NCBI GenBank assembly: GCA_018524725.1
Contig: JAEUWP010000335.1
Location: 744,001-808,000 of the forward strand
Direction of reading: 5' to 3'
DNA length: 64,000 bases
Source of the DNA: Podaxis mareebaensis
Lineage: Eukaryota > Basidiomycota > Agaricomycetes > Agaricales > Agaricaceae
Under the pieces are notes generated by a model, which saw only the letters and a program-made list of their open reading frames with translations, was not told where the DNA came from and searched no databases. The stretch's first letter is position 1. Every line of letters begins with the position of its first letter. Position numbers and translations under genes: made by a program. Positions 1 through 64,000 of this stretch are shown piece after piece.

Positions 1-2003
1 GTAATGAGCTGTACTTCTGCCGGTAACGTTTAGAATACCCACCTGGCCGCCAGCAACCGGACCAACTGTAAAGACGCTATCAGTCGAGCATCATTCTAAA
101 TCTGACGGGGATGCTCACTGGTCGTACCAATACCGTAAGCAACATTGAACGCGGCATAGACATGCGCATCTTCACAAATCAATGAGCTAATGAGAAGGAC
201 TGTGGAATCAAAGAACCCACATCCGACACCCCGAATGTTCCTCGACACTGCAGCAAGTTCGGCCGTCAAAGGAGAAATAGCCCCCGAGGTGAAGAAACCT
301 GCAGAACGTGGTTAACTTTATTCCTGCGAGACCCTGAAGATAGCTCACTTTGTAGCGCAAACGCGATACCAAAGAGAGCGAGCGAACCGTCAAGGGTAAC
401 CACTCCCCACCAAGGTATTGCCAGGAATATCGAAACTGTCGCTACCCATTCTGCTCCAAGAATATCTGTCAACCATCCTGTGATGGGGGAGGCTACAGAG
501 CCCTTGAGTGTTCTTGGATATGATCACCGTGCGGAAATACCCACAAAAAAGCATCGGAACCGAGAGAGCCAAAAATAAAACCCCCACTCTCTGGGAGCTT
601 AACCCCCAAACAGATTGCAGATGTAAAGGAAGCGCAGGCTCCTGACTGCTGTACACGAAACTATCACGGCGTCAATAGACAAGAATGGAGAACAGGATTA
701 TGGAGCACACCCATAAACGAATGATATCAATAAAGCGACAAGGGCACGAGACGATTTTAACAGCTTAAACATCACTTGAAGCAGGGGCAGGGGCTTGCCT
801 ACCACTGGCTTGGGACCAGCCACAGGATTTTCTTCACTTGTTTCAGGTGTTCTGTGTGATGAACTCTCTGTTTTACCCTCAGCATGCACCGTAGCCTTGG
901 GTCCAGGATTGTTCGCTGATAGGGCGCCTTCCGGCCTAGGATCAGGAGTTTCTTCAAGGGTACCCTCAGTAGACTTTGATCGTAACGTAGGGTCCACACC
1001 CCACTTCATGGCCTCCGCTGGTTCGATAATGATGAGCCGAGAAACAAGATCGATGAAAGCAGCAATCAGCGCAAAGACGAATGGGCCCCGGAATCCGAAG
1101 TGATTGTACAGAACGCCTCCTATCGGGGGTGCGAGCACAAGCCTAAGAAGGAAAGCATTAACGGGTGATAACAATTCGAAAGGGGGTAATTAAAGAGTGT
1201 CCATACCCAAATGAAAGACCACTCATAGCAATCCCCAGTTGCCCTGGAGGCAGAGAGTTAGCACTGATTGGGACGTCTTCGGGAACGTGAGTAACGAACG
1301 TCCGATGATTTCAGGTGGTGTGGCGTCGCAGCTACTCGGAAGGATCAGCACTCTTTTCTGACAATAGAAGGACCAGTGAAACGCACAGGAAGGCCAGACC
1401 GACAACCCAGACGACTGAAGAGCTGGTTCCTTGCAAAACCCGGGCGACGCACATCACAGTGTACGTCGGGGCTTCCATAAACATAACCTGCGAGCCTATG
1501 AGCGCAAGTAGACCGGCGAGCATTGGGTATTTTCGAGCATTGTAGTGTTCTGACCACGCGGCAATTGGGATAGTGGCTTCGCCAATCTTGAGTTTAGATC
1601 GGACGAAGAAATACTGATCGCGTACAGACTAATAGACCTCCTGACTAAATCCATTAGTATAACTCGAAACTTGTTTGCGGCTGTGGAGAAACATGGCTCA
1701 CATAGGCGAATAATAACCAGCCTGACAAGGCGGAGATCCTGGTGTAACCCAAGTGCTCCAATTGAAATGGAACAACGGGTATGATGATAGAGTAAACGAC
1801 GACATCAACAGCGACGCCTCATAAGATTGAAACACCACGTCAGTAAGTATATGAAAACTCATTAAAAGCCTATTTCAGGTATACACACCCAAACCAATAA
1901 CATAGGTCGTGAACCAATACGACGATCTCCAGCGAAGTCCGCAAGGTGGTCGGTGACGGGGAGCGTCGACGTTCTCCGATGAGCCAGTTATCTGTGGCGG
2001 CAT
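1..2003 (-). CDS. MFS transporter, multidrug/vesicular-amine type (3' end off the window)
   Basis: Polytopic plasma-membrane or vesicular transporter of the major facilitator superfamily; substrate unknown. The ATG at 2001-2003 is chosen because the first exon (2003 to about 1889) then ends in a tryptophan-rich pre-TM1 segment and splices onto GVAVDVVVYSIIIPVVPF, a typical TM1. Later exons show the motif region VARVLQG in TM4, TM5 with PPIGGVLYNHFG, a long hydrophilic central loop rich in Pro, Glu and Ser, and TM7-TM11 hydrophobic stretches. Near the left edge the exon reads HVYAAFNVAYGIGT, followed after an intron by VGPVAGGQ and another donor site, so the last part of the protein lies outside the window. 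Many short introns. Divergent from the Fpg gene to its right. The family call is safe; assignment to drug or amine transport is inference. Confidence 0.85.
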
Positions 2004-2486
2004 TAATGATCGAGCCTGAACTTCTGAAGGCTCGAATGCCCAGGCCACTAGGTTCCTTGGGAAACGAAGTATGTATATCTGGAGTGAGATGCCGAGTCAG
2101 CGAAGGAATGACTCCACAGTTCGGAGGCGATACCGACACCCTGGGAGAATATCATGCCAGGGGATGTATAAGAAAAAATCTATTTGTACCATGCGGCGCC
2201 CCAATGTTGCCAAGTGAATTTCCCTTCGATTTTAGTCATTTCCTGGACTACATTCCGTTGCAGCTCCGACTTCCTGCCCAACCTGTAGGATGATTGTCCT
2301 TAGACTACTAAAAGAACCCGCCCAGATATCAGCACAAAAATAAATTATGATCCAGTTACCTAGCCACCCTTGTTCGCTTCCACGGCCTGCTAGATGGTTT
2401 GTGATGTAATTGAGTCTCGGATGAGCATAGGCGCCTATCAAGTGTCTTCCATTGTTTTACACCTCCAATTTTCTATCGTGTCTAGA
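2004..2486. other. divergent intergenic region
   Basis: About 480 bases between the divergent MFS and Fpg genes, so it should hold both promoters. I see no convincing TATA box, RNA gene or conserved coding stretch; short open frames here lack family motifs. Confidence 0.5.
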
Positions 2487-4127
2487 ATGCCAGAATTACC
2501 GGGTACGTCGGGTTCACCCTCGCCGACAGTGTGTATACGAGGTTACTATTACATTGCTAATGGATCAATGTTTCCTAGAAGTAGAACGAGCAACGCGGTT
2601 GCTCAACCAAATAGGAAGTGGCAAGAAAATCGTGAAGGTGGAGACAACGGAAGACACCATCGTGTACTCTGGCATAACTCATACAGGATTCGTGAGTCCG
2701 TCATTATCCGGTGAGGACCTCGTGATAATGTCCATGATAGGCCGAGTCTCTGACGGGACGCAGGATGGTTCAAGCACATAGATACGGTTGGTACTGTTCC
2801 AGCCAGACAACTGGAAGTTCGTATATGAATATCTTATAGGGAAAGTGTTCTATCTCGAACTGGATGGTGCTGAAAAACACCCAGTCATGCATTTCGGTAT
2901 GACAGGGATGCTTCACGTACGGGCCCAGCCATACCCTCAAATTATTCTAGGCCTGATAAGCAACTATTTTCCGATGGCCAGGTTAAGGGACAGCTTCCTA
3001 TGCACTATAGAGATGCTCCTTCCGACGCCACCGACCCCGAATGGCCGCCGCGGTGGATGAAGGTAAAGTAAATGACTCAATTCTAGCGAGGGTCTATCAA
3101 TCAAGCCCAACAGTTCATCTTGCATTTCATGGATCCTGAAGGCAACCAAAGAATTGAAGTTGCATTTCGGGACGCACGAAGGTTAGGCCGGATTCGTTTA
3201 TGTGCCTCTCCACTCTTGGAGCCACCGATATCTGGGCTTGGGTTCGATCCTATACATTCCATGCCAGCTCTCGCCGAGTTTTCGAAACTCATTGAGAGGC
3301 GTAAGGGGGCGACCATCAAAGCTCTATTATTGGATCAGTCATTCAGTGCTGGCGTCGGGAACTGGGTTGCTGGTGAGGACCTAGAGCCTTTCGCACGGCT
3401 GGATCCTTACGTTTGACGATTTTCAAGACGAAGTGTTGTACCACGCGCGTATACATCCTGAACAACGGTGCAATACGCTTTCGCAAGGTCAACTGCAGAC
3501 GCTACATGACAAAATTGTGTATGTATGTCAGACGGCGACCTCCGTCAATGCGGATGACAGCCAGTTTCCTGAGAACTGGCTTTTCAAACATCGCTGGGTG
3601 AGTTTCCTTACCCCAGTGGTTTCCTGACCTTCTGACGGTTTGCCAGGGCAAAGGCACCAAGAAGAATGCCCAAACGGTCCTAACCTTGGTGAGCCCACAG
3701 CGTCATGAATCTACAAACATTGACTATCTTGACTACATGGAAAGCCATCCGGTAAACCAGCAACAATTAAATGGGTCACTGTTGGTGGTCGAACGTCAGC
3801 TTATGTTTCAGAGTTACAAGAACTCCCAAGTCTCTCGACCACTGTCACTACGAAGACCGGAGTGAGAGCTCCTTTATTCCTAAAATGTCGTCTATTCGGT
3901 CACTCACTCCCTTACAACCATAGACTGAGGCGTTGGATAAATTTGGGCATCGGTCGTCGGATTTGCACTCTCTCGGAAAAGGGGTGCACCATATGCCGAG
4001 GAAAAAGCGCAAAGTTGATCGAGCTTGTGACGCGGAGGAGGTGGAGATTATCCCAGGACCTCGCGAGTCAGCCAAGCGCTCGGTCTCGACTCGTTCCCAG
4101 ACACGCGCTAAAAACCAAACGCAATGA
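2487..4127 (+). CDS. formamidopyrimidine-DNA glycosylase (Fpg/MutM-type, fungal)
   Basis: Base-excision-repair enzyme of the Fpg/Nei superfamily that removes oxidised purines and cleaves the abasic strand. The ATG at 2487 opens a 16-nt exon; removing the intron 2503-2578 (GTACGT...TAG) gives MPELPEVE, the family N-terminus whose proline 2 is the catalytic nucleophile. Further exons give GKVFYLELDG, HFGMTGMLHVR, RIEVAFRDARRLGRI and, across a GTGAGG intron, GNWVADEVLYHARIHPEQ, the helix-two-turn-helix region. The C-terminal part has VTVGGRTSAYV and no bacterial-style zinc finger, as is usual in plant and fungal Fpg. The last exon carries PRKKRKVD, a strong basic nuclear localisation signal, and ends NQTQ-stop. 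Convergent with the Utp5 gene, stop codons 61 bp apart. Very short first exon; about seven exons in all. Confidence 0.9.
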
Positions 4128-4188
4128 GGGACGCCAGAGATCTTCGACACATTGTGGTGCATTAAGTATAATCATTTATTCCGCGTGG

Positions 4189-6700
4189 TCACTCGCTCTC
4201 GTCTTCCTCTTCATCCTCGCTGTACTCCTCTGCTTCATCATCAATGAATTCATTCAATCCTGATCCATCAGAGTCTTCGCCCTCGTCATCTTCTTCACTC
4301 TCCTCTACTTCTTCCTCATCTTCGTCCTCTTCGCTATCCCCGCCGAGCTCCACATCCTCCACGCTTCCTTCATCATCGCCGACTTCAACCTCTATGTCCA
4401 TCTGCGCATTTTCATCGTCGCTGGATTCACTCTCACCCTCAACATATCGTTTCACGGCAGTTCCCTTCACAGTTGATGAAGTCTTGTCGTTCTTCGGTAC
4501 GAGCGGAGCTGGTGCAAGAGAAGACCGCATCTCGATTTGTGAGAGTACCATGTCCAGTCTTCCACTCAACGATAGAAGACTTTCCTGTAGGGCTAAGCGG
4601 GCGCTCAAGGTAGCGTGGAGACCGGAAAGACGGGCGACGAGGTCCGGGACCTATTAATTAATGTTAGACACACATTTAGTGTTTTCTCTTGTGGTAATGG
4701 CTGGGACTTGCCGTCATGAGGTGGCCCGTGTGGACGGCCAAGACCGTCCTAATCCAGGTAACTAGTGTCATACCGCGTTGAGCACTGGCCCCAGCCCCTC
4801 CACCTTTCATATTAGCAGCCCTTGCACCCCTTCCCAACCTTTCAACGCACGCGTTCAAGAGTGGAATAGCCAATTGCGCAGGTAATCTCCTGACAGTATT
4901 CTGGATTAAATTAGGATTTGAGTGCGCCAGACAGGTCTCGATGAGCCTCGTATCAGAGGAATGGAGTGCCTGAATGAGTGTACGTGTGAGGGAATCCGCG
5001 GGAATGACGTCTAATCCCGGTTTTGTTTTCTTGCTGGCTGATTTGGGCTTCGCCAGGCTGGTGGCACCTTCATCCTCGCTGTCCGAAGACCGATGCACAC
5101 CGGCGTCGTTTGCAGCAGCCAATCGTTGGCCCAGGGAGAGTTCCGCAAGATCAACGTCGAGATCCCCGTCTATATCTCGGACCGTGGTCTCGTCCATGCT
5201 CCCATCATGACCCAACTGGATTCCCGAGCCGACCGCGATGGCTGACTCGTTGTATCGCTTATTCTGGATAAGCTGTAAAGCAATTGGGTGAGCCTCCAAG
5301 TTCGAGACGGCATTCCGAGATGAAAAACGGATTCCTTACCGGTTGTGTGTCCTCAAGGGTCATTTCGGGGACGTCCTCCAGTTGTAAATTTTCAATGAAT
5401 TGGCCAATTTCATCCAGGTATCGCTACAGAGGACAAAGTTCCATGAGCCTGGTAATCCCGATGTCGTGGGGGAAAATGTTTTTTTACGTACCACAACGGT
5501 AAATACTGGTCGGACCCCTTGGACGAGTCGAGCCACACGGATCTTCCCATGTTCTCCGTCTACAAAAGATACATCAATTACGTGTGAAGGGGTGGATGAT
5601 TTTTTGGAAGCCGAGATGATGTTGGAGCGAGGGTGGAGGGTAGAAAGTTTAGCGGGAGAGCGATTTGAGCTGGTTGGAGAAGAGATGTGGTGAGGAACAG
5701 GGTATAATGCGATCTTGCCGGATGCCGAGAGAGTAACGAGGACCGGAGGATTGTCCGTGGAAGCCGAAAGGGAGAAGGATCTTGCGTCCGAGTCTAGGGG
5801 CACGGATGCGACAGCTCTCCCGTCCGTGTTAGGCGAGTCTGGGACATCCCATACATAGAGGAAGCGGTCCGTTTCCGCCATAGAAACGAATCTTGTAGGC
5901 AGTAGTTTTGAACGATCCCATTTCATGGACTTGACGGCCGAGGCATGACCAGTGAATGTCGCCAATTGCTGAAGCTTCTTGGGAATGATCCCTTCGGTCT
6001 CTGCAGGCTTTGACAACAACCGTATGCTGTGACTTGCAGCGAGCACATCCGTTCGATCTTCTTCGTCAAAGGGTCGTATGGTCAGCGACGCGTAAGGTAT
6101 CCGATCGCTGTTCTTCCAACTTCCCACAATTTCATTTTTGTTGACATCCCAAAGTCGAAGCGTGCCGTCTGCTCCAGAAGCCCATATCAACCACCGTCCC
6201 TTGCCCTCCTCGACTGCCATGGCCAAGATCGCAGATGTGCTGGATGCATGTGACAAAGTACGTAGCATACGACCGTGCGATGGCGAGAAGCAGAGTATCG
6301 TTCCGTCCGACAAGCCCAAAACCACAACCTCAGTTGCCTTACTGTCAGTTTCTAACCCAGCCGCGCTTTCCCTCTTCTTCCTTTTTTTCTTGCTTGGCTG
6401 GGATATATCATTTTTGTCCGCTTCTCCAAGGCCCAAAGCACTCCAGGTCACAGATGAGACGCGTGCACTGTCAACAATATGGTCTGCAACGGCTTGTCCT
6501 GTTGTTGTGTTGTAGATGCGTAGTCTGTGTTTGTCCACTGCGAGGGACACATACGCAAATAGGTCGCCCTTTGGAGAGAACGAGGATAAGGCGAACAGAC
6601 TCGAGATATCCTCTACCGCAGGTTGGGATATTAGTGCCGTGGACGCTGGCCTGCCTGATGGTGGTTTTGGGGTTTTCTTCGACTTTTTTGTTGTTGCCAT
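4189..6700 (-). CDS. UTP5: U3 snoRNP protein Utp5 (WD40 + Utp12 domain; WDR43 homologue)
   Basis: Nucleolar component of the t-UTP part of the small-subunit processome, acting in early 18S pre-rRNA transcription and processing. The large first exon (about 5360-6700) encodes an N-terminal WD40 beta-propeller with recognisable repeats (for example WASGADGTLRLWDVNKNEI and a later FLYVWDVPDS blade). Exon 2 (about 4676-5299) begins a Utp12 domain (EAHPIALQLIQNKRYNESAI, later LTRTLIQALHSSDTRLIETC), and the last exon (4189-4608) finishes that domain and ends in a roughly 80-residue Glu/Asp/Ser-rich acidic tail. The start is the ATG at 6698-6700 (MATTKKSKKTPK); an in-frame ATG 18 nt upstream (6716-6718) is possible but less like the family. 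Divergent from PHO85, with a shared 342-bp promoter region. Confidence 0.9.
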
Positions 6701-7042
6701 GATAGGACCTGAAAGCATTTGTCAACATTGTGTCCAGCATTGTATACGGTTGAAAGCACCTTTTGAAATGCACGCCTGAGCAGCGCAATAACCGGGGACG
6801 AGACCAAATTTTTTGTCCAAGTGTATGGGATCACATGATGGATAGGATGATGGGCGGGCCGGGTAAGCCGCCCCGAGTGAAGGTTGCTCATAATGAAGTC
6901 AGTCATAAGCACAAAGCCACAGCCTTCATCTTCAAAGCTTCATCCACAACCTCCTTGTCCCTTTTCTTATTTATATTGTACCTGCACTTCCTCTCGCTCT
7001 GATCCTACATCCTACCCATCCACCGTGTAGCACTAACCCAGC
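6701..7042. promoter_or_regulatory. shared divergent promoter region, UTP5 / PHO85
   Basis: 342 bp between two divergent ATGs. It contains an AAATTTTTT run near 6805 and a TTTATATT stretch followed by a pyrimidine-rich tract (about 6966-7005) just upstream of the PHO85 start. A bidirectional promoter is inferred from position only. Confidence 0.5.
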
Positions 7043-8339
7043 ATGAACTACATCCAGGTGAGCTTTCTAGAGATCCTAACGTGTACGCAATCCCTGAACT
7101 TCCTCGCTTTCAGCTGGAGAAACTAGGTCGGTCAAACTTGAAAGCCTGCACACTTCTAAGCTCAATTGACTGAATCATAGGCGAGGGAACCTATGCCAAC
7201 GTGTTCAAGGTTCGTGATGTCTTCGCACTTTTCCATACCTTCCCCATCTAATCCCAAGCTAGGGGCGGTCGCGGACGACAAACGAAATTGTGGCACTCAA
7301 GGAGATTCACTTGGATGCAGAGGAAGGGACGCCATCCACAGCAATTCGTGAGATCTCCTTGATGAAGGAGCTCAAGCATACCAACATCGTGCGCCTCCAC
7401 GATGTCATCCACAGCGAGACGAAGCTCGTCCTCATCTTCGAATTCTGCGAGCAAGATCTGAAGAAATATATGGATCAACATGGCGATCGTGGCGCTCTCG
7501 ACCCCAAAATCGTTCGCAGCTTCATGTACCAGCTTCTCAAAGGAACTGCCTTTTGTCATGAAAACCAAGTCCTACACCGCGACCTCAAACCTCAGAATCT
7601 GCTCATCAACCGCAAAGGCGAGCTCAAGCTTGGCGATTTTGGTCTTGCAAGGGCATTTGGTGTTCCAGTTAACACCTTCTCGAACGAGGTAAGAACGGCC
7701 ACTGTCATCAATACGCCGCATCGCCGGCTCATTCCATTTATGCGCTTAGGTCGTCACTCTCTGGTACCGGGCTCCTGATGTCCTCCTCGGTTCCCGAACA
7801 TATAGTACTTCAATCGATGTCTGGTCCTGCGGTTGTATTTTCGCTGAGATGATCTCGGGTGTTCCCCTCTTTCGTGGCCGGGACAACCAAGATCAATTAC
7901 TTCACATCATGCGCATTATTGGCACTCCAACTGATGAACAATTTGCCAAAATATTGAAAGACTCTGTACGTCAGAACTTGTTTGATTCTATGACATTCCA
8001 TTGATTCTGCCCAGCCTGAGATTACCATCAAACAATACCCGAGGTACCCAAAAATGAACCTCGCTCAGTTGCTCCCAAGAGCAGAACCGCTGGGTAAGCG
8101 TTGCAGCACGCTTTGTTACACCACGAACGTTCTGACGTCAAATACAAGCAATCGACCTCTTGGAGAAATTGTTGAAGTTTGACCCTGCAGAACGTTTATC
8201 TGCGTCTGAAGCGCTCCTCCATCCATATTTCACAAGCGTGGGTAATCCTACTGCCTACAACCCCACACCAGGCACCATGGGTCCACCGGCCTACAACTTC
8301 CCCCACCCTCATGGACACCAAGCTCAGCAACACATTCAA

Positions 8340-8374
<35 letters not shown>

Positions 8375-8567
8375 ACAGCAACATATACAGCAGCAGATGC
8401 AATATGGGCGTCAGCCTATAATGTATCCACCTCAGATGCCTCAACAGGTGTCAATTCCACATCAAATGCAACCTGCACCGGCTCGTGTTCATCCACAGGC
8501 AATGAACCCCCAAGCCTTCAACCCTGGATCCAATGTACCATACCCGGCGCCCTATCCAACCCGTTGA
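7043..8567 (+). CDS. PHO85: cyclin-dependent kinase Pho85 (CDK5-like)
   Basis: Serine/threonine kinase that pairs with Pcl-type cyclins in phosphate, glycogen, autophagy and cell-cycle control. Short N-terminal exons (MNYIQ, then LEKLG) splice to [10 protein letters not shown], the glycine loop. The exon from about 7260 gives [21 protein letters not shown] (catalytic Lys; the C-helix is the PSTAIRE variant STAIREIS), [10 protein letters not shown] with the catalytic Asp, and [19 protein letters not shown]. After an intron at about 7690-7749 comes [20 protein letters not shown] and [10 protein letters not shown]. The kinase fold ends at [15 protein letters not shown]-terminal tail of about 105 residues follows, rich in Pro, Gln and His, with a poly-Gln tract, and ends YPTR-stop. 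The tail is longer than in yeast Pho85. Confidence 0.93.
8338..8398 (+). repeat. CAG/CAA poly-glutamine repeat in PHO85
   Basis: A run of mixed CAG and CAA codons encodes about 20 nearly uninterrupted glutamines (one His-Ile break) in the C-terminal tail. Mixed codons suggest selection on the protein or an old tract rather than a pure expanding microsatellite. Confidence 0.9.
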
Positions 8568-9020
8568 TAACTGGTTTCTTTTTTTTTCTGTGTCTTTTCT
8601 TTCTGTGTCCCTTTGTCTCGGTTTGTTCGGACTTGTTATTTGTATTTTGGTTGCGTTTGAGACAATCGAAATATTCAGTACCATGAATTCGCGACGACCG
8701 CCAATAAGGGACCTTCCCGGGTTTTATCAGGGTGTACAAAAAGTATGGGGTCCGTTCTACACTTTTATGATACAAATACAACAAAGACAGCCCGACACAG
8801 ACAGCGTGTATACAGCGTGTATATATATATGATATAATACATTACCAAAAATAGGCGATTCTATCCTGAAGCCTGAAAACGTGTTTAAATCGAAGCTTGA
8901 AGATAACGGAAAGGCAGCACAAGGTGACAAGGTAAGGCGAATGAAATAGTTACAAGCTTCCTGGCACTTAACCAAACATCGAGAGTATGACGAGCAGATC
9001 ATCTAGCAAAGGGACATACA
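8568..9020. other. convergent intergenic region
   Basis: 453 bases between the PHO85 stop and the histidine-kinase stop. It holds T-rich 3'-UTR-like sequence (about 8575-8640) and a TATATATATATGATATA microsatellite at about 8820-8837. No gene recognised. Confidence 0.6.
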
Positions 9021-12000
9021 TTAACAGGGTGTTGGGGCAGAAAGGACATGCCACTCGCCTTTCCTTAGAGGTTTGCTGAAGAAAGCATTCATTCCGGCGC
9101 TGAGGCAAAGTTGCTTGGTCGCCTCTTGGCAATCGGCGCTTAGAGCAACAACTGCCGCTCTTGCATTAGACGATGGCTGGGTGGAGTTTCACAACACTCA
9201 CTTGGCAAAAGGACTGGCGCCTTTCGTTTACGCTCCAATACCCGTAACCGCTTGGCAGCTTCAACCCCATCGCAGACCGGCATGTCTGAAAAGAGCAAGT
9301 CAATCATGGCAGAGAAGAACAGCTGGACGTTGTCTCTTACGATGGTCGAACAGAGCGAGACTGAAGTAACCAGGACCGTGACTCTCCCACTCTGAGAAAT
9401 GGAGTTGGACATTATGGCAAAATAACTAAAATATATCGAAGGACATACCGGCGATCGCTTCTTCCCCATTGTTTGTGGCAGTCACTCTAAGATCGTACCT
9501 TTCAAGTTGTTTCACCAACAGATTCTGCGCGATCGGATTGTCTGATGCTTGAATGAGGCGAGAGAAAGTCAACACGATAAAAGATGAGGTACCTTCCGCG
9601 ATCAGAACGTTTCCGTATAGCGTGCGGTGTGCCCTAGACATATCTTCGATGGCCTTTGTGACATCTGAGACAGAACTCGTGGATATTTTATCAGGGAGGT
9701 TTTTCAGCTCGGCTAGCACTTGCAGTACGCGCGACTTCCTCGGGGGCTTCGTCAACTTGAAGATGCCTGGATGTTTGTTCGTAGCGAAGACTGGTTGTCC
9801 CGTACGACTAATGGTCGGGGTATACAGGTGGATGACCTTGGTGTCTCCGAACGGGTTCCCAGGGACATTTCCGAGCTCCTCAATGAGCCGTTCTGCACCC
9901 CCTTCTGATTGATCGTCGAGGAAGATAAAGTCCAATGGAGTCCTGGTAGCAGCGCGCTGCTGCACCTGATCTCTGATGGAGCTTGCAGTAGTTGTGGAGA
10001 ATACATGAAAACCACTGAAGACCGTGTTGAGGAAATTGATCGTAGCTTCTGAAGGCGAATAGACTAAGATTTCGAGAGGCCTGGTCCGATTGAGGCTCGC
10101 TTTCAACTGTTGCAATTCCGCGGCGGCCTGAATGGTATAAATTTGTTAGGCTCGGCGAATTGTACAATCCACATACTTTTCGAGTTTCGTCTGAAGAATA
10201 TAGTTTGACGGGAATGTTAAACCAAAACTGAGACCCAACATTCAATTCGGAGTAGACTCCGATTGCGCCACCCATGAGTTTGACCAGTTGCCTCGATATT
10301 GAAAGCCCTAGTCCTGTACCTCCGAATCGTCGGGTCGAGGAATTCTATTGACCGTAAGTCCAGCGCTGGCCCACTAACATTTACGAGACTTACGTCCGCT
10401 TGTTGGAAGGGCACGAAAAGTAATTCCACGTCCGTAGCTGATAGTCCAATGCCAGTATCACTGCAGAATTGATATGTAGGCTTATGCCCAGGCAAAGGTG
10501 CAGTTTGCACACTCACAAGATGTCAAACTTGAGAAGTACTGCATTCTTTGAGGAATCAGGGAGTGGTTCAACGGAACAGTTTACGCGAACGTAGCCGTTG
10601 GCGGTGAACTTGACAGCGTTTCCGATCAGATTCATTAAAACTGCAGTACTTGTCAGCTTCAGGCAATGACGGGGCTGGATGTCTAGTACCTTGTCGAATG
10701 CGGGCGTAGTCAGCATAAACCCCTGTGCGATAGTAAGCTACTGAAAGCTAAAAATGTTTTGCAGCGTACATTCCGGAACATTCGGCTCAATGTTGAAGGA
10801 TAGATCAAGCTTCTTGGTAGCCAGCGGTAGTAGTAACTCCATGCAATCCTGCCGCGTCGTCAGCGTCCTTCTATGCGCTTTGGCAGATATCTGGGCGTTG
10901 GGCGACATACCGCGATAATATTCTAATAAGAATGTAAGTGTTTGAGCCATCGTGTGATTAAGATGATATACCTCGACAAGGAAACCACTTGGTTCCAACT
11001 TCACAGCTGGACATGCATAATCAATCAATTTGATTGACCACAAAGGTGTCCGAGAAGAGCTCACCAGATGCTTCAAGCTTGCTGTAGTCCAAGATGGAAT
11101 CTATGATCTAATTTCTTGTGAGAACTGACGCAATGAAGATACTTGTAGTTGGGCTATACCTTGAGAAGCAATTCGCAGGATTGTTTGGCCGTTTGCACTA
11201 TTTCACTTTGTCCTGGGTTGAGCTCTGTTCCGGAGAGGAGGTCGAGTAGCCCATAGAACGAACTGCACGTGAAATCAGAACGGGTGGAGCTAGTTTTCTT
11301 CGGTTGAATGCGTACCTGAATGGTGTTCGTAACTCATGACTCATTGAAGCCAGGAAGTTGCTCTTAATCTGCGCAGACATATGAGGCTAAGGCTGGCCGA
11401 ACAATCTATACCTTCCCATACCTTGGTGGCCTTCAAAGCGTCTTCTCTGCTCCGTCGAGCATCCTCCAGAGCCTCCCGCTGAGCGGCAATCATCTTCAAG
11501 TTTTCTCGTGTCCCAGCTTGTACAGACCTGAATAAGAGTGCATTCGCAATGCTGATGCTTGCTTGCTGACACAGGAGTGTAAGGATCGTCACTGTATTTT
11601 TGGAGAAGGGGTATTTTGACGCGAAGTAAACGGCACCAAAAGTCTGGCCTCTGTTGCTGAAAATAGGGAGGCATAAAACGGATTTGTGCGCTGTTTGCCC
11701 TGCTTCAGAGGAGAAGCGAGAATCATTTGAAGCATCATCATAATGAATCTTCTCCTTCGTATTGATAGCTATGGCTGGTGTTAGCAGGAAATCTGGGCTT
11801 CCGGGATGTGTGGCTGACCATGCTGGATGATGGCCTTCTGAAGAGGATCACCGATAGTCCGTATTGATCGTGGGTGCCTGCGCCAACGTGAACGGACGTA
11901 TTGCAGAAAGGGTGAGATGCGTACTCATGAACCTGACAAGCGTCTGGTGGTTTCATGCTCGTAGCCACAGTATAATCACCGGCTTCTCGTGCAATCACCA

Positions 12001-15000
12001 CTAGCAGAGATGTGAGAGTGTGCTACAAAGCAGAGGTTACTTAAAACCCTACCGCAAGTGTTTTGCGAACCAGAAGTTTCTAGACAACGAGATTGGAATT
12101 AGGAACTTTGCAAGGAGGATGCAGGGTAATCACCAGTTGCAATTTCTGTCAGTCTCTGTAAAGCTAAAACAGGGATCAAGTATAGGATGTATATCTCATT
12201 TGGCTAGACGTACCAGAGGATAGGTTAATGTCGCTAGAAATATCCTTGCTCCACTTCAAAATAGATGCAAGATCAGATGCACCCAAGCTTGACTCCTGAT
12301 CTTCGTGTAGATCAACCTTGCTCGCCTCAGTTTGCGCAAGTCCAGCGGCATCACTTGTCTGTGTTTCCGTCTGCACCCCAATCTCTGCAGTGAAAAGAGA
12401 TTTTTTCAGAGGCTGCTGTGGTTTTGTTCCAACAATGCTTGTCATGTAGTTCCTGTCAAATGTCAATAGCTGATTTTTAAGCACCAGAGGCCTACACCTA
12501 CACAATGCCCTGAGCACCCCATTGTGCTTGGCGTGCAATTCCCCGCCGCTGTAATTCTTGGCCAAGCCCTTCAATGCCGCATCTGGAGTAATGGGACCCT
12601 TGCTTTATTGATATTAGTGTCAGTATATACTGTCTTGAAGGGAAATGCACACTGCATACCAAGAAAAGACCCCAACCTTCTTCCAGTAGCCAGTTATTCT
12701 CCATAGCGAGCCTGGGAACAGTGTTGGTTGCTGAGGCAATATTAGTAGTTTTCGGGGGCTTACCTGATCGCGAGGTCATACAATCGGAAAGCGTTGGGGT
12801 TCCCTAGCAACGAGGACAACTCTGCGTCCTGTATTCCGTTCACTTCGTTGATTGTCGCGCTGGGAAGAATTGAGGACGAACCACAAGTGCAGCCCATGTA
12901 CTCGCGTTGACAGGACTCGGAGAGAGCCATCTGAAACATGGGTGAATGGGGGTTTCAGATATTGGCCTGTTTACCCACTTCTTTAAGTACTTTTGATTGG
13001 CTTGTACTTGCTTCAGGTATTGCGAGCGATGTTCCATAGGTACCCCTCGACGTATACAGGCAATTAACGCTAAGCTGTGGAAGAACAGCGCATAACGGGT
13101 GTGCCGGTGACTGGGAGAATCTCAGGAGGTGGATAACGAAAAAAAGTAGGAGCATACTTAGGATGGATATCACGCGTTTGGTAAATTGAAAACCCAAGCT
13201 CAGCGGCTTCTTCGATGTAGCCGACGCAGAAATAACTGGCAACCTGTGATGGAGATAAGCTGGGATTCTGAGAGGGTTCAGGAAGAATCTAACCTTAAAA
13301 GAATTATACCTATCAACCGGCTTCAACTATTATCCTATCATGGGAGACAGTTTGGACATACCAATTCATCGCGAGCGCAACATTCCCTGACGTTTCGTGA
13401 ATCCGGTCCACGAAGTTCTTCTCAACAAAGCCATCGGCATCGAAGAGAGTGGCGGGATCATTAGATACGTTGTAACCACCATAGACACGTATACAATTCA
13501 GCACACCTGGTGTTGTCAAGAAAGGTGCACGCGGAGAAGGTGGAAGCAACATACCCGTGGCCATGATGCTCGATTCTCCTTGTGGTAGCCATAAATTCAC
13601 ATCGGTTGCAGCCTGAAAATGGAAAATCAGCCTCTTGTATTGGTGCATAACGTAGCGCGTCGAACACCCACCTCCTCAGCGGAGATGATCAAATCAGAAA
13701 CTACACCCGCCAGATTATAAAACGTTAAGATGGCACAAAGAGCTTGGACGATGACGTACGATGTTCGCAGACGTATAGCCGGATGCAAATGCCGTGGATA
13801 CTCGCAAAGCTCGTGTAAAGACTGAGCGTTCAATCAGCGGCCATCTCTTCCAGGCATTAAACACACACCGGTCACCCGCAGTATCACCGTATTGAACAGC
13901 TTCTTGCAGTCGGCTGATATTCGACCTCAGATGAATCTGGTCAAAGCCAGAAACGAGTGCGCAGAAAAGCACTTGTGCTCGACTATGAATCTAGTCAACT
14001 TAGCTTCGAAAAGCTTAGCCAGAACGACAGACCATTTCTCCGCCATTGTCCCATGTTTGTCCGCTATTTGCAACGCCAGCTTTCCCAGATCCGCGGCAAA
14101 ACGATACAATCCCCTTCGCTCGGCTGCGGCTGGGAGCGCCCAAAAAAATCCGAGGGCAGTGCCAGCCGACATACCATATCTAGCCAAATCACGTTACGGT
14201 CAGTCACTCGACAAGGGAGCTGCCCAAGGGAACCTTTACCTCAATGCCAATTGAATGCACTACGAGTTTAGTTAGAAAGAACGCGAGGAATGTCGCATTG
14301 GATGAGACAAACCGTTAGCCCGACCATATCGGTTAATGCAAGAGTGGGGCTCCAGTAAGCATTAATACCTGTTGCGTAGTCAACATCCGAGGTCATCAGG
14401 AAGAAAACGATAGTTGCTACCAGCATCATTCAGGAGTATAACGGCAAGTTCAATCTTCGGATCGTTGGATTTTGGTATGGAGAGTATTTCATCAAATCCG
14501 ATAGACAAGATTTCATTCTTGACTTGTTCAAACATTACGTCTGTTTCTCGACAGGTGGGCGCGGGATTGAGTTCGATTCCAAGAATTTTGAGAGCAAAAA
14601 GGGTGTCGTTAAAAGCCTCGTGGAAACAACCGCGCAACCAATGGTTCCGGGATCGTATCCGTAGTAAGAGACACTTATCCTCCACCTTGTCGATGTGCTC
14701 CAAACATTCCTGAACGATTTCGTCTGAGATATCAAGGTCACCTAGAAAAAAGTTCGAACTGTTACAATATGGGGTAAGATCAGGAGAGTAACCTTTCCAC
14801 TGGTAAAGTCTAGGTTGCGTTTCAGTACGCTTTCCAAAACGGGTTTAGGGAAACGCACGATGCAAGACGATGGAGCACTTTGAATGCTCGTGTAGAGTCT
14901 TCAATCCAAGGGCTCCGACGGAAAAGCGTCCGTGCATTGATAAAGGACTGGATGGCGAGCTGCGACGCCGAAGTAAGAGACTATGAAGATTACCAAAAAG

Positions 15001-18000
15001 AATAACATACTTCATGTGCGCCCCTTGCCCAAGCAGATTCTCCGGCATCAATTAGAACATCAAGCAGTTCGTCTCGTTGGGGATGCTCATGCAAGAGAGG
15101 CAAACATCTAGCAGTGGGGTCATGAGTCCTTTCCTCTTAGATACTAGACTTTTGAACGCTTGCCTTTTGGCATGCTCCGCGATGCGATAGACATCGATGG
15201 GGGTCTCATGCAACATCATGAGAATGATCTGTGCGAGCCGGGAATTAGAGCCTCGGAGGCAATTAAACTGATGTAGCCACACACTCGAAAAGACATCTCC
15301 GCGATAGTAGTCGCTGGAAGAGTTTCGGTTTCTGCTTGTGCAGCTTGGCGGTAACGATCGTGAGCGAAACTGCACATATCTCGCGCCCGTTGAATTAGCC
15401 AGCCTTCCGAAAGAGCAAACTGCAAGCCACGCATGGAGCTGCGAGTGACGTTGGAACCCGCATCTCTGAGGTGGGAGACGGCTTTGTGGAGATTCCACTT
15501 ATGTTCTACCTCATCTTCACTGCTGCTGCCAGTATGGTCTTCCCAGTCCATCATCAAGGCAACTTCTGTGACTTTGAACCTGGTGGATGACGTCAATAGT
15601 TGAACGCAGTGGGTGGGGTCAATTATGTACGTTTCACCAAAGAACACTGCCCAAGTGAGATATTTCTTCGCTTCCCATGGTAGGTCCCGCATATGTCGGC
15701 GAAGAAAGGTCAAGTCTGTCGGGTCAGAGACATTTTGACTGACCATACTCTCTTCGATGGCTTTCATATCGTAACTGCGAAACCATTATGAGCCGAAAAT
15801 TTCAACGGGAAAATTGCACATACACCCAGTGGTTCCGTTCCCAATCAAATACAATCTGTATGGAAGACCTCCCTGTGAGCACGGCAAAACTGCGATCGAT
15901 CAAAGTCCTTACACGGCATTGGCGTTGTAACGTCATGAGGATGTTTCGGACCGAGAATGCGTTACCAGAAGAGGCTGCAGTGATGAAACTCGAGAGGTCG
16001 GCACATTCCTCCTTGGTTCGATGCAGCGTCTTCGAGACTAAGGTCGATATCGCCGAGTATGACAAAGGCTCAACATTGATCCAGGTTGGGCGGGCCTTGC
16101 TGGAAAACATTTTCCGAACACGTTCAACGACCTCACTGTGAATGTATGTGAGCACTTATTACGCCGGGGAGAATAACAGATCAGCACGTTTTGTCAGACC
16201 GAAGGGTGATGAAGATCAGCTACACTACTATCAGGACGAGAAATCTAAAAAGGTCGGGCTGCCTACCATCCGACCTCTTGAATTGACAAGTGTGGAAACG
16301 AGATCAAGTGTCCTACAGAGCAGGTCAACACCTTGCTAGCGGGACTAACTATGGGAGTACGTACGGCTCATCGGCTTCGTGTAGGTCGTCGAGGAAGAGC
16401 GCGAACAATCGAGTCTCTGCTATGACAGCGAAAACGTGTTCAACGAGCGATTGAAACCTTGCCCGAAGCTCGCGAGTAGCAAGGCGTTCCTTAGGCGCGC
16501 CAAGGGAAATATCTGATTGCAGTATATCCCGGAGTTCGGGAGTTCCCTGATATAGAAGAGGCACATTATAGATTTGGGGCCCAAGACGCTGTTTGAGATT
16601 GTCGACGAAACGTTGCAGATCCGTATGGAAAACCATTAGTTGACGGAGAACAGAAGACAGGCAACCTAACTAGGAGGACATGAGATAAAACACCAGTAGA
16701 GCACTTATTCTTACCAAAGCAGCGAAAGGAGCAGAGTCTGAGCTCTGAAATTTGGCTTGTCCCCACAGTCCATGAGCTAATAGCAAGTGAGCCTGTATAA
16801 CGTAACAAAACAAGAAATAGCCCTACAGCGCCATTTGGCTTGGTTGACAAGTATCATGGAGCTTTTTCCGATTCTAAAGAGAACGCAATCGTGGGACCAA
16901 TCAGGATAAAGTAGTGTCAACTTACCCTGGAGGACCAACCACAAGTACTACTTGGGTTCTTGAAACTTTGGGTCGGCTGCGTAAAGTAGCCCGTCGGAGT
17001 GAGTCCCCCGGAACTGAAGAACCCATCGAACTCATTGAACTGTCCAAAGTTGGTGTATTCGACAGCACGGAGGAGATCCTGGAGCTAGCGCCATCGGTAG
17101 CAACAGCGTTGTTAATCGACTCACTCCGAGACGAGACTGAATCACTGTTATCTTCATAAGCGCTCGGTCCGGTGTCACAAGAAACAACCGAGGATTGGGT
17201 TTGCACTGCTGAAGACGCGAGGCTTCGAGAAAAACTTGTGGACGCATTCCTTACTAGCAGTAGAACTTCAGATACCAGTTCCAAAAACGGGACGGACTCA
17301 CGTTACTTACTGACGTTCCGTATGATCTCCAACTCTTTGTCCCGTCCAAACTGGAGTATCAGTAAGCACTAGGGACTTACGTATAAAATAGGATACACCA
17401 ACCAAGGCAATGGGAATGGTGAATTCCTTGGACCTACAGTTATTACCTTAAGATACGTATTTTTGAAGAACCACGAACCATGAAACGATCCTCCAGTGCA
17501 ATATCGAACAAAGGAATAAGCTAACCCAAGACAAATAAGCAGGACGACCAAAGATAGCCAAAAAATCTGCATTGTTGTACCTCATGTTGCTGTTCTCCTG
17601 GGGATAGGATCGTTGCTAGTAATCTTCGTTGACACTCCAAAAGATCAGTTTTGAGCCCATGTGCGCTTTGATATCGCATATCCGGGTTCTTCGCCAACAA
17701 CTTCCCAGCCAAATTTAGACTCGCTACTTAATTTGGACAGAGGGTCAACGCACCCTATCCACGATGTTGGCAAGGACTTGTGGAATATCCCGTCGGACCT
17801 CATGGACGGGCATGGGACGCTTTTGTACGATTGAATGCAGTAGTTCGAGCGGACCTCCTTCGAATGGCATCTGCCCGCGCCCCACGAGAAGGGTCCAGAA
17901 AAGGATCCCAAGAGAGTAAAGATCCGTCCTATGGTCCTGAGTCATAGTTTCGATGCTTCCTGTCTGCTCTGGAGCAAGATAACAAAGTGCTTCTTTGACC

Positions 18001-18993
18001 TTCAATTTCTGACTTTCTTCGTAGGTCTGCAAAACAAGGGATGAGGGAGAGCCAAAATTCTCCAGTGAAATTGCACGATTGCCGAAGTGGACAAAGCGCA
18101 CTGATCCAGAGTGCGAATTGAGATGGAATGCATTTCCACGAACTACATAGAACAATTGTCCATGAGTGGGTGCCTCTTAGAGTGACGGAAGCACAATTTC
18201 ACCTTCTCTGTGATTGATTCCCGCTCTAATGGGGATATGAGTGAATCAAGAGGACCATGTAGGGTCATACTAACCTGTGTAGGATTTCCATGCAATGTGT
18301 TGCCTGAATAGCAAACCTTGACAGTCGTTAATGGTAAACGAAGAACAACACCACATCACTTACTCCAGAAACGAAGCAAGGTCCATTATGTCGTATCCAT
18401 CCATGTCCTCTCCGACCTCCATAACCCCTTCATTGTCCGCCGTTGAGAGATCTCCAGAGGTAAGCAGCGTTCGCGTGCGGACCGGTTCGACGAGCAGCAG
18501 ATCATTGACCTTGTGAGCTGGGAGGTACCGCCCAAGTAGATTGGCTCCGGGGTGAGCTAATAGGAGCACCACGCAATCTCCATGTTCCCGAGGAATCTTC
18601 AGGTAGTCGAGCATTCGTAATGAGGCGCTGTTCCCCTCAGGGGTACCAGCGAGCTTTCCAAGACTGTCATCGATGTAAATTTCTGGGCTCACGCGAGTTT
18701 TAAAACGATCGTACATATGGGCCTCTCTCTCTAAACACATCGAAGCATTCGACTGGGCGGGTGCAATCTTCGCGAGAACGTTCGAGCCATCCTTCAAACT
18801 ATTTCCTTCAGCAAGGATCGTCATTCCACCGGTATCATGCCATGGAGCAGCCTGAACCGTCGGAGCTGTTACCAATAAAAAACAAGATACGAAATGAGGG
18901 ACGAACCTTCTCGAATGTGTACCCAGGAATGGACAGAACATCATCCTTGAAGTATACACTGGGAAAGGTGGGTTGACCGAGTTTGCGTCGCAT
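9021..18993 (-). CDS. group X hybrid histidine kinase (kinase-like + AAA ATPase + GAF + HisKA + HATPase + REC)
   Basis: Very large multi-exon sensor kinase, about 10 kb, of the fungal group X type (as S. pombe Mak2/Mak3 and Candida Chk1), feeding the HPt/response-regulator stress phosphorelay. Order from the ATG at 18991-18993: [15 protein letters not shown]; a Ser/Thr-kinase-like domain (to about 17570; [27 protein letters not shown]); an ATPase with Walker A GPPGIGKS formed across an intron near 16880-16925 and Walker [14 protein letters not shown] near 16400; a long helical region; GAF (about 11400-11950); H-box [13 protein letters not shown] near 11350; N-box LIGNAVKF near 10610; G1 DTGIGL near 10450; G2 GGTGLGLS near 10310; receiver domain 9021-9600 with phospho-acceptor Asp in LFDHHMPVCDG (split by an intron) and Lys in FFSKPL. 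It ends APTPC-stop at 9021. HisKA and REC look intact; the N-terminal kinase looks inactive (see findings). Confidence 0.9.
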
Positions 18994-19121
18994 AGTGCTA
19001 ATGTGTAAGCGCCAAGCAGAAGGCAGGGAGAATGAAAGAGGGGATAAGTTGTACTTGTTGCGTGGCAGCCAGGACGTTGTAGTCTGTCAACACGGCAGGT
19101 ATGTGAAGCTTGTGCAGGCGT

Positions 19122-21366
19122 TTACCCATAATTCTCGTAAACACTGACGTCATACACTGTCACAGAGTCATCATCCGTCGAATTTCATCCCTGGGCGCAA
19201 CCATGAACCTTGTTTCTCGTAGAGTTTCAAAACTATGTATGATTACAATTATCTCATCAAGGTCACAATAGCGGCAAAGCGGTAGAGAAAAGAAAAATTT
19301 ATCTACGAGGTCACTGCAACAACATGAGCTCTTCGTCGAAACGAAAAACCTCGAATACGCACTGTAACTAGCCGGATCAATATGATCAGGCAACTCTGGA
19401 ACTGCGACTTCGAACCGAGCCTGGATTGCCGCCATAACCTGTTGGTCGCTTTCTGATGTCACAAAGGTGATGGCGAGACCTTTGGTGCCGAAACGACCTG
19501 CACGACTAAAGACAAGAATTAGAATCCTGCTTGGCCAAGTTGAGATCCACTAACCCAACACGGTGCAAGTAACTGTCTGCGTCAAGAGGGCAATCGTAAT
19601 TGACAACAATATTAACACGTTCCACATCGATACCACGACCAAATATATCAGTAGCGACGAGTATACGCTTCTCGAAGGCCTTGAATGCAGTATATCGTTT
19701 AATCCTAGACCCAAGGAGTTGATGAAAAGGCTATGCTCCAACTTCGAAGCTTACTCACCTTTCCTCTTGAGAAAGACCGGAGTGAATACAGATAGAGGGG
19801 AAGTTACAAGAGACAAGCAACTTGTCCAATTCGATACACCGTGCAACGGATTTCACAAAAATCACGACCTAAATCCAAGTCAGCAGGGAACCTTAGTAAA
19901 ATAAGTGAAGATTGACCTGGTTGAACTCAAGAGTATCAAGCAAATCGTTGAGCTTCCTATTCTTCTGGGCTTCTTCCAACTTCACGTAATGCTGTTGCAG
20001 GCCATGCAACGTCAACTTTGTCTCGTCATCCACAAAGATTTCCAAAGGCTAAACTCGCAAGCGTAATCAGAAAATTGCAGCAGTGAAGTATTATTCAACT
20101 TACATTGGCCATGAATTTCTTGCATGTCACACGAATATCCTTCGCCAACGTAGCACTGAACATCATGACCTGCTTGTGATGGGGAGTTGCTCGGAAGATC
20201 TCTTGAACGTCACGGCGCATGTCTGGTGGGCGATGTCGCAATTAGATGATCTGGTCGCAAGCGGTTGCAATGAGAGTAAAAAGGAGAAGAACCAAAGCAG
20301 CCAAGGTTGCACCAAATCGAAGGCTTCTACGGCGATAAATGGGAAGGTGACCTCCTTGGTTGCTGTTCCGTAGTCCCGCGTCCCTTGTCAATCTTCCGTG
20401 TTCCAAAAACGACATGTTCAAACGCGACGGGGCACTTGCAGCTCTGTGCGACATGCACCCCCCAAGAGCACCGAACCCATATCCCAGCACGCATGTCGCT
20501 TGGCGGAGGATGCCCTTGTAGCAGATACGAACTCCAGATAGCACCAGGTGCAACCGGTGGTCGATGCAGTGGACGAATGAAATGGATGTGAAACCCCAAA
20601 CTTGACTAACCAAGCTGTTCAAGCATTTTGTCACACTCGTCAAGGACGAAATGTTTCACGTTTTTCGCGTCCAAAACTTTATCACGGGCGAGTGCGTTGA
20701 GTCGGCCAGGAGTTGCAACGACAATGTGAGGACATTTATTCTTGTCCCGAAGGATCTCGGCATCTTTAGTAACGGGAGTGCCGCCGTAGAAGGTGCTGAC
20801 GCGAACATCGGGCATATACTTGGCAAAGCGGGTGTACTCGTTTTTGATTTGGAAAGCGAGTTCACGTGTGTGGCACAGAACAATCACTGAGACTTCACCA
20901 TTGACAGGCTCCAATTGCTGGAGTGTCGCGAGGACGAAGACTGCAGTTTTTCCGTGACCCGACTTGGCCTGACACAGAACATCCATTCCCAGGACTGCTT
21001 GGGGAATGCATTCTTGTTGGACTGGGAGAGCAAATGAGATTAGCTACGTTCTGGGTACCAATGAACGGTATTTACCCTCTGATGGGTGCTCGAAACCAAG
21101 GTCACTAATGGCGCGTAGAAGTTCTGGCTTCAGCAAGAAATCTCTGCAACACAACGTGTAAATGAATGGGGTGGATTTACAAAAACGATCCCTCACTTGA
21201 AGCCGGTAGAATGAATGCCAGAAAACGTTTTCTTGTCCTTGTCACCTTCTCCACTGGTGGGGGCCGCCGTTGCTGGAGCGCCGTTTGTAGCTGCAGCTGC
21301 AGCGTTCGGCACAAGATCATGTTCGTCCTCGTAGTCGATGAGATCTTCGTTATCGTGGGCACTCAT
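19122..21366 (-). CDS. SUB2: ATP-dependent RNA helicase Sub2 (UAP56/DDX39B)
   Basis: DECD-box helicase of the TREX complex, acting in spliceosome assembly and nuclear mRNA export. The ATG at 21364-21366 gives [20 protein letters not shown], the conserved acidic N-terminus. Then come the Q-motif region, motif [11 protein letters not shown], Ia HTRELAFQ, Ib [14 protein letters not shown] in [20 protein letters not shown], and motifs IV-VI to [19 protein letters not shown]. The C-terminus reads [15 protein letters not shown], after which the frame can either read on to a stop at 19160 or, as chosen here, splice over about 190 nt to a short tail ending at 19122; this end is uncertain. The DECD exon and the next exon are separated by a 388-nt intron (20223-20610), far longer than the others. 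Only about 130 bp separate it from the histidine-kinase start downstream. Confidence 0.9.
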
Positions 21367-22219
21367 TGTAGGCAAAGAGAAGTAGAGTAGCAGGTGAAGG
21401 AAGGTGAGAAAGAGTCAAACACCTGTTGTGCACGCGGAAGTCGCGTCGTGATTGGTTACACAGCTCTAGCCAAACAAGGCCAGCATGCTCGCACGGGCCC
21501 CACACAGCCCCACACGTGCTTTGAGCACTAAGTACAGGGACGACTGACCTGCTATCAATATCACACCAACATCCCCGCCGACATTCGTATTAAAAGACTG
21601 CTCTGTACTGCTTCATGCTAGAATATTACCCGATGGCTACCTCGCCAGTATAAAAGATGTGTTGAGGCCCTATCTCCAGAAGTCAGTAACAACATTGTTG
21701 AGTCATTTGACCTGTACAAAGTCCACTAATTAGCGTAGCGTCTTCTATAATCAAACAGTGGGACTGCGATGGGCATCATGCAGCCCTAGCGTCATGCTTT
21801 CCTTGATTATTTACGGCTTAACCGCCGCTAGTGTGCTCTACTCACGATGTCCGCGGATCTGCTCGGATACGACGCAACAATGGGCGTTATAGGCCGAAGG
21901 TCTGAACTTAAAAAGAGTCTGAACTCGTTTAAAGGACGTCCCCGATTTCGTTGCTTAGCTTCCCCCCAGAGCCGAAACCCCGATGCTGTTCCATACCAGT
22001 AAAAGCCGAAAAGTGCCGATATTACATCACGTTATTTTTTCAGGCAACTGCTATTTCTGGCACACACCTGCCAGACTGTTGTTGACAGACCGACTGACGC
22101 CCTGTTGTTGATACACCCTTTTGGCGTGCAATTTGGGCTTATAAGCCGCGTTTGAAACGAGTTTGAACCGGCATCTCTCCTTGAGGCCATCTTCACCTGC
22201 TGAAGAAAACCTCTTCAAC
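21367..22219. other. divergent intergenic region (SUB2 / mitochondrial carrier)
   Basis: 853 bases with both promoters. Visible: a CACAC/CCCCACAC-rich patch near 21490-21520, a TATAAAAG at about 21649, a near-duplicate CTGTTGTTGACAG / CTGTTGTTGATAC at about 22075-22110, and a CTTATAAGCC at about 22137 which could be the carrier TATA element. No RNA gene recognised. Confidence 0.5.
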
Positions 22220-23695
22220 ATGGCCACCGGCTACCCATTCTGGTATGCCCCTACTCTGGATACCACCCGAACAGCATTCACTAACCCACTCGGGCCCGTA
22301 TCTAGGCTTGGAGGTTAGAATACACTTATTCCAGGATCCTACATGATGCTCATTATCAGCCCTATCCTCCAGGAGTTGCAGCTTCAAGTAGGTTTCAGCT
22401 TCCAATGTTTGAGTTTCTTTGGGTATGTCCTCTAACACATTCGACAGTGGCAGCATCATGTACCCATCCGCTCGATGCAGTCAAAGTGTAGGTCCCCTGT
22501 ATGAACGATTCTGCTTATCCACATTAACTAAGCATCATCAGGCGAATGCAAACCTTAGAGCCTGCCCCGAGCTCCCACCGACCGTCAACCATCTCCGTCA
22601 TTCGCTCCTCCATCTCTCAGTCTGGTTTCCGGAGTCTCTATGCAGGCCTTACCGCGTCGCTGATGCGACAAATGTCCTACTCTCTCGTACGCCTCGGCAG
22701 CTACGAAAAAATGAAGGAATACCTCTCTCGAGACGGACGGCCATCCACAATCCAGTTACTGCTTGCTGCGAGTCTCGCTGGTGGACTTGGTGGCGTTGCA
22801 GGCAATCCCGCAGGTATGTCACACGAACCATATCTCTCCGATACGTTCTCACAACTAGAGTCAGACATCATCCTTGTCCGGATGACAAGTGATTTGGTAC
22901 GACCACCTGATAAACGCTACAACTATTCAAATGCTATCACTGGTCTTATAAGCCTCATCAAGTCTGAGGGTGTTCGCGGCCTAGGAAGGGGACTTACCAC
23001 TAACACGGTGCGTTTGTCTCCAGATGAACCTGCCTCGCAGCTGACTGCTGCATAGACGAGGGCAATCTTAATGAATGTGAGCACATAACACATCGCAATC
23101 CAAACTGCGCTCAAGAGACATTGTTCCTAGGCATCTCAAGTTTGCTCGTATGTCTTTTGATGCCATTGTCAGGTAGCACCCCCTCTCACGCCACGAATAG
23201 CTATGATTTCTTTAAGGGCAAACTGCTTCATAGAACGTTGCCGGTTGTAGACTACAAGCTAAAAGATAACCTACTGACGCACTTCCTTGCGAGTTGCCTA
23301 GCTGGCACTGTTGCGACGAGTATGCGACCGATTTTACTGCTTGCTGATATCATCAGACTCACGCACACTCCTTTAGCTGTGTGTTCGCCCGCGGACGTTC
23401 TTAGATCACGTGTGATGGCCATGGTAAGCCATGTTGGTTATTATAGCCCTAATCTCAGCTCATGATCGATTAGTCTTCGAAAACGTCTGTCTCACAGGTC
23501 CTTATTCGTTCCTTCCGAGAGGAAGGAATCACATTCCTTTTCAAAGGCTGGACGCCAGCTTTCATTCGCTTAGGGCCTAATACAGTCCTTCTATTTGTAT
23601 TCTTCGAGGTCCGCCTCCCCTGCTTCTTCGCTTTCTTTCGGACTAACCACTCATTATTTTAGCAACTCAAGAAGGCGTGGAAACAGGCATCATGA
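22220..23695 (+). CDS. DIC1: mitochondrial dicarboxylate-type carrier (SLC25 family)
   Basis: Inner-mitochondrial-membrane carrier, most like the dicarboxylate (malate/phosphate) carrier. It has three SLC25 repeats with the P-x-D/E-x-x-K/R signature: HPLDAVKVRMQ (formed across a GTAGGT intron near 22490-22541), NPADIILVRM (across an intron near 22815-22863) and SPADVLRSRVM (about 23390). Other family segments are GFRSLYAGLTASLMRQMSYS, YNYSNAITGL and FLFKGWTPAFIRLGPNT; the final exon QLKKAWKQAS-stop ends at 23695. The start MATGYPFW at 22220 matches the short N-terminus usual for fungal Dic1. About nine small exons. DIC1 fits better than the oxoglutarate or oxaloacetate carriers by N-terminus and R-M-Q context, but substrate is inferred. 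Confidence 0.85.
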
Positions 23696-23910
23696 AGCTC
23701 ACAAGCCCAATGGAGTGTTCAATTGCCGGGCCCCAATCCGTCTTCATATCTTTTGGAATATTTTCGATCATTCTTGGTGCGATATCTACACATTTACGGC
23801 ACCCCACCGGGGGGGGGGTCTTGATTTATGACAAGGACATTCGGACTTGCTGTATAACTTCCACGTTGTTTTTCAATGTTATGGCACTATAATAGAACAG
23901 CATTCTCGAC

Positions 23911-26031
23911 TTAGGTGACAGTATAGACAATGATCTTGTCCAAGTCAGCGGCGTAGGCTGCAGATCATGTGAGACAACTGAATGTAGCAGAAGCACTTTA
24001 GGGACTCACTGTTCTGGTTCGCCGAGAACGTGATCGAGTTAGCCCCACTCCGCAAGTTGAGTTTGACAGGAACAGAAAGAATGACATGACCACCACCAGT
24101 ATTGGGTTGATCGACGACTACCGGCGAACCACCGTTGACACTGAAAGAGAAAGTGAATCAATGATACCTCGATGTTATAAGCAGAATGGACGACCACTCA
24201 CCTGACAGTGGTGTTCCTCCATGTTGAGTCGCCTGCGTTCGCTGTGAGTTCCAGTGCCAGAATCGTGAACAACCAATTTCCATACCATTGGCATAATATA
24301 ACGACACCCATTGCTGAGTGCCCATACCTTGAACGTTATTGATGGTCACGGACCCACCTTTTCCTAGTGTAATCCTCAGCACATATTCAAGGTAAAGATG
24401 CTTGACCCCACCAAGATACCCAACGGCACGTCCACCAGAGAATGAACTATCGGACAGAAGTTGCGTGGAACCGCTCACAGTGCCGGACTCGGCTTCATAT
24501 GTCGTGCCGGTGGCAGCAGTGAAGGTACCGGCAGAGAGATTAACGCTCCAAACATCAGCAGGTACGATTCGAGGGGATCCGGAATCCCAGGTCATCGGAT
24601 ACCAGATGTATCTGCTGCTGCCCAATAAAGACGGCCTCCAACGGTCGCCCATATAAATGGCAAAGTTGGAGCTGACCAACATATCATAAGTATTCTGTGA
24701 AAAGTATGTGCGAGTAGCTGCTGGCGCAATATCTGCTTGGGAAGACCATGGGCCAGAGAGCGACTGGTAGATGGGATATTACCGTCCTGGACTGTTGAGT
24801 AAAAGAAGAAGGGCATACGGAAGCTGTGAAGAATTTGTTCGGATTGGGATCCCAACCAGTCGTGTGTGATGCGAACAAATAGTAGACCTGATCAAGTGAG
24901 TAAAAGGTAAAGAAAAGGTAAAGAAAAACTCACCCCATTGCGCTTGATGATGCCAGGGGACTCGAGTGTGGATCCTACATTGCTGTGTCAAAAAAGCTCC
25001 CAAACGTATATAGCGAGAGCATACCAGACAGAACACTGACTTGAGATTGCACGTTCAAGTAACTGGAATCGAGTCTAGAGATCTTGAAATTTTGGTTGTT
25101 ATCAGAAGCATAAAGAAGGTAAACAGTTTGCGCGGCTGTATCAGGCAGCAATGAGCTCAGATATTGAAAGTAAATATCTACCAGGGGGGCGGGGCTCTCA
25201 CCATCATCTGTTACAGTGCTTTAGCCAGGTTCAAATGAACTGAGTGATGCGGAGACTTACCATCCTGATAAAGCCCCATATCCCTAGAATCGGCTCCTAG
25301 AGGTTTGAAACTTGACCTATATGTGTAGGGCCCACAAGGTGTGGATGCCGTCGCAACGCCAACTTGGGCTGCCCCATAACTGACTCCGAGTTAGTGCACC
25401 GCAATTGTGTATATAAACGCTGGCCAACTTACTTAGAGCTATCGGAGTGGAACCACATTACATATTGATTTGTCTGCAAATGTTGACAGTTGGAGTGGAG
25501 AAAGCAGCCTCGAACGACATGAAACTGACGGATTTGTTGAACACAACTGGAAACGACCATCTGTTGAGTAAAGAAAGAGAAGGAAATCTCCATTAGGCAC
25601 GTAGTAACTGACCTTTTGGCCTCTCGACGATATTGGATGTGGAGATGCTGGTACCAGCGACCGGAGTTAAGGCATCGTTGTGACGTGTCCACGAAACCAA
25701 GTCAGAAGACTGATTTTAAGGGTGAATTTGGGCGGGAATTGCGGAAAGAGACACATACGGAATAGCAAGAGACAGCTTTGAAAAGACCGCTGTTATGCGA
25801 TTTGTCTTCTCCAAACCAATAATAAGTTGATCCAACCTTTTCGGCATAATATTCATACGGCATACGTATAATACCCATCCAGCATTAATTGCCTACCTTT
25901 AGGAAGCCTCCACCGTGGGCCTGGATAACATTCCCGCTTGTGTCTGTCCACGTAGCACCAGGGACGATGACAGCTCCGAATGCGCGAGCTGCGCAGATGG
26001 CAACGGTAATCAGGGAGAGTTTCAGCTGCAT
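23911..26031 (-). CDS. secreted GH43 exo-beta-1,3-galactanase with CBM35
   Basis: Extracellular enzyme expected to release galactose from beta-1,3-galactan main chains of arabinogalactan proteins. The ATG at 26029-26031 opens a signal peptide (MQLKLSLITVAICAARAFGA), followed by GATWTDTSGNVIQAHGGGF, the start of the GH43 five-bladed propeller. Family segments follow on small exons: YVMWFHSDSS, CGPYTYRSSFKPLGADSRD, LYASDNNQNFKISRLD, GSTLESPGIIKRNG (with the likely catalytic acid Glu), FSQNTYD, and YMGDRWRPSLLGSSRYIW. In the characterised Phanerochaete enzyme of this subfamily a Gln acts in place of the usual Asp base; the Gln of FSQN is present here. A C-terminal CBM35 follows (TYEAESGTVSG...SGGRAVGYLG) and ends LDKIIVYTVT-stop. 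Promoter TATATA near 26063. Confidence 0.9.
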
Positions 26032-26725
26032 TTCTGGTACCACCCTTCGCTTCAGAACACACGGCTATATATCGCCAGAGGAGCCCTTTTAATGGCATAG
26101 AATCGCAGCGGACCAACTCCGGCGACAGAACTCGACAGCAGGCTCATGGGGCGTGGTCAGGTGCGATATAGTGCATCAAGTATTTGCGCTTCTTGTTATA
26201 CGTGGTGAGGTATCCCCGGACCGTTCAACAGGCTTATGGCAACCACCCCGGGTTCTTTGGTCCCAGTCCAGAACGGTGGTATTTTGGCTTTGTTGTTTGG
26301 ACACTTAAGTAAGTAAGAGGAACGCTGAGTATGTATACGGTTGATAGGAAGTGCAACCTAGGGAGGTTTTTCGGAACGGAGTTTTCATAGAGCATCAAGT
26401 TGAAAGAATTTAGCGGTCCACTACCGTCCCACGTTGTCTTCTTTCTAGTTGTTTGAGGACCGGATTCTCGTTTACGCGATGAATGACGGACAAAGATTTG
26501 CATGTCGAGGCCGAAAAAAACCAAGCTTTCGTTGATAAAAGCTCCTGGGAGAAGCATCCGATATTTATTTGTGAGAGATGGCATCCAGAAGGTGATAAAC
26601 TTGGTCAAAACTCGCTCCTTGCCATGCTGATGACCATTATATAAGCAATACAAGGAATTTCTTTGGGTTTTCTGTTGCGAAATCAATCCCTCTACCTCGT
26701 AACTTCATCGACCTGTACTCCTGTT
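26032..26725. other. divergent intergenic region (GH43 / ROK1)
   Basis: 694 bases. A TATATA near 26063 faces the GH43 gene and a TATATAAG near 26638 lies about 85 bp before the ROK1 ATG. Nothing else recognised. Confidence 0.5.
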
Positions 26726-28850
26726 ATGGAAGCATTCCAGCTATTGTCAAGTGGTGGTGTCAAATTTAACAAGACTAAATATGAAAAGGATGTTCGCCTA
26801 TTCACTGTGTGTGTTTCATCGAACTTCATACTTCCAGAATCTCACCTCCAGTGGCATCCAGAAGACTAAATCTACGGCCGTAGAATCAAGTGTTGCCGAT
26901 GGTTCTTCGAGTGAAATACCGGCGGAATTAGATTTCTTCAAATACGCCTGGAACAGCGCTGGAAAGCGGAAACACCAAGATCATGGGTCAGAACGAATGC
27001 ATGATAAGAGACGCCGAGTCGACGAGGACGACGAATCCGACCACGAAACAGGCCTGCGTCGAAAGTCGGAAAAGCCCCCAGTGAAGCATAAGGTCACCTC
27101 TAAAGGCAATAACATTCCTGATGCCGTCGAAACATTTGAAGGCCTGCGCAATGAATACCAAATACCTTCCCAACTTCTCCAAAATCTCTCAAAGAATGGA
27201 TACGATTACCCGACGAGCATACAGTCTCACGCGATACCTATCATACTCAAGGCATGTCCGTCTGTTGATCAATGATCACCTTTCAATGACCAGTACCATT
27301 TAGTCCCGCGACCTCGCCGCCATCTCACCAACCGGTACCGGAAAGACACTATCATATTTGTTCCCCATAATGGCGGCAATGCAAGCTCCAATCTCGAGCA
27401 TGAAGAATGAGACAGAGTTTGGGGCACGCGCATTAGTGATAGCGCCTACACGAGAGCTCGCACACCAGATATACAATGAATGCTTGAAGCTGGCTCAAGG
27501 TCGGAAGTGGCGGACTATCCTTTTTAGCAAGGCAACAGCAAGTACTCTGGCGGACAAGAATGTGAGAGATAAAGTTGGTCAGTCACCATTGCTGGTGGAC
27601 TTCTATTCGTGGAATCTCAATTACGTCGCCCAGATATCATCATAAGCACTCCGCTTCGTCTTGTAGCTTCGTTACAGGCAGGAACTCTGGACCTACGGAA
27701 GTATGTTATAAATCAGAAAGCAGAATTACTCGAAAGCTGACCTGTCCATAGCGTCCGTCATTTAATACTTGACGAAGCGGACCGACTCCTTGATGCAGAA
27801 TTCCTGTCTCAAGTCCAAGAAATCGTGGCAGCCTGCACTCATCCTAACGTGCAGAAAGCTGTCTTCAGTGCCACCCTCCCAGCAGGTGCCGAGAAAATGG
27901 CAATGGAGATGCTAAGGGACCCTATACGTATTGTTGTTGGTCTCAAGTAAGTTCACCAAATGTATTCTTCTCGAAGGCTCCTATTAAGTGATCCACGTTG
28001 CAGGGACACCCCCCTTCCTCTCATCCAACAAAGCCTAACATATGTCGCCGATGATCAATCCAAACTTCCAAGCTTGCTCGCCTATTTCGCCAAGCCATAC
28101 AACCCTCCTGTTCTCGTCTTCACCTCAACACAACCGCGTGCGTCCTCTCTGGCCGAAGAACTCACGCTTAATGGAATACCCAACGTGGATTGTCTGCACG
28201 CTGGAATGACCAAGAAGGAGCGAGATGATGCCGCCAGCCGCATGCGCCAAGGCCAAAGTTGGATATTGATCAGTACAGAAGTCATGGCTCGTGGTATGGA
28301 TTTCAAGGGTGTGCGGGAGGTCATCAATTATGACTTCCCGACCAGCGTACAGAGTTATGTGCACCGAATTGGTGGGTGACGTGGGGCTTATATGGATATG
28401 AACTTGACTTTTCTGTAGGTCGCACTGGTCGTGCTGGCCGAGAGGGCAAGGCAGTCACATTCTTCACGGACGAAGACGCCCCATTCCTCAAGTCGTACGT
28501 CGTCTGTTTGATTATTCTGTGCCTGGCTCATGTCTTTCGTAGCATTGCCAATGTAATCTTACAGTCCGGCCAGACGGTCCCGGATTGGATCGTTAAACTT
28601 CCAAAGCCTTCGAAGATGAAGCGTAAGGCCATGGGCAAGGTTGAACGGCCACAAATAATCAACGAGGCCCGAAAAATTGGGCGTCAGGATGCAATCAAGA
28701 AACGGTGTGTCTTCGTGGTTTCGCATACTTCGCCCTTTATTCAACGCATACTCTAGTGACATGATTGCTGGATCTAAAAGACGGAAGGCAAAAGCTGCTA
28801 CTCAGGTGGAGCGGAGATCAACACCCATGGTCGGAGACGACGTATCGTGA
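26726..28850 (+). CDS. ROK1: ATP-dependent RNA helicase Rok1 (DDX52)
   Basis: Nucleolar DEAD-box helicase needed for 18S rRNA maturation in 40S assembly. The ATG at 26726 gives MEAFQLLSSGGVKFNKTKYE, the typical Rok1 N-terminus; a GTGTGT intron then joins to VGIQKTKSTAVES. A Lys/Arg/Asp-rich linker precedes the core: TFEGL Q-region, PTGTGKTLSYLFP (motif I), APTRELAHQ (Ia), LILDEADRLLD (II, DEAD), FSATLPAG (III), LVFTSTQPRA (IV), STEVMARGMDFKGV (V) and HRIGRTGRAGREGK (VI, split by an intron at about 28372-28418). The C-terminal basic tail is KMKRKAMGKVERPQIINEAR, then AGSKRRKAKAATQVE, ending GDDVS-stop at 28850. Convergent with the CCA-adding enzyme, 72 bp between the stops. Confidence 0.92.
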
Positions 28851-28922
28851 GATGGAGTATATTATGACTGCGTTTCTTGTGCACTAGTATTGGTACGGTA
28901 TATAATGCGCTAAGACCACTAT

Positions 28923-31089
28923 TCACCGTTTAGTCCGAGACCTTTTGGTAGCGGGTTCAGAAGTCCCGTCATTCACTTGTATATACCCCGCTTGTCGTTG
29001 TTGCCGGAGCCAGTCAATGCACTCGTCCTTGGTGCCCTCAGGGTGTTCCAATTGCCATTCAATGACTTTACTGAGTACTTGCCCGACCCAGACCCCGGGC
29101 TTCTCTGCCTCAAGGGCAGTGACAGCTTGCCGGCCCTGGAAGGAATTATGTGAGACAAACAGTGCTATCTACTGGAGAGGAGCTCACATCTAGCAGAGGT
29201 CGCATTTCGCCCGCGTCCTGGAGTTTGAGGTCTTCAACTCTTTGCGCGAAGTTGTTGTATTTTTCGATAGTTAAAGAAGCTTGTTCGTCTAGTGTGCGAA
29301 GGTATAATAAGGAAATGAATAAGCAGGCATTAGACAAAGTTACCAACCATCCAATACATCGCTCTCCGCGCTGTAATGCCCCACGAGTTCCTGGACAAGT
29401 GAAAACAAGAACGAACTGGTCCAATGGGAGCCAGTTGCAGAGTTATGAATTGACTTCTCCCGTAGCAACAGTCCTACGTTTTGTTAGTTGAGTTCAAAGG
29501 TCAGAGTGTAGATGCCCGCACCGATCCCAACTCGTTCTGAGGTAGGACGTAGTTTACTTGGATCAGCCACAGCAGGGGCAATGATGTCACAGGCAGCAAA
29601 CAGCAGAGGTATGCCGTCCAGGAAATGCGACTGCGCGCCTAGTTTCAGGGATTCACGGATAACGAGCTCGACTAGAAGCTGGTCTTTGTTCTTCTTGTCA
29701 CGATAAGTCAGGCGTTTATATGGTGTAAGCACGGCGGCAAGATAAAGGCGTGGGGAGCATGTCAGGTCCTTTTGTAGGGCTTGGTAATAAAGTGGATGGG
29801 GCTTGGGGAGCTTGGGGCCCACGTCGGCTCTGGGTTCGAGGATGTAGCGGAGGATTGATGCTGCAGCTAGACCAGTCCGAGAGGAACTGGGTATTCCGGA
29901 CAAACTGGAGGAGAATGCCTCGGGTATCGCAAAGAAAATAGGATCATAAAGGGATAGGTTATGAATCAGTTCAATAGAACGTAGAGGGTCGCGACCTAGC
30001 CTCTGTTTAGGGCACCGGGAGGGGATAGAGGAAATGAAGTCACCTTTAATCATTTTAGATAGTTCTTCGCCCACTCGTTCTCGAGCCACCTTACTAACAA
30101 TAGCTTTCTTGGCATTAAATCAGAGATATGATTCAGTGGGAGGAAGTCAAGGACCTCACCTGGATCAAAGGGTCTTTCGCAGCTTCTTCAATTTCCCGAA
30201 CAATCTCGAAGCCGAGACGGCTGGCAAATCGTATACATCGCAGAACGCGCAGAGGATCATCCAGAAAAGTCTGGATTGGTGGTAATGGCGTCCGGATAAT
30301 ACCATTACGAAGGTCATTGAGTCCCTAGAAAACATACGTGAGCTGATCGCTTGCCGTTTATCAAATGTCCTACTTGTTCCGTGAAATCCTCTACTTCACG
30401 AGAGTGGACATTATAAAAAAGCGCATTGATCGTGATATCTCTTCTCAGGGCGTCCTGTAGCGGAGTACCGAAGGACTGTAATTCTCAATACCCTTCAGTC
30501 GATCATCTGAGATAAAGTTGTTTGGCTCACAACACCGGTTGGAATGCGACTGTCACTTGCATATTCTTCGCTTCTTAGGTTAACCAGATCGATGTCATGA
30601 CCAAAAACCTTGAATGTAGCCGTCTCAAGATGCTTCGATTGCTCGGGGTTCTGAGCAATCTTGCTGATTGTTCCCGTTTCTACCCCCTTTTCTTTCGCGT
30701 ACGCGGCCAGTCCCTCGGCAAAGGGGAGACCCATCATATTACTGAGCGCGATGTCGATGTCATTACTCTGAGAGCCAAGTAACTGTTTCCACGGGGTTGA
30801 GAACATTTTGAGTCGTCGTAGGATGAAACTTTTGAATATTGACCTTGTCGCGAACCCATCCTCCTGCAATCCTGCATACCGTCCGTGTAGATGTATCTCC
30901 TTGAGTTTCTTTCACATAGTTGTCGAGCAACTGGCAGATACGATCTTCTTCATCTGTGAGTCGGACATCCATTTCTGGTGGAGCGGCAATTCTTTTGACA
31001 GGGAATTTCCAGAGAGACATTATAGAATGGTATCTGGAAGTGTTTCGAAGCCCTTTGTTACTCCAGAATATGCGGCGGAGGCTGAACAT
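28923..31089 (-). CDS. CCA1: tRNA nucleotidyltransferase (CCA-adding enzyme)
   Basis: Class II nucleotidyltransferase that adds or repairs the 3' CCA of tRNAs in mitochondria, cytosol and nucleus. Head domain: CRIAGGWVRDKLLGSQSNDIDI, with the catalytic GG and D-x-D motifs (formed across an intron near 30795-30850), then FGHDIDLVNLRSEEY, the RRD region encoded around 30440-30470, and FLDDPLRVLRCIRFASRLGF (about 30185-30260). Body and tail follow: ARERVGEELSKMI and later ESLKLGAQSHFLDGIPLLF. The C-terminus is WLRQQRQAGYIQVND followed by basic TKRSRTKR-stop. The first ATG (31087-31089) gives a Ser/Arg-rich, acid-free N-terminus typical of a mitochondrial presequence; a second in-frame ATG lies at residue 24 (31018-31020). 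Confidence 0.9.
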
Positions 31090-31510
31090 GCATCAAGCTT
31101 CAGTGACGACTCAGGAAGAGGTTTTCTAGAAAAGGGTCACATCAATGGGTGACGTCACACGCTCAAGTTACGATGCAGTTTTGTGCCCCTTTGTCTTTTC
31201 GCATACAAGCGAGAAAAATGCAAGTCCCAAATACCGCTACAAAAGTCTGTCTCTGTATCTGATGAATCAGGTCGCGAAACCCTAATGAATCCAGGACTTA
31301 GAGATTTATCATTCTCAGTCCTTTTAAGCAGTCCATACACGTGATTGGTGTTGGCTCGGAGACAACCGAAAGGTTCCCACAGACTCTGGACCTTCAGGTG
31401 GACTTGAAGCTCCTCAGTTTAATTTCAAGCACGCAACCTGACCGACTCTCCCACTTCCTGTTGCCCTCGTTTTCCTCAGCTCCCAGCTCGCTCGCACACC
31501 TACCGTACGA
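31090..31510. other. divergent intergenic region (CCA1 / VAC8)
   Basis: 421 bases with both promoters; pyrimidine-rich just before the VAC8 ATG. No other feature recognised. Confidence 0.5.
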
Positions 31511-33825
31511 ATGGGAAATATCTCTAGCTGCTGTGAATCGTGCTGTATGTTTTGTTCCTCAGATGCCTGATTCAAAACTCATGGCTCTGCAGTCCAGGGG
31601 CGCAGGTCTCAACAGTATGAGCCATTGCTCCTAGAGAATGAGCGAGAAGCAGTAGCTGATCTGCTGCAATACCTTGAAAGTGCGTGTGCGCTGTTCTTTC
31701 CCACCTCTGACTTTCTAACGTTTTCCTGCAGACCGTGCAACAACCAACTTCTTCTCAGGCGATCCTCTCTCCGCACTTACTACGCTTTCTTTCTCCGATA
31801 ACGTCGACCTACAGCGGAGTGCAGCCCTTGCCTTTGCTGAAATCACAGAGAAAGAAGTTCGGCCTGTCGGCAGGGATACACTGGATCCCATCCTCTTCTT
31901 GTTGAGTAGTCACGATGCGGAGGTACAGAGGGCAGCAAGCGCCGCTCTGGGGAATTTGGCTGTGAACAGTAAGTGGACACGGTGCCTCATTCGTCTTATT
32001 ACTGACCCTTTTTCAGCCGACAATAAACTCCTCATTGTCAAACTGGGCGGGCTGGAACCGCTAATACGCCAGATGTTGAGTCCGAATGTCGAGGTCCAGT
32101 GTAATGCCGTTGGCTGCGTGACAAATTTGGCAACACATGGTGATTACCTTTACGCATATTACCTGTGAGGCATGTTAACCCCGTTCCCCAGACGATAACA
32201 AGTCCAAGATCGCCAAGTCAGGAGCATTGGTTCCTCTTACCCGCCTTGCGCGCTCGAAAGACATGCGTGTCCAAAGGAATGCGACTGGCGCGTTGCTCAA
32301 CATGACACATTCAGGTAAGTTCTAGTCACAGGCCTATTTTATCTACAGTATTGACGCACATGACATCAGATGAGAACCGTCAGCAACTGGTCAACGCCGG
32401 CGCCATCCCAGTCCTCGTCAATCTCTTGAACTCACCAGACACTGATGTCCAGTATTACTGCACCACTGCTTTGAGCAACATCGCCGTCGATGGTCTGCCC
32501 CATCCGCCTTATTCAATGATCGCAGACTTATTGATGATGTCCCAGCTGTGAACAGGAAGAAACTTGCGCAGAGCGAACCCAAGCTTATCAGCAGCCTTGT
32601 GCAGCTCATGGATAGTCCAAGTCTGAAAGTCCAATGTCAGGCTGCTCTTGCTCTTCGCAACCTAGCCAGCGATGGTGAGAAAGCCTCCTAAGCATACAGG
32701 ACTTCGACTAATTGCTCTACAGAGAAATATCAGCTTGAAATCGTCAAGTGTGACGGATTGCAAGCACTTCTCCGCCTGTTACAGTCCACATATCTTCCTC
32801 TCATTCTTTCCTCTGCCGCCTGTGTTCGTAATGTGTCCATTCATCCGCAGAATGAGTCGCCCATCATCGAATCTGGGTTCTTGCAACCCTTAATCAACTT
32901 ACTTTCCTTCAAGGAGAATGAGGAGGTCCAATGTCACGCTATCTCTACCTTGCGCAATCTCGCTGCAAGCTCGGAGAAAAACAAAGGTGCAATTGTCAAG
33001 GCTGGTGCAATCCAAACTATCAAGGAGCTCGTCCTCGATGTACCTGTGGGCGTACAGAGTGAAATGACTGCTTGCGTTGCTGTTCTCGCGCTCAGTGGTG
33101 AGTGTTCTTTCGCTTGCGTGTCCTGCGCCGGTTTTTAACTCGGCTTTCAGATGAGCTCAAAAGCCAACTTCTGGAGATGGGTGTCCTGGAATTTTTGATT
33201 CCTTTGACTAATTCCCCGAGCGGAGAGGTTCAAGGAAATGCTGCTGCTGCTATCGGCAACTTGTCATCGAAGGACAATCGCATTGCTAATGACGACTATT
33301 CTCATTTCAACGACGTGTGGGAAAAGCCTGAGGGCGGCATGCACGATTACCTCTATCGGTTCCTAATGAGTTCTGATGGTACCTTCCAGCACATTGCCGT
33401 CTGGACAATTGTGCAACTGCTCGAATCTGGAGGTGTGCAAATCTGCTTGGTGATATTCAATGGCGATTAATTTTTATCCAGATCCCCAGTTGATTAGCAA
33501 TATTCGAAACTCCACCAAAGTTATTCCCTACGTCCGTGCTCTTTCTCATTCCCGAGCCTCCACACCAGCTTCGTCTGTTGGCACACCTCACTCCCACCGT
33601 TCGGCAACTCAATCCCAGGATGACGAGGCGTTGCTAGGGCAGCAAGAAATCGTTGTCCTTGCTCGTCGTATCTTGGAATACGTGGAGGGGGATGAAGGGT
33701 TTGCTTCTTCCAGTGTCGGGGGGTCCCATATACAGCCTGGATCATCAATAGGAAGCTCTCAGCGGGACCATGAGGAACTCAGGCGAAGTGTGAGGGAAGC
33801 ATTCGCTCCAGGCTCTCACCGCTAG
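31511..33825 (+). CDS. VAC8: vacuolar armadillo-repeat protein Vac8
   Basis: Membrane-anchored adaptor on the vacuole, acting in vacuole inheritance, fusion, nucleus-vacuole contact and selective autophagy. The ATG at 31511 gives [11 protein letters not shown]: Gly2 is an N-myristoylation site and the Cys cluster is a palmitoylation site. A GTATGT intron then joins to [20 protein letters not shown], matching the family. Eleven or so armadillo repeats follow on exons split by short introns, each with the usual VQxxAxxALxNLA pattern (for example [105 protein letters not shown]). The C-terminal tail is Ser-rich and ends APGSHR-stop. Confidence 0.93.
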
Positions 33826-34963
33826 TTCGTTGTATTCATTTCGTTAGATTTTGTTGGACTTTTTATACCTTGTACCACTCTCATCTTCTGGCCAACAAGG
33901 AGTCCGGTATGAGCTTCACGTTTGTTCTCATTTATTCATTCCTTGTCTAGTCTATAGTATTATTATTGGCTCTGTCCTGATGTTGTTGGCCGATCTTTGT
34001 ATGGGTCTTGTTCATTGTTTCTTTCCAATTACATACGTATGCATTTCTTGACGACTTGGCGATTGCTTGTGTAGTGCTTGGAGGGTACGGTGAGCAGTAG
34101 TACAACTATTACGATCGCAGTAACGCAAATACCACGATGAACTAATGTCTTCGAGACGGTGAGGGCCTTGATGTCTGTGGATAAGATTAAAGAGGGATGT
34201 TGGCAATGCGGTTAGGAATGCGCAGGTAATCGTCAAGAAGTTCACTGCTCTTGGCTGAACCCTTGGTTAATGTTGAGACACAACATGCAGCCAAGCTTTT
34301 CCTGTGGAATTCCGGTCAGTGAGCGAAATTGATATCTCCGGTAGGAAGGATGGGAGAGGTCCGGTAGGCCGGCGAGAGAACAATGGAAGGTCGGAGCGCC
34401 CGGCATAGGCTGGAAAAGAACCAGCCTTGACAGCCAAGGCCAAGATGTTTCGAGTCAGGAGGAGGGTGAGATGAGACTAGGCTTGGAAAGCTTCGCTGGC
34501 AAGCCTCGGGCCTCATGTTTGGAGCGTTTTTGCGAGGGTGTCGGACGGATGGGGAAGTCAGAGAAAGGTACCCGCGTGGTCTGCCTCGCCTTATTTGTTC
34601 ACATTGTTCTAATGATAAAGTGGTGATTCCTGTGGTCTACTCTAGGCCCTCCTTCCTCCCCATCCTTCTTCTTCACGCCAGCGATTATATTGTGCTACAG
34701 GGCTGCGCCTTGTAGCTTTGCTCTTGACCAATCTTTAACCTTTTGCGACGACCCATCCGACGTTAACTCCCTTCCTGTCAGCGCACTTGACTGCTGCTTG
34801 ACGCACGCCCTCGACTTTCGATCTCACTGCTCGGACAGAACCTTTCGCAGTCCTCCTAGAGCTGTCTTTGGCCACTGTCTTTAGCCGCTGTTTATAAAGA
34901 CTCATTCAGCCTATTCATTATTTCTATCAAGGGTCGCTCAACATTTAGCAACTTGCAATCACC
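33826..34963. other. intergenic region upstream of the GH16 gene
   Basis: 1138 bases. The first part is the VAC8 3' UTR (T-rich). The last 80 bases contain a TTTATAAAGA TATA-like element at about 34891, some 70 bp before the GH16 ATG, and a CT-rich leader. No ORF with family motifs seen on either strand. Confidence 0.6.
34891..34900 (+). promoter_or_regulatory. TATA-like element of the GH16 gene
   Basis: TTATAAAGA about 70 bp upstream of the GH16 start codon, followed by a pyrimidine-rich leader. Assigned by sequence and distance only. Confidence 0.5.
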
Positions 34964-36694
34964 ATGCGATTCTTCAAATCCCTTCCATTATCCCTCATTC
35001 TTCTCATCGCCGACTACACCACACCCACCGAAGGCAACCTCATCCCACGCGCTATACACAAAGCACACAAATTTGCAGCGAAGAAAACACACAACCTTGC
35101 TAGGGATCTCCGAGTTGCTTTTGGGGGTGTTTTGGTTTCGAGAGATGATACGTCTGCAGCAACAACGAAGCGTGTGGTGTACTGTAAGCCGAAGCAAGCA
35201 CCTTTCGGTACCGGTCCGACCAACAGTGGAACCAATACGGGCGGAGGCAATGGGACCAGTGTGAGCGTTGCTGGGAGCCCGACGCAAGGCTATCCGAGCG
35301 CATCTGGAACGAAGACTGCCACGGGTAGTAAACCGAGTGCCACCGCAAACATCCCGGATTCCCCCTGGAAACTTCAGCAATCTTATGTGCGTGATCTTTT
35401 TTTTTACATCTCGTGCTCCGCTCGTGTGGAGTGGACATTGATGGTTGGATACAGTCTGGAAATAGCTTCTTCCAAGGGTGGGACTTCTTCACGGGCAGCG
35501 ATCCTACTAATGGTATGCACTCTGCTAATTCCGTTTATCGCACGTCAGTGAATGTGATTTGCTCAGGGATCGTTGACTATATCGATGAGGCCAGTGCTGT
35601 GAGTGGTTTTTCGATCAGTCCTCGTGTGCACCGAGTTGATTGGAATGAAACAATGTAGCGGTCGAACGGCCTCCTCGAGATTAATGATCGTGGAAATGCC
35701 ATCATGCGGGTCGAGACTACCCCCAAGGTGGACAATTTGCGCAAGAGCGTGCGTATCACAACACAGTTTCAGTTTAATGGTGCACTTGTCATCATGGATT
35801 CCGTTCATATGCCTACTGGATGTGGGACATGGCCGTAAGTCCTAACCTGGCTGGTTGCCTGACGTTCTGTTCAATACTGATCACAATGGCAGCGCCTTCT
35901 GGTCGAATGGTCCTGATTGGCCGAACGGCGGAGAAATCGATATCATCGAAGGTGTCCATGACTACACGAACAATCAAGCTACGATACACACGAAGGTTGG
36001 ATGCACAATTCCGAGTACCAGCCAGAACATTCTCGCTATTACGGGCAACGTCATCGGGTTGACGGATTGTTCTGCTGCGAATACGGGAAATCAGGGCTGC
36101 GGAATCCGCGCCACTTCAAGCAATTCATTCGGAGCTGCTTTCAATGCTAACGGCGGTGGAATTTATGCGAGTCAGTGCTATTCTTTGATCCACATGTCTT
36201 TGCCGCTGATATCCTCCAGTGAAATGGGATTCTACTGGTGTTGCAGTGTATTTCTTCCCTCGGGGGTCCGAGCCGGCCGATATTCTGGCTGGGAAACCGC
36301 AACCCGATTCATGGGGACCTGCACAGGCTAGGTGGCCCGCCACCAGCTGTGATCCTTTCCAGTTTTTCAATAACCATCATGCTATCTTTGATACAACATT
36401 ATGGTATGTAGCGGTTTAGTTGACGCCTTAGCGACCCCTGATGTTCCGCCTCATAGTGGCGACTGGGCTGGAAATGTCTGGTCAGCGGCTGGGATCCCCG
36501 GACAGGAACAGAGCTGTGCTCAGAGGACTGGTTTTTCCACTTGCGAAGAATTTGTCCGAGCGAGTGGATCCGCGTTCAATGATGCCTGTATGTACTCCGG
36601 GTCTCCACTTTGTCCATATGATGACTAACGTTGGGTATTCTTATTCCTAGATTGGGAAGTGAAAAGCGTGAAGATCTACCAGCTCCAGTCCTAG
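34964..36694 (+). CDS. secreted GH16 beta-glucanase-type hydrolase
   Basis: Extracellular glycoside hydrolase family 16 (laminarinase / mixed-linkage glucanase type), acting on beta-1,3- or beta-1,3(1,4)-glucans, possibly of its own wall. The ATG at 34964 opens a signal peptide (MRFFKSLPLSLILLIADY); a basic pro-like stretch and a Gly/Ser/Thr-rich linker of about 60 residues follow. The GH16 fold then starts at GNSFFQGWDFFTGSDPTNG and continues VDYIDEASA, GNAIMRVETTPKV, HMPTGCGTWP, and FWSNGPDWPNGGEIDIIEG: the E-x-D-x-x-E catalytic motif lies near 35935. Later segments are QGCGIRAT, WDSTGVAVYFFPRGSEPADI and CAQRTGFSTCEEFVRASGSA; ends KIYQLQS-stop. At least seven introns. The Ser/Gly-rich linker makes it longer than the simplest fungal GH16 enzymes. 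Confidence 0.88.
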
Positions 36695-36860
36695 ATGTAT
36701 TAATGTTATTGTAGATAGATTATGTATGTGTGGTGGGCTTATACACTACCCTTCTTAGTGCATTAACTGCTCCTGTTCGACAGTGTTTGTGTCATTAGTA
36801 CGGAGTGGCTGTGTCGGAGCTCCATATAAAGATTAACACCTGCCGCTTAAGGCAATGTCC

Positions 36861-36995
36861 AGAAAGTTCGAGGATTTGCTAGCAAGGTGGCGAGTCATTG
36901 AACAGTCAGCTTTCAGCCACTGCTGACTAGACCACCGACGCGCGTCCCCGCTGACGCGTATGGACCTGTAGACACGCGTCTCTTCCAGCATGTTC
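36861..36995 (+). promoter_or_regulatory. two heat-shock-element-like sites upstream of the BAG gene
   Basis: At 36861-36874 AGAAAGTTCGAGGA matches nGAAnnTTCnnGAA with one mismatch in the third unit. At 36983-36995 TTCCAGCATGTTC matches TTCnnGAAnnTTC with one mismatch in the middle unit. Both keep exact 5-bp unit spacing, the register bound by Hsf1 trimers. They lie about 190 and 65 bp before the ATG of a predicted Hsp70 co-chaperone. Hsf1 control is inference. Confidence 0.45.
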
Positions 36996-37004
36996 CGTTG
37001 TTGG

Positions 37005-37012
37005 TATATATA
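37005..37012 (+). promoter_or_regulatory. TATA box of the BAG gene
   Basis: TATATATA about 50 bp upstream of the start codon at 37061, followed by a pyrimidine-rich leader. Confidence 0.6.
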
Positions 37013-37060
37013 CATACTCTCCCGTCTCTCTCCAGGGTCCCAGTTCACACCACAACCGTC

Positions 37061-39777
37061 ATGTACCCACATACGCTTTCATCTGACTATTACCCTAGAG
37101 TACCCCGCTCCGAATACGACTACTATGTACGTCCCACTGTCCAATCGCTAAATCCCTGCGATAGGTATTACAATGCGCTCGCGGAAGCTCGTGCCGCCGA
37201 GTCCGAGATGCTGGCTGAAGAAGCTGCTCGGCGCGAAGAGCAGCTCCTGCAACGTCGTCTGCAGGAACTTCGCCAATCTCGCTTAGGGCCACAGTACTCT
37301 GCCTATCGGCTGGGACCATACTCCCCTTATCCTCATGACATCATGGATCGCCCGAACTTGACATACCGGCCCTATAACGATCGCTTGGAGTCGTTAAGAC
37401 TTCAGGTCGAGGAGGAGGAACAATTAGCGAAGCTGGAAGCTTTGCGTCGAAGGCGGCGTGAGCTGGAAGAGGAGGAGAGGCTAAAGTCTGCCGCCGAAAG
37501 GCGGCGTAGAGAACTAGACGAGCTACTGCGTAGCGAAAGGGCGAGGAATTTGCGCGAACGCGAAATTGCTCAGGAGGGAGAGAGGTTGAGACTATTGAAT
37601 GAATACCCTTCGCTTCGTGTCGCTGAGGTGAGTGTGGTACGCTCCTTTCCTTGTTGTTCGCTTGACTGATTCACTTGCTAGGTGCCAAGCCATGTGTATC
37701 CCCAGTCACGCCCTGCCGAATCATCCTGCCCCTTTGTACGATATCCTCATGCGAATGATCCTCTTGGCCAGAAGGTAATGTTATACTCACCAGTGTATTA
37801 CTTATACAACTAGTATGCTGACATTGTTTTAGAAATATTTCCGGCCCGATGAACCAGTCGTTGTCCAGCTGCCTTCCGAAGAGCCTAGGGTTGTGAGAAT
37901 TCCAGCCGACCAAGTCGAATTTCTGCGTAACGCCTTACCGCAAGGTCGCAGAGAACAACCGCCTAGGAATTCGACGACTCCCGAAGTCACCGACTTGAAC
38001 AGCCTTTTACAACAACTGGGTTTCCTCCCGCCAAGGCAGCGTCCGGAAGACCAGAGAGAAGAGGGGCACATTCGACAGGCCGGAACCCCAAACGTATGTT
38101 TTTCTAGTCACGTATTTCAAACATGTTGGGTCCTGACTCAAGAACATAGGTTCAACGGCCAAAGACACCTGAGAAGACACCTGAGAAGTCATCTACTCCT
38201 AAGGCTTCGGAAACACCCTCGACGAGTTCAGTCCCCACTCTTAACCTTGGACAACTTTTGAGCTTGCTGGCGAACCCGAATCAGTCAAAACAAGAGCAGG
38301 AACAAGAGAAGGTAAGTATATGCTTTTCTGTCTTAGAATCCTTTTTTGACAGCATCTTTTTTAGCCCTCGGTATCTCAAGTGCCTCGATCAACGTCCCCT
38401 GAGGCTACTCTCAAGGAACGGCTCGAGAAGCGCTTGAACAACGAACATGCGAACGAAGTGCGCGACACCATCCAAGCACTTTTGAATTCCCTCAATGCTC
38501 CCATCACTCACCAGCAATTCGCCCCTCGACCATCCAAGGTTGAAAGAAGTACTTCGACCCCTTCCGCGTCGGCGAAGGGCATTTCCGTGCCTTCGGATAA
38601 GGGAAAGTCAAAGGAAATTCCTATCGCTGCAACAGAGTCCAAACCCGCAACACCCGAGGGCGTCGAGAAGGCTATGAGTCGCGTCCAAGAAATCGAGCAG
38701 CGTTTCCACGCTCTCGAGAACGAGTTCGTATTTCCTGACAAGCTTGACTTTGTCACACCAACGTCGTCGGACCCCAGCCTAGGCCCAGCCACCTCCCATC
38801 TCGCTCACACTGCCAACAACCATCCCATTCGTTTCTATGAACAGTCACTGTCTCGCCTTCTGGATCAGCTTGATCAGATTGACAGCTGTGAGGACGAGGA
38901 GTTGAGAAAGAAGCGGAAGGATGTTGTTCGAAAGGTGGAACACGCTTTGGAGGGGTTGGAGCAAGAGGTTGAAGGGAAGTGGAACGCGAAGGTTGCTCGG
39001 GAGTCGAAGAAGCACAAAGTTACTATTGAGGATGTAACCTCACCGGAAGAATATCTTGTTGCGCCTTCCCCTTCGTCCGCGTCTCAGGTCGTCGACAAGG
39101 ACTCCAAGAAGACGCCAACCACAAATGCCGCTCCTGCTCCACATCAACCAACTGAAGAAGCCACACAGTCATCCCAACAGGCCGTTGTGAACGAAAAACC
39201 TACCCAGCTTGAGACTCGTCCGGAGGAGGCATCGGCAACCGCTACCGAAAATCCTACTCCTGAGAACCGAGATCCTATCGTCAACTCCGGATCCATAACG
39301 GCGATATCTCCAGACGACATCAAGGGTTCATCGATCCAATCGTCTATCCCCTTGGAACCTTCGTCGAAGGAAACCCCTGAGGCTTCCCAGCCAGAACCAG
39401 CGAAGGAGTCGAGTGACAGGTCTTCCATTACTACCCTTTCAAGCTCAGAACTCACCGAGGCTGCGCCGATTTCAGAACCATCGCACGATCTCCAATCAGA
39501 GCCGCGGGAGAATCCCTTGGTTGAATCTCAGTCCGACTTGTCTGCTACAGTTCGGCCATCGACTCCAATCGTTCCGGAAGTGTCGTCGCCTATAAGCAAC
39601 ATCTCAAACTTGAAGGCGGAGTCGGAGATCAGTGAGGGTGAGGCGCTGGAAGGCTTCTTGTTGACCAATGGGATGACAACGGGGGACGAAACACCGTTGA
39701 AGCAAGACAGTTCGGACGGTGATTCGACTTTGAGCGACTGGTCAGAGGTCGACGCTACGTCTACCATCGCTCATTGA
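37061..39777 (+). CDS. BAG-domain protein (Hsp70 nucleotide-exchange co-chaperone)
   Basis: Predicted to bind the Hsp70 ATPase domain and release ADP. The N-terminal part (MYPHTLSSDYYPRVPRSEYD) is Tyr/Pro/Arg-rich, followed by a long charged coiled coil (RLQVEEEEQLAKLEALRRR and similar, about 37190-37590). Several short exons follow (EVPSHVYPQSRP, KKYFRPDEPVVVQLPSEEP, NLGQLLSLLANPNQSKQE). The large last exon (38360-39777) carries a BAG domain: RVQEIEQRFHALENEF, then HPIRFYEQSLSRLLDQLDQID and KKRKDVVRKVEHALEGLEQE. A long Ser/Thr/Pro/Glu-rich disordered tail ends ATSTIAH-stop. Much longer than minimal BAG proteins; the coiled coil plus BAG layout resembles other Agaricomycete BAG proteins of unknown client range. 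Convergent with the GYF gene. Confidence 0.85.
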
Positions 39778-40108
39778 AGCTCGTATTTCTCAATAGGACT
39801 TGTACCCCATATCCATTTTGTCATATCCATTCTGCTCCTGTTCTTCGTATTATCGTCATCATTAATCATCCATTAATTAGCTAGTGTACCAATAGGACTG
39901 TCGCAATACTGATCCGTGATGTATCTTCGACTTGTGTCTGATATCAATTTCTACTTATGCAATCTAGCACATCTCAGAAGCTGGGCCTATCACCGAGTAC
40001 ACAACACAATAGATGCAATTATTCGAAAGTCATAAGAACATTAATACACCGTTAGAAGAGCGCTGTAGATACCTCGTCTTAACCAAACAACACGATCTGG
40101 TTCACAAA
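39778..40108. other. convergent intergenic region (BAG / GYF)
   Basis: 331 bases between two stop codons, AT-rich 3'-UTR-like sequence. No gene seen. Confidence 0.6.
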
Positions 40109-43100
40109 TTAAGACCTGCCTCCCTTCTTTTTCTTATTTACAACCTTGAACCCCCATTCTGGTTGCGTAGTCTTCGGCGCGGCTTTGACTACGTCTGCAA
40201 TTGACACAGGTTTTGCGGGGCCCTTGGACACACCACCATTCTTCGCATGAGCAACTGCGTCGGCCTTGCGCTTTGATACAAACTCATCCGCGAAGCGTCT
40301 ACCGTCCATGGTGGTGCTGTTGGTATAAATGGTTTCTGAAATGATCTCGCGAATGCTTGCATCGGCTTCAATAGGGAAGGAGAGAAGCATGTTCATAATT
40401 TCTTCCACTGCAAAAATGATAAGACTTAGTTTATAAACGAGCTATCTCGTGGGCTGAGACATACCGCTGACTGAGTTGTTGAGACCCTTGAGAGAATCAT
40501 TCAGCCAGTTGAGGAACTCGTGAGAAGGAGTAGCATCTTCTACTCGAGGCGCAGATGTGGGTGTAGGTTTCGCGGATGGCGGTTGGGCCGGTCGAGTTGG
40601 GACAGGGCCGTTAGCACGAGGAGTTCCAGGAACGGTCAGCGCTACACCAGGCCTCGCGGGTGCGGCCACGGCAGGGGCGGAATTTGATTTACCGTTGGGT
40701 CCAACTGTAGTCCAAGCACCACCAGACGTCGAAGGAGCTGAAGGCTATAAATAACTCATTAAACCATCTCTGTACTTCGTCAAACTAAGCATATGCCAAA
40801 TACCTTGGTGCTAGATTCTGCATACAGGCGCCTCGAACCAGTGGCGGCAACAGCGGCAACAGACGCTTGGGGTGTAGTTGCAGCCATCTTCTTGCGCTTC
40901 TCCTCTTCCTCCAGAATTTCCTTCATAGTCTTCTTTGCACCAGCGATCTTGGGAGCGTTGGTCCAAACGGGAGTTGTTGCGGCGGGTGCAGGTGCGGGCT
41001 CCTTGACGGGTAAAGGAGCACCACGCGAGCCAGTCTGAGAGGTGGGAAGGCCCCAAGAGGCAGTGAAGGGTTGGATATCCTCTTTCTCAGGCGAAGTGGC
41101 AGAAGCAGCTCGAGCAGCGCGTTCTCGTTCCCGCTCAGCAGCTTTCTTTGCTTCAGCCTTCTTGGCCTCCGCCTCCTGGATCTCGCGCAAGCTGATGGCC
41201 TTTTTCATTTCATCTTCCTTCTGCCAAGCGGGTTTCGTCGCGGCCGGTTGGGGTGAAGTTACTTCTGGTTGAGGAAGGGGCGTTGTCACTGGCGCGACTG
41301 CGGGTTTGGATGTGGGTTCTTTCGAACCCCGCCGTTTGCGCGATTTTCCAGAAGTAGGTGGCGAGGTGGTTGACGGGGCGGCGGTGGGGGACACTTCAAC
41401 GGCGGGCTCGGGCGCAATGTCTTCCGGTGCTTCAGAAATCGTGCTGGCAGGGGGTTGATCAACGGGGCTAGACTGTACGTCAGCCTGGACCGAAGTTTCA
41501 TCAATGTTTGATGCATCTGCGGATTCTTTCCAAGCAGTGTCTACGGCACCATGTGAGGCTACAACCCAAGGCGAGGCATCCTTAGGAAGGGGAACGGATA
41601 CTACGGGTTGAGATTGAGTCGACTGATCCCAAGGTGAAGCTTGAGTAGGATCAGTGATAGCTGTGTTATTGACCGTGGGCTGAGTATTGTCGAATGATCC
41701 AGCCCCTCGTACGTTTACCCCCGTTGCATCAGGCCACGGCGATTGCTGGGCTGGAACGTTATTCTGAGCGCCAGGGAATCCACCTTGTGGTGCATACATT
41801 GGGTCAAGTGAGGGGTGTTGGTGGTGTTGAGGATGGGGATCGAATTGCTGAGAGGCGTGTGAATAGAGTTGATCATGACTAGTACCAGAAGCCAGGTTGA
41901 GTCCGCCAAACTGATCTCCAAGTACATGATTACTGTGATCGGGTCCAACGGCGTAGTTTATGGATGCAGGTTGGGAAGAATCGATGCCAGGATCTTGAGA
42001 ACTTCGTAATCCCCCGTAATTGAAGCCCAAGCCTTGGCTCGCATAATTCTGCAAACCAATATGATCATGAGCGTCACGTGCGGGACCAATAGCTTCATAT
42101 CCTGGGCCGAAGTTGTTCGACGGCGGTCCCCAAGGGCCTTGGGCGGAACCGAATGGGTTAGCAAAGCCATATGATCCAAACGCTCCAGGTCTCATGCCTA
42201 GGGAAGTATCGATAGGTGACTCCGCATGCGGACCGCGCCGACCAGAGAAGGCTGAAGGAATTTCGGGTGTTGTCTGGAAGCCAGAGCCGCGCGCACTCCC
42301 GGAAGGATCATTGTAAAATGGACCACTAGCTGCCCTACCGCCAAAGGCATTTGGTTCCGGGGAAGAATCGCCAAATCTTCCTCCGCCGAACGAAGACGAC
42401 GGGGATTCCGAATGATTAGAACCCGTGCTGATATATGATTCCAGCGTCGAAGTACGCAATGACCTGATGGGGGCAGGCTGATATGGACCATTCGTGGTCT
42501 GATCAACTGCATTATACTGCAGCGGTGAATCGTTACGCATTGTCAAGCCAGGGGGGGCGGAGTGGAGGGGAGTGAGGAATATCTTATCTGAATCGCATCG
42601 TCTGCGCAATTGCTCAAGTGTCGTCCAGTTCGTGTCCAGATGCGTCCGTTTCATGGGAAGGTCCGGGGTGAAGTAGCCGTCGTCGCACCATTTCTGCATT
42701 AAGTCCGCACGGAAAGGACCTTGGTAGAGGAATCAGACCAAAAGTCTGGCGGAATTTCGTACGGGACTTACCTTGCACGGTACCCGTAGGGTCCTTGTAT
42801 GACCATTCAATGCTGGCCGGGTCAATCAAGCTAGGAGGAGCACCAACACCCGAGTAGTTCTGAACGCTGTCTACAGGACTCGAAATATTCGTGTTGAGCG
42901 ATAATCGACCTATACCGCCGGTCAAACCGCCTACATCCTTCGCACCCAAGGAACTACCAAGCCCATTGCTAGTGGAGGGATTGATATCCCGTACCCCAGA
43001 CGAGGGATCCTGGAGTGGCCTGTTGCCATCATTTTCCTCTTCCTTTTCTTCTTTTATTCCCTCTGCCCTCTCGTTCAAGTCATTCTCCCCACCAAGACTC

Positions 43101-43954
43101 GTAGGATTTCCACCAGGCTTCTGCGATGCTTCCGATGCACGCCTCCTGGCTACCCACGAGTCCCCTCCGTTAAGCACGCCATCGAAGCTGGGGGTGTAGC
43201 CAACACGAGTGCGTGGCGATGGAATTCCTATCTCGCGCGGTGACATCGTAGGAGCCTGCAAACTCGATAGGGACTGTTTCCTCGGTAGGGCAGGATTGGA
43301 AGAGTCTGATGATGAATAAGACATATAAGCGATTGGAGAAAAATGAGAATGCGTGAAATCATCTGACCGGCATTACTATCTCGTCGTTTCATATTTCCAA
43401 ACCGCTCCCTCATGGGGCTGCCCACTGCGGGAGAATTATGATTCAGCCTGGACCCTCCAGGACCTAAATTTGTAGTCGATAGCGGCGACAGGTAGTCATT
43501 AGACTGGCGTCTACGAATATCGGAGTTGAGGGGGCCAGCGAAGAGCTGAAGGCATAATATCGATTTTTAATGCATGTCGGACGAACTCGTATGACCTGAA
43601 AACAAGACGCCTGACCTTCTTTTCAGCTTCCCCCATCTCTCGAAGTCCTACAGGGTCGCTTCCATATTCCCGAACAACACCTTCCCAACGCTCGACCTCC
43701 AAACCCAGTCCAGCCTTTCCTCCCCCGTCCTTGTAGATCTTCAGCAACTCCTCCTTGGAGTATCTGAAGGGATGGGCTTCATCATGGATCTCGGCTTGGG
43801 TTGGAGGGACTGATGACACAAGAGCTGAATATGTGGATACGGCGGAGGGAGGGGGATTTGCAGGAGGTGGCGAAGGTGGTTGCTGCGGACGCGAGAGAGG
43901 CTGTTGTTTGGGGCGCATCCATTCAGGACCAAAATGCATGGTAGTAGTCGACAT
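40109..43954 (-). CDS. GYF-domain protein (Smy2/GIGYF type)
   Basis: Adaptor predicted to bind proline-rich ligands in mRNA decay, translation control or COPII traffic. The ATG at 43952-43954 gives MSTTTMHFGPEWMRPK, then a Pro-rich stretch and YSKEELLKIYKDGG, an eIF4E-binding-like region seen in this family. Ser-rich exons follow (ARRRASEASQKPGG). The GYF domain spans an intron near 42710-42770: IEWSYKDPTGTVQG joined to PFRADLMQKWCDDGYFTPDL, with the W-x-Y...GPF...M...W...GYF signature complete. The 640-residue central exon (about 40800-42700) is low-complexity, rich in Gly, Pro, Gln and Asn, with a charged helix (REIQEAEAKKAEAKKAAERE). The C-terminal exons end in basic VNKKKKGGRS-stop. Confidence 0.88.
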
Positions 43955-44197
43955 TTTGTAGAGCGTATTGAGTGGCTAGCACAGGCGATATAAAGTGTTG
44001 TCCAAGACGAACTGAAAATTCTTTGGGACGGAAGGCTGTAATCACACGTGGAAAATATTTGGCCCAGTTCCCGCACACTCACATAAGGCAGGCCCCTGTC
44101 TACCTTAGGGCAGGTCTTTCACAACAGACATCTACAACTTCATTTCTATACTGCCAAGGCAAATGCTATACAACCCTCAAAACCTGTTCGAAACTAG

Positions 44198-46593
44198 CTA
44201 ATCCAACTTTATGCGCCATACCGAGGTAGGCAACGCTGTGCAACAGTTAGCAGAGACACAAGACAAGGGAAGAACAAGAGCTACTGACCTTGCAGCCTTC
44301 GGGCAGTTGGGATGATGAACACCACAAGAAACACGAGTCCGAACAGCATGCAAATCGCAGACACAACATAGTAGCCGTCCGTCTTCGTGATGCATTCCCC
44401 TCCAATATCCTTACACACCGACTTGCCATGTTCTGAAACACACTCGGCAGCTACAACACAAATGAGAACCACGACTTTCTAGATTCAGGAAACAAACCTC
44501 GGACTGCAAGCTCCATTCCGCTTTCAGTGACACGACAGGTTGCGACACTGAAGAAGTCGACGCCTGACCACACGTCAGAAATAAATTAATTCTATAAGAG
44601 AAACACTTACCTTTAAGAACGAACCATTTCGGCCAGGTTCCTCCCATGTTAGTGAAGGTATTCAGAAGCTATGAACAGTGTGAACATCATAAACATGACA
44701 CAATCTGAAACGCATACTGTCATGTAAGTTCCACCGATCAATGGATCCGAGATGCGTGTGTGGAATGCTGAGATTCCAACGAATTGTACAGTCCTATCAT
44801 TCGCTGTTAGCAAAAGATGTGGAACTCTTGATAGTACACTTACGACGCAAAGGACGATAGGACTGTATGAACGACGACGAAAGCAAAGAAACCAAATGAA
44901 TAGGGGGTTGTCGGGAACCAATACACAATGAGTGTTGCGATCAGTCCAAGCGCGAGACGAGGCCAGAAGGCCCATATCCAAGGCCTAAGCGGACGGTCTC
45001 CTCTCGACCAACTGGCGGTCAACCAACCACCCAGTATTTGGAACGGGAAGTCTATGAGCACGGCGGCAGCAAGGTCCTCCCGTTTGAATCCCTTCTCAAT
45101 CATCTTGAGCGAAGTGGCAGCATCGTTAGCCGCAAAACCGATCTTTGCAAACAGGTGCATAACTACGAGTAGCTGAACATCTGTCGCAAGCGCTGAGATA
45201 CAAACTATGTTCCAAGAGCAAAGAAAACGTACGCCTGAGCTTGCAGATCGACCAGATGGTTTTGTAAACTCCACTTATGCTCATGTCCGCGTCGCTGGCT
45301 GGCTCCTTGTCCTAGACAAAAGTCATTTAGGCAACCGGCTTGCATAGACCAACAACACAAACCTCTTTCTTGAAGAAAAGTAGCCAGAACGTCACGGCAT
45401 AACACATGATACTCCAGAACTTCAAGTAGGCACTTAAAGTTAGGCGAGGAATGCCCCATTTCTCAGCGAATGACTCGCTGTTGAGCGCAAGAAAGACAGT
45501 GAAGGAAGCAAAGAAACCGGTGTTCAAGCCTATGGTTTGACATGTCGACGCGTACGACAAACTGTCTTGGGAAAGAAGGGTGAGGGCCCATCCTGGAGGG
45601 ATATATAAGTTATTGAGAGGAGCTTATATCGTGGGACGAAGACGACTGACCATCTACCGCGATGTCTGAAAGTAATATGTCAGTCACGCTGAATATTCAT
45701 TGGATAGTTGTGATGCGCACCTTGGGTAGCAGAGAACATGACAAGCGAGGTAAAGACTATAGTGAGTTCTGTCACATTATTGGCGGGCTGTACCAGCAGG
45801 ATGAATTGAATGTCGGAAAACAAGATGTTGGCGCTCACGTCATCCAAAAGTTTCTGCACATTCATAGAGATATACAGCATTAGCGTCCCAACAATTAGTT
45901 GCATGGGGATGATCCAGGACTTCCGGCGTCCAACGGACTTGAAGAATACTGAATCTACGATAGGCGACCATAACAATTTGAGAGAATAAGGATAGCTTGA
46001 CAAAGCGAACGTTGCGAGTTGGGAATACGAAAGATGCTCTTTCAGGAGAAAGGGTACTGAGCCTAACCAAAAATTTCAGCTCAGAAAAACACTGGTTTTA
46101 AGACAAAATGCACGCGCACCTAGTGCAAGTCCAAGCTATAGGACAGGGTGAAATCATCAACAATGTGTTATGAAAAATCTGAAGAATCGTGTACCGGAAC
46201 GCCCTGAATTAGATCTAATTGACGTCAGGAAGATAGCAACAAGCAGTGTCTTCCGGAGAACTCACAAAGTACACATAATAACACCATTGCTCTCTTGTCT
46301 TTCGCAGACATAGGCTTCTTCCGCGCACTTTGGGGAGGCAGCACCTCATCCTCCAAATCCCGCGCAGCCCGTCTTCTCTCTTCCTCCCCAAGCAAACTCA
46401 ACTCCACGTCATCCTCCACTGCATCAAAGTCCCGAGGGGTTTTTGGCGTACGAGGAGAGATATGAATGCTATGTAGCGACGATGAGACTGCCATAGGTTC
46501 CTGCGAGGATTTGTCTCTCATTGCCTTGTCCGAGACACCGTTTGTATGGGATGCTGGACTGGCTTCCTTCTTCGCCTTCCGCTTCCCTGGCAT
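44198..46593 (-). CDS. acetyl-CoA transporter (AT-1 / SLC33 family)
   Basis: Polytopic membrane protein predicted to carry acetyl-CoA into the ER/Golgi lumen for protein or polysaccharide acetylation. The ATG at 46591-46593 opens a charged cytosolic N-terminus (MPGKRKAKKEASPASHTNG) with Ser-Pro sites, then KKPMSAKDKRAMVLLCVLY. Family segments across short exons: LSSYPYSLKLLWSPIVDSVFF, GRRKSWIIPMQL, ILLVQPANNVTELTIVF, SYASTCQTIGLNTGFFASF, LFFKKE, GFAANDAATSLKMIEKGFKR, FPFQILGGWL and SDPLIGGTYMT. A Cys-rich lumenal loop (AECVSEHGKSVCKDIGGECI) precedes the last TM (FGLVFLVVFIIPTARRLQ), joined through a short intron to ALPTSVWRIKLD-stop. The Cys-rich loop and NWGGTWPKWFVLK region are typical of the family. 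Baker's yeast lacks it; many basidiomycetes have one. Confidence 0.9.
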
Positions 46594-48735
46594 ACAAAGT
46601 AGTTCGAAGTATCCACGCGCTGCGCGAGAGAAGGTATTGGGTGGAGGGCAATTTGGTGGTGGTATAAGTCAAGTTTAGTACCACGTGGATGTGGACGTGT
46701 CGCGATCCGAGCCCGATCAACCTCCCTGATGCGTACCTCCCTTGCTACATATCATGAAACTACTTGGCAAAGGCTGTCACAGAAACAAAAAATAAAATAA
46801 AATAAAAATAACGTTGTTCCATAGCTTTGCCGCAACTCATATTGACTGGCCCTCGTACCATCAAAATCGCCATACATCGCGACGAGATATCATCTCCGGT
46901 AAAAATGATAGCTGTCCTTACCACTGTAACAACACCTTGACAACACTTGGCCTTATCGCAGCCAACTCACTAGCGCCCTAAAAACTTAGGCTGTCTCTAG
47001 GTCGGCACCATGGATGGAGCCTGTCCTCGAAACAAATCTGAAAGTCGCCAAAAAGCTCGAAACGGGCCTCTAGACGATGGAGGAACAATAAAGAAACGCG
47101 TTGTACGCATTCGCATCTCTTGACCTCCCGGCATGGTCTCATAGACTCTAGGGGATGGTTCTGAACTATTCTGAGAGGGGCTCAGGTCCTGCTTCGCTAA
47201 TTATGAATTCCTCCCCCTTCCTCGAATTTCGGGCAGATTCTTCACGCTGAAATGCCTTGACATGTGTCCTTCGAAAAAATCCAAATCACTGGCCTCAAGT
47301 AAGAATGTTGATCTTCAAAGCTTCGAACTTCGCCTAATCAAGGATATGGAACTCTGCCACCGCATCTGCATCGTCCTGCCTTGGGTGCATCGGCTTACAT
47401 CACCCGGTATGACAATGACCAGCAAATTCTTCCTCCAAGGTTAACTTGTTTCCGAGCAGCTGTAGATGCGGATTACCGGCACCTCCAAAACATCACGATG
47501 CTCACCACACCCCCTTATATTTCCTTTGTCTTCCTACCATGTCACGCTGATGGCATACGGCTTGATATTGTCGCAAGCCCTCCAACCTGTTCCTGGACTT
47601 AGGCACTTGTCCTACATTTGGCGCGCACAGTGGAATCTCCAATAGACCTCGCAATCAAACCATGTATTCGATGTCGCATGGGCGCAGCATGCTGTCAGGT
47701 TTCGAGGCAATGCCGAGTACCACGCCATCATACTCAGGTTGGCTGCGATGCTCGTCTCTTCTTAATATCGAGTCGTTCCTGTGATGGAACCTATGCTGTC
47801 TCACCTATCCTCGGAGGGAACGTCGTTTCCAAGGCAAAAGGCGTCAGTATATAGTTTAAGCAAAGCCGGACGAATGCATCCTTGGAGGGCAAGCAACCTG
47901 TTTCCTAATCACCACCCTCTCGCCGGATGCAATTGCGTCGGAAGCCTAAATAATCTGCGAACGAGGGCTTTCACCTCCGTTAATGCAGGATCCCTTAATG
48001 ATTTGTCTCCTTGCTGGCAAACTCATGTCATACTTCTGGCATGATCAATATCTCACTTAGCAAGCGCACGGGAAGTTGAAGTCTTCACCCTGATGCCTCC
48101 GCGATATTTCCGTACTCACGCATTCTGACCTGAGCGCTTGTCAAGGAAAAGCGGGCTGTTTACTCCACAAGCCCGAGCCACTTACCTTTGTCCAGGGTGA
48201 GAAAAGCGGTTGTGCCTGCCAAGGGGTTACGGGGCAGCATAGTCCCAGGCGTGCGTTGGCAAGACTATTGCGATGGTAAGATTAAGGCGAGTAGAGGATC
48301 CTACTAATGAACTATAACTGACACGCGACTATGCCCTCTCTTTGGGTACAAGTAGGATCGGGATCTCCCAGCGTTCCGTCCTCCTATATGTCGGAGGCTA
48401 AGGCACTACCTCGTCGTTACTGGTTCGGAAATAATGATCCCTCTCGATATGCAGATGGCGTAACTCCTATTCGGTGCATGCCAGAGCCCAAGCACTTTCA
48501 CTACGCACACCTATATCTCAGAATTGAACGCCCATCTCGCAACTATTCTGCCTAGATTCACACTCCACGAACAAATCCATCCGAATAAACTATGTATCAT
48601 TCCGTTAAAAGTAATTAAAGAGACCCATCTTAGATGAACCTCGGTCACGACTCCGTGATATAATAATAAAAGTGTAAACGTGTTCAGCTATATAGGGGAT
48701 AATGAAGTCATTCCAAGGAAGCTACTGCAATAGGT
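46594..48735. other. 2.1-kb gene-poor region
   Basis: Long stretch between two minus-strand genes. The first 150 bases should be the promoter of the acetyl-CoA transporter; an A-rich (AAATA)n-like run lies at 46787-46810. From 47000 to 48650 base composition is normal, CpGs are frequent, and only short open frames (60-90 codons) occur without family motifs. I see no tRNA, repeat pair or transposon domain. A non-coding transcript or an old decayed gene is possible. Confidence 0.5.
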
Positions 48736-50527
48736 TCATGCGCGAGGGGTCAATTTCAGACGACAGCCATCTTTGGGGAAGATCGTCGCAATAATCCTGC
48801 AGAAGGGGTAAACACTCAGGCATTCCAAGCATCAATGAGACAACCACGTACTCGACTTTGTTGCTCAGTGGCGTGAGCTCGTGCTCAAAGTTCATCATGG
48901 CGACGGCAGTGGCCAATGCGAGGGCGATGTTCATTTGAGCGTATTCCAGACCAATGCATTTGTGAGGACCACTACCAAAAACAAGATAGTTTTTGGGATT
49001 CGAGTTGGCCAACCCCTTCTGATCAAGCCATCGTTCCGGATAGAATTTGTCGGGTTCCGGGTAGACTTCGGGATCGTGAAGAGAGTTATAGAATGACGGA
49101 ATGACTAAACTGCCGGATGGCACGGTATAATTATCTGTGATCGGGAAGGCCCTTTTGGCTTTGTATGGAACCTATCGGAAAAGGAAATAGATTTACTACA
49201 ACGAGAATTTCAATAACGGCCGGCAATACGTACCATGGTCACAGGTGGTTTGACGCGCATGCTTTCCTTTACGACGGCTTGCAGGTAAACCATATCGTCC
49301 ATCATTTCAAGTGTGATCGGATCCTCGTAATTGCCCATGCGGACGCGTTCCTGCTCCTCTCTGACCTTAGCGAGGACCTCGGGGTGATCAGCAAGGTGTT
49401 GGAAGCCGTAGATCAAACCACTGCTCATGGCGTCTTGAGAAGCGAAAAGGAAAGAGAAGACAACTTGGGCCATCTCGTAATCGCTGAAGTCCTTCCTGCC
49501 CTTGTAACCTGGTTCGGCCATGATGGACACCCATTCGTCCAGCATGCATTCTGGTTGACCACCTTCTGCCATAGCAATTTTGCTCTTGTGGGCGGCGAGT
49601 TGGAGCCAGTGCATCACTACCTTGCGGGCCTGGATAGCCTTGTAGACTTTGGTTCCCGGAAGGGGTATAGGGAAGTTGACGAGCTCGAGGGATTGGGTGA
49701 TGAACCAGTACTTGTCGTTGATTTCTTGCATGGCAGAGTCAGGGATGTGATAACCACAGAAGACGCGAAGAGAAGTTTCCATGTTGAGGTGACGGGCTGT
49801 CATCATGATGGGCTTAGCTGAAGGCTCCGCGGCTGCCTCCTTCAGCCATCGGGAAAAATGTTTGCGAGCGGTAAGTTCTTGTAGTCCCAAGTAGATTCTA
49901 CATCACATTAGTGAGATCCTGGAAAACACGGAGAGTACCCACCCAAGAGCCTTGCGAGTGAAAAGCAAGTTAAGAACTTTGCGGTAGTCAACGTGGTCCT
50001 TTCCTGTTAGAAAGACCCTATTGATGTTATTGAGTTCCTGCACAAGGTTACGGTGCATACGGAACTCACCAGTTATCAGAACCAATAACCTGTTTGCCGG
50101 AGTGGACTAAAGCAGGTTCAGCGTATGAAGGCGAGTTGAGTATCTTGCGCGAAAATTCATTTGAAGAGGCCATGACGATGAAACTATTGTAAGGTTACCA
50201 TACGATCAGACAATTTGTGGTATAGGTGACTTACATGTTAAAGACACTGACAACGCTGAGTGGTCCTGAGTCCCATTGTTTTTGGTAACCCTCCATCGAA
50301 GGAGACATCGAGTCGGCAAATCGTCCAATGACAGGAATTGTCCATTTATCTCCGGGAAGATGCCGTTTTTTGTACCGATAAACGCCTTGTTCCAGTGCGA
50401 GGAGACCACCTACAATTGCGAGAGTCGTGTAGAGCCATGTCAAGGTGCTGCCTTGGACGGTAGAGACAACATGAGACGAGGTAGCATTGTAGAGAGATGT
50501 TGAGGCAGCCTTGAACTCGAATGCCAT
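48736..50527 (-). CDS. ERG5: sterol C-22 desaturase, cytochrome P450 CYP61 (Erg5)
   Basis: ER-membrane P450 that introduces the C22(23) double bond in late ergosterol synthesis. The ATG at 50525-50527 gives an N-terminal TM anchor (WLYTTLAIVGGLLALEQGVY) and the hinge KRHLPGDKWTIPVIGRF. The I-helix region reads VFSFLFASQDAMSSGLIYGF, the CYP61 form; the K-helix E-x-x-R is in VKESMRVKPPV; PERF-like region FYPERWLD; the heme loop is FGSGPHKCIGLEYAQ with the Cys ligand. A final 55-nt GTACGT intron ends before the last exon and restores the family end IIATIFPKDGCRLKLTPRA-stop (stop at 48736-48738); reading through instead would give a foreign tail ending at 48722. About six exons. Azole and sterol control likely but not seen in sequence. 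Confidence 0.93.
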
Positions 50528-52116
50528 CTCGAAGAGGAAGCAGCAGACGTGGGCTCAGATACAACTGACCCACGGTCTACAAGTAATTTCCAGGATGACA
50601 CCACTCAGACACCATTTCTTTTTCTCCAGCCAATCATCGTGTGGGAATACCTTTCCTTGCCGAGCCCGCCTTCCCGCCCCTGCTCACAAATGTTATGCCG
50701 GCGGTCTTCATAGGTATCGTAAGGTTAGGTCCATTTTGTACTTCCACATCATTGTCCGACAGTTCTAAACTATTCCCAGTGAAGTATCCTTGGGTGGACT
50801 CCTACGTCACCTGAGAGCGTGCACCATTTCGTGAGCGATACATTGAGCTCCGGGCTGCGCCATATCGAATTGGTTAAGCTGGACATACATTGGGAAAACG
50901 TCCCCAACGCAGATGAGATGAGACCAAAGAGCAGAATGGGGTGCATTCAATGAGGTATGCCAATTTATGCCCTTTTAGCACGTACCCTGTGTCCTGTAAG
51001 GCTGTATCTGGTATGGACACCTTACGGAAACTGTTCTCTCGTGTACGATTCCTTCAGACCCTCTGCAGGGGTGACCAGAATCGTCAGAAACGTTCGGAGC
51101 CGAATTGGATCCGACGTGATAGTGATCCATGAACGGGCAGATACCGGAAGGATGCGGCATGGCAAGTCTTAGCACCGTCGCATCGGCGCGAGTCATAGGT
51201 ATTTTATGCGTGAGAAATCGAAATATTGAGAGGTTATCCCCGTGACACGGCCCCCCCCACAGGCCCCTTTGCCCCGCTCAGTGGTCCATTCAGTATTGTC
51301 CATGTTTGTATGATTTACGGGGATATAAAGAATGTCAGAGATAACCGAAATGAAGGGGAACAGGCAAAAACATGCCCCGAAGTCCGTGTTTGAGTCAGAA
51401 ATGATAAGCCGATCCCAGTACCAAAGAATCTGAAATAACCGCTAGCATCGTAGGACAGTGCAGTATTCATGTACTGCCATGTTAAGATCAGCCTAAACAT
51501 GAAGTCTCATTGCCAGATACTTGAGCAAGTCCAAACCCTATGGCTACCCAGACATCAGATGACTAATGGATGCATGTGTCCCTCCATTGTGTAGCTTACA
51601 CGAGTTCCCCACTGGAAGCTACTCCATACCTCCCCTTAATAAGGGACACATATGACTCGACGAATGTTGCTCTATGGACACCCATTGGGTGTCCATCAAG
51701 TATCGCAATCCTCATATAGTAATAAGGCCTTGATGCCATGCTTTGCAGACATATCTATGCCCAGGTGTCCTTTTCTTTTCTTCTCTGTTTCCAATAGTCT
51801 CTATACAGTTTCCCCTTAATATTATGCTCGTATTGTTCTTGAATTTCATAGAATAGTGGTCTAGATTCCAATATTTCATTGACCCACTGTTTTGCTACAT
51901 TCCTTGGATCCAGCTGACTTTTGCTTCAGTTTGGATCTGGCAGCCATCCTGGACATTGTGTGAATGCTTAGTATAGTCTGTATACACCCATGCATATATA
52001 TACAAGCTGTATTTTGTTGTTCTTCTAGAAATTGACCTCCCATCACATCTCTCAGCTACTCCTTTCCCTGTCTAAGAAGTCCAGCCTCAGTGTCATTGTA
52101 ACTCAAGCTATAGGTC
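50528..52116. other. intergenic region and transition into repeat-rich DNA
   Basis: 1.6 kb. The left part (to about 51240) has normal composition and includes the ERG5 promoter. A C-run CCCCCCCC at about 51249 is followed by sequence with progressively fewer CpGs. It includes a 21-bp inverted repeat (listed separately). No coding motif recognised. Confidence 0.5.
51675..51695. repeat. 21-bp perfect inverted repeat
   Basis: TGGACACCCA-T-TGGGTGTCCA: two perfect 10-bp arms with a 1-nt spacer. Further GTGTCC/GGACAC words lie nearby (about 51572, 51645, 51765). Could be part of a transposon end or a protein-binding palindrome; function unknown. Confidence 0.8.
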
Positions 52117-54123
52117 ATGCCTGGTGTGTTCTCTGCCTCCTAAGTGAACATTCTATCTCTGAATAATGACTGTTCTAACCAATAGATCATCCTGAAGTTA
52201 TTGACCTTTTGATGGATGATGAACTTGCCCAAGATCCATTGCCATTCCCTCAGGGGATTGACATCCCCATCCAGGTCACACCCCATTTGACAGTTGACTC
52301 TGTTGTTCACCTCGAGTCTGCCCTGGAATTTTGGCCTGTACCAACAGCAGTGGAGGGAAAGGTTGCATATATTATTGACCTATGCAAAAATCCTCCTGCC
52401 TGTCTAACAAGTGGTGAGAAGACAGTCAATGCATTCATTAAACAAGAGGTAAGTCAACACTTTGTTTTGTGAGACCAAATATCTGATTGCATGAGCTTCC
52501 AGTGTCAAGATTCCTAGAAGGGGTCAACTAGTTCCTATTATGAGATGGTTCTGGTATCCCTCCTTGAAGGACAGGAGTGCTGTCAGTCTATACTTTATTG
52601 TAATGGGTGCCTGGTATGTGACACAGCTGATCCATTATTCCTCAAGAATTTTGAGTGATGAGACCCTGAACAACAAAGTGATAAGACATTGCTTACTCAG
52701 ATGCCTGTAGAAGCTCATAAATGTGAAGCTTCCTCTATTGTTGCCCAGACAGCTTCATATGTTATTTCAAAGCTCAGCAAGAGAAAGTGACTGACAGTCT
52801 CTAATTGATTTAGGTGGTACCATAGTATCTGTCATGACACTTGTGATGCTATGATATCTAATGGGGAGAAATTCTGGGAAAGCCTTTCTTTCACAAACTC
52901 TCTAACTCAGTAAGTGTTCTATACAACTATATATTATACATTGCTTAAATTCATGATTGTAGAACTGTGTTGGATCAAAATATTTCATTGGTTGTTCAAA
53001 TTGGGCTCCCCAGCCTGGAGGAACAAAGTCAAAGCACTATTTTCATCATATCCCTATTGAGATCAATCCTGAGATTTTACAGAAATTATTTTCTGATGAA
53101 CCACTGTATGAGTATGGCAAGACTTCAATAGTTTCCAAGCAGGTTGTAGACAATGTCAAGCAGCTTCAAGCACCCTGCACAAATATCACCCACCCATCAT
53201 CAAACACTTGTTCATGAGAATGTGGTGAGTATTCTGTCCACATATTTTATCAGGAGTTTGTGCAACACAAATAATATTATACTTACAGGAAATATTCATT
53301 TTCTTTATGGCTACCATATTATCAGTCACTATATCCAGCACAAATGTTTTGCCAAGCTCACAATTCTCATTCCAATCAATGAGGATGATTACTGTGCAGT
53401 CATCATTCCAGAGGATGCTATCCTATACAGCCACCCTACATTTCCCCCTCACAAAGTGCCCTATGCCATTAAGGAGCAGTACTGACAATGTATAAGAACC
53501 TATGGAACACTTGGGGCAATGACTTCAAAAGTAGATCATGGTTAGTTCCACCTGATCCATATTTGGAAGAATTTAATGCCAATGACATTGGACACACAGC
53601 TACAAGCACACAGGCATTGCTTGGTGGAAAGGCACCACAGGAACTTCATCCATCACTGAATAATAACTGAAAATATCATAAAATCTTACATGAGGAACAA
53701 ATTTCAATGTACCCAAATAGTTCAGGGTTAGAAGGTATGTTTCTGGGGCTTCTATTATTAAATTCTAAGCTAACATGAACAACTAAGGTGTTTGGCATGA
53801 GTTTCACATCAACAAAAAAAAGCTACATCCAAAGCAGAGATATATTTATGCACTACATGAATTTAGTGAAGATTCACATGCCATTATAACACTTCATCCA
53901 CCTCTCATTGAGTATATCTGGCATGCACAGTGGCTTATGGTGGATACAATGTTCAAAGCTGTTCATGGCAATACCAATGAATTCAAAGTAGTCATATGGA
54001 ATAACCTTCTCAATCAATATAAGTCTTCTGCTTTGTACTGTGTTTACCAGGCTTTTGACTATTTTACTTGCATAGGGCTCATCATTGGACATATGTTAGG
54101 TTGGTCCTTATCACCGGTCACCT
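52117..54123 (+). pseudogene. decayed gene of an Agaricomycete-expanded, transposase-like hypothetical family
   Basis: Seen: ATG at 52117, a GTGTGT intron, then HPEVIDLLMDDELAQDPLPF and VAYIIDLCKNPPACLTSG. After a canonical GTAAGT intron comes CQDS-stop-KGSTSSYYE, then YCNGCLVCDTADP, KYFIGCSNWAPQPGG, HKCFAKLTILIPINEDDYC, and near the end HAQWLMVDTMFKAVHGNTNE. In-frame TAG and TGA codons interrupt it (near 52514, 52656 and 52788), so it is not functional. From memory, this segment order resembles a large family of Agaricomycete hypothetical proteins thought to be transposon-encoded; the VDTMFK block looks like the first-Asp region of MULE-type DDE transposases. That link is inference without alignment. 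The frame is lost at about 54123, near where element A may begin. Confidence 0.5.
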
Positions 54124-54644
54124 AAGCTTTGCTAGGGGGCGGCTATCTCACTAGATGGTTTGCAGAGGCACTAGGATCTAGCAAGAAGGATCACAGTAAG
54201 TAGGTGGTGAGGCAAGTGTCCAGTTAAGCACACTCAGAGGTTGAACTTCTATCAGTTGAGGATATGACCAATAGAAAGTTTACTACCATGCTGATCATGA
54301 ACTAATGTCAATTGCAGAGTTAAGAAAATAATACTGAGATTTGAGAATATAGGAAGCTTGCACTTCCAGTACATGAGTGGCTATTTAAGCTTTACTTCTA
54401 AGGTTCAATTCTGGTAACTATGACAAAGTAAGGCTATGAGTCTGAGAGTCAATAGAAGTGTAACTACGGAGTGGAGCAAGACAAGAATAGAAACTAGATG
54501 AGAATAGGAAAAAAGACAGAAAAGGAAACTAACTAGTAAGGAAACAGTTCAGGTCCACATCCATCTGGGATACAGGGATACAAGGATACAAGACAAAGAG
54601 TCTGTAATAGAGAGAGAGAAAGGAAACTGTTTACTGGTTTTATA
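54124..54644. other. AT-rich stretch left of element A coding region
   Basis: 520 bases without a gene. It contains a three-copy imperfect GGATACAAG tandem repeat at about 54567-54595. It is where the outer end (3' LTR) of element A would be expected, since A reads leftwards, but I cannot delimit an LTR without its partner. Confidence 0.4.
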
Positions 54645-56982
54645 TTACAAGTCCATATCAGGATGAAGGTGTCCATCAGAGGAATCAGAAGAATAAGAGT
54701 TGGGAGATGAGGCAGAACTGGGAACAGTGAAGTTTCCTGCTAGAGGCATTGAGTCAGAAGAGTCTGACTCATGAAGGAAGATGAGACTGTGGTGTGGAGA
54801 AGATAACAATGATAACAACATGTTGGCAGTGACATATAGTGGTGGGTATGGAGGAGGATTGCTGATGGGTTCTTCTGAGTTTGACTCATTGATACCTGGA
54901 ATGTTGGAGTTGATGCTGCAGAGGGGCAGAAGCTGGGTGTGACAGGGAGGGATGGCTGGAGGGTTATCAGAGTTAGGATCAACATAGTAGACTTCTACTT
55001 CTCGAAAGTAGAATCTGTGGGTGACTTCATATTTGATAATGTGCAGGATGACCTTGGGTGGATACATCATATAAGGATGGAGGAATACTATTGGTTCTCC
55101 AGCATAAGGAATCATCTTCCAACCATGGGCCCAGGTGGAGTCAAAGTTATTATGGATTATTTGGACATATAACCCATTGGGATCGAAGACATGGGTGAAG
55201 GGAGCATTCTCCCAAGTGATGTATAATATTTCTGTCATCATGTGGTCAGTCTCATAGAAGATCAGTCCAGGCATTGGCCAGTCTTCAGAGAATAGGGAGA
55301 CATGGCCAGGAAGGTGATGGTTGGCAAATGCTTCATTACAGTAGCAAGTTGAGTCTTCAGCTGGTATGCCTGTATCTTGGGTGGTAGAATGAGAGGCATT
55401 GGGAAGTCCAAGCTTGTGGACTAGAGCATGATAAATGATGTTGTGACAGGTGGTACCAGGCTGGTTCATAACATTATCCCCTTCATTATTAGCAAGTTCT
55501 ATCTTGCTACTACTATCTGACACTGGTGTTGGATGGGAGGTAGGTGGTCTAGGATCTTCCACTTCTGATGTCAGAGAAGGGAGATTTGTGATGTCCATTA
55601 GTTGTGTGGAGGCATTCTGATCTCATTGGATGAGGGAGCAAATGCACGTAGTGGCTCTGCTGAGTAGGGTGTGTCATTCTCTGATGGATGTGGGGGAGGC
55701 TGAAGGTATAGGTATTGGAGTATGTAGTCTGCCTGTTTTGAGTGCTGATGATGTTGTCAGCAAGGGCAGAGATGGTGGCATTAATGGATTGGTGCAGTTG
55801 CACACTTGATGGACTTGGACTTTGGATATGGTGGGGAAGGTAGGGGGTTCCATTATAGTCCCTAGCTCATAGAGGTGATCAGGTGAGGTTACTTCCTCTG
55901 CATTGATCAGTATGTGGATACTACTGGTGTTGATTGGCCCCTTGTGGAAAAGTGTGTGAAGGGTGAAGTAATGGAGGAGGTCAGGCTGGGAGCAGGTGCC
56001 TAGGAGGAGTGATAGGTCAGCTAGAAGGGTGGCAGTTGCCCAAATCAGAAATGTCTGGCAGGGAGTCAGGACATCATTGTATTCTTTGATGTGGAGCCAC
56101 ATAGCAGCTTGCATTGGGAGATCATGACAGTAAAGCCTCAGTTCATGATGGAAGGCTAACATCTTGATGATGTTTAACACTTCTCTGAATTAGAGGCAAG
56201 ATATATGGACTTGGAGTTAAGGGAGTCCTGCTATGTAAGGCATGAGTCTCATGTAAAGTTGAATCAGGTTGTGGTTGTCAATCTGTTCATTGGGGAGATC
56301 TGGATAGTGGAGGATTCGAAAGAGAGCTAGCTCTGCTAAGTGCATTGAGTCATAAACTGACTTTATCAATGAGAAGTTTGGTGGTAGAGCTTGAGCTCTT
56401 GATGTCACTACATAGTTGAGGGGAGATGTTATGGCCAATACAAGCAAGTCAGGCCATCTCCATTGAGTTCAAAAGTTGAATGAGCATTCTAGCAGAATGC
56501 ATGATAGTAGTAATAGTTTCCCTGTAGACATTGCAGTTCTGAACCAAAAGTGGATTCCTTCAAAGAGCAGTGTCCTGGGTGATAGAGTTAACCCAGTCTA
56601 GAGATTCTCTGAGTCAAATGAGTTTGGTGTCAAGGTTGGATACTTCACTAGGGAGGGAAGGTAGTTCAATCAGGGATCCAGTGTTGATTAGCCAGATGAA
56701 TTCCCAGGTTCCAATGTGGGTTGAGTAGGCTGGGAGCAGGTGGAGGGGGTGCAAAATAAGGAAGGACACAGCATCCTGCACAATTGTGGTTGTCATGATG
56801 TGTTGTATGGCAAGGTGTTCTGTGATGGCATTCAAGTGTTCTTGGAAGGTGGTGGGTGTCTCAATGAGGGAAGGGATGCTATTAGGGTTGTGGCTAGTGC
56901 TTGTAGTAGTGTTGGGAGGTAATTGAGTATCTTGGTGAGCTTCAGTTTGAGTAGCAGGTTCTGGGGTATTGGTGGTTGACAT
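54645..56982 (-). pseudogene. element A downstream ORF of unknown function
   Basis: Begins with ATG at 56980-56982, 9 nt after the pol TAA, as MSTTNTPEPATQTEAHQD (open to 56614). A second frame then continues nearly open from about 56470 to 54645, broken only by a few stops (TGA or TAA at about 56217, 56195, 55671 and 55620): LPPNFSLIKSVYDSMHLAEL, LTPCQTFLIWATATLLADLS, and a last intact 317-codon part (MDITNLPSLTSEVEDPRP to HLHPDMDL) with Pro/Ser-rich ends and a Trp/Tyr-rich centre (FSEDWPMPGLIFYETDHMM). I recognise no domain, no zinc knuckle and no TM segment. Its position after pol is like env or a third ORF; joining of the two frames is uncertain. Confidence 0.55.
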
Positions 56983-56991
56983 CTCCAGTAG

Positions 56992-59367
56992 TTAGCAAAG
57001 TTTGTTCTTCCTTTTATAATTGTTTAGGATTTGCTGTGCATTGGAGAATGTGGACTGTGGTTCCCATGTATTTTCAGAGTGTGGATAGCCAGTCCATTTG
57101 ACTAGGAATTCAAGGCAGTTGCACAGTCATCAATGATTTAGGATTGCTTCAACTTCATAGTGTTCTTCATCATTGTGCAGTTCTGGCACAGGTCACGGGT
57201 AGTGTTTGCCATATAAGTTATTCTCAGTTACTGGAGTGAGAAGAGTGGCATGAAATACAGGGTGAATTTGCCATGTTTTGGGTAACTTTAGCTTGAAGTT
57301 GACTGCAGATATCTTTTTGATGATTTTGAATGGTCCTTCATATTTCAGGGTGAGTTTCCTTGATTTGACTTGTAATGGAAGATTGCATGTGTCTAGCCAT
57401 ACTAGGTCTCCTATGGAGTAAGTAGGGAGCTGGTAGTTGGCTGTGTGTCTTGCCATGATTTGACAGGTGTGATTATGTGCTTGGATAGCATAGTGGCAGG
57501 CTTCTGTTAGTTGATTCATGTGTTCTTCTGCTGATGGGTTGTTCGTGGGCTCCATTTCTGTTGGAAATGCCTTTGGAGTATAGCCATAGAGTAGTTGAAA
57601 TGGGGTTTCAGGGCATCCAGCATAGGGACAGTTGTTGTGGCAGAATTTGTAGATTGGAAGGTACTTGCTCCATTTGTTCAGGTTGCTTAAAGTGGTGATG
57701 GCAAGGTAGGTTTCAATTTCTTGGTTGAAACATTCAGTGGATCTGTTGGTTTGCAGATGGTAAGCTGTAGAGTAAGCAGGCTTGATGTCAAGGAGTTTGT
57801 ACAGTTCTTGCATTGCTTTGGATGCAAATTGGGGGTTGCGATCTGAGATGACCTTATTGGGAAGGCCATATTGCAAAAATAGGCAGTTGACCAAAATAGA
57901 TGCTATGACTTGACTGTTGGCAGTTTTCATAGTAGGGGCTAAAATTATCCCCTTCATAAGGCCATGGTCCACTATGGCCAAAATAGAATCATAACCATGG
58001 GATAGTGGCAGATCCGTGATGAGATCCATAGAGATTTGCGAAAAGGGTTGCATTGATTGGGGTGCTGGGATCAGCTGGTAAGGTGGCTTGTCTGGTCATC
58101 TAATGATCTTGTGCTGTTGACAGGTTGGGCAGCCTTTAATATATTTAGTGACATAGTCCTTCATGGCTGGCCAGTAAACATATTCAGTGAGTTTGCATAG
58201 TGTTTCAGCTATTCCAGGATGTCCTGATGTTTGATGATCATGTACTCATTGGAGTAATCTGCAGTGTAGTGATGGTTCATTGGGAATCAAGATTCTGTTC
58301 TTGTGAGTAGGTAATTCTTGATCCAGTGTGTCATCATCATTAGGGTCTATCATCTTCCAATGCTTCTTGATGACTTGTTTATCTTCTTCAGTAATGATAG
58401 CAATCATTGATTGATCAAATACAGTAATGTCTCGATTTTCTGGTTCTTGAGGTGCATAGTCAGGTCTTCTTGATAATGCATCTGCTGGTCCATTCTTTCA
58501 ACCAGGGATATGCTTGATTTTGAGGTTAGGTTGGAAATGTTGCATGAACTGAACCCAGTGAACTTGTTGCTTGTTGAGGGTTTGCAGTTCTTTGTAGCAG
58601 GATAGGTTTTCATGGTCACTCTAGACAATGATTTTATGGGGTGATCCTTCGAGGTAATGGCACCATGTGTACAGCGTGATAATTATGGCTAGCCACTCAA
58701 GTTCTGAGTAGTGATAGTTGCATTTGGTTGGGGTAAAGGCCTTGGAATGGAAGGCTATCAGGCGATGAATGCCATTTTCATCTTTCTAGTAAAGTACAGC
58801 TCCTGCTGCATATTGCAATGCATTGGTTTTGATTTTGAAGGGCTTTGATGGGTCTGGTGTGATGAGAATAGGTCGATCTTCGAATTTCCTTTTGAGTTCA
58901 TCAAAAGCTTGTTGATGTTCCAGTTTCCATTCAAATTTGACATTCTTTGATATCAATGCATTGAGAGGTGCTGTGTGCTTGGAGTAGTTCTGGATGAAGC
59001 ATCAGTAGAAGTTACAAAATCTGATAAATTTTCAGATGTCTCGAGTTGTCTTTGGTGTAGGCCAATTCTTGATTCCTTCAAGTTTGGCAGCATCCATTTC
59101 GATAGATGTAGGAGTAACCACAGCTCCTAGGTATTCGATGCATTGCTTTTCAAATTCACATTTCTTGGGTTTGAGGTATAAATTGTGCTTTTATAGGATG
59201 TCGAGTACTTCTTGAGTAATTTGTTGCAGTTCTTCTTGGGTTTTGGCATAAATAAGAATGTCATCCATGTATATGAGAACTTGTCCTCTTCAGATAAGGT
59301 GGGTGAAGATGTGATCCATCATTGATTGGAAGGTTGTGGGACTGTTGCACATTCTGAAGAACATGAC
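56992..59367 (-). pseudogene. element A pol: RT - RNase H - integrase - chromodomain (broken)
   Basis: Reads from the junction at 59367: FFRMCNSPTTFQSMMDHIF, then RT catalytic IYMDDILIYA (about 59247-59274), KPKKCEFEKQCIEYLG (connection), RNase H region (FEWKLEHQQAFDELKRKF, then NGPADALSRRPDY near 58470), integrase zinc-binding HHCC (GHPGIAETLCKL...GCPTCQQHK, about 58120-58240), integrase core with D,D,E (SMDLITDLP; ISDRNPQF; STECFNQEIE), and GPFKIIKKI / HPVFHATLL near 57260-57340. The chromodomain (about 57000-57170) has YEVEAILNH, two stops, then LEFLVKWTGYPHSENTWEP. The integrase part (57193-58053) is open for 286 codons. Stops elsewhere are mostly TGA where family position or context suggests Arg (CGA), plus a few TAG/TAA. 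The pol stop is TAA at 56992-56994. Confidence 0.85.
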
Positions 59368-60015
59368 TGTTATGTAGAGATGGTTTCTACACATCATCTC
59401 AGTGCAGAGAGATACTGTCCTAAGACAACCCAACACTATTAAGTTCCTGATGCAGAACACCCATCCATTCTCTAGAGAGAACTAGAGGCTGGTTGGAAAT
59501 CTTGCAGGGACTGCCTAGGGAGAGATATGACTTGTAAGGTCGCAGGCTACTCTGTAGGTTTAGCTATTACACCAGTTATCCTGTTGAGGCAGGTAGAGCT
59601 CTCACACAGCAAGAAGATAAAGCAGAAGACAGTCTTCACTATTCTTGTGCTATGTACAAATAATCATAAAGCTAAGTTCTACTTACTTTATGAGCTATCT
59701 AAATACAAGGGCAATTGCTATTCTACATGTCCTAAAGGAGAATCTTCATAGTTACTTCAGTACTCTAAGTATAGTAGACCAAGTCCAAAGTAAGATGAGA
59801 TCTACAGAAGGAGAGTTATTATTATCTATTGTATCACTGAGCCTGAGTGCTAAACATATCATGACTTCGGAAGATCTGAGATGTGACCAAAAGTCAAGAT
59901 GGAAGTTGAGTCAGGGTGGACACTTGGAGTCAGAAGGTGGGAAGGCAGTTAGAAACAGAGAGGGCAGAACTATGAGGAGAGCATGGATGATGACAGAAAC
60001 AAGAGGAGTGTAACA
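59368..60015 (-). repeat. 3' LTR of element B
   Basis: 648 bp bounded by TGTTATG (59368) and TGTAACA (60015) on the plus strand, that is 5'-TGTTACA...CATAACA-3' in element orientation: the TG...CA ends with TGTTA/TAACA inverted termini usual for Ty3/gypsy LTRs. On the right it directly adjoins a polypurine tract; on the left it abuts element A RT codons. The partner LTR is outside the window, so identity of the two copies cannot be checked here. Confidence 0.8.
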
Positions 60016-60027
60016 TCATCCCCTTTG
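60016..60027 (-). other. polypurine tract of element B
   Basis: On the minus strand ACAAAGGGGATGA immediately precedes the LTR (TGTTACA). This is the plus-strand primer site expected just upstream of a 3' LTR and fixes the element's orientation. Confidence 0.7.
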
Positions 60028-60049
60028 TATGATCGAACTCTGGATCAAT

Positions 60050-61687
60050 CTACCTATAACAGGTGTCAACCTCTGCAAGGTATTGCTTGGACTGGTTTTG
60101 GATAGGAACATTATTAGTGGTGATGTGTCGTCCTTCAGTCTGCTTCATGATAGGGTTGAAGGTATATTCGGTGGTGGTATTTTCTAACACTCCATGATTG
60201 CAAGGGATAGGTTGAGGGATAAGGGTAAAGGCATCTTCATATAGCATATTCTGTCATCCTCTTTGACTGAGAGTCAGAGCATTGGTAAGAAACTGAACAC
60301 ACTTCTTGGCTTCTTCATATGTAGGGCCATTGACAGGGGATTGGTATCGAGATGGAATGATGGGAGTCTGAGGATGTTGAATACACTGCCAAGAGTGGTG
60401 ATTTCATCCTTGACAGAATCGACACATATGATTGGGACAGTCGGAGGCAATATGCCCTACTCCTAGACAAAGCCAACAGCCTTGTGCATACACCTTGAGG
60501 AGATTGGGAGGAAGGAGTTTCGCGATGGTGAGAGGGAGCATTCATCATCAGATGTGGCATTCCCAGTTCGGATACTTGGAAAGGAGATTCATTTCTCCTT
60601 GAAGGGTCAAGATATTTACGAGGGTCAGTAGGTTCAGGTAGGTAGCGATGTCAGGCTTCTGTTCGACTGAAGCCTTAGCTTGAGACTGAAGGGTCTCTGG
60701 GACAAATGGATTGGTTCATGCTCAATGGGAGTAGGCTCTTCCCTCAGCAACAAGGATTCCTTGATCTCACTGGTACTGCCAGGGGTAGTTCTCTAATGTA
60801 ACTTGTGTTCTGCTTCCAGTATCTGTTGTACTGGACTCTCGAGACTGAGATACTCAATCCATCTCTGCGTGTTGGGCATGAGTGGAGGAGGAGGGGTTTG
60901 AGGAGGAAGAGTGTGCCATGGCATGCTTGCTTCCATACTGTTGTTGGAGTGAGGCAATGAAGGCAGGGGTCTCTGCAGTTGAGGTGGCAGTGAGGAAGGT
61001 ACACGCTTGTCTGATGAGATTCTTCATGTATTGGACCTGATGCTGGGTTTGATACTGTGAGGCAACATTGTAGAGGGGTTGTGTTGCTTGGGTAGCTGCA
61101 TCTTGGAAATTAAACTATAGCTCGTCTTCTGGCTCTGGAGCTGGTGGGTTCCAGCTTCTCAGGTCTGTGAGTACATCGGCTGCACTTGGATAACCAGCAG
61201 CCTGGGTGAGGGAGGTAGTGGTCTGGTAAACATTACTTGAGGGGTTATATGGACTGGAGATATTGGATGGATTTCCAGATGTTCATGAGTCCAGCACTTG
61301 ATGGTGTTGTCCTGATGGATTACAATCTGGGTTCCATTGGGGAGCAGTGGCAAGGGCTTATCGAAGGAAATTCTGATATTTTTCATCTTCCGGAACAGTC
61401 ATTGCGTGGTTTGGAAGACTGGCATGTAATGGATCAGTGGTAGGTGTTGTAGATGTTGGATGAGAGTATATATGCTGGTGGAATGGGTTAGTACTAGTGA
61501 TTGGGGATGGTTTGCTCTGGATGGTAGTGAACTCAAGGTGGTCTGAGGGAGATGTCGTGATATAGTCACTGTCAGATCCTCTGGTCAGAGAGTCTCCATG
61601 GAGGAGCTCTATGAAGCTTTCCGTTCTGGACATTGCTGGCTTGATGGCAGCATAATCATTGACAGAGAAGGAACTAGCATTTGACAT
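60050..61687 (-). pseudogene. element B second ORF: Gag-like protein with two CCHC zinc knuckles, downstream of pol
   Basis: ATG at 61685-61687 (MSNASSFSVNDYAAIKP), overlapping the pol stop by 14 bp. The first frame runs to 61358; the reading frame then shifts, and a later frame reads QYMKNLIRQACTFLTATST (about 61000) and continues through stops to SKYPNWECHI near 60570, three TGA codons, and LLPPNLLKVYAQGCWLCLGV. Zinc knuckle 1 is CWLCLGVGHIASDC; knuckle 2 is CRFC-Q-G-stop-NHHSWQC; both are C-x2-C-x4-H-x4-C, the nucleocapsid type (about 60390-60470). It ends at a TAG at 60050-60052, about 20 bp before the polypurine tract. Ser/Pro/Thr-rich in its first half. Broken by indels and TGA stops. 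A Gag-like protein at this place, after pol, is unusual. Confidence 0.65.
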
Positions 61688-64000
61688 GAGTGGGTTTGGG
61701 AATGGTGAATTTCTGGAATGGAGGAATGAAATGTCTCTTCTTATATTCTACCAAGATTTTTGAAGTGTTTCTTGTCAGGTTTTCTTCATCTTCCCAAGTG
61801 TTGTCCGAATTCAGATAACCTTTCCAGTGGACAAGATAGGCAGTTCGGCTTCAGTGAATTCTGTGGTTAATAATAGATTCAATTTCATACTCTTCTTCTC
61901 TGTCTATTAATTCTGGTTGAGAAGGTTCAGGTTTGGAGATATTCTGGTCAGTCTTCTTGTATTGTTTCAAGAGAGAGACATGGAATGTGGGGTGAAGCTT
62001 CCATGCAGTGGGAAGGGTGAGTTTGTATGCGAGTAGTCCTTTTTGTTTCTTGATGGTGAAGGGGCCATATCTTCTAGGATGAATCTTTGCTTTCTGTTCC
62101 TGCAGTGGGAGGTTCCTAGCATCTAACCAAACTTTGTCACCTCTCTCATACATCTCAGTTTGAGGTGTTCTTCGGGTGATCATTTGTTTAGTGTTTTTTT
62201 TCATGACTTCTGTGGCATTGCATTGGGATTGATCTATATCAAATAATCATTCATTTGATGCAGGGGCATTGGTTCAGATGAGGAGTTTGGGAATAGGAGG
62301 GGGGTTGTATCCATAGAGAAGCTCGAATGGTGTCTTCTCATTTCCTGCATGTATAGTTGAGTTATACTTATATTCAAAGTGTGATAATTTGTCAGCCCAT
62401 GACTTGGGATCTTTGTAGCAGTACTTCGATAGGTATACTTCAAGTTCTTGATGTGAGTGTTCTGTGGCTCCATCTGATTGAGGGTGGTAAGCAGTGGATA
62501 GTTGTAAATCGATTCCTAGGGCGGAATAAAATACTTTAGCAGCTTTCCCTGCCCATCATAGATCTTGATCTGCTATGATTGAAGTGGGAATTCCATAGCA
62601 TGGATAGAAGTGCTTTGTCAGCAATGTGGCTATGTCTTCAAAGGTCACTGTTTTTGTAGTTGGTAGTACTAGTATCCCTTTTGTAAGTCTGCAGTCCACT
62701 ACAGACAATATAGCATCATAGCCTTCAGTGGTCTCAGGTAGACCTGTGACAAGGTCCATGGACACGTCTGTGAAGGGACGTAATGATGGTGATGGCTCCA
62801 AGGGGTGAAGAGAAGGGTGATTGGGTCTTCTGTCAATATTAAATTGTTGACAGATATGGCAGCCTGTAACATAATTTCGGATGAAGTCTCAAAGGCCTGG
62901 CCAATCAGTTTCTGTGTGGACTCAGTGAATTGTTTTGTCAATGCCTGGATGTCCTGCTGAGTGATGATCATGATGTCTTGCAAGGATTTCGCATTTTTCA
63001 TCTAACGATGGTTGTGGTGTGGGAGATGATTGTGATGCAGTCTGGAGTGATGGTGATGGAGGTGGTGTACCATCTGCTGTGATAGCATCAATGAAGAGTT
63101 CTTTCAGAAGGAGGACTCTGTTGAGGTTCTCTTTTGACTTGTCAACTTCATGGTCTGGTTGTCTAGAGAGTGCATCAGTGACTGGTATTGCCTTGGCTGG
63201 ATAATGTTTGATGCGGAATTTGTATTCCTGTAATTCAACCCAGGTTCGGACGTGTCATTTCAATAGTTTTCTGGCATCTTGCCAGTGTCAGAGGTTGTCA
63301 TGGTCTAATCGAACTTCAATTTCATAGGGAGTGGAATGTAGGTAGTGGTGCCATTCATCAAAGACTTGCTTGATTGCCAGGAGTTCCTTATCAGGTGTGG
63401 TGTAGTTTCGCTCTGTTGGGGTTAATGACTTTGATCAGAATGCACATGGGTGTTCATTTCCATTGTCATCTTTTTGGATAAGTACTCCACCAGTGGCATA
63501 ATCAGAAGCATCGGTCTTGATGATGAAGGGTCTAGACATATCTGGTGTATGAAGAAGGGGTTCTCTTTGGAAGGTCTCCTTCAAAGCTGTGAAGGCTTGT
63601 TCTGCAGCATCGTTCCATTCAAAGTTCTGGTTCTTTCAGAGGAGTGCATTGAGAGGGGCACATAGGTGGGAATAGTGATGTATGAATTTCCTATAAAAGT
63701 TAGCAAAGCCTATGAATTTCTGTACATCTTGGACACATTTCAGTCTAGGCCAATCTTTGATACCAGCCAGTTTGTCTTTTGACATTCTGATTTGATTATG
63801 AGAAATGTTCATCCCAAGATATTTGACAGATGTCTGTTTGAATTTGCATTTCTTGGGTTTGACATAGAGATCATTCTCTCTTAGCCTCTTCAGAACTTCA
63901 CAAGTTTCTTTTTGCAAAGAAGAGAGGTCATCAGAGAAAATAAGGATATCATCCATGTAGACAATGACCACAGTGTATCTGGGCTTGTCTATCAGGTCAC
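61674..64000 (-). pseudogene. element B pol: RT - RNase H - integrase - chromodomain (5' end off window, broken)
   Basis: Enters at the right edge as DLIDKPRYTVVIVYMDDILIFS: the RT YMDD motif at about 63949-63960. Then KPKKCKFKQTSVKYLG, FIGFANFYRKFIHHYS, RNase H (NFEWNDAAEQAFTALKE, TERNYTTPDKELLAIKQ, TDALSRQPDHEVD near 63150-63180), the integrase zinc region (RNYVTGCHICQQFNIDRRP), core D,D,E (SMDLVTGLPETTEGYD; IADQDL; DGATEHSHQELEVYL) and PFTIKKQKGLLAYKL / HPTFHVSLL. The C-terminal chromodomain (about 61740-61890) reads EYEIESIINHRIH-stop-SRTAYLVHWKGYLNSDNTWED. It ends ...PKPTHVKC-TAG at 61674-61676. TGA codons at about 63635, 63435, 63285, 63255, 62890 and elsewhere stand where context suggests Arg. 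Confidence 0.87.

Follow-up and report, generated by a model that had tools for sequence, protein, structure and literature searches.

A conserved third gene with paired CCHC zinc knuckles lies between pol and the 3' LTR of a Podaxis mareebaensis chromovirus

Element B of the Podaxis mareebaensis genome, a Ty3/gypsy chromovirus, carries three genes, ORF2 following gag and pol. Comparison of its copies shows that ORF2 is a real third gene, whose protein is separate from Gag and has a conserved C-terminal half with two CCHC knuckles. The usual Ty3/gypsy element manages with Gag and Pol.

We analyzed one 64,000-nt stretch of the assembly (the window; C246:744001-808000, on a contig that continues for 3.8 kb past it) and surveyed the whole assembly (37 Mb, 429 contigs), such that all element copies compared come from one genome. 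An earlier note on this DNA had given the order of element B as pol, chromodomain, ORF2, polypurine tract and 3' LTR, with two CCHC knuckles in ORF2 at about 60390-60470. Reading the sequence bore out the order, on the minus strand, and placed the knuckles at 60478-60437 and 60424-60383. The features are as follows, in window coordinates.

59368-60015, minus strand: 3' LTR of element B, TGTTAC...ATAACA; ends read from the sequence, 40 scored LTR copies in the genome
60016-60026, minus strand: polypurine tract AAAGGGGATGA, immediately upstream of the 3' LTR; read from the sequence
60050-61687, minus strand: ORF2, the third gene of element B, ~545 codons, decayed; ATG at 61687, TAG at 60052-60050
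60053-60617, minus strand: conserved half of ORF2 including the knuckles, under purifying selection; equals 8300-8862 of copy L010, with relatives in families C and D
60383-60424, minus strand: ORF2 knuckle 2, CRFCQG*NHHSWQC, with an in-frame TGA; present in 12/12 sister copies, 5 with internal stops
60437-60478, minus strand: ORF2 knuckle 1, CWLCLGVGHIASDC; strict in 11/12 sister copies
61674-61687, minus strand: 14-nt overlap of the ORF2 ATG and the pol stop TAG, ATGTCAAATGCTAG; motif in 15/20 copies searched
61680-62246, minus strand: C-terminal end of the pol integrase and chromodomain; Pfam on sister copy L012
61674-64000, minus strand: element B pol (RT, RNase H, integrase), broken, continuing past the window end; Pfam and homology
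~65495-67609 in window numbering, minus strand: element B gag, past the window end; homology to the L010 gag region

The pol domains of copy L010 follow the protease-RT-RNase H-integrase order of a Ty3/gypsy chromovirus, with a protease match below its Pfam cut-off; the integrase core is weak in copy L015, and the chromodomain at the integrase end of L012 matches PF00385 (Chromo) at E 5.3e-17. Named pol relatives, among the best 120 of 1395 matches, come from mushroom-forming fungi (Agaricus, Candolleomyces, Moniliophthora, Phellinidium and Dentipellis), and the viral contigs searched gave no matches to this pol. Two LTRs in the same direction, matched over 570-650 bp, flank the element at 12 of the 19 fetched loci, and inspection by eye revealed 5-bp target duplications at 7/7 LTR pairs in sister copies. 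The 5' LTR of the window copy would fall beyond the contig end. This copy has landed within the RT region of element A, itself a chromovirus, which starts in the window at a position matching 3672 of its sister copy L028; the other side of the insertion lies off the contig.

Taken by itself, the window copy of ORF2 (L026) could pass for a chance open frame or a separate insertion, as it is full of stops: 12 in 541 codons, one of them inside knuckle 2. Its relatives refute this reading, to which we give practically no credence: ORF2 occupies the same position in dozens of copies, is under frame-specific selection, is open in one copy and has diverged homologues. Nor is it a separately inserted element, the outcome that would have undone the earlier proposal, because it adjoins the 3' LTR in 12 two-LTR copies. 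ORF2 DNA matches at 79-100% were found in 40/40 scored candidates (from 71 first-look candidates). Alignment to L010 yielded 39 copies, 32 without a gap and 7 gapped, with two clearly partial, and one copy, L035, has an uninterrupted ORF2. Across the genome, the stops in ORF2 copies are mostly TGA, as decay of CGA (C-to-T in CpG) would give.

To measure selection we counted transversions and non-CpG transitions. In the knuckle half (L010 8300-8862, 39 copies), variants at codon positions 1/2/3 numbered 37/23/152, and the replacement ratio was 0.43 of the context-matched shuffle expectation, with 0/3000 shuffles as low; the other two frames of the same region gave ratios of 1.12 and 1.20. Non-CpG transitions alone yielded ratios of 0.39 for the knuckle half (20 ORF2 copies), 0.46 for pol and 0.54 for gag (15 copies each). 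The first 332 nt of ORF2 (~110 codons) displayed no clear selection, with 32/28/30 variants by codon position.

CCHC knuckles are a hallmark of Gag nucleocapsid, and the earlier note had raised the possibility of a relocated gag, to be checked by looking for a 5' gag beyond position 64000. A gag homologue does lie just past the window end in the same copy (84% over 2127 nt to the L010 gag region), and a 5' gag knuckle of the type CITCG...HW..SC precedes pol in 12/12 sister copies (the two-LTR copies above; 2 with an internal stop), which together refute relocation. The element B gag itself matches Retrotrans_gag in Pfam at E 0.05. We likewise consider it very improbable that ORF2 is a second Gag, derived from gag by duplication or relocation. 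ORF2 does carry the CCHC knuckles expected of a Gag, and 17 residues are common to gag and to X2, the second knuckle gene of family D (below). BLASTP of ORF2 against its own gag, however, revealed no similarity beyond short chance pieces, Pfam detected no Gag capsid domain in ORF2 at the sequence level, and its knuckles are internal, with ~110 conserved residues behind them. The first two of these results also led us to reject the relocated-gag reading.

Searched at the protein level with 222 residues from the knuckle half, the genome yielded 97 matches, of which 28 have 32-41% identity, and diverged ORF2 homologues were found in two further families. In family C (L049, C323), gag contains CIVCGSKNHWARQC, pol is interrupted by a single stop, the chromodomain region matches that of B, and ORF2, with knuckles CWKCRAVGHIAFQC and CRFCPRASHYSWHC, ends ~32 nt before the 3' LTR; the LTRs are 389 bp long and 98.5% identical. 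Here, too, the ORF2 start and the pol stop overlap by 14 nt (ATGCCTCTCAGTAA). In family D (L053, C108), gag contains CFFCKKKGHFYRQC, pol runs uninterrupted for 1152 codons, and the knuckles of ORF2 are CWNCRTTGHLAYQC and CRFCRGNGHYSWKC; this ORF2 lies further downstream and does not overlap pol. The L053 locus, fetched short of the LTR pair, contains no direct repeat. By BLASTP the ORF2 proteins are 31% (B-C, E 1e-36), 29% (B-D, 9e-45) and 39% (C-D, 3e-60) identical, and the pol proteins 54% (B-C), 43% (C-D) and 42% (B-D). The two genes thus rank the families differently, a hint of exchange or of rapid change in B. As an Agaricus bisporus protein (P0039) shares 73% identity with the family D pol, relatives of ORF2 and of the family D frames X and Y (below) may exist in that species. 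Among ~5.8 billion proteins, B's ORF2 found no homologue at E 1 with one copy as query or at E 10 with a four-row alignment, and these queries uncovered no capture source in the protein database.

The long post-pol ORF of element A (window 54645-56982, minus strand; also L028 and L029) lacks CCHC knuckles, and its stretch has 46 matches in the genome. A 324-residue piece of it bears no similarity to ORF2. The question of whether relatives always carry ORF2 after pol therefore has a divided answer: the diverged families C and D do, whereas in family A, a related chromovirus, another ORF stands there, and ORF2 is therefore not found in all relatives.

CCHC pairs bind single-stranded nucleic acid. 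We put at roughly 0.6 the probability that ORF2 is an accessory RNA-handling protein, most likely one that acts on the element's own RNA. It would bind RNA or single-stranded DNA, the element's own RNA being the most likely target, and may help that RNA in nuclear export, packaging or reverse transcription. In B and C, ribosomes would probably reach ORF2 from pol through re-initiation or frameshifting at the 14-nt overlap. The earlier suggestion of a second nucleic-acid-binding protein is thus upheld as far as the paired knuckles, the selection and the diverged post-pol relatives go, while binding itself is a prediction. Against the RNA-handling reading stand the lack of ORF2 in the related family A and the modest profile scores: for zf-CCHC (PF00098), ORF2 scores 15.7 in B, 19.5 in C and 19.3 in D, below the curated cut-off of 20.8, and solved nucleocapsids are matched weakly. 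D's ORF2 matches retroviral Gag and nucleocapsid structures at E 0.01-0.1, and B's ORF2 matches solved Gag-type knuckles at E 0.71 or worse. The best solved match of B's ORF2, a TPR-like protein (E 6.5e-4), covers 47 residues outside the knuckles, and we take it as composition.

Knuckles can bind DNA too, and ORF2 might instead serve on the DNA side, in integration targeting, chromatin tethering or counter-silencing, rather than in handling element RNA. For a post-pol protein of Retand elements in plants, DNA binding is predicted (PMC11963269). Sequence does not separate an RNA role from a DNA role; pol already has a chromodomain for targeting, and we regard a DNA-side factor as unlikely. The place after pol also brings to mind an env-like gene. 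This reading we rejected on hydropathy and Pfam and hold to be highly improbable: ORF2 has knuckles instead, no envelope domain in Pfam and no transmembrane-like stretch by 19-residue hydropathy (best mean 1.16 in B and 0.49 in C and D).

The nearest functional precedent for an RNA-handling ORF2 is, by analogy, CERV of the C. elegans element Cer1. Cer1 is likewise a Ty3/gypsy element with a large non-envelope ORF between pol and the 3' LTR; its post-pol protein CERV acts on genomic RNA, being needed for its nuclear export, and has a Cys-rich loop that matters for function and is a possible zinc finger, as reported in PMC10309623. The comparison is one of descriptions: unlike the CCHC pair of ORF2, the CERV loop is a candidate C4 finger, and CERV is made from a spliced mRNA (PMC10309623). 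Fungal chromoviruses described in PMC2864245 resemble element B in being chromodomain Ty3/gypsy elements, with CCHC in some Gags and an "additional ORF with unknown function" drawn in some. They differ in that most have one or two ORFs, and the text consulted states neither place nor content for the extra ORF and has no mention of a double-knuckle protein after pol. Bdelloid rotifer LTR retrotransposons also have diverse post-pol genes, gained by several lineages, though these ORF3s are of envelope, GDSL esterase and DEDDy exonuclease types and the text of PMC5408684 refers to neither zinc nor CCHC. Plant elements including Retand carry extra ORFs between pol and the 3' LTR, and one of these may contain a DNA-binding domain; Retand, however, is a non-chromovirus, many of the ORFs are antisense, and zinc and CCHC are again absent from the text (PMC11963269). 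A search of the open-licence literature by title and start of abstract retrieved no description of fungal chromoviruses with a CCHC protein behind pol. Conservation of a third protein that has its own knuckle pair would mean that several chromovirus lineages here kept a second nucleic-acid handler, and it raises a testable question (RNA export, packaging or integration) in a group for which PMC2864245 depicts a post-pol ORF of unknown function.

In family D, two long overlapping frames on the same strand lie between pol and ORF2, at 4122-5413 of L053 (C108:6500-13900).

L053 4136-5413: X, with CRLCSQVGHFQTQC then CIHCKCSTPGHFSKFC (no strict CCHC); TGA at 4763 and 5207
L053 4122-5393: Y, 423 codons; +1 relative to X and in frame with pol, immediately behind its stop

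When the codons of X were shuffled synonymously, Y acquired 7.2 stops on average versus 0 observed (0/10000), and shuffling of Y gave X 13.9 stops versus 2 observed (0/10000). Among the controls, the +1 frames of D pol, D ORF2, C pol and C ORF2 gave nothing; the +1 frame of D gag (P 0.01) and the +2 frames of C pol, D ORF2 and B ORF2 (P 0.03-0.05) indicate a mild background in this test. Over 4136-4766, Y is constrained (non-CpG ratio 0.30 in L054 and 0.81 in L055) and X is not (1.24 and 1.03). Over 4766-5209, the knuckle part, both are mildly constrained with L054 and L055 pooled (X 0.91, P 0.045; Y 0.89, P 0.016), and changes that replace a residue in both frames stand at 0.77 (P 0.001, the same two copies pooled). 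Together, the shuffle and selection results make it very likely that Y is coding. The case for X as a gene is made by the length over which it is open, by its Cys-His cluster and by the mild signal in its second half. Copy C70 (C70:883-2151) has an open frame of 437 codons around the X match and 423 open codons for Y; the TGA at 4763, present in all three copies compared, speaks against X. X scores 23.4 for zf-CCHC, above the 20.8 cut-off, and its knuckle part is weakly similar to ORF2 (E 7e-6 to 0.01). Pfam and NCBIfam assigned X, Y and ORF2 to no family beyond zf-CCHC. Separately, a 169-codon +1 open frame over the family D gag (L053 119-628) is longer than the shuffle expectation (P 0.001-0.004).

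If both X and Y are translated, the pair would represent gene birth by overprinting in a many-copy transposon. A broader reading, which we offer as a tentative possibility and judge somewhat doubtful as a whole, is that a double-knuckle RNA-handling family with a Rev/CERV-like role is common to at least three chromovirus lineages, which may have swapped it, and that lineage D has in addition a second double-knuckle gene, X, overprinted almost throughout by the +1-frame Y, which would make a nested dual-coding pair in an LTR retrotransposon.

We also examined what stands around these genes across the genome. Of the 97 matches above, 92 were taken as ORF2-domain loci, of which 56 have an integrase/chromodomain match upstream on the same strand within 3.5 kb; the other 36 are unsorted, some being contig ends or fragments. 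The integrase-to-ORF2 gaps cluster near 600-700 nt (6 loci), 1000 nt (36), 1900 nt (13) and 2400 nt (1). Viewed from the integrase side (136 matches scored of 323 candidates, a few of which belong to one element), 56 matches are followed by ORF2, 13 of these also by family D's Y gene; 5 are followed by Y without ORF2, 19 by a group E knuckle stretch, 31 by an A-type ORF and 25 by none of these. Some knuckle-type gene thus stands behind 80/136 integrase matches, 24 of them on weaker evidence (5 Y alone, 19 group E). These counts draw on partial sets: 55 ORF2 loci, 20 group E matches, 21 of the 32 Y matches and 38 of the 46 A-ORF matches. Group E consists of weak matches to X (~35-115 residues, E 5e-6 to 7e-4). 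Its knuckle-like stretch is seen ~800 nt after an integrase at 20 places, on C14, C17, C38, C81, C101, C180 and others; of 25 such matches, 21 lie 797-884 nt behind an integrase match from a hand-picked list, and one of these 21 is family C's ORF2.

Within B's own ORF2, the central stretch (L010 7560-8297, window ~61355-60618) is constrained at codon position 2 only: in its two halves, non-CpG variants by codon position number 57/24/54 and 44/15/41. Depletion affects changes that replace a residue in both this frame and the +1 frame (P 0.003 and 0/3000), and the +1 frame has no position before 8297 with a stop in half the copies, followed by a stop at 8297 in 39/39. We suspected dual coding because of the position-2 constraint, the two-frame depletion and the scarcity of +1 stops. 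Against it, so long an open +1 frame has P 0.05-0.07 by synonymous shuffle, the +1 frames of B and C are dissimilar and C's closes earlier, and the second ATG is ACG in several copies. A whole-codon shuffle of the same frame gave P 0.015-0.03. Fourfold sites in this stretch do vary less than those of the knuckle half, but no less than those in parts of pol, which also speaks against dual coding. Dual coding inside B's ORF2 is unproven.

Elsewhere in the window, an open frame at 50231-50554 on the minus strand resembles, by eye, the first part of a sterol C-22 desaturase of fungi (ERG5-like).
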